DNA from: Bacteroidales bacterium
Lineage (GTDB): Bacteria > Bacteroidota > Bacteroidia > Bacteroidales > UBA12170
NCBI GenBank assembly: GCA_029938465.1
Contig: JAOZUW010000013.1
Span: 2,633 to 35,487, forward strand
DNA length: 32,855 nucleotides
Reading direction: 5' to 3'
Part shown: positions 1-32,855 of the stretch, piece after piece
How the letters are laid out: each line of letters starts with the position of its first letter
Position numbering within the stretch: the first letter of the stretch is position 1
Translations under genes and position numbers: made by a program
The notes under the pieces: generated by a model
Seen by the model: the letters and a program-made list of their open reading frames with translations, nothing else
Told to the model about the DNA's origin: nothing
Databases searched by the model: none

Positions 1-3000
1 GTATTAAGTCTTTAGTTTCATTTACTACGGTTGGTGCATCTACACCCCAAATAGCTTTCATTTTATCTTTAGCTTCTTGCGAACCAATAGCTAAACCACC
101 AGTTGCTATATTTGGCTGTGCTCCCATATCGAAAATACCTTGAGAGTTGTTCTTCTCTTTTAAGGAAATAATTCCGCTGGCAGTTTTACCAAGCTTTCCA
201 CTAATAAGCGATAAATTATAAACTTCGCGAGCCGCTTCAGCTGTTAATAGTTCTTCGGAATAAACCAAAATACTATTCATCTCGTGTAGATATTCCTTTA
301 CAAAGGACTCAACCTTCTCCACACAGCAAATACCTGCTTTATCAATCAGCATTTTATAATCTTCGGCTAAAACAGCAGCTTTATAAGTATCAAATCCATC
401 AACTCTACCTTCTAAGAACATAGAATTTTCCAAACCATTACTTAAGAGATAATGATTGGCAGCTTTAAAGAAATAATAGAAATTTTCTACTTCGCCCAAA
501 CTTGGGAATTTATGATTTAATTTTTCGCTTCCTTTTGGATTTAACACACTCACTTTTACTTTTTTAGCATGGTGAGCATTCTGAATCATATAACCTACTA
601 CAGGATGCTTTTCGTAAATATCATTACCTATTAAATAAACCTTAGAAGCCTCTTTGATTTGCTCAAAAGGAACATTATTATTGGCAGATTGCGCATAAAA
701 TTCACCGCGATTGAAATAGCTAAAGCTAGCTACATTATTAGTTTTTGCAGCAGCACGAGCCAATTTCTGAACCAAGTATATTTCTTCGTTAGTTAAACGA
801 GCACCAGCCATAAATAAGTTCTCATCTGCATCAACAGATGCTATTCTTTTATGGATAATATCATAAGCCTCATCAAATGAAATTTCTTTAAAGCTTCCAT
901 CTTCTTGCCTCAATTGAGGAGTAGTAATACGAGTTACATCGTTCATATATCTGTAACCAAACTTAGCCATCTGACAGAGATTTGCATCAGTATTTACTTG
1001 TCCCTCGGCACCAGTCACTTTCATAGTAAACTCATTATGGTGATTGATATTGATAGTGCAACCCACTGAGCAATAATTACAAATCACCTCTGCTTTTTCT
1101 TCTTTCAGCGGACCTGGTTTAAAGAAAAAATTCTCGGTAATAGCGCCCGTTGGACATGCAGAAATACAAAGTCCGCAAGATTCGCAATTGGTTTCCGTTA
1201 AGCTATCACCCATACTTGGGGCCACATAGGTATCGAAACCACGATTCACCAAACCTAGAGCATTAGCTCCCACCACTTCTTTACATATTCTTACACAACG
1301 CGCACAAAGAATACATTTATTGTTATCTATCTCGATATATGGATGACGGAAATCAACCTGATATTGATGGTAATCACCGGCAAACTTTTCTTGCTCCGAA
1401 TTATACTCTGTTGCATATTCTTTTAATTCACAATCGTAATACTCCACACAACCACATTCCATACAACGTTGTGCTTCGCTTTTACAAACATCTTCGCTGG
1501 CATAACCTAATTCCACTTCATCAAAATTGAAGCGTTTATCGGCATCCATTACAGGCATTTCCTCACGAATCTGTTTATCGTATTTACCCTTGTAATCGTC
1601 GGCAATTTGTGGTTTAAAATTGTCTTTCTTACTTAAAAACTCTTTCTTAGGCTCTTTTAGCTCCTCTCCCATCATAAACTGATGAGCGGAACGAGAAGCT
1701 GTTTGCGCTTGAGCAATGGCTTCAATAATAGTAGCAGGCCCAGAAACACCATCACCAGCAGCAAATACTGAAGGAATACCAGTTTGTAAAAACTTCCTGT
1801 CAGCATCTAAATCACCCCAACGATTGATTTGCAATTCCCCTTCTCCAGCAAATTCATTGATATCATCAATAAAATTCACACGAGTCTTTTGACCAATAGC
1901 GGCTAGAATATAATCCAATTTAATTTCATATTCGCTACCTTCAATAGGCACCGGTCTTCTACGTCCAGAAGCATCAGGCTCACCCAATTCCATTTTCAAA
2001 ACCGTAACCGATTCCAATACACCATTGGCATCTTTGTTTACTTTACTAGGATTGGTAAGGAATAAATATTCTATGCCTTCTAGTTTCGATTCATGAATCT
2101 CAATTGGATTAGCAGGCATTTCTTTTTCAGTCCTACGGTAAATCACATAAACTTTCTCGGCTCCACAACGCATAGAAGTACGGCAGCAATCCATAGCAGT
2201 ATTTCCACCACCCACAACAGCTACCGTTTTTCCTTTAAAATCGGCAGCTTTGCCAGTCATTTCCATGTTTTTAAGGAAATCGATTCCAGAAAATACATTT
2301 TGTGCATCATCGCCTTCGCAACCTATTAAAGTACCTTTTTGCGACCCAATAGTTAAAATAGTAGAATCGTAATTGGCCTTAATATCTTTATAACTCAAGT
2401 TCTCACCCAAGTTTTTGTTGTAATAAATATTTACACCTAAATCGGTGATATTTTTCACTTCTGCATCTAAAATATCGTTTGGTAATCTGTACTCAGGAAT
2501 ACCATAACGCAACCAACCACCCGACTTAGGAGCAGCTTCGTAAATATCCACCTGATGACCTTGAATTTGCAAGAAATGAGCAGCAGATAATCCCCCAGGT
2601 CCGGCACCAATAACCGCTACTTTTTTAGCTGTTGATGCAGCTACTTCTGGTACAAATTTATTAATAGACTGCAAATCATAATCAGAAGCAAAACGCTTCA
2701 TATAATCAATTCCTACAGCATTTCCTTCGTCTAACAAATTACGACGGCAAGCATCCTCACAAGGACGAACACATACGCGACCACAGATAGCAGGCAGCGG
2801 ATTGGTTTCTTTAATTAATGCCACAGCATCGCTATACAATCCTTTATCGATAAGCGAAATATAACCTTGCACATCTACACCAGCCGGACAAGTCTCGGTA
2901 CAAGGTGCTTTACAATCGGCATAGTGATTACTCATAATCAGGTCTAAAGCCGTTTTACGAGAAGTTCTAATAGCATCGTTATCGGTGACTATTTTCATTC

Positions 3001-3217
3001 CTTCGTTTACTTTCGTAGAGCAACTAGGCTGATGACCACGCATACCTTCCACTTCCACAACGCATACATAACAAGAGCTAAAAGGCTCTAATCTGGGATC
3101 GTTACATAATGTGGGGATTTTAATTCCTTCTCTATTGGCAAGCTGCAAAATACTTTCTCCTGGATAGGCTTTAACTATCTTACCATTCAGATCTATATTT
3201 AATGTCTTATTCTTCAT
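1..3217 (-). CDS. Partial (3' end outside window) iron-sulfur flavoprotein: N-terminal [2Fe-2S] ferredoxin + GltD-like FAD/NAD(P) oxidoreductase + 2x[4Fe-4S] + formate dehydrogenase/NuoG-like molybdopterin-type domain
   Basis: Manual reverse translation from ATG at 3217: MKNKTLNIDLNGKIVKAYPGESILQLANREGIKIPTLCNDPRLEPFSSCYVCVVEVEG...; GltD-like CKAPCTETCPAGVDVQGY...CGRVCVRPCEDACRR...VAVIGAGPGGLSAAHFL; ferredoxin CILCARCVRICKE and CESCGLCISACPTGA; Mo-domain CNYCSVGCTI...NLCQMAKFGY. No stop to the window edge. Absent from the ORF track because it is open-ended. Confidence 0.9.
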   Translation of the reverse strand, partial: MKNKTLNIDLNGKIVKAYPGESILQLANREGIKIPTLCNDPRLEPFSSCYVCVVEVEGMRGHQPSCSTKVNEGMKIVTDNDAIRTSRKTALDLIMSNHYADCKAPCTETCPAGVDVQGYISLIDKGLYSDAVALIKETNPLPAICGRVCVRPCEDACRRNLLDEGNAVGIDYMKRFASDYDLQSINKFVPEVAASTAKKVAVIGAGPGGLSAAHFLQIQGHQVDIYEAAPKSGGWLRYGIPEYRLPNDILDAEVKNITDLGVNIYYNKNLGENLSYKDIKANYDSTILTIGSQKGTLIGCEGDDAQNVFSGIDFLKNMEMTGKAADFKGKTVAVVGGGNTAMDCCRTSMRCGAEKVYVIYRRTEKEMPANPIEIHESKLEGIEYLFLTNPSKVNKDANGVLESVTVLKMELGEPDASGRRRPVPIEGSEYEIKLDYILAAIGQKTRVNFIDDINEFAGEGELQINRWGDLDADRKFLQTGIPSVFAAGDGVSGPATIIEAIAQAQTASRSAHQFMMGEELKEPKKEFLSKKDNFKPQIADDYKGKYDKQIREEMPVMDADKRFNFDEVELGYASEDVCKSEAQRCMECGCVEYYDCELKEYATEYNSEQEKFAGDYHQYQVDFRHPYIEIDNNKCILCARCVRICKEVVGANALGLVNRGFDTYVAPSMGDSLTETNCESCGLCISACPTGAITENFFFKPGPLKEEKAEVICNYCSVGCTININHHNEFTMKVTGAEGQVNTDANLCQMAKFGYRYMNDVTRITTPQLRQEDGSFKEISFDEAYDIIHKRIASVDADENLFMAGARLTNEEIYLVQKLARAAAKTNNVASFSYFNRGEFYAQSANNNVPFEQIKEASKVYLIGNDIYEKHPVVGYMIQNAHHAKKVKVSVLNPKGSEKLNHKFPSLGEVENFYYFFKAANHYLLSNGLENSMFLEGRVDGFDTYKAAVLAEDYKMLIDKAGICCVEKVESFVKEYLHEMNSILVYSEELLTAEAAREVYNLSLISGKLGKTASGIISLKEKNNSQGIFDMGAQPNIATGGLAIGSQEAKDKMKAIWGVDAPTVVNETKDLI

Positions 3218-3238
3218 TTTTGTCTTTTTTACTTTTGA

Positions 3239-5017
3239 TTAAGAAAGTTTGATAGCATCGAACCTACATACATTAAAACACTCTCCACACTTAATACAAT
3301 CGTCTTCACGAATAAAGTGGATCTCTTTCTTAGAACCATCAATGGCATCTACCGGACATTTGATAGCACAAACAGTACAGCCTGTACACATATCGGGTAT
3401 CACTTCGTAGGTAAGCAATGATGTACAACTTAATGATGGACATTTCTTATCGCGGATATGCGCTTCGTACTCACTACGGAAATATTTAATGGTAGTTAAT
3501 ACTGGATTTGGAGCTGTTTGTCCCAATCCACAAAGAGAATTATCTTTAATCTGATATGCCAATTCTTCCAGCTTTTCAATATCACCTTCTTCGCCATGAC
3601 CTTCAGTAATACGAACAAGTATTTCGAGCATACGCTTGGTTCCCATACGACAGAATGTACATTTACCACAGCTTTCTTTTTGAGTAAAATCGAGGAAGAA
3701 ACGAGCTAAATCTACCATACAAGTAGTTTCGTCCATCACCACCATACCACCGGAACCCATAATAGCTCCTGTAGCATTTACTGAATCGTAATCAACAGGA
3801 GTATTCAATAAATGAGCAGGAATACAGCCTCCTGAAGGACCACCTAATTGCACAGCTTTAAACTGCTTGTCATTCTGAATTCCACCACCCAATTTAAAGA
3901 TGATATCGTTGATAGTTGTTCCCATAGGAACTTCTACTAATCCACCATTTTTTATTTTTCCTGTTAAGGCAAAAACTTTGGTTCCTTTACTTTTATCAGT
4001 ACCGTACTTATTATAAGATTCGGCACCATTAAGTAAGATATATGGAATATTGGCAAATGTTTCTACGTTATTAATATTGGTAGGCTTTTTCCACAGTCCG
4101 CTAATAGCAGGAAATGGAGGACGTTTTCGAGGCATTCCTCTTTCACCTTCTACAGAAGCTATTAATGCAGTTTCTTCACCACACACAAAAGCACCAGCTC
4201 CTTCTTTTACATAAATGTCAAAATTGAAGCCTTTAATGCCAGCAGCATCTTTTCCTAAATAGCCTTTGCCACGAGCTTGGTCAATAGCAATGTTTAGTCT
4301 TTTAATAGCCAATGGATATTCGGCACGACAATAAATAACACCTTGGCTGGCTCCAATGGCATAAGCACCTATGGCCATCCCTTCTAATATAGCGTGAGGA
4401 TCACCTTCTAATAATGATCTATCCATAAATGCTCCGGGGTCACCTTCATCAGCATTACAGATAATATATTTTTCTTCAGATTCGCTATTAAAAGCAAATT
4501 GCCATTTCATACCAGTTGGGAAACCACCTCCTCCACGTCCGCGGATACCAGAATCTAAAACAGTTTTTATCACTGTTTCACGACTGATGGCTTCAGTAGC
4601 AATCATTTTTAATGGTTTATAGGCATTTTTAGCTTCTGCTTCTTCAATAATCTCTGGATCAATATATCCACAATTACGAAGCGCTATCTTCACCTGACCT
4701 TCGAAATAATTATCATCTTCGGTAGGAAATAAATCACTCTTTACAATATATTCTTTTACAGGTTCATGGTGCTGCACATGCCTTTCAATAATCTCTAAAG
4801 CTTTTGCTTCATCAATACCACCATAAAGGAAATAACCAGTATCGTCAATTATTTCAACAAGAGGCTCACGAAAGCACATTCCCACGCAAGATGTTTTTTT
4901 CAATTCAAAATCCAAACTATCCACTTCTTTAAGATTTCGGATAGCATCGTAAGTTTTACTTGCTCCAGCAGCTATACCACAGCTTCCTAAACCTACTATT
5001 ACTTGAGTCTTTTCCAT
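3239..5017 (-). CDS. NuoF/HydB-like NADH-binding subunit with N-terminal thioredoxin-like [2Fe-2S] domain and C-terminal 2x[4Fe-4S] ferredoxin domain
   Basis: GRGGGGFPTGMKW, NADEGDPGAFMDR, GAGAFVCGEETALIASVEG, ESCGKCTFCRMGT motifs; C-terminal CTGCTVCAIKCPVDAI...CIKCGECFNVCRFDAI. Confidence 0.93.
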   Translation of the reverse strand: MEKTQVIVGLGSCGIAAGASKTYDAIRNLKEVDSLDFELKKTSCVGMCFREPLVEIIDDTGYFLYGGIDEAKALEIIERHVQHHEPVKEYIVKSDLFPTEDDNYFEGQVKIALRNCGYIDPEIIEEAEAKNAYKPLKMIATEAISRETVIKTVLDSGIRGRGGGGFPTGMKWQFAFNSESEEKYIICNADEGDPGAFMDRSLLEGDPHAILEGMAIGAYAIGASQGVIYCRAEYPLAIKRLNIAIDQARGKGYLGKDAAGIKGFNFDIYVKEGAGAFVCGEETALIASVEGERGMPRKRPPFPAISGLWKKPTNINNVETFANIPYILLNGAESYNKYGTDKSKGTKVFALTGKIKNGGLVEVPMGTTINDIIFKLGGGIQNDKQFKAVQLGGPSGGCIPAHLLNTPVDYDSVNATGAIMGSGGMVVMDETTCMVDLARFFLDFTQKESCGKCTFCRMGTKRMLEILVRITEGHGEEGDIEKLEELAYQIKDNSLCGLGQTAPNPVLTTIKYFRSEYEAHIRDKKCPSLSCTSLLTYEVIPDMCTGCTVCAIKCPVDAIDGSKKEIHFIREDDCIKCGECFNVCRFDAIKLS

Positions 5018-5019
5018 AC

Positions 5020-5541
5020 TTAAGCTTTTTTCTCGTTCAACTTCATTTGTCTAATCACCTTGGAAGCAGCTTTGCCATCCAAATTGCCAAAGGTATCGTC
5101 TCCTATCATCATCACAGGAGCCAATGAACAACAACCTAGGCATGCCACAGATTCAAGTGTAAACAAATTATCTTCTGTTGTTTCACCATCGTTAATACCT
5201 AAAGTGTTCTCCAATGCAACAGTAAGTGCTTTAGCATTTTGCACATGGCAAGCTGTGCCATGACAAACCTTAATAATGTTTTTCCCAACAGGTGCCAAAC
5301 GAAATTGCGCATAAAAAGTTGCCACTCCGTACATATCGGCTAACTCTAAACCAGTTTCTCCGGCAATTTTTTCAAATGCTTTGCGTGGCACATAACCAAA
5401 AAGCTCCTGAGCTCCTTGTAATAAAGGTATCATAGAACCTTTTTTGCCTTTGTATTTTTTAATGATTGGGTCCAGCTTAAAGAGTTCTTCAGCGTTTGCC
5501 AATTCATCCTTATGTTCTGCTCTTATTCGTGATATTCTCAT
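5020..5541 (-). CDS. NuoE/HydC-like thioredoxin-like [2Fe-2S] subunit
   Basis: KVCHGTACHVQNA...ESVACLGCCSLAPVMMIGDDTFGNL, typical complex I 24-kDa subunit spacing; adjacent to NuoF-like gene. Confidence 0.93.
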   Translation of the reverse strand: MRISRIRAEHKDELANAEELFKLDPIIKKYKGKKGSMIPLLQGAQELFGYVPRKAFEKIAGETGLELADMYGVATFYAQFRLAPVGKNIIKVCHGTACHVQNAKALTVALENTLGINDGETTEDNLFTLESVACLGCCSLAPVMMIGDDTFGNLDGKAASKVIRQMKLNEKKA

Positions 5542-5812
5542 AGCGAAAAAAAGTATTTATTGATTATAAAATTCTTCTATTTTCGATAAAGATATAAAAA
5601 GAGCCTAGAGAATATACGAATAAGATAGCTATTCAAGAATTTATAACTATTCTAAATAATTCATAAATGATATAATATTGATAATGTGGGACATAAACAA
5701 CTAAAACCCTTTATTTCCTAAATAGAATGTCGATAGTAAAGTAATGAAAAGAAATGGAAAAGTATAAGAAATTCTCTTATGTAATCAGGGGAATACTGAG
5801 TGCTCAAAAAAA

Positions 5813-7111
5813 CTATTGAATGACCACTTTTCCTGAGTGTATATTGTTATCTGAAATGACTTTATAAAAATAGATTCCTGATGCGATCGATTTACAGTTC
5901 CAAAAAATATTTGAATGACCTTTAAGTTCATCTATTAATACTCCATTGGCATTATAGATTTGAATTAAAATGTTTTTATCTTTTTCAAAACTAAATTGAA
6001 CAAAGTCAGTTGCTGGATTTGGACTTAAAGAAATCGAATTAGGATATTCCACTATCCCAATTGTTTCACAATTCTCCTCCACTTCTTCAAAACTATTGCA
6101 GCCAGCAACATTTTCTTGAATATCTACAATGGCATCAGGAAGTGCTAAATAATCACATATACTCTTCACATGACAAGTTGATAATTGGTAATTGTTTAAA
6201 ATAGTCAAACCAGTTATTGTTTCATCATTAATATTTTTAATTCCCGAAATATCATTTAAAACATTATTTAACCTGATGATTATTTCTCCTTCTATTGAAG
6301 TAAGGTTCTGTAATCCATCTAGGTTTAGAAGGCTCTGATTGAAAACAATTCTTAAACTCTGTTCTATTGATGTTAAGTTCTCTAACTCACTAAGAGATGT
6401 CATCGAAGCATTTCCGGAAATATTTAAGGCTCCATTCAAAGATTCAATATTTTGTAAACCATACAAACTTGTGAGATTTAAATTATCCTGGATACCCAAA
6501 CCAATTCCTATATAGGACAATCCACCTAATGCGGATAAATCTATTAGATTATTATTATTTATAATAACAAGCGTTTCTCCAATTGAAGTTAAATTTTCCA
6601 GCCCTGAAAGGTTTGTTAAATCCATGTTTTTGTATAAAACAAGATTTCCGCCGATTTGAGCAAGAGCATTTAGTCCAGATAAATTTTCAAAATTAGAATT
6701 ACCCGCATCTAATTCATATTCACCTATTTTTACATCTCCCAATACACTATTTAGATTATTCAAACCATTAAGACTTAATAAATCTGGATTATAAAACATG
6801 CTTAAATCACCACCAATTTGTGTAATATTATTTAATCCATTAAGACTTGATAAAATAAGATTAAAATAAATGCTTAAATCACCATCTATTTGAGTGATAT
6901 TACTCAACCCATTTAAATTGGTAATGTCTGTTCCTTCTGGATAATGTCCTATTGTAACATAACCTTCAATATGAGTACAATTGGGATAGTTAGTTTGAAA
7001 ATTATCTATTTGTTCTTGCGTAGTAAATGTAATACCATCTGGTAAGCATGATTGAGAATATCCAAGAAAACTAAAGAAGATTAATGAAATAAAAATAGCC
7101 GTATTTTTCAT
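5813..7111 (-). CDS. Secreted leucine-rich / receptor L-domain-like repeat protein with T9SS-type C-terminal sorting domain
   Basis: Signal peptide MKNTAIFISLIFFSFLGYSQS; repeated LNGLNNITQIGGDLSM units; C-terminus SISLSPNPATDFVQFSF...GIYFYKVISDNNIHSGKVVIQ. Confidence 0.85.
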   Translation of the reverse strand: MKNTAIFISLIFFSFLGYSQSCLPDGITFTTQEQIDNFQTNYPNCTHIEGYVTIGHYPEGTDITNLNGLSNITQIDGDLSIYFNLILSSLNGLNNITQIGGDLSMFYNPDLLSLNGLNNLNSVLGDVKIGEYELDAGNSNFENLSGLNALAQIGGNLVLYKNMDLTNLSGLENLTSIGETLVIINNNNLIDLSALGGLSYIGIGLGIQDNLNLTSLYGLQNIESLNGALNISGNASMTSLSELENLTSIEQSLRIVFNQSLLNLDGLQNLTSIEGEIIIRLNNVLNDISGIKNINDETITGLTILNNYQLSTCHVKSICDYLALPDAIVDIQENVAGCNSFEEVEENCETIGIVEYPNSISLSPNPATDFVQFSFEKDKNILIQIYNANGVLIDELKGHSNIFWNCKSIASGIYFYKVISDNNIHSGKVVIQ

Positions 7112-7339
7112 GTTAATTTTTGAAAGGGTTATATATATGAAACGAAGATAACGAATATTTTTGAATGGGCTTGGTATTTATTGATCTATTCCTAAAATAG
7201 GGATTGTAAAGTATAGGCGAAAATATACTGGATATACTTCGTATGCTTGCATTTGAGAATATCGAAGACTTATTAAGTGAAAATAAATCAATGAGTGCTA
7301 TCATAAAAAATTAAACCTGAAAGAAACTATTTATTGGAA

Positions 7340-8260
7340 TTAAAGCACCATATCATCATAAGAAAGGATAGTCTTATGACCTTTGTTTTGAAAATAATGA
7401 TGTAAGTCTTTTTCATCACCTTGATAGGTTGCCATAACAAAATCACCACCCCAGGCACCCAAAGATTTTATTTCGCCATCAAAATCATTGAAGTATTGGT
7501 CTTTTATACGATCTACGCCCAAAAGAGAAGAAATAATACGTTCATGTTCTGCTATGGCTTTATCAAAATCAAATAATGATTTAGTTTGACTAATAACTCG
7601 GCTAAGCACACTCACCTCATCGATATTAGAACTTTTAGCTACAATATTTTTACGATATTGATCCACACTATTGGCGGAACTTTGCTTTTTACCGAGGTGA
7701 ACAAAATAAAGGTTCTTTTTAAATAATGGATTAAAATCGATGGTGGTTATTTGAGGCTCTCCATCAACCAACTGATAAAATATAGGTTTATCGCTACGAG
7801 CTGCCGCTACATCTACTCCACTTCCATTGCTTGTTTGCTGTGATAATTGGTGAGGATTAACATCTAACCAATAACCAATATTTGAAACTAAGGTAGAACT
7901 GGAACCCAAACCCCAATTTTTATCAAAATCAAGATTGGTTCTTATTCTAATTCCTTTTTGATTATCGACTGAGATATTGGCAATATCAAAAGCTTTTTTC
8001 AGAATCCCTTTTAAGTGAAGGGCTAATTTTTGATCGTTGGTATGAATAATATTAAAGAGTCGTGATCCGAAATTCACCTGTAGCCAACCTTTGTTCAGCA
8101 CTTTAGCTTCCCAACGTATGCCACTAAAATCTTCATGAAGCGAAACCTCTAATCGTTGGCCATATTTTGTAGGTACAGCCATAGCCAGTGCTCCATCTAA
8201 GACCAGATATTCTCCAGTTATTAATAGTTTTCCGTTAGAATGAAAAGCTGCTATATTCAT
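7340..8260 (-). CDS. GHMP kinase (GYDIA-type; mevalonate kinase-related)
   Basis: SNGKLLITGEYLVLDGALAMAVPTKYGQ start motif; NWGLGSSSTLVSNIGYWL; GAWGGDFVMAT; neighbours are mevalonate pathway genes. Confidence 0.85.
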   Translation of the reverse strand: MNIAAFHSNGKLLITGEYLVLDGALAMAVPTKYGQRLEVSLHEDFSGIRWEAKVLNKGWLQVNFGSRLFNIIHTNDQKLALHLKGILKKAFDIANISVDNQKGIRIRTNLDFDKNWGLGSSSTLVSNIGYWLDVNPHQLSQQTSNGSGVDVAAARSDKPIFYQLVDGEPQITTIDFNPLFKKNLYFVHLGKKQSSANSVDQYRKNIVAKSSNIDEVSVLSRVISQTKSLFDFDKAIAEHERIISSLLGVDRIKDQYFNDFDGEIKSLGAWGGDFVMATYQGDEKDLHHYFQNKGHKTILSYDDMVL

Positions 8261-8265
8261 TTATT

Positions 8266-8310
8266 AGTACTTAGAGTACTTAGAGTACTTAGAGTACTTA
8301 AAGTATTTAA
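8266..8310. repeat. Intergenic 9-bp tandem repeat, consensus AGTACTTAG, about 5 copies
   Basis: agtacttag agtacttag agtacttag agtacttaa agtatttaa read directly. Confidence 0.95.
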
Positions 8311-8323
8311 ATAGTTAGAGTTT

Positions 8324-9640
8324 CTATTTTCTAATTTCTTTTACAAAATCTGAAACTGCTGAAAAAGAAACTTTTTTATCCTTAAAGTATTCCATAGCAG
8401 CATGTTTTTCATTTTCTGTGGCTGCAAAGTTATTCAAAATATTTAATAAATGCATTTTCATATGACCTTTTTGAATTCCTTTGGTTGTAAGCGACCTTAT
8501 AGCTCCAAAATTATTTGCCAAACCTGCCACTGCCGCTATCTGCATAAGGTCTTCGGCATGAGGATCTCCAAGTAATTCCATAGTGAACTTTGCCAAAGGA
8601 TGCAGTTTTGTGAGTCCACCAACGGTGCCTAATGCTAAAGGAATGGTTAAAGAGTACTTAAATCTACCATTTTTCAGCTCAACTTTTGTTAATGATCGAT
8701 ATTTACCATCTCTGGAAGCATAGGTATGACCACATGCTTCCACGGCTCTAAAATCATTTCCAGTAGCTAAAACAACGGCATCTACTCCATTGAAAATACC
8801 TTTATTATGTGTAGTTGCTCTGTAGGTATCAACGGTAGCTACTTGAACAGCTTTTTCAAATTTCCACACAAACTCATCAGTTGTCATATCAGGATCTATC
8901 CCCTCTAAATCTTTAATATCACATTCTACCCAGGCCTCCACTAAACAATCAGGAGTATAATTAGAAAGAATAGACATAATGATATGCACTGAATTATTTT
9001 TTAACTCTTGAGTATTAGTAATATAACGTTTTAATATATCAGCAAATTCTTCTAAACAAGAATTAATAAAATTAGCTCCCATGGAGTCGATGGTATCAAA
9101 ACTGGCTTTTATCTGGAAATAATCGTCAATTTCGTGGCGCATATCTATCAATTCTATAGCTAAGATACCACCACCACGTTCACGCATATTTTTGGTTATC
9201 TCATTGGTTCCTTCAATAAACAGTTGCTTAAGAGTTGCGAAATGTTGTTTCAGTAATTTATGATCGCCAGCCCAGATAAAATGTACTTGACCTATTTTTG
9301 TTTTACTAAGAATGCGGGTATGAAAACCTCCACGTGTAAACCAAAATTTAGCACTATTACTAGCAGCAGCAATAACAGAGCTTTCTTCTATCACCATAGG
9401 AATCATATAGTTTTTCCCATTGATAATAACATTTGGAGCTAAACCATAAGGGAAAAAGAAATTGGAAATAGTATTCTCTGCAAATTCCTCAAATAATTTC
9501 TGCTTTCCCAATTCAGGATGCCAAAAAGACTTTAACTCTTTCTCTACTTCTTCAGGATTTGAGAAATATGAAGCTACTTTTTTAACTTTTTGTTCCTTAC
9601 TTAATTTGGAAAAACCCTTGATGATCTCTTTTTCGTACAT
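8324..9640 (-). CDS. Hydroxymethylglutaryl-CoA reductase, class II (degradative-type) fold
   Basis: GFSKLSKEQKVKKV N-terminus, GVDAVVLATGNDFRAVEACGHTYASRDG, IPLALGTVGGLTKLHPLAK, KGHMKMHLLNI. Confidence 0.92.
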   Translation of the reverse strand: MYEKEIIKGFSKLSKEQKVKKVASYFSNPEEVEKELKSFWHPELGKQKLFEEFAENTISNFFFPYGLAPNVIINGKNYMIPMVIEESSVIAAASNSAKFWFTRGGFHTRILSKTKIGQVHFIWAGDHKLLKQHFATLKQLFIEGTNEITKNMRERGGGILAIELIDMRHEIDDYFQIKASFDTIDSMGANFINSCLEEFADILKRYITNTQELKNNSVHIIMSILSNYTPDCLVEAWVECDIKDLEGIDPDMTTDEFVWKFEKAVQVATVDTYRATTHNKGIFNGVDAVVLATGNDFRAVEACGHTYASRDGKYRSLTKVELKNGRFKYSLTIPLALGTVGGLTKLHPLAKFTMELLGDPHAEDLMQIAAVAGLANNFGAIRSLTTKGIQKGHMKMHLLNILNNFAATENEKHAAMEYFKDKKVSFSAVSDFVKEIRK

Positions 9641-9643
9641 TTT

Positions 9644-10627
9644 TTATTTATTAGATAAAAAGCTTTGTGCTATCTGAAGTGTTTTTTTAACTAATCTCAT
9701 ATATTGCTGAAGCTGAGGGTAATCTTCTCGGGCATATTTTAAAAACTGAAATGCCATACCCATTATTGCAGGAGTATTTAAAGCATTTAATAGATAAAAA
9801 CCTGATAAAGGTTTTATACCTCCACTAACTATGATTTCTTTATTCTTCAATAATTCAACTGGAAATGTATTGATAATTTCTATCATCTCATGAGCTGTAT
9901 GACCAATATTCACCAAATCACCCAACTGTTCCAAATCCATTTCCTGAGATCGCATCAGTTCTATTAAACTAAAACTAGTACCTCCTAAAGCTGCCAATTC
10001 AATTCCTGCAATATTAGAATCTAATAAGGCTTTTAAACTCTTAGGACCCATACCCTGCCCTACTTCTTTCACTATTAACGGAAATTCTATTTGCTCCAAT
10101 AGCAAGTTGATTGTTTCGATTGGAGGTTTTTTATAAATATCGCCCTCGGGCTGAAGTAACTCTTGAAGTGGGTTTACATGCAAGATTAAACCATCAGCCT
10201 GAAGTTTAAGAATAAGATTATTTATTTTGTCTACTTCGCCATTCTCCAATAGTTTCTCTACTTGTGCCACTCCCAGATTAGCCATTAGAGGTAAATCTGG
10301 TCCCATTATTTTACGAATATCAAAATCATCTAATCTATCGTTAGACTCTAACAAAGTACGACAAGATCCCAAACCCATTCCCATACCAAATTCGCTACAC
10401 GCCTTTGCCAAGTTCTGATTGATGTTTTTTGCTTCAGATGTACCACCAGTCATACTACTCACCCATAAAGGCAAGCTAAGCTCTTTATTTAAAAACTTCT
10501 GCTTTGGAAGGCTTTTTAATTCATTAGAAACCAAAATAGGTTCATAATTAAGTAGATCAGCTACTTCTTGCTCAAAAAGCTGAGCTTGATAAGCCAGGTT
10601 GATATGGTCTTTTTTACGGGATTGCAT
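9644..10627 (-). CDS. fni: Type 2 isopentenyl-diphosphate delta-isomerase (FMN-dependent)
   Basis: RKKDHINLAYQAQ; LSLPLWVSSMTGGT; GMGLGSCR; LILHVNPLQELLQPEGD; IVKEVGQGM; IVSGGIK. Confidence 0.92.
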   Translation of the reverse strand: MQSRKKDHINLAYQAQLFEQEVADLLNYEPILVSNELKSLPKQKFLNKELSLPLWVSSMTGGTSEAKNINQNLAKACSEFGMGMGLGSCRTLLESNDRLDDFDIRKIMGPDLPLMANLGVAQVEKLLENGEVDKINNLILKLQADGLILHVNPLQELLQPEGDIYKKPPIETINLLLEQIEFPLIVKEVGQGMGPKSLKALLDSNIAGIELAALGGTSFSLIELMRSQEMDLEQLGDLVNIGHTAHEMIEIINTFPVELLKNKEIIVSGGIKPLSGFYLLNALNTPAIMGMAFQFLKYAREDYPQLQQYMRLVKKTLQIAQSFLSNK

Positions 10628-10691
10628 ATTTCTAATTTTATACTGCGAATATAAGGAAATGTGATGGTATTTTGGGGAAGTATTTCTAATC

Positions 10692-12041
10692 CTATCTCCT
10701 TTTATTCTTATTATTCATGTTTTTATCACCTCGGGTTTGAGCTTTCTTATATTTTTTCTTTTTAAATTTATAAGAACCTCCCTGGTTGACTTTTTTGTTT
10801 TTTTCTTTCTTTTCGTGAAAAGCAGCTCTAGATGGATCTATAATAGTTTTTTGAGGTGTATTTATTTCTAACATTTTTGGGCGTTCCTCTGGAGTAAGCT
10901 CATTGGATATTTCTACCGTTGAAGGAAAATCAATCATAGGTATTTTATAATCCATTAAAGTTTCGATCGCCTCTTTTGCTTTTTCTTCACTTTCGGTATA
11001 AAACAATATGGATTTACCCATTTTTTTTGCTCTTCCTGTTCTACCTATACGATGCATATAATTCTCTGGATATTTTGGAGTATTGAAATTGATAACATGA
11101 GTAATCATTTCTAAATCCAAACCACGCGCCATCACATCAGTAGAGACTAGAACTCTGGTTAAGCCTTCTTCAAATTCCCGAATAGATTTAAATCTGTAAT
11201 TCTGTGATTTATTAGAGTGTATCACAGAAACATCCGAACCATAATCTAATTCCATAGCTTCATAAATCTTATCCGCACTCTTTTTATCGGGAGCAAATAC
11301 CAGAACCTTAGCAAATTCTTCTTTGTTTTTAACTATTTTCTTCAGCAAATTTATCTTGGTATAAAAATTCTTTACTACATAACACTGTTGCTCAATATTA
11401 TCTAAAGGAGTACCACTCACAGCTATAGATACCTTTCTAGGTTTTGTAAAAAAATCGTCAATCAAAATATCTATTTCCTCTGTCATAGTAGCCGAAAACA
11501 TAATATTTTGTCGGCGCTCTTTCATGATTTCAAAAATATTGGTCAGTTGATAACGAAAACCCAGATCCAACATCACATCAACCTCGTCAATCACTAATTT
11601 TTTTACAGAATTTAGTTTTAAAACTCCCGTGAGTGCTAAATCGTAAAGACGTCCTGGAGTAGCTACTAAAATATCGCATCCTTGTACTACTGTATGTTTT
11701 TGGGTATTAATATTTGTTCCACCATAAACACCTAATACACGTACATTAATGTATGGAGTCAAACTTTCAATCATTTCTAGCACTTGTATTACCAATTCCC
11801 TGGTAGGCACTAATACTAAGACTCTTGGCGAAATCTGCTCTGAATATTTCAAATCCCGTAATATGGGTAACATATAAGCTACAGTCTTACCTGTACCTGT
11901 TTGAGATATCCCCACCACATCATTACCCGAAAGAACTGCAGGATAAGCTTCAATTTGTATGGGGGTTGGATTTTCAAATCCCAAATCATCAATAGCATTT
12001 AGCAATGGTTTTGATAGATTTAATTGTTCAAAAGTCTTCAT
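10692..12041 (-). CDS. DEAD-box ATP-dependent RNA helicase
   Basis: GISQTGTGKTVAYMLP, VPTRELV, VATPGRLYD, VIDEVDVML (DEVD), FSATMT, HRIGRTGRA; basic C-terminal tail. Confidence 0.93.
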   Translation of the reverse strand: MKTFEQLNLSKPLLNAIDDLGFENPTPIQIEAYPAVLSGNDVVGISQTGTGKTVAYMLPILRDLKYSEQISPRVLVLVPTRELVIQVLEMIESLTPYINVRVLGVYGGTNINTQKHTVVQGCDILVATPGRLYDLALTGVLKLNSVKKLVIDEVDVMLDLGFRYQLTNIFEIMKERRQNIMFSATMTEEIDILIDDFFTKPRKVSIAVSGTPLDNIEQQCYVVKNFYTKINLLKKIVKNKEEFAKVLVFAPDKKSADKIYEAMELDYGSDVSVIHSNKSQNYRFKSIREFEEGLTRVLVSTDVMARGLDLEMITHVINFNTPKYPENYMHRIGRTGRAKKMGKSILFYTESEEKAKEAIETLMDYKIPMIDFPSTVEISNELTPEERPKMLEINTPQKTIIDPSRAAFHEKKEKNKKVNQGGSYKFKKKKYKKAQTRGDKNMNNKNKRR

Positions 12042-12110
12042 TGAAATTTTTTTTGCAAAAGTACAGCTAATTTAGTTTCTAAATAAACTTATGAAAATTA
12101 GAATTGGTAT

Positions 12111-14369
12111 TTATCTGTTCGGAAATTTCTGCTTCATTACTAGATGCAATTTCTCAGCTTCACTTTCATATTTATTCTGAATATAAAAATTTAGCAAATT
12201 AGAATAACTTGTGAAATTATCCTGATCCTTTCCAATGGCTATTAATAAATACTTCTCAGCTCTTTTCTTATCTTCAAAGAAATCGTAAAGCATAGCAATA
12301 TTATAATCTACTCTTCCATTTAATGGCATCAATTTACTAGCTTTAATCAGATACTCTAATGATCTTTGATACTTTCCGTTTTCAGATAATATCAAACCAT
12401 AATTATATAAAGCATCGGGATTTGTTGGGAACTCAGCTACATACTTCTCAAGTATTTCTTCCGATTTCAGTGGCAATCCTATGGCACTGTACAAATAGGA
12501 TAAATTCATTTTAGCCACATACAACTCCTCATCTTGTGTTATTGCTTTTAAATAATACTGCTCTGATTTTTTAAAATCTTTATGTTGATAATAATAATTG
12601 GCCAGATTAAACTTCCCAATGGGAAAGTCAGCATTATATTTTAAAACTTCCAGTTGTTCCACCTTTACATTCTCAAAAACTTCTTTGTAATTTTTTGGAA
12701 TTAGAGTAGAATCCAAATAAGAAAGTCTATTTGCAACTTCAAGCCTAACTGCTTTAGTTTCATCGTATAATAAAGGAAATAAGTATTCTAAATCCTCTTC
12801 TGTTTCCAAATTAAATCTAGTTATTGCAGCAATACGAATAGCAGGCTCTATATTTTTTAAAGACTGTTTTATTAACTGATTATTTACTGAATCATCACTC
12901 AAATAAGCTAAAGCTAAACTTTTAATATTTGCAGGATATAAATCGTCTTTAATAATATCTTTCAGATCATTATCTGCCCCCTTTATTCCATCAATGGCAT
13001 CAGAGAAATGTGCACCATACTGAGAAGGTCGACTTTCTCCAAACCATTTTTCAATATGATTTTGAGCCCAGGCATTACTTTCCTCCTTATGGCATTGATT
13101 ACAAGCATTAGGACTTCCGTTTTTTTCTGACAAATCGGGGCGAGGAATTCTAAAACTATGATCTCGGCGATAGTCTACCCCCATATAATTCTGCCCATGC
13201 ATATGACAATTAATACATTCGGTACCAGATCCTACTTCAAATTTCACTCCTGCATCAGAAAAAAGAGCTTCTCCTATTTCACCATAATCCTTATGAAAAG
13301 TATGGGTTTTTGTGTTATAATCTTGAGCTTTATGACATTGTAAACAAAGGGCATTACCTTCCAAGATTAATTGTCCGGAATGTACATTATGACAATCGTT
13401 ACACTTAACCTCTTCCATATACATTCGGCTCTGAGTAAAAGAAGCATATACATAGTCTTCTTCTTTTATTTGTCCGTCGATATGCCAATTGGGTTCCCCA
13501 GGAAGAACTGGATTAATATGATTGTAAATACTTTTGGAATGAGGATCAAAATCACCCATAATACTCCTACGAGAGTGACATCGAGCACAATTATCTATAT
13601 ATTGTTTATTATCGATACCACTTGTCTGTATAGGCAATCCGTAGTTGATAAAATCCTGACGTGCATAATCTGCTAAATTAGCCCATTTCAAATGCTTAGA
13701 TGCCGGACCATGGCAAGCTTCGCAGCTTACATCTATCTCCGACCAAGTAGTGTGATAGCTATCTGTTTCAACATTATAGCCTTTTTTCAAGTTGGTTGAA
13801 TGACAATCGGCACACATGGAATTCCAGTTTTGCGCCTGATTGGTCCAATGCAACCAATTGGTGTGGGTGACCGACATTCCTTGATAAACACTATCAGCCA
13901 TATAATACCACAAGCTATCTTTACTATTCCATGTTAATGCCAGAGTTTGCAAGCGCCCCCCTTCAAACTCCACTAAATATTGCTGTAAAGGGTAATGTCC
14001 AAATACATATTTCACTTCATATTCCTGCATTTTCCCTTGATCTCCATCAGTAAAAACAAAGAATTTACTATTTCTCTTATAAAATTTATGCTTTTGATTA
14101 TTCCTAAGTAAAACTACATCATTAAAATCACCCAAAACAGTCGTATCATTAGCATAATCCATAGCTAAATCATGATCTGAACCTACCCAATCGTTATACT
14201 CGGCTTCATGGCACTCTACACAAGCTTCTTTGCCCACATATTCCGAATTAATATTTATCGGAGTCCTATCAGAAAAATATATTTGTATTAACATATAAAT
14301 AGGCAGTAGTAGCAAAACTACTAATGTAAGAATGCCAATAGCACTATTATATTTCTTTTGGTCAATCAT
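12111..14369 (-). CDS. Octaheme c-type cytochrome with HEAT-like and TPR C-terminal region
   Basis: Eight CxxCH motifs (CVECH, CADCH, CEACH, CARCH, CNDCH, CLQCH, CINCH, CNQCH); N-terminal TM segment; C-terminal TPR-like LANYYYQHKDFKKSEQYYLKAITQDEELYVAKMNLSYLYSAIG. Confidence 0.9.
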   Translation of the reverse strand: MIDQKKYNSAIGILTLVVLLLLPIYMLIQIYFSDRTPININSEYVGKEACVECHEAEYNDWVGSDHDLAMDYANDTTVLGDFNDVVLLRNNQKHKFYKRNSKFFVFTDGDQGKMQEYEVKYVFGHYPLQQYLVEFEGGRLQTLALTWNSKDSLWYYMADSVYQGMSVTHTNWLHWTNQAQNWNSMCADCHSTNLKKGYNVETDSYHTTWSEIDVSCEACHGPASKHLKWANLADYARQDFINYGLPIQTSGIDNKQYIDNCARCHSRRSIMGDFDPHSKSIYNHINPVLPGEPNWHIDGQIKEEDYVYASFTQSRMYMEEVKCNDCHNVHSGQLILEGNALCLQCHKAQDYNTKTHTFHKDYGEIGEALFSDAGVKFEVGSGTECINCHMHGQNYMGVDYRRDHSFRIPRPDLSEKNGSPNACNQCHKEESNAWAQNHIEKWFGESRPSQYGAHFSDAIDGIKGADNDLKDIIKDDLYPANIKSLALAYLSDDSVNNQLIKQSLKNIEPAIRIAAITRFNLETEEDLEYLFPLLYDETKAVRLEVANRLSYLDSTLIPKNYKEVFENVKVEQLEVLKYNADFPIGKFNLANYYYQHKDFKKSEQYYLKAITQDEELYVAKMNLSYLYSAIGLPLKSEEILEKYVAEFPTNPDALYNYGLILSENGKYQRSLEYLIKASKLMPLNGRVDYNIAMLYDFFEDKKRAEKYLLIAIGKDQDNFTSYSNLLNFYIQNKYESEAEKLHLVMKQKFPNR

Positions 14370-14834
14370 TTATACATAAGTTATTTGCGATGTTTGGAAA
14401 TCTTTTCTTTTGATGGGCTTATGGATATCCACAAATACTTCACCTTTAACTATGCTAATGGGGAAAATATCTAAAGCTCTTGTAGCTGGTGGTGACTCTA
14501 CTTCACCAAATTTATTAAATGATGAAGCATGACAAGGGCATTCAAAACCATTATCATTAGCCTGAACAATACAACCCAAATGTGTGCATTTTACCGACAA
14601 GGCTAATAATCCACCATCTTCAAGCACTGATAATTGAAATTTAGCTGATCCGAAAGGATAGATTTTATTTTTTTCCAAACTATCTAACCTACCCACTTTG
14701 TATAGCTGATTATCGCCATTATTGATGTTCTTGTTTTTAAGTGCATCAAAGGTTAAATAGCCTGCTTCTAATGCCACTAATGCTAGTGCTGTTTTCTTTA
14801 TGAAATTTTTTCTGTTCATCTTTTTTTGAACCAT
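14370..14834 (-). CDS. Rieske [2Fe-2S] protein; likely true start is the second Met at 14819
   Basis: CTHLGCIVQANDNGFECPCHASSFNKFGEV Rieske cluster motifs; N-terminal membrane anchor. Confidence 0.92.
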   Translation of the reverse strand: MVQKKMNRKNFIKKTALALVALEAGYLTFDALKNKNINNGDNQLYKVGRLDSLEKNKIYPFGSAKFQLSVLEDGGLLALSVKCTHLGCIVQANDNGFECPCHASSFNKFGEVESPPATRALDIFPISIVKGEVFVDIHKPIKRKDFQTSQITYV

Positions 14835-14894
14835 TAAGAAGTTAAGATTAATTAAGAGTATTATCTCTTAATGTGCCTTAATGCCTTTATGGTT
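14829..14894. repeat. Hairpin repeat copy 1
   Basis: AACCATTAAGAAGTTAAGATTAATTAAGAG / CTCTTAATGTGCCTTAATGCCTTTATGGTT form an imperfect ~30-bp stem. Confidence 0.9.
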
Positions 14895-14914
14895 GGTTTC
14901 CTTCTTTATTCTTG

Positions 14915-14979
14915 AACCATTAAGAAGTTAAGATTAATTAAGGGTATATCTCTTAATGTGCCTTAATGCCTTTATGGTT
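14915..14979. repeat. Hairpin repeat copy 2 (tandem, ~86-bp period)
   Basis: Near-identical to copy 1, including the linker ggtttccttctttattctt. Confidence 0.9.
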
Positions 14980-14999
14980 AGTTTCCTTCTTTATTCTTG

Positions 15000-15064
15000 A
15001 ACCATTAAATAGTTAAGATTCATTAAGGGTATATCTCTTAATGTGCCTTAATGCCTTTATGGTT
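15000..15064. repeat. Hairpin repeat copy 3 (tandem, ~85-bp period)
   Basis: Near-identical to copies 1 and 2; ends 5 bp from the GxxExxY stop codon. Confidence 0.9.
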
Positions 15065-15069
15065 AGTTT

Positions 15070-15480
15070 TTAATCATCTAACCCCTTAAAATATTCATTA
15101 ACAAATGGTTTCATTGACTTAGAGATATTATCAGTAAAAAAGTTTATCAATAAGCCTTGTGGTTTTTCCAGAAGTTTCATATAAGTTAATAGTTGTGCTT
15201 CATGAACAGGTAAAACTTTCTCAATAGCCTTTAATTCAACTATTACTAAATCATCAACCAACAGATCTAATCGTAATTCAGTATCCATTTCTAGACCTTT
15301 ATAGCTAACAGGAACAATTACTTGCTGTTTCACATTATAACCTTGTAATTTCAATTCATACTTCAAGCATTTTTCATAAACACTTTCCAACAAACCTGGT
15401 CCAAGTTGTTTATGTACTTCAATTGCACAACCAACAATTCTATAAGATAAATCTGTTACGTCTTCTTTTGTTAAACTCAT
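15070..15480 (-). CDS. GxxExxY family protein (PD-(D/E)XK nuclease-like)
   Basis: GPGLLESVYEKCLKYEL (GxxExxY) and RLDLLVDDLVIVELKAIE (D...ExK) motifs. Confidence 0.9.
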   Translation of the reverse strand: MSLTKEDVTDLSYRIVGCAIEVHKQLGPGLLESVYEKCLKYELKLQGYNVKQQVIVPVSYKGLEMDTELRLDLLVDDLVIVELKAIEKVLPVHEAQLLTYMKLLEKPQGLLINFFTDNISKSMKPFVNEYFKGLDD

Positions 15481-15496
15481 CTCTTATTCAATTTTT

Positions 15497-15561
15497 AACC
15501 ATTAAGAAGTTAAGACTAGTTAAAGGTGTATTTCTTAATATTCCTTAATGCCTTAATGGTT
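15497..15561. repeat. Hairpin repeat copy 4, on the 5' side of the GxxExxY gene
   Basis: aaccattaagaagttaagactagttaaagg...ccttaatgccttaatggtt; diverged copy of the same hairpin. Confidence 0.88.
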
Positions 15562-15569
15562 GGTTTTTA

Positions 15570-16838
15570 TTATATCAACAACATCCCCTCTCCTCTAAAC
15601 CAAACACCAATAATACTCATCACCATATACGAAACAAATATCATAGTAGTTATGGCCATTATTATTTCGAATTTATCAGCTGACATTGTTTTCCACAGGG
15701 TAAAAACAAATATAGCTGTGGGTATCATATACAATAATAGAGGAATAAGACCGGTACTAATAAACAATAACATGTCCAATTCATTCAATTGTAGTCCATA
15801 TTCTAATAAAATAATCATTAGTATTGTTAGAACTACAGAAAACACTATTGACCAAAGAATAATTCTCTTTCCCTTTGGTGAGTAAAACCAAACACCTACC
15901 TTTTCTTTTTCAATACTCCGCTTAGGAATTGCATAGAAGAACAAACCTAGGGATAAAGGAATAATAAAAGTGGCAATTATTGGATGTAAATTGATTAATA
16001 GCTCCTGAATTCCCATAAAATACCAAGGTGCTTTGCTTGGATTTGGGCTTATCATTGGGTTGGCCTTTTCTAATAAAGGCGCATCAAAAAACATAGAAAA
16101 AAGTAAAAGAGACGCAATTAATGCTAATCCTACAAAGATTTCTTTTGAAATAAGTTCAGGATTTACATTTACCATATTTTGTTTATCGCTATTAGCAACT
16201 GTTATCCCTTTAGCTTTACGAATTAACCAAAAATGCAGTACCACAAATACCATAAACATAAGAGGCAAAAAAGCCGTATGGAAATTATAAAAATTCAACA
16301 ACGTATTGGAATTAACCATTTCGCCACCCCGTATGATGTTTGCTATATCTTCTCCTATAAATGGAAAATACTCCAAAATATTTGTCATAATAGTTACAGC
16401 CCAGTATGACAATTGATCCCAAGGTAATAGATAACCCGTAAAATTGAAAGCCAAAACAATCATAAAAAGGACTAAGCCATAATACCAATTCTTTTTTCGT
16501 TCATAATAAATCGAAGTGGAATAAAAAACCCGCAGCAAATGCAAAAACGCTGTAATTACCATCAACATAGCACTCCAATGATGCATATTTCTTAAAAGCA
16601 CGCCAAAGAGACTGTTATACTGTAAAGCCAAGATAGAATCATAGGCATCGACAGGTGTAGGCACATAGCTAAAACGCAATAGTAACCCAGTGATAGCCAA
16701 TATGATAAAAAGCAGTGTATTTATACCACCCAGACCAAAAGTTCGTGTATAGTTTAAGGCTTGCTCATTTACCTTTTTTGGGTGCAAATGCAACAGAAAA
16801 CTTGTAAAAACGGAATTTTTAATATTATTATTAGCCAC
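15570..16838 (-). CDS. Cytochrome b (bc1/b6f-type) of a Rieske/cyt b complex
   Basis: HHWSAMLMVITAFLHLLRVF, GYLLPWDQLSYWAVTI, FHTAFLPLMFMVFVVLHFWLIRK, PWYFMGIQELL; multiple TM helices. Confidence 0.92.
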   Translation of the reverse strand: MANNNIKNSVFTSFLLHLHPKKVNEQALNYTRTFGLGGINTLLFIILAITGLLLRFSYVPTPVDAYDSILALQYNSLFGVLLRNMHHWSAMLMVITAFLHLLRVFYSTSIYYERKKNWYYGLVLFMIVLAFNFTGYLLPWDQLSYWAVTIMTNILEYFPFIGEDIANIIRGGEMVNSNTLLNFYNFHTAFLPLMFMVFVVLHFWLIRKAKGITVANSDKQNMVNVNPELISKEIFVGLALIASLLLFSMFFDAPLLEKANPMISPNPSKAPWYFMGIQELLINLHPIIATFIIPLSLGLFFYAIPKRSIEKEKVGVWFYSPKGKRIILWSIVFSVVLTILMIILLEYGLQLNELDMLLFISTGLIPLLLYMIPTAIFVFTLWKTMSADKFEIIMAITTMIFVSYMVMSIIGVWFRGEGMLLI

Positions 16839-16938
16839 TTTTATTATTATTGACCAAAGATAGAATTAATTACCTAATTTAATCAATAAACCAATACTTA
16901 AAGCACTTTAAAGAGGAGAAATATGGGCAGTTAATAAA

Positions 16939-17469
16939 CTAAAAAGCCCAGCCCACACTAAAACCTAAGTAAGGTGTTATATCATAGTTTTCATAAAGCG
17001 GAACACCTGAAACACGGAAAAGCGGATTTGCATAAACTCTTAAAACTAACTGCTGTTTTACATGCTTTCGGAAACCTATAATTGGAGCTATTTGATAGGA
17101 ATAGAGCTTTTCTTGTTCAGCAGTTGCTGAACTGGTACCAGCCCAATACACTCCTCCAATCCCCAATTCAAAGAAACTACTCTTTTTACCATAATTAATT
17201 GTCAATTGGTGTGGAATACTCAATCCGCCAGAAAAAGGAACTGATCCAATTCCCACTGATGCATTTAGGAAATAATTAGATTTTATGAGTAATACACGAC
17301 CATAATTAATGGAGATACCTAATCCCATACCTGCAACTGTAAATTCTACATTATTCTTCTCAATGGGAAGAACTTGTTTTTTATTATTGTTTTCTTGTGC
17401 TAATAACGAAAAGGAAACAAGTAGCAATACTAATACTATAAAACTCTGATATTTCTTAATATTCTTCAT
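16939..17469 (-). CDS. Hypothetical secreted/outer-membrane beta-barrel-like protein
   Basis: Signal peptide MKNIKKYQSFIVLVLLLVSFSLLAQ; aromatic-ended amphipathic strands (FELGIGGVYWAG, YLGFSVGWAF). Confidence 0.6.
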   Translation of the reverse strand: MKNIKKYQSFIVLVLLLVSFSLLAQENNNKKQVLPIEKNNVEFTVAGMGLGISINYGRVLLIKSNYFLNASVGIGSVPFSGGLSIPHQLTINYGKKSSFFELGIGGVYWAGTSSATAEQEKLYSYQIAPIIGFRKHVKQQLVLRVYANPLFRVSGVPLYENYDITPYLGFSVGWAF

Positions 17470-17661
17470 AACTCTCTTTTTTTTTACAAGACCTCAACTT
17501 TTTATAAAGTTGCCTGAATATTTGTAAACTTTTATTTCAAAGATTGAAATAATTAAGCTTACAATTAATTATTATCTTAGCCACCTCAAATGATAGAATA
17601 TAATTTGAAAGATCTGTTAAAATCTCTTTCATTTAACTAGTAATAAATAAAAAAATAAGAT

Positions 17662-17997
17662 ATGGAGTTTACACTACTTGAAAAACAAGCAATAACTAAA
17701 ATAATTCTTGACCTTGCAAATGTTGACGGAGAGGTTTCTGATGAAGAAGTGCATTATATAGAGGTTTTAAAAAAGCATTTAAACACCTCTTGGGAAGAAA
17801 TGATTAAAGGCACCAAACTTAACTATACTAAAAGCATAACAGTTATTCAAGATATGGATAATATAAAGAAAAATGCATTTGCTTTAATGATGAGTGAGAT
17901 GATTGCGGCAGATGGTATTCGAGATCAGAAAGAAATGAAAATCTTTTTATCTGTTATTAAGGAAGCTGGTATTCAGCTCCCTGATTTTAACAACTAA
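17662..17997 (+). CDS. TerB-like domain protein
   Basis: ILDLANVDGEVSDEEVHYIEVL and MSEMIAADGIRDQKEMKIF acidic paired motifs typical of TerB-like folds. Confidence 0.65.
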   Translation: MEFTLLEKQAITKIILDLANVDGEVSDEEVHYIEVLKKHLNTSWEEMIKGTKLNYTKSITVIQDMDNIKKNAFALMMSEMIAADGIRDQKEMKIFLSVIKEAGIQLPDFNN

Positions 17998-18113
17998 AAA
18001 AAATAAATATATTTTTTTATTTCAACTCGTCACTAATCCTTTAACATCCAAGAAAGGTATTTTTTACATCATACCGAAACAATAAGCTTTGAGTCGTATT
18101 AAACTTTGTATTT

Positions 18114-18962
18114 ATGGATAAAGACACAATAAAAATTCAAGTATTAAAAAACTCAGGAGAGCTCGTTGAGTTTGATTTAACAAAACTAAAAAGTGCATTA
18201 ATACGTTCCGGTGCAAAGCAATATGAAATAGATGGTATCGTAAAAGAAATATCAAACAAATTATACGATGGTATCACAACCCGCAAGATCTACCAAATCG
18301 CCTATGCCGTTTTACGGAAAAAATCTCATAATGTAGCAGGTCGATACCGCTTAAAGAAAGCAGTTTTAGACTTGGGACCATCCGGCTATCCTTTTGAAAA
18401 ATTTGTAGGTAGATTATTAGCATACAAAGGTTATCAGGTTGATGTGGGTCAAATAATTCAAGGAAAGTGTGTGACACATGAAGTGGATGTGATTGCTAAG
18501 AGTGATCATATTCATATTTATATTGAATGCAAATTTCATAAAGACAGTAAAAAAAATGATGTGAAAATCCCTATGTATATTAAATCAAGGTTTGATGACG
18601 TAAGAGATCAGTTAAAAACAAAACCAGAGAACAGAACTCTTGAAGTAAAAGGAATGTTGGTTACCAATACAAGATTCTCAAAAGATGCTGAGAATTTCGG
18701 CAGGTGTGCCGGATTAACACTAATTGGTTGGGATTATCCTCAAAAAGGTAATTTACGCGATTGGATCGATCAAGCGGGATATCACCCCATTACCAGCTTA
18801 TCTTCTTTGAAAAAAAGACATAAAGAAAAGCTTCTTGAAAAAGATGTAATATTATGTCGAGAAATAGATGCCAATAAAGAACTTTTAGCTGATTTGGGGC
18901 TTAGGGAAATTGAAATAATTAAGATTCTTAAAGAAGCTAAAGAAATCATGAAGTATAATTAA
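18114..18962 (+). CDS. ATP-cone domain fused to Mrr-like restriction endonuclease domain
   Basis: N-terminal IQVLKNSGELVEFDLTKLKSALIRSGA...ITTRKIYQIAYAVLRKK (ATP-cone); PFEKFVGRLLAYKGYQVDVG...THEVDVIAKSDHIHIYIECKFHKD (Mrr-type D...ExK). Confidence 0.85.
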   Translation: MDKDTIKIQVLKNSGELVEFDLTKLKSALIRSGAKQYEIDGIVKEISNKLYDGITTRKIYQIAYAVLRKKSHNVAGRYRLKKAVLDLGPSGYPFEKFVGRLLAYKGYQVDVGQIIQGKCVTHEVDVIAKSDHIHIYIECKFHKDSKKNDVKIPMYIKSRFDDVRDQLKTKPENRTLEVKGMLVTNTRFSKDAENFGRCAGLTLIGWDYPQKGNLRDWIDQAGYHPITSLSSLKKRHKEKLLEKDVILCREIDANKELLADLGLREIEIIKILKEAKEIMKYN

Positions 18963-19046
18963 AGTTCAGTTTCTTTTCATCTTCTTTTTTAATTCTAAAT
19001 AGGTATATGAAATTTTATAAATTTGCAGACAATTTAATATACAATA

Positions 19047-19493
19047 ATGGCCTTACCAAGAGTATTTATAAAAAACAAAAGAGCATCTTACGAGTATTTC
19101 CTTGAAGATAAATATGTAGCCGGAATCCAATTGCAGGGTACTGAGATCAAATCTATTCGCTATGGCAAAGCAAACCTAACCGATTCGTATTGTGCTTTTT
19201 CAAAAGAGGAGTTGTATGTTAGAAATTTGCATATCAGCGAATACAAATTAGGCACACATTATAACCACGAAGCTAAACGAGAAAGAAAACTACTACTGAA
19301 TAAACGCGAACTTCGTAAAATTAAAATAAAAATTAACGAAAGAGGATATACACTTATTCCTACCGCATTGTTTATCAATGAAAAAGGACTAGCCAAACTT
19401 GAAATAGCTTTAGCCAAAGGAAAGCATACCTATGACAAAAGAGCCAGTATAAAAGAAAAAGATATTAAAAGAGATATAGATCGGCGACAATAA
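19047..19493 (+). CDS. smpB: SsrA-binding protein
   Basis: NKRASYEYFLEDKYVAGIQLQGTEIKSIRYGKANLTDSYC...ALAKGKHTYDKRASIKEKDIKRDIDR. Confidence 0.96.
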   Translation: MALPRVFIKNKRASYEYFLEDKYVAGIQLQGTEIKSIRYGKANLTDSYCAFSKEELYVRNLHISEYKLGTHYNHEAKRERKLLLNKRELRKIKIKINERGYTLIPTALFINEKGLAKLEIALAKGKHTYDKRASIKEKDIKRDIDRRQ

Positions 19494-19509
19494 AGCTTAA
19501 ATAGTATTT

Positions 19510-20685
19510 TTATTGCAAAACGTTTTTTATCTGGCCAATAGCCTCTACATCTTTCAAACCCGAGCCAGTATGCAAAATCAAAACTTTAATATCCTTTGGA
19601 ATTCCATTTTCTTTACTCCAATGAATAAAACCAGCAAATGCAGCAGCCGAAGCCGGCTCAGCAAATAACCCGAAAGCAGTGGACATATTAAAAGCTGCCT
19701 CCATAATCTGTTTATCAGTAACTGCTATTGATTTACCATTGTATTTTTTTAGATAATGAACTACCATATAAAAGTTTCTAGGCACATCAACAGCAATGCT
19801 ATCAGCTATAGTGCTTGCCTTTGGAAATTCTAAAATACTATTCTTTATATTCCGAATAATATTGGCACTACCCTGTGCTTGCACTGCTACAATAGTAGGC
19901 ATTTCCTTAATCAAACCCATTTGTAATAAATCTTCAAAACCTTTATAAACACCAGATATTATTACTCCATCGCCAACCGGGACAAAAATCATTTGCGGAC
20001 ATTCTCCTTTCAGCTGATCATATACTTCGTAACTCACTGATTTTTTACCTTCAATAGTAAGTGGATTATATGCTGTGTTCCGATTAAACCAATTGTTTTT
20101 TTTACTTAAACTAAGGCTTTCTTCATAAGCATCATCATAGTTCCCTTTAATTTTTATCAGCTCAGCTCCATACATTTGAACTTGTATAAGTTTAGCTTTT
20201 GGTGATGTATGCGGTAATAAGATAACCGCTTTTTGGTGATTTGCAGCACACATAGCAGCTAAAGAAGAGCCTGCATTACCTGTACTAGCAGCTACAATAG
20301 TATTCCAATTGTTTTCTTTAGCAAAAGCTGAAACCAAATAAGAAGCTCTATCTTTAAAAGAATAAGAGGGATTTTGAGAATCATCTTTTATTAGTAATTG
20401 GAAATCGAGTTTTTCATTTTCAAAATAAGAAAAAGAGTATAAAGGTGTATTTCCTACTCTTAATATTGGAAAAGAATCCTGTGACTTAATGGGCCATAAA
20501 TGAAATAATAATTCATCAACATCTAGTTGTGATGGATTTTCAGGAAAGATATATCGTATCCATAAAACACCTTTAGGAGGCTTATCCGGACTATTGTCTT
20601 TAGAACAATTTGGACATAAATACCTCCACTCACTGGAGTCCCAGGTTTTTCCACAATTCACACATTCAAACCAATAATTACTCAT
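19510..20685 (-). CDS. Threonine synthase-like fold-type II PLP enzyme with N-terminal zinc ribbon
   Basis: CVNCGKTWDSSEWRYLCPNC; SYSFKDRASYLVSAFAKE; AASTGNAGSSLAAMCA; VPVGDGVIISGVYKGF. Confidence 0.8.
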   Translation of the reverse strand: MSNYWFECVNCGKTWDSSEWRYLCPNCSKDNSPDKPPKGVLWIRYIFPENPSQLDVDELLFHLWPIKSQDSFPILRVGNTPLYSFSYFENEKLDFQLLIKDDSQNPSYSFKDRASYLVSAFAKENNWNTIVAASTGNAGSSLAAMCAANHQKAVILLPHTSPKAKLIQVQMYGAELIKIKGNYDDAYEESLSLSKKNNWFNRNTAYNPLTIEGKKSVSYEVYDQLKGECPQMIFVPVGDGVIISGVYKGFEDLLQMGLIKEMPTIVAVQAQGSANIIRNIKNSILEFPKASTIADSIAVDVPRNFYMVVHYLKKYNGKSIAVTDKQIMEAAFNMSTAFGLFAEPASAAAFAGFIHWSKENGIPKDIKVLILHTGSGLKDVEAIGQIKNVLQ

Positions 20686-22164
20686 TTATAGATTCTTTAA
20701 TAGCCCTGTTCTATCGTTAAACTCGTCAATTAATTCATCCCATCTTTCAGTTTGATTAAAAACTTTAGGCCATATCTCTTTATCATACCAAAGGCTGTTT
20801 AAATCTTCCAATTCCTTTCCTTGTTGTTCAATCCAGGTAAAATATTTCAGATTGTGTATGTTTTTTTGATCCTGATAGGTCAACTCCTTCATATGATCTG
20901 TAGATTGATGCTCTATAACTGCAGCAAAATCCATAGCAGCCTGCAAACTACGATATTCACCTTTGGCTGTTTTCAACTCTTCTAACCTACTTTGATATAA
21001 ATCTGCTGCATCAGTAGCAATAGTAATAACCACATCATTATCATCCATTTCATAATATTTTGCAGTTTTAATAGCAGATAAGAGATTCGCCAAACCCGAG
21101 ATTCCGATCAAATGCAGTTGGGAGATAATTTCCTCACTTACACCCAGAGATTTTAAATATTCAAGACCTTCCTTCTCATTAAATAAACGCAATAATCGCA
21201 TGGCATCTTCATCGTCAATAGCTACTACCATATTTGTATTGCGCACATTATGAATCCAAGGAACATGTTTATCACCAATGCCTTCTATTCTATGACCACC
21301 AAAACCATTAGATAGCAAAGTTGGACATTGCAGAGCTTCGGAAGCCACGACATGTATATGAGGATATTTAGTACGCAAATAGTCACCAGCTGCAATGGTA
21401 CCTGCAGAACCTGTAGCAGACACATAGGATGTTAATTGCGATTTCTCTGTCTTGATTTCATTATATATTTCTTCGATAGCATGACCTGTTACCCTATAAT
21501 GCCAAGCAGCATTGCCAAACTCATCAAATTGGTTGAAAATTACGGAATCTTTTCTGGTTCGCTTAATCTCCCAACACTTATCATAAATTTCTTTTACATT
21601 TGACTCACAACCAGGAGTAGCAATTACCTCAGCTCCAATGTCTTTCAACCATGCAAAACGCTCTTGGCTCATTTCTTCGGGCAAAATAGCAACTGCTGTA
21701 ACATCCATTAAATAACTATCAAAAGCACCGCCTCTACAGTAGTTTCCAGTACTAGGCCAAACGGCTTTATGATAAGTTGGATCAAAACGCCCTGTTGTTA
21801 TTCGTGGCACCAAACAAGCATAAGCAGCACCCACTTTATGCGAGCCTGTTGGTAAATATTTACCTAACATCAGAACAATGCGTGCCTCTACACCAGTGAT
21901 TTCTTTAGGGATTTCAAGATAGTTAACTTTCCCAAAGCCTCCTCCCCTTTCTACGGCTTCATTTTTCCAATTAATGCGAAATAAATTTTGTGGTTCTAAA
22001 TCCCAAAGACCAATATTTTTAAGTTGATCCTTTATCTTTTCAGGAATTAATGAAGGATTTTCCATCTGCTGGAAAGTGGGTAAAATGATTCCTTTTTCTT
22101 TATAACGATTGACTGCTTTTTGCAAGATCTCTTCATTATAAATTTTATCAATTATTTCTATCAT
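20686..22164 (-). CDS. Fold-type II PLP-dependent enzyme (cysteine synthase/TrpB-like family, specificity unknown)
   Basis: PTGSHKVGAAYACLV (Schiff-base Lys region), WPSTGNYCRGGAF, SATGSAGTIAAGDYL; directly abuts the downstream PLP gene. Confidence 0.75.
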   Translation of the reverse strand: MIEIIDKIYNEEILQKAVNRYKEKGIILPTFQQMENPSLIPEKIKDQLKNIGLWDLEPQNLFRINWKNEAVERGGGFGKVNYLEIPKEITGVEARIVLMLGKYLPTGSHKVGAAYACLVPRITTGRFDPTYHKAVWPSTGNYCRGGAFDSYLMDVTAVAILPEEMSQERFAWLKDIGAEVIATPGCESNVKEIYDKCWEIKRTRKDSVIFNQFDEFGNAAWHYRVTGHAIEEIYNEIKTEKSQLTSYVSATGSAGTIAAGDYLRTKYPHIHVVASEALQCPTLLSNGFGGHRIEGIGDKHVPWIHNVRNTNMVVAIDDEDAMRLLRLFNEKEGLEYLKSLGVSEEIISQLHLIGISGLANLLSAIKTAKYYEMDDNDVVITIATDAADLYQSRLEELKTAKGEYRSLQAAMDFAAVIEHQSTDHMKELTYQDQKNIHNLKYFTWIEQQGKELEDLNSLWYDKEIWPKVFNQTERWDELIDEFNDRTGLLKNL

Positions 22165-22228
22165 AGCCTTGAAGTTGACCTGCTAAGATATGAAAATTAA
22201 CGGAATAATGAATTGGCCTACAAACAAA

Positions 22229-22256
22229 AAAAGTCATTACTACTGCAATGACTTTT
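22229..22256 (-). terminator. Intrinsic-terminator-like hairpin downstream of the DEAD-box gene
   Basis: aaaagtcatt-actactgc-aatgactttt 10-bp stem flanked by A/T tracts. Confidence 0.75.
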
Positions 22257-22277
22257 CTTTATATGATTCTCCAATAC

Positions 22278-24101
22278 TTAGTATTTCTTACGTCGGCTAC
22301 CTCCGCCTTTATTGTAGGAAGAATTACCTCCGGAAGATTTTCTATGACCACCGTAGGATTTTCCACCTCCATATGAGGAGCGACTAGATTTGGTATTGGT
22401 TGGTTTTGAAGCTTTTGATTTAGATAATTCAATGGAAACTTTAATGCCATTATAATCCATGTTTTCAAAGTGTTTCATCACTTCTTTTTCGTATTTCTTA
22501 TCTATTTCGAAAAAGCTAAACTTTTTAAACAATTCTATGCTACCAATTTCAAGACTTTTAAAAGAAGGCTCATCAGTAATAAGTCGAATTATTTTACCTG
22601 GATTAATGCCATTTTTTGTCCCTAAATTCACATAAAAGCGACTATAATCCATATTTTTTCGATGTCGTTTTCCTCCCTCTTGCTGCTCATCATCATTATC
22701 CCTTTCTCTTTTTACTGAGACATTTAAATCTCGAGCATCACTATAATATTCTAAAAAACGACTAAATTCAACCGATACAAATCTTTTTATCAAATCTTCG
22801 CGACTCAGCCAATCTAGTTTTTTATAAACAGTTTCTAAATAGGGTTCAATCTGTTTTTCATCAACACTAATATGCTCCATTTTATCTACTAAGTGAAACA
22901 ATTGTGTTTCACAAACCTGAGCTCCTGTTGGTATCATTTCTTGATCGAACTTTTTACCTACCATTTTTTGGAGTAGTCTTACTTTATGTTGCTCACGACC
23001 ATGAATAATAGACACACATATTCCGCTTTTACCGGCTCTTCCAGTTCTTCCAGAACGATGTACATAAATCTCAGAATCATCAGGTAAATTATAATTAATC
23101 ACATGGGTCAGGTCATCTACATCTAAACCTCTGGCTGCCACATCCGTAGCAACTAATATTTGAAGATGACGGCTATGAAAACGAGCCATTACATATTCTC
23201 GTTGCGGTTGTGATAAATCACCATGAAGTGCGTCAGCATTATATCCATCTTTCATCAAGTTTTCGGCTACTTCTTTGGTTTCTCTTCTGGTTCTACAAAA
23301 AACTATTCCATATATACCCGGAGTCATATCCACAATACGCTTTAATACTAAATATCGATCACGTGCTTGTACTTTATAATAGAAATGACGAACGTTATCG
23401 GCACCTGCATTTTTCTTTCCGACACTTATCTTTTCAGGGTTCGACATATATTTCTTAGCAATGTTTTCAATACCCTTTGGAATAGTAGCAGAAAACAACA
23501 AAGTTTGTTTTTCTTGAGGAGTATTGGCTAAAATAGCGTCTAATTCATCCTTAAAACCCATACTGAGCATCTCATCCGCTTCATCTAATACAGACCATCT
23601 GATATGATCTACCTTAAGTTTCTTTCTACGAATCATATCGGCTACTCTTCCTGGAGTTCCCACTACTATTTGCCCGCCTCTTTTCAGTTCTTTAATTTGA
23701 ACATCCATACTGGCACCACCATAAATCGCCACAATATTTATATCTGGCGAATATTTGGTATAAGCTTTTAAATCTTTTGCAATCTGCATACCCAATTCGC
23801 GGGTAGGAGAAAGAATCAATGCTTGAACATTTTTATCTTTGGGATCAAGCAACCCAACTATTGGCAATCCAAAAGCAGCAGTTTTCCCCGTACCCGTTTG
23901 TGCATTAGCAATTAAATCATCACTATTTTGGTAAATAAACGGAATACATTTTTCTTGTATTGGGGTAGGCGTTTCAAATCCAAGCTCACCTATAGCTTTA
24001 ACAACTTCTGGGGCCAAGCCCATTTCATCAAATTTTATCAAATCTTTTTCTTTTTTGTGGTTCATAACCAAAGGGTTATCTTTCCCACATTTTGGCGGCA
24101 A
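22278..24101 (-). CDS. DEAD-box RNA helicase (DeaD/CsdA-like) with DbpA-type RNA-binding domain and Gly/Ser-rich basic tail; likely start MNHKKEK at 24065
   Basis: ANAQTGTGKTAAFGLP, LSPTRELGMQIA, GTPGRVADMI, VLDEADEML, FSATIP, HRSGRTGRAG; tail KSYGGHRKSSGGNSSYNKGGGSRRKKY. Confidence 0.93.
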   Translation of the reverse strand: MPPKCGKDNPLVMNHKKEKDLIKFDEMGLAPEVVKAIGELGFETPTPIQEKCIPFIYQNSDDLIANAQTGTGKTAAFGLPIVGLLDPKDKNVQALILSPTRELGMQIAKDLKAYTKYSPDINIVAIYGGASMDVQIKELKRGGQIVVGTPGRVADMIRRKKLKVDHIRWSVLDEADEMLSMGFKDELDAILANTPQEKQTLLFSATIPKGIENIAKKYMSNPEKISVGKKNAGADNVRHFYYKVQARDRYLVLKRIVDMTPGIYGIVFCRTRRETKEVAENLMKDGYNADALHGDLSQPQREYVMARFHSRHLQILVATDVAARGLDVDDLTHVINYNLPDDSEIYVHRSGRTGRAGKSGICVSIIHGREQHKVRLLQKMVGKKFDQEMIPTGAQVCETQLFHLVDKMEHISVDEKQIEPYLETVYKKLDWLSREDLIKRFVSVEFSRFLEYYSDARDLNVSVKRERDNDDEQQEGGKRHRKNMDYSRFYVNLGTKNGINPGKIIRLITDEPSFKSLEIGSIELFKKFSFFEIDKKYEKEVMKHFENMDYNGIKVSIELSKSKASKPTNTKSSRSSYGGGKSYGGHRKSSGGNSSYNKGGGSRRKKY

Positions 24102-24203
24102 AGATACACATTATATGAATTACTTCTATTTTTTATTTACAAATCAGCATGTCCATTAAATTGATAAAAAAAACCTATATTTGGAGCTCAAAAAATTAGT
24201 ATT

Positions 24204-25868
24204 ATGCGATCTATTATTGTTTTATCTTTTATTATTTTTACCATGATTTTTATCTCCTGTAATGGAGAAAATTCTAATCAAAACACAAATCATTCGGAAC
24301 AATCTTTTTACCAAATAGGAAATGACAGTAGTCTTATTCTAGCTCTTTTAAACAAAGGTGTCATTGAAAATCACAAACTTTTCGCAATAGATGTTTTAAA
24401 GGAATTTTATAAAAACCGTGAATATCAAGTAGCTTGGATAGAAAAAGACAATATAAATCAAGCTCTGCAGGCTATTGAAGATATTTATGATGATGGTTTA
24501 CATCCAGAAGATTATCATTATTCTCTTTTAAAAGAAAAAGTACAGCAATTCTCTCAATCACAAAGTATTGATTCTGTTGAATTTGCATATTTTGATATTC
24601 TACTATCAGATGCTATCATAACAGCAAGTATGCATTTAATGGCTGGGAAAGTTGACCCAGAATCTTTAAAAAGAAAATGGAATATAGATAGAGTAAACTT
24701 CCAGGATAGATATCACACAGCAGCAGAATCACTACAAACTTCCATTGAGGAAAAACATATTGTAAAAGATTTTGAGAATCTAAAACCAAAACATTATATG
24801 TATTCAGGTTTAAAAAAAGCTTTAGTAGAATACCGTGGATACAAAACTAATGGTGGTTGGGATTCCATTGCATCTGGAGAAACTTTAAAAATTAATCAGA
24901 AATCAATTCGCGTTTCACAATTAAAAGCACGACTATTAGCTTCTAATGAAATGGAGGAATATGTGAGTGTTAATGATAGCGTTTACGATAGTATTCTATT
25001 TTTACATGTTCAAAAAGCCCAAAAGAAATATGGTATCCAAGCTGATGGTAATGTGGGTAAGCAAAGTATTGAAGAGCTCAATATTTCTTTAGATTACAGA
25101 ATAGAACAAATAAAAGCTAATTTGGAAAGAGCCCGATGGGTGATGTATAATTTGGAAGATAAGTTTATTGCAGTGAATATTGCTGCTTTTGAGCTTTATT
25201 TTGTCGATCATAATAAAGAACTATTAACATCAAAAGTTATTGTAGGAAAAGATCATACCAAAACAACCATATTTAAAGCTTCCATGCAATATGTGGTAAT
25301 AAATCCTACTTGGGGAGTTCCACGCAGCCTGTATGGAGGATACATTAATAAACTAAAAAATAACCCGGGGTATTTTGCTCAAAAAAATATGGAAGTAATA
25401 ACAACTAGTGGACAAGCCGTTGCAATTGAAGGTAAAGATTGGAGTGCTTATACTTTGCATAATTTCCCTTATATGTTTCGCCAGAAATCAGGACCCAGCA
25501 ATGCCCTAGGTTATGTAAAGTGTATGTTCCCTAATCAATATTCTATTTATATTCATGACACTCCATCACGCTCTCTATTTAATCGTGAAACTCGTACATT
25601 TAGTCATGGCTGTATACGTACAGAAAAAATAAGAAATGTAGCGGAGCTCCTTTTACAACCTAATAATGATGGATGGAATCAAGATAGGATTTCTGAAATT
25701 ATAGAAAGCGGTACAACAACCACTATCTCCTTAAAAGAGAAAGTTCCTGTGCTTATTATCTATTGGACTGCTGGTATAGGATTTCAAAAGAATTTCTACT
25801 TTAAGCCCGATATCTATAAACGTGATAATGAATTAATTGAAGCATTAAATAAAAACTTTGAGCTATAA
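24204..25868 (+). CDS. L,D-transpeptidase (YcbB/LdtD-like) lipoprotein-like
   Basis: Lipobox-like FIISCNG; peptidoglycan-binding-like FLHVQKAQKKYGIQADGNVGKQSIEELN; catalytic FSHGCIRTEKI. Confidence 0.9.
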   Translation: MRSIIVLSFIIFTMIFISCNGENSNQNTNHSEQSFYQIGNDSSLILALLNKGVIENHKLFAIDVLKEFYKNREYQVAWIEKDNINQALQAIEDIYDDGLHPEDYHYSLLKEKVQQFSQSQSIDSVEFAYFDILLSDAIITASMHLMAGKVDPESLKRKWNIDRVNFQDRYHTAAESLQTSIEEKHIVKDFENLKPKHYMYSGLKKALVEYRGYKTNGGWDSIASGETLKINQKSIRVSQLKARLLASNEMEEYVSVNDSVYDSILFLHVQKAQKKYGIQADGNVGKQSIEELNISLDYRIEQIKANLERARWVMYNLEDKFIAVNIAAFELYFVDHNKELLTSKVIVGKDHTKTTIFKASMQYVVINPTWGVPRSLYGGYINKLKNNPGYFAQKNMEVITTSGQAVAIEGKDWSAYTLHNFPYMFRQKSGPSNALGYVKCMFPNQYSIYIHDTPSRSLFNRETRTFSHGCIRTEKIRNVAELLLQPNNDGWNQDRISEIIESGTTTTISLKEKVPVLIIYWTAGIGFQKNFYFKPDIYKRDNELIEALNKNFEL

Positions 25869-25946
25869 CAAACCTGCGTTAAGAATAGTTAAAAGCCATC
25901 GTTAGTTTATGGGCATAGTTTATCTTTACCCAATAATTATTTTACT

Positions 25947-26846
25947 ATGATAAAAAGAACACTAGGACTTATTAGTTTGGTATTGATCAGCTTCTTTGCA
26001 CAAGCTCAAAATACAAGTCAGCTTAAAGTTAATGATATTCCTTTAGACTTTGATCTTCTTTCATTTTCATTATTACCAAATGATTCTGCTTTTATTGAAA
26101 CAACTGACGGATCTACTTTTCAGATAACAAATGAGAATGGCATTGATATATCAGTTTCTAATATGTATTGGAAAGCAGATAGTGGCTCAGGAATCTATTC
26201 TATTCATATTGAGAATAATAGCAAAAGCTATAAAGTAAATTTTATAGTGATGGATACTTTTGAAGAGATTAAAAATACTCCCAATGATTTTACTATTGGT
26301 ACATACCCAGCCAAAGCCTATAAAAACCTAGCTCAATATGAAGCTCCAAAAGGTATGATTAAAGTAACTAAAGAAAACCAAGATACTTTTCTGACTCAAC
26401 ATTTTCAGCTTAAAGATTTTTTGGTTAAACAAGGTAGTGGCTATCCAAAATACGTATTAGTTAGTCCTAAACTACTATATAAATTAGAACTAATTATTGC
26501 TAAATTAAAAGAACAGGATTACCATGTAGGAAATATGCATGTAATGAGTGGTTACAGAACGCCTTATTATAATGCTAAAATTGGAAATGGGAAAAGCAGC
26601 AGACATATATATGGCGATGCTGCAGATATCTTCCTAGACAATGATAATAATCAAGCTATGGATGATTTAAACAAAGACGGGAAAATCAGCATACACGATG
26701 CTCAAATTTTAGGAAAAATTGTTGAAAACATCGATAAAGACCCTCAATATAAATGGCTCATTGGTGGTCTTGGTATATATAATGGAAATGGTGCACATAG
26801 AGGTTTTATCCACGTAGACACTCGTGGTTATAAAGCAAGATGGTAG
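25947..26846 (+). CDS. Peptidase M15A / DUF882 (YcbK/MepK-like) with EF-hand-like insertion
   Basis: MSGYRTPYYNAKIGNGKSSRHIYGDAADIFLD...DLNKDGKISIHDA...AHRGFIHVDTRGYKARW; signal peptide. Confidence 0.85.
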   Translation: MIKRTLGLISLVLISFFAQAQNTSQLKVNDIPLDFDLLSFSLLPNDSAFIETTDGSTFQITNENGIDISVSNMYWKADSGSGIYSIHIENNSKSYKVNFIVMDTFEEIKNTPNDFTIGTYPAKAYKNLAQYEAPKGMIKVTKENQDTFLTQHFQLKDFLVKQGSGYPKYVLVSPKLLYKLELIIAKLKEQDYHVGNMHVMSGYRTPYYNAKIGNGKSSRHIYGDAADIFLDNDNNQAMDDLNKDGKISIHDAQILGKIVENIDKDPQYKWLIGGLGIYNGNGAHRGFIHVDTRGYKARW

Positions 26847-26855
26847 AGACTAAAA

Positions 26856-29654
26856 CTACTCTAACACTGTTAGTATATCTCTTAATCGAATATCGTTAGA
26901 AGATGCACCAATCATAATCCTAAATTCTCCAGGCTCTACAATTCTATTCAAATTTACATCTAGCATACTTAATAATTCCGGGTTAATCTTGAAAGATAAT
27001 TCTTGTGTAGCTCCTTTTTTCAGATGAATACGCTGAAAACCTTTTAACTCCATTATTGGACGAGCCACCGAAGCATATAAATCTCTAATATATAATTGCA
27101 CTACTTCATCACCATCAAAATCACCAGTATTAGTGATCTTAAAACGAACAGTGCAACTAGCATCTGCCTGAATATTATTTTGATCCATTACTAAATCAGA
27201 ATACTTAAATTGAGTATAACTCAACCCATAACCAAAAGGAAAAAGAGGCTTACCACTAAGATTTAAATAGTCATCTCCCCTACCAGTAGGCTTATGGTTA
27301 TAATACAATGGTAGTTGAGCTTCATCTAAAGGAAAAGTAATAGGCAATCGGCCAGCAGGATTATAATCACCGAATAATACATCGCACACTGCATTTCCAC
27401 CCTCTTCGCCAGGATACCAAACATCAATAATAGCATAAACATGCTGAATCCAAGCATTCATATTAACGGCACTTCCTCCTACAATAACTACTACCATTGG
27501 TTTTCCTGTTTCTGCCACACTATTTATCAGCTCTTCTTGATGTCCGGGTAAAGAAAGGTGGGCTCTATCCCGAAACTCACCCTCTTCGATTCCAACTACC
27601 ACCACAGCTAGCTCACTCTTATCAGCCAAAGCTACCGCTTGTTGTATCTCATGTTTCCATTTTTGCTCCACAGTCTGATTCCATAATAATTTAAATCTCA
27701 CATTCCCCACTGTTTCATAAAATTCCAAACGGATATCATATTCCTTATTTTTCTCAAAATAATAGCTTTTAGTAAGCCTCCGGTATGTTTGTTTCTTCCA
27801 GTTATCAATGATAAGCTCCTCATTGATATATAATCTATAACCATCATCACCTTCTATACCTATTTCAAAATCACCTGTTTCTTTAGATGTTAGCTTTCCT
27901 GACCAACGAACAGAATAAAAATCATAATTTATCCTCTCTTGATCGGGTGAAAATAATGTCCAGCCAAAATCTATTTTATCATCAACTCTTATAAGTTCAG
28001 CATTCCCTGACAAAGCAATATTATTAAAATACTCCCCTAATAATCCGCTTTCTATTTTACCTTTATAATTGCAAGACAGGTTCTCTTTTGGAATACTCAC
28101 AAAATCAATTGATTCTCTTCCACATGCAGGCGTATAGTTAATTTGGCATGTTTGACCTAGTTTATTTTTTATTCCTTGCAAAATACTGATGGGATTATTT
28201 CCCGGACCAGAATAACCTCCCAGTCGAGCCTCCTGTGCATCCACTCCAATAAGAGCAATAGATTTTATATCTTTTGAAAGTGGTAATACATTATTTTCAT
28301 TCTTTAATAGCACAATAGATTCTAAGGCTGCTTTTTTAGCCAATATTTTATGTGCATTATTCCCTTCATACACCTCTGCTTCTTCAGGCTTAACATAAGG
28401 ATTTTCGAATAATCCCAACTTGAATTTAGCATAAAGAACTCGTCGAACAGACTCATTTACAGCAGATTCCTCAATCATTCCTTTTTCAAAAGCTTCAAAA
28501 AATAAAGGATAATGAGAATACGATGTCTGAAAAATAACATCTAATCCATTTTCGATGGCCTGCTCTGTTGATTCTGCATAGTTTTTAGCCGTAAAATGCA
28601 AAACATTAGCACCACCCGTAGCTCCTGCATCTGAAATTACAAAACCATTAAAACCCCACTCTTCTTTTAGTTTTTGATTCAATAGCCAATTATTTGCGGT
28701 GCAAGCTCTTCCATCTAAAGAATTATAGGATGTCATCACAGACACCACTTTTGCCTTTTGAAAACAAGCTTTAAAAGCAGGGAAATAAATTTCTTCCAAT
28801 AGTCTTTCATTAAAATGAATAGGGTAACTATCTCTACCACCGTCGCCCACATTGGCAATAAAATGCTTTGGTGTTGTAATAACACCCATTTTTTCAAATT
28901 GCGACACAAAAGAAAAAGCCATTTGGGTTGTCAGGAATGGATCTTCTCCATAAGTTTCTTCCGTTCTGCCCCATCTTACATCTCTGGAAATATTTAATAC
29001 CGGAGATAAGATTTGCCGAATACCTCTGGTTTTAGTTTCCTGAGCTATGGCATATGCTACATCTCCCATCAAAATAGTATCCCAAGTAGCAGCCAATGCA
29101 ATAGATTGCGGAAAAGCAGTTGCTCCTTTTCTAACCAATCCATGCAAAGCTTCATCAAAAGGGATGATTGGAATTCCAAGGCGTGTCTCTTCTATAAAGT
29201 ATTTTTGAATTTCGTTAATCAATAAGGCAGTTTCTTTAGCGGCACCACCTTTGGAATAATCTAAAATTTGCTCAGCCTCATGGCCTGTGTTACTTTTCGT
29301 AGATACCTGAAAACCAAATAATCCGTATTTATATTTTTCTTTTCCATCTGACAAATCTCCGGGAATCATAAATAATTGCCAGAATTTCTCCTCCAGTGTC
29401 ATTCTACTTAAAAGATCATCTACTCTTTCTTCAATAGAATTGTTTGGGTTTTTATATTTTATTTGCTCCTCTTGCTGACAAGAAAAAAAGCCGAAAATAA
29501 AAATGAATAAAAAAAGGTTAATAGATATGTTTTTAACAGAAATCATATGTACAGTTTTTAAACTTTGAACCTTGAATCTTGAACCCTGAACCTTGAACCC
29601 TGAACCCTGAACCTTGAACCCTGAACCTTGAACCCTGAACCTTAAGCCTACCAA
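26856..29654 (-). CDS. Glycoside hydrolase family 3 beta-glucosidase-like lipoprotein with PA14 insertion; likely true start 29546
   Basis: GFVISDAGATGG nucleophile region, KHFIANVGDGG, PA14-like GLLGEYFNNIALSGNAELIRVDDKIDFGW...FSVRWSGKL, C-terminal fibronectin III-like; MISVKNISINLFLFIFIFGFFSCQQ lipoprotein signal at second Met. Confidence 0.92.
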   Translation of the reverse strand: MVGLRFRVQGSGFKVQGSGFKVQGSRFKVQSLKTVHMISVKNISINLFLFIFIFGFFSCQQEEQIKYKNPNNSIEERVDDLLSRMTLEEKFWQLFMIPGDLSDGKEKYKYGLFGFQVSTKSNTGHEAEQILDYSKGGAAKETALLINEIQKYFIEETRLGIPIIPFDEALHGLVRKGATAFPQSIALAATWDTILMGDVAYAIAQETKTRGIRQILSPVLNISRDVRWGRTEETYGEDPFLTTQMAFSFVSQFEKMGVITTPKHFIANVGDGGRDSYPIHFNERLLEEIYFPAFKACFQKAKVVSVMTSYNSLDGRACTANNWLLNQKLKEEWGFNGFVISDAGATGGANVLHFTAKNYAESTEQAIENGLDVIFQTSYSHYPLFFEAFEKGMIEESAVNESVRRVLYAKFKLGLFENPYVKPEEAEVYEGNNAHKILAKKAALESIVLLKNENNVLPLSKDIKSIALIGVDAQEARLGGYSGPGNNPISILQGIKNKLGQTCQINYTPACGRESIDFVSIPKENLSCNYKGKIESGLLGEYFNNIALSGNAELIRVDDKIDFGWTLFSPDQERINYDFYSVRWSGKLTSKETGDFEIGIEGDDGYRLYINEELIIDNWKKQTYRRLTKSYYFEKNKEYDIRLEFYETVGNVRFKLLWNQTVEQKWKHEIQQAVALADKSELAVVVVGIEEGEFRDRAHLSLPGHQEELINSVAETGKPMVVVIVGGSAVNMNAWIQHVYAIIDVWYPGEEGGNAVCDVLFGDYNPAGRLPITFPLDEAQLPLYYNHKPTGRGDDYLNLSGKPLFPFGYGLSYTQFKYSDLVMDQNNIQADASCTVRFKITNTGDFDGDEVVQLYIRDLYASVARPIMELKGFQRIHLKKGATQELSFKINPELLSMLDVNLNRIVEPGEFRIMIGASSNDIRLRDILTVLE
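29567..29643. repeat. Heptanucleotide tandem repeat GAACCYT, about 11 copies
   Basis: gaacctt gaatctt gaaccct gaacctt gaaccct gaaccct gaacctt gaaccct gaacctt gaaccct gaacctt read directly. Confidence 0.96.
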
Positions 29655-30193
29655 TCCTCTTCTTTATAAACCTTAGCAGGCTTCATTCCTTTCTTTAAGC
29701 TTTCTATTTTTTCGTGAGCAAAGGCATCTAATTGCTTTAAATACTCAGGATTATAATCAGCAGTTGATTTCTTCATCCATTTTTCGGCAGGGAAACGTGA
29801 TGTTTTCTTTAACACAAAGTTGGTCATCTCAATCCGATAACGGTTATCTTTAAACCTGATAACCATATCATACAGTACTGCACTCCCCTGAGATACAGAG
29901 CCATCTTCTTGAGTATCATAAAGTCGGAAATTATGACGAACTACAATTTTACCATCTTCTACATCACGTGTTGGAGTAACAGAAGCCGGATTTTTATAGG
30001 CTCCATTAATCCATTTCACACAACGTTTAAAAAGATCTTTTTGAATACCAGGTTCTTTCACAACTTCAATATATCTGATATGACCTTCCTCATCAACAGG
30101 AATATCTGGCATAGCAGCAGATTCTATTGTAGTTTGGGCGCTTAGTAAAAAAGGTGATAATACAACGAATATTAATAATAAATACTTCTTCAT
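29648..30193 (-). CDS. DUF4468-like secreted protein
   Basis: Signal peptide MKKYLLLIFVVLSPFLLSAQ; KDLFKRCVKWINGAYKNP...VLYDMVIRFKDNRYRIEMTNF pattern. Confidence 0.75.
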   Translation of the reverse strand: MKKYLLLIFVVLSPFLLSAQTTIESAAMPDIPVDEEGHIRYIEVVKEPGIQKDLFKRCVKWINGAYKNPASVTPTRDVEDGKIVVRHNFRLYDTQEDGSVSQGSAVLYDMVIRFKDNRYRIEMTNFVLKKTSRFPAEKWMKKSTADYNPEYLKQLDAFAHEKIESLKKGMKPAKVYKEEDW

Positions 30194-30242
30194 TTTGTAT
30201 GGTTTGTTAATTTAAATTACCATACAAAAATACATAAAATAA

Positions 30243-30273
30243 AAAAAGTCTTCCGAGATTCGAAAGACTTTTT
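30243..30273 (-). terminator. Intrinsic-terminator-like hairpin downstream of groEL
   Basis: aaaaagtctt-ccgagattcga-aagacttttt 10-bp stem with flanking A/T tracts. Confidence 0.8.
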
Positions 30274-30295
30274 AAACAATAAGTTTTTAATAAAA

Positions 30296-31954
<1,659 letters not shown>

Positions 31955-31980
31955 TTATTTTTTTTTAAATTATCATTATT

Positions 31981-32250
31981 TTAAAGTACAGCCAAAATTT
32001 CCGACTGTTCCATAATTAAATATTTCTTTCCTTCTAATTCTATTTCAGTTCCAGCAAACCTTCCATAAAGAACGGCATCATCAACTTTCACTTCCAAATC
32101 TTTACCATCGGCAGTTTTTCCAGTAGCCATAACCAAACCCTGCATTGGTTTTTCTTTAGCTGTATCTGGAATAATAATTCCACTTGCTGTTGTTGTTTCG
32201 GCTTCTTGAGGAGCAATAATCACTCTTTCGCCTAAAGGTTTTATCTTCAT
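31981..32250 (-). CDS. groES: 10-kDa co-chaperonin GroES; start set to MKIKPLGERV, downstream of the ORF-track Met at 32346
   Basis: MKIKPLGERVIIAPQEAETTTASGIIIPDTAKEKPMQGLVMATG...DDAVLYGRFAGTEIELEGKKYLIM. Confidence 0.96.
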   Translation of the reverse strand: MKIKPLGERVIIAPQEAETTTASGIIIPDTAKEKPMQGLVMATGKTADGKDLEVKVDDAVLYGRFAGTEIELEGKKYLIMEQSEILAVL

Positions 32251-32417
32251 CTTGAATAGTTTTAAATTGTATAGTCTCTGCTTAGCGAAATTTATGCCAT
32301 TTGCTTTGTAATTAACTTTTGTCAGTTTGATATGCCATACTGACATTACAAAAGTTTAGAATTATTAAATAAATATAGATTTGTTTATTATTTTCGTGAA
32401 AAGAAAAAATATCAATA

Positions 32418-32759
32418 ATGAATATAGAAGAATTTAGAAATTATTGCTTAAACAAAGAGAATGTAAGTGAAGGGTTTCCTTTTGATGAGGTTACTTTAGT
32501 TATAAAAGTACATCAAAAAATATTTACTTTGGTTAGTTTGGATGGGCCTTTAAGAGTAAACTTAAAATGCAATCCGGATAAGGCTATTGAGCTTAGAGAA
32601 CAGCATACAGAGATTATCCCAGGCTATCATATGAATAAAAAACACTGGAATACAGTTGATTTAGAAGGCAGCCTGAATGATGATTTTATAAAAGAGTTGA
32701 TTGATCACAGTTATGATTTGATATGGAGGAGTTTGCCAAAACGTTTGAGAGAAGTATGA
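32418..32759 (+). CDS. MmcQ/YjbR family DNA-binding-like protein
   Basis: CLNKENVSEGFPFDEVTLVIKVHQKIFTLVSLDG...VNLKCNPDKAIELREQHTEIIPGYHMNKKHWNTVDLEG. Confidence 0.9.
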   Translation: MNIEEFRNYCLNKENVSEGFPFDEVTLVIKVHQKIFTLVSLDGPLRVNLKCNPDKAIELREQHTEIIPGYHMNKKHWNTVDLEGSLNDDFIKELIDHSYDLIWRSLPKRLREV

Positions 32760-32855
32760 AAAAAGTTAGGGCAATACTAAAACTAAACCACTATGGGCTG
32801 GAAGTACCATCGGTTTACTTTACGAATAAAATTCGTTTCTATTTTAATCCTAACT
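32756..32855 (+). CDS. Possible 5' end of a further CDS (ATGA overlap), truncated by the window edge
   Basis: ATG overlaps the YjbR stop (atga); MKKVRAILKLNHYGLEVPSVYFTNKIRFYFNPN open to the window end. Confidence 0.35.
   Translation, partial: MKKVRAILKLNHYGLEVPSVYFTNKIRFYFNPN

What the first reader, a model, noticed from the sequence alone, without database searches (positions are those of the whole stretch)
14829..15561. GxxExxY nuclease-like gene bracketed by four copies of a ~65-bp hairpin repeat: candidate insertion element inside an operon
Three tandem copies (14829-14894, 14915-14979, 15000-15064) lie 3' of the GxxExxY gene and one diverged copy (15497-15561) lies 5'. Each copy is an imperfect inverted repeat: left arm AACCATTAAGAAGTTAAGATTAATTAAGAG; reverse complement of right arm AACCATAAAGGCATTAAGGCACATTAAGAG, so transcripts could form a ~30-bp stem with internal bulges. 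The cassette sits exactly between cytochrome b and Rieske, genes that normally adjoin. The encoded protein has GPGLLESVY (GxxExxY) and a PD-(D/E)XK-like RLD...VELK core. Inference: the hairpins and the nuclease form a linked unit, analogous in logic to REP/RAYT elements or to rRNA intervening sequences that carry a small ORF. The nuclease might recognise or process the hairpins at DNA or RNA level, or the unit may be selfish.
Basis: partly seen in the sequence, partly recalled or inferred. Interest (0 to 1): 0.78.

Follow-up and report, generated by a model that had tools for sequence, protein, structure and literature searches.

The report
Nuclease gene with matching DNA hairpins
A small, uncharacterised nuclease gene and short hairpin repeats travel together as a unit that inserts between neighbouring bacterial genes; each branch of the nuclease family comes with its own seven-letter repeat word, which suggests a previously undescribed kind of mobile DNA in many bacteria.

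Summary
The four ~65-nt hairpins and the GxxExxY gene (TIGR04256/PF13366) lie between cytochrome b and Rieske. In two congeners those genes are 4 nt apart.

Across 198 GxxExxY genes, 49% have flanks with tandem 7-mers of one grammar, C-R-Y-N-N-A-G, at 8-10-nt pitch in inverted arms (2% for control ORFs, 1% for shuffles). The word follows the protein tree, and paralogues in one genome carry different words. The grammar recurs in other phyla. Solo hairpins are dispersed, yet sites within 1 kb of a GxxExxY gene are ~85-fold enriched, always beside the cognate paralogue.

At one Flavobacterium junction (hemA-hemC, 30 genomes) I found empty sites, full cassettes with the gene inside the hairpin loop, a solo hairpin, single-arm remnants and several other word classes. 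That means repeated insertion and decay.

Best reading: a REP/RAYT-like mobile system built on an unrelated, Cas4-fold PD-(D/E)XK nuclease that recognises its own word. Association, co-diversification and insertion are shown; binding, cleavage and insertion chemistry are inferred. No description was found in the open-access library.

The parts
14829..15561 (-). whole inserted unit: hairpin, GxxExxY gene, three tandem hairpins; fills the cyt b-Rieske junction
   Evidence: junction is 4 nt in congeners G009 and G003
15070..15480 (-). GxxExxY protein, 136 aa, Cas4/lambda-exonuclease-like PD-(D/E)XK nuclease fold; invariant E31, D71, E81-x-K83 (alignment numbering)
   Evidence: TIGR04256, PF13366; invariant residues; AF2 pLDDT 97.2; Foldseek best hit 4ic1 Cas4
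15497..15561 (-). hairpin copy 5' of the gene: inverted arms of CATTAAG-type words
   Evidence: RNA fold z -3.7
15000..15064 (-). first hairpin copy 3' of the gene
   Evidence: fold z -3.2
14915..14979 (-). second hairpin copy 3' of the gene
   Evidence: fold z -3.0
14829..14894 (-). third hairpin copy 3' of the gene; its last bases (ATGG) give Rieske an in-frame upstream ATG (MVQKK-MNRKN...)
   Evidence: fold z -5.8
15570..16838 (-). upstream host gene: cytochrome b; its stop lies 8 nt before the first arm
   Evidence: row L001
14370..14834 (-). downstream host gene: Rieske protein (by homology it starts at the Met of MNRKNF, about 14819)

Best explanation
The unit is a minimal mobile element. 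A pair of inverted arms, each made of 2-3 tandem copies of a 7-nt word (here CATTAAG; grammar CRYNNAG), brackets one gene for a word-specific PD-(D/E)XK nuclease, or stands alone as a solo hairpin that I take to be a gene-less, non-autonomous derivative. The GxxExxY protein recognises its own word in inverted pairs, in double-stranded DNA or in the folded single strand, and nicks or cuts there; copying during repair or replication then spreads arms, hairpins and sometimes the gene into short gaps between genes, usually just after a stop codon. The gene is probably expressed by read-through of the host operon. SHOWN here: the word grammar, the association, the co-diversification of word and protein, dispersed solo copies, repeated insertion and decay at one junction, empty sites. 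INFERRED: that the protein binds the word, that it cuts, that it is the mobility enzyme, that DNA rather than RNA is its substrate, and that solo hairpins arise by loss of the gene.
For: Tandem CRYNNAG words in 49% of 198 GxxExxY flanks vs 2.1% of 283 control ORFs and 1.2% of shuffles; words altered at the fixed positions are little or not enriched; pitch peaks at 8-10 nt. Inverted similarity of the two flanks z>4 in 54% vs 0.8% of control ORFs. Word classes fit the protein tree far better than shuffled labels: positions 1-3, 15 changes vs 52 (min 45); tail G/TT, 8 vs 20 (min 16); whole word 59 vs 93 (min 87). Paralogues in one genome carry different words. In 13 genomes 11 of 63 repeat sites lie within 1 kb of a GxxExxY gene (0.13 expected), always the CATTAAG-clade paralogue; 52 are solo. 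Reversed pattern: 0 matches in 30 genomes. hemA-hemC in 30 Flavobacterium: 10 empty (9 with overlapping stop/start), 4 full, 1 solo, 6 single arms, 3 ATATAAG-word hairpins, about 4 arms of yet other words, mixed on the tree. Empty cyt b-Rieske in 2 congeners. 49 distinct neighbour pairs in 80 loci. Grammar kept in Gemmatimonadota, Spirochaetota and Pseudomonadota records. Invariant E31, D71, E81, K83; DNA-nuclease fold: Cas4, lambda exo, LHK-Exo; weak Cas4 profile hit E 7e-5.
Against: No biochemistry. Linked inheritance alone would make words and proteins share a tree, although it does not explain solo copies of the same word elsewhere or 2-3 concerted words per arm. 51% of flanks lack a tandem CRYNNAG pair (other tails, decay). 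The CRYNNATT grammar of the second clade is only weakly enriched (7.6% vs 6.0% of control ORFs). No target-site duplication was established. Strong co-orientation with the host operon (57:8 sites) and polar arms would also fit an RNA-level role. The Foldseek match to DNA nucleases is remote (best E 5e-3). One genome (G088) has 17 CATTAAG sites but none near any of its three GxxExxY genes. 21 Flavobacterium loci share one site, so many copies are old and inherited vertically.
Confidence: 0.6

Rival explanations
1. RNA-level element: the hairpins work in the polycistronic mRNA, and the nuclease cuts or binds the hairpin RNA to release or autoregulate its own message (like rRNA intervening sequences or RNase III-processed repeats). 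Mobility is secondary or has another cause.
For: Gene and hairpins follow the direction of host transcription (57:8 distinct sites with co-directional neighbours, p 3e-10). Arms are polar: AAG/GAG spacers almost only on the right arm (33 vs 1). Hairpins fold well as RNA and sit a median 11 nt after stop codons. tRNA-splicing endonuclease appears among weak fold hits.
Against: Spacers do not pair, and 2-3 copies of the word in each arm change together between clades, which pairing alone does not demand. New copies at new sites need a DNA step. The best fold hits are DNA nucleases. No Rfam family matches.
Confidence: 0.2
2. Passenger model: the hairpins are MITE/REP-like repeats moved by some other enzyme, and GxxExxY is cargo that became trapped between arms and hitch-hikes.
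For: Solo copies outnumber gene-bearing copies (52 of 63 sites). Some genomes carry hairpins with no nearby cognate gene (G088).
Against: GxxExxY was the only gene found systematically inside the arms, in four phyla and many word classes; word and protein co-diversify and paralogues keep separate words. No other gene was found systematically with the repeats.
Confidence: 0.13
3. Host regulatory elements: the hairpins are operon terminators or attenuators and GxxExxY is a resident regulator, inherited vertically and not mobile.
For: Conserved position in 21 Flavobacterium (hemA-hemC); hairpins directly after stop codons.
Against: Empty sites with overlapping genes, several different word classes at the same junction within one genus, and single-arm decay products; 49 different neighbour pairs.
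Confidence: 0.05

Closest known systems
REP sequences and RAYT/TnpA-REP transposases (REPtrons)
   Same: One gene flanked by palindromic repeats, many dispersed solo repeats in intergenic space, enzyme and repeat co-diversify, imperfect palindromes with mismatches (PMC8266576, PMC3733652).
   Different: Enzyme is PD-(D/E)XK, not an HUH Y1 transposase; no GTAG or CGTC tag; repeats are arrays of 7-nt words; fewer copies per genome (about 1-50 pattern matches).
Cas4 / lambda exonuclease / LHK-Exo (PD-(D/E)XK)
   Same: Same predicted catalytic fold; weak sequence match to Cas4 profiles. Cas4 also reads a short motif (PAM; own knowledge).
   Different: Smaller, no conserved Fe-S cysteines, no cas genes nearby, linked to hairpin words instead.
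23S rRNA intervening sequences with S23 four-helix protein
   Same: A stem-loop whose loop can carry one small ORF, inserted in a transcribed region (own knowledge).
   Different: Not in rRNA; protein family unrelated.
MITEs and intergenic repeats such as ERIC, RUP, Correia elements
   Same: Short non-autonomous inverted-repeat elements in intergenic, transcribed positions (own knowledge).
   Different: No IS transposase or IS ends; word grammar and cognate nuclease instead.
Homing endonucleases of the PD-(D/E)XK type (I-Ssp6803I)
   Same: Small nuclease gene spreading itself (own knowledge).
   Different: Not in an intron or intein; the empty junction contains no word, so cutting of the empty allele at the word cannot drive it.

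Membership tests
TIGR04256 GxxExxY / PF13366 PDDEXK_3 | profile score above the curated cut-off | tested here: met
   145.2 vs 35 bits; 139.3 vs 22 bits
PD-(D/E)XK nuclease superfamily | conserved D...ExK active site on the alpha-beta core fold | tested here: met
   D71, E81, K83 invariant in 60 sequences; AF2 pLDDT 97.2, best hits Cas4 and lambda exo
Cas4 | four-cysteine Fe-S cluster | tested here: not met
   no invariant or nearly invariant Cys in alignment A1
REP/RAYT (REPtron) | HUH Y1 transposase encoded between REPs | tested here: not met
   the only gene is PDDEXK_3
REP/RAYT (REPtron) | GTAG or CGTC tag at the foot of the palindrome | tested here: not met
   neither tetranucleotide occurs in the four window hairpins read on the gene strand (sequence; definition PMC3733652)
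REP/RAYT (REPtron) | dispersed solo palindromes plus gene flanked by the same palindromes | tested here: met
   63 sites, 11 at the cognate gene, 52 solo
rRNA intervening sequence | location in 23S rRNA and S23 four-helix protein | tested here: not met
   between cyt b and Rieske; PF13366 only; no Rfam match in the window
IS/MITE with DDE transposase | target-site duplication | tested here: inconclusive
   none evident by eye at hemA-hemC or cyt b-Rieske; old insertions, ends blurred
Homing endonuclease | gene inside an intron/intein that interrupts the cut site | tested here: not met
   intergenic; empty junctions contain no word
any of the above | sequence-specific binding or cleavage of the repeat | not testable with these tools
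   needs biochemistry

The most novel reading that the evidence does not exclude
GxxExxY units are a widespread, undescribed class of mobile element in which a minimal Cas4-like PD-(D/E)XK nuclease recognises a clade-specific 7-nt word (CRYNNAG or CRYNNA-TT) repeated in hairpin arms and inserts hairpins, with or without its own gene, at stop/start junctions of operons. Protein and word then form a natural specificity code readable from genome sequence.
Probability: 0.55. Interest if true: 0.92.

Novelty: categorically new. Interest (0 to 1): 0.85.

Why it matters
GxxExxY genes occur in about half of the Bacteroidota genomes sampled (73 of 148) and in other phyla, yet in the searched library they appear only as an annotation label. 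If the reading is right, a large 'function unknown' nuclease family gets a substrate, a class of intergenic hairpins gets its enzyme, and the many protein-word pairs give a ready data set for decoding how a very small nuclease chooses a 7-nt sequence. It would also explain recurrent assembly breaks and repeat insertions inside housekeeping operons, and show that the REP/RAYT layout arose separately with an unrelated enzyme. The 'new' verdict rests on failed membership tests and on an open-access library only; a reader who counts any 'enzyme plus dispersed palindromes' as one kind would call it a new variant of that kind.

Tried and rejected
Rfam: no match at gathering or E<=1. Perfect hairpin as the selected feature: rejected, spacers pair less than column composition predicts (0.29 vs 0.385); the negative sign reflects arm polarity. 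Idea that the right-arm ATG (TTAATGGTT) gives downstream genes an in-frame start: 13 of 33 in frame, no more than chance. Carriage by plasmids or phages: 7 of 72,556 plasmid records, 0 phages, so not ordinary cargo of those elements. Other genes inside the arms: none found systematically. Protein residues that switch with the word: too few independent changes on the tree to reach significance. Papers with the repeat strings, PDDEXK_3, or GxxExxY with repeats: none; the two papers naming GxxExxY use it only as an annotation. One paper query was malformed.

Full report
WHAT IS IN THE WINDOW. The gene is TIGR04256 GxxExxY / PF13366 PDDEXK_3. Everything points along the minus strand: cytochrome b, hairpin, GxxExxY, three hairpins, Rieske. 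The hairpins fold better than shuffles (z -3.0 to -5.8).

OTHER COPIES IN THE SAME GENOME. The genome has three more GxxExxY genes. None has CATTAAG repeats around it, but two lie in arrays of other repeats with the same build: CGCAGAG words around C72 and CGCTAAG/CGCAAAG words around C25; the C125 flank has ACAAAG-like words and a contig end. This was the first sign that the association is general and that the word differs between paralogues.

STATISTICS OF THE ASSOCIATION. I collected 80 related loci from named genomes and about 110 more from whole genomes. The best inverted alignment between the 250 nt before and after the gene exceeds z=4 in 54% of GxxExxY genes against 0.8% of other ORFs in the same loci (a few duplicates included). 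Reading the most frequent 7-mers gave the grammar C-R-Y-N-N-A-G. Tandem pairs of such words at 8-11 nt occur in 49% of 198 GxxExxY flanks, 2.1% of 283 control ORFs and 1.2% of shuffled flanks. Of nine altered grammars, most (reversed word, CRYNNAC, CRYNNAA, G or T at position 1, other letters at 2 or 3) are near the control level; only ARYNNAG is somewhat raised (19% vs 8%). The pitch is 8, 9 or 10 nt. The grammar was read from the same loci on which it was counted; the controls and the independent phyla below guard against over-fitting. The CRYNNATT version of the distant clade is weakly supported (7.6% vs 6.0% of control ORFs, 1.0% of shuffles).

WORD FOLLOWS PROTEIN. On a tree of 199 proteins the word class is strongly clustered: CATTAAG (window clade), CACATAG, CACxxAG, CGCxxAG, and CRYNNATT in the distant clade. 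Positions 1-3 need 15 changes against 52 for shuffled labels (minimum 45 of 200); G/TT tail 8 against 20 (16); positions 4-5, 34 against 60 (54); whole word 59 against 93 (87). The tree is short (134 columns) and many forks are weak. Paralogues within one genome carry different words. Linked inheritance could give part of this, but concerted change of all words in both arms and in the solo copies elsewhere points to recognition.

SOLO COPIES. The exact pattern AACCATTAAGNNNTTAAG occurs in 26 of 30 carrier genomes and the reversed control in none. In the 13 genomes whose hits were fully listed there are 63 sites; 11 lie within 1 kb of a GxxExxY gene (0.13 expected) and always beside the CATTAAG-clade paralogue although the genomes carry 1-8 GxxExxY genes. 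The other 52 sites, where read, are mostly solo hairpins or tandem hairpin arrays, often 5-15 nt after a stop codon. One genome (G088) has 17 sites and no neighbouring gene.

INSERTION AND DECAY. In two congeners cytochrome b and Rieske are 4 nt apart. At hemA-hemC in 30 Flavobacterium genomes ten are empty, nine of them with hemA stop and hemC start overlapping (TAATG). Four have the full cassette with left arm, gene and right arm, one a solo CATTAAG hairpin, six a single arm, three hairpins built of ATATAAG, and about four an arm of yet other words (CGCAAAG, CACAAAG/CGCTAAG, CACAAATT, one doubtful). These states are mixed on the HemC tree; one well-supported trio holds three different word classes. 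This is repeated, independent insertion with loss of parts. The exact ends and any target duplication could not be read.

ANATOMY. In hairpins the words are nearly fixed while the spacers do not pair beyond chance, so the word, not a continuous stem, is what is kept. Arms are polar relative to the gene (AAG/GAG spacers 33:1 on the right arm). Cassettes start a median 11 nt after the upstream stop and end a median 16 nt before the next ATG. Among distinct sites with co-directional neighbours, 57 follow the operon and 8 oppose it.

PROTEIN. The model is very confident (pLDDT 97.2); the nearest solved folds are Cas4 SSO0001, lambda exonuclease and LHK-Exo, then tRNA-splicing endonuclease, all remote (best E 5e-3). 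E31, D71, E81 and K83 are invariant. Cas4 profiles match weakly (E 7e-5), but no conserved Fe-S cysteines are present.

REACH. About half of the Bacteroidota genomes sampled carry the gene (73 of 148). Plasmid records show the same build in other phyla: Gemmatirosa (GC-rich, CGCAGAG hairpins on both sides), Sphingomonas (CGCGAAG arm between fabD and fabG), Treponema (CACGGATT ... AATCCGTG), and in Bacteroides finegoldii and Bernardetia with CACAGAG words.

MECHANISM AND VERDICT. The best-supported reading is a REP/RAYT-like mobile unit with an unrelated nuclease that reads its own word; RNA processing and a passenger role are the main rivals. REP/RAYT, Cas4, rRNA-IVS and homing-endonuclease membership each fail a defining feature. 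Published REP work (PMC3733652, PMC8266576) describes GTAG and CGTC palindromes with HUH enzymes or none; I read only passages and an abstract of these. No paper in the searched library links GxxExxY to repeats, but subscription journals and the NCBI family notes could not be read.

Noticed in passing
L304-L333 (hemA-hemC junction of 30 Flavobacterium): One junction with overlapping stop/start codons in empty genomes has been filled by at least four different word classes in one genus, as if it were an insertion hot spot; L307 and L325 hold short remnants I could not assign.
   Followed up: partly
G088 (Flavobacterium sp. 11): 17 CATTAAG hairpin sites but no CATTAAG-clade GxxExxY gene nearby: orphan hairpins, possibly after loss of the gene.
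   Followed up: no
window 29560-29654: The ORF call of a glycoside hydrolase-like gene (26856-29654) begins with translated DNA repeats (RFRVQGSGFKVQGSGFKVQ); the true start is probably downstream.
   Followed up: no
L008, L009 (own genome, contig ends C95 and C49): A CATTAAG arm is joined to another intergenic repeat (AACCTTGAACTTTAAACC...) at two contig ends; a second short repeat family may be linked to the hairpins.
   Followed up: no
L298 (Gemmatirosa megaplasmid, 1501-1880): GxxExxY gene frameshifted between two intact CGCAGAG hairpins: gene decay while hairpins persist.
   Followed up: no
G063, G084 repeat sites (L278-L297): Several hairpin arrays lie at contig ends, so assemblies break at these repeats and copy numbers are underestimates.
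   Followed up: no
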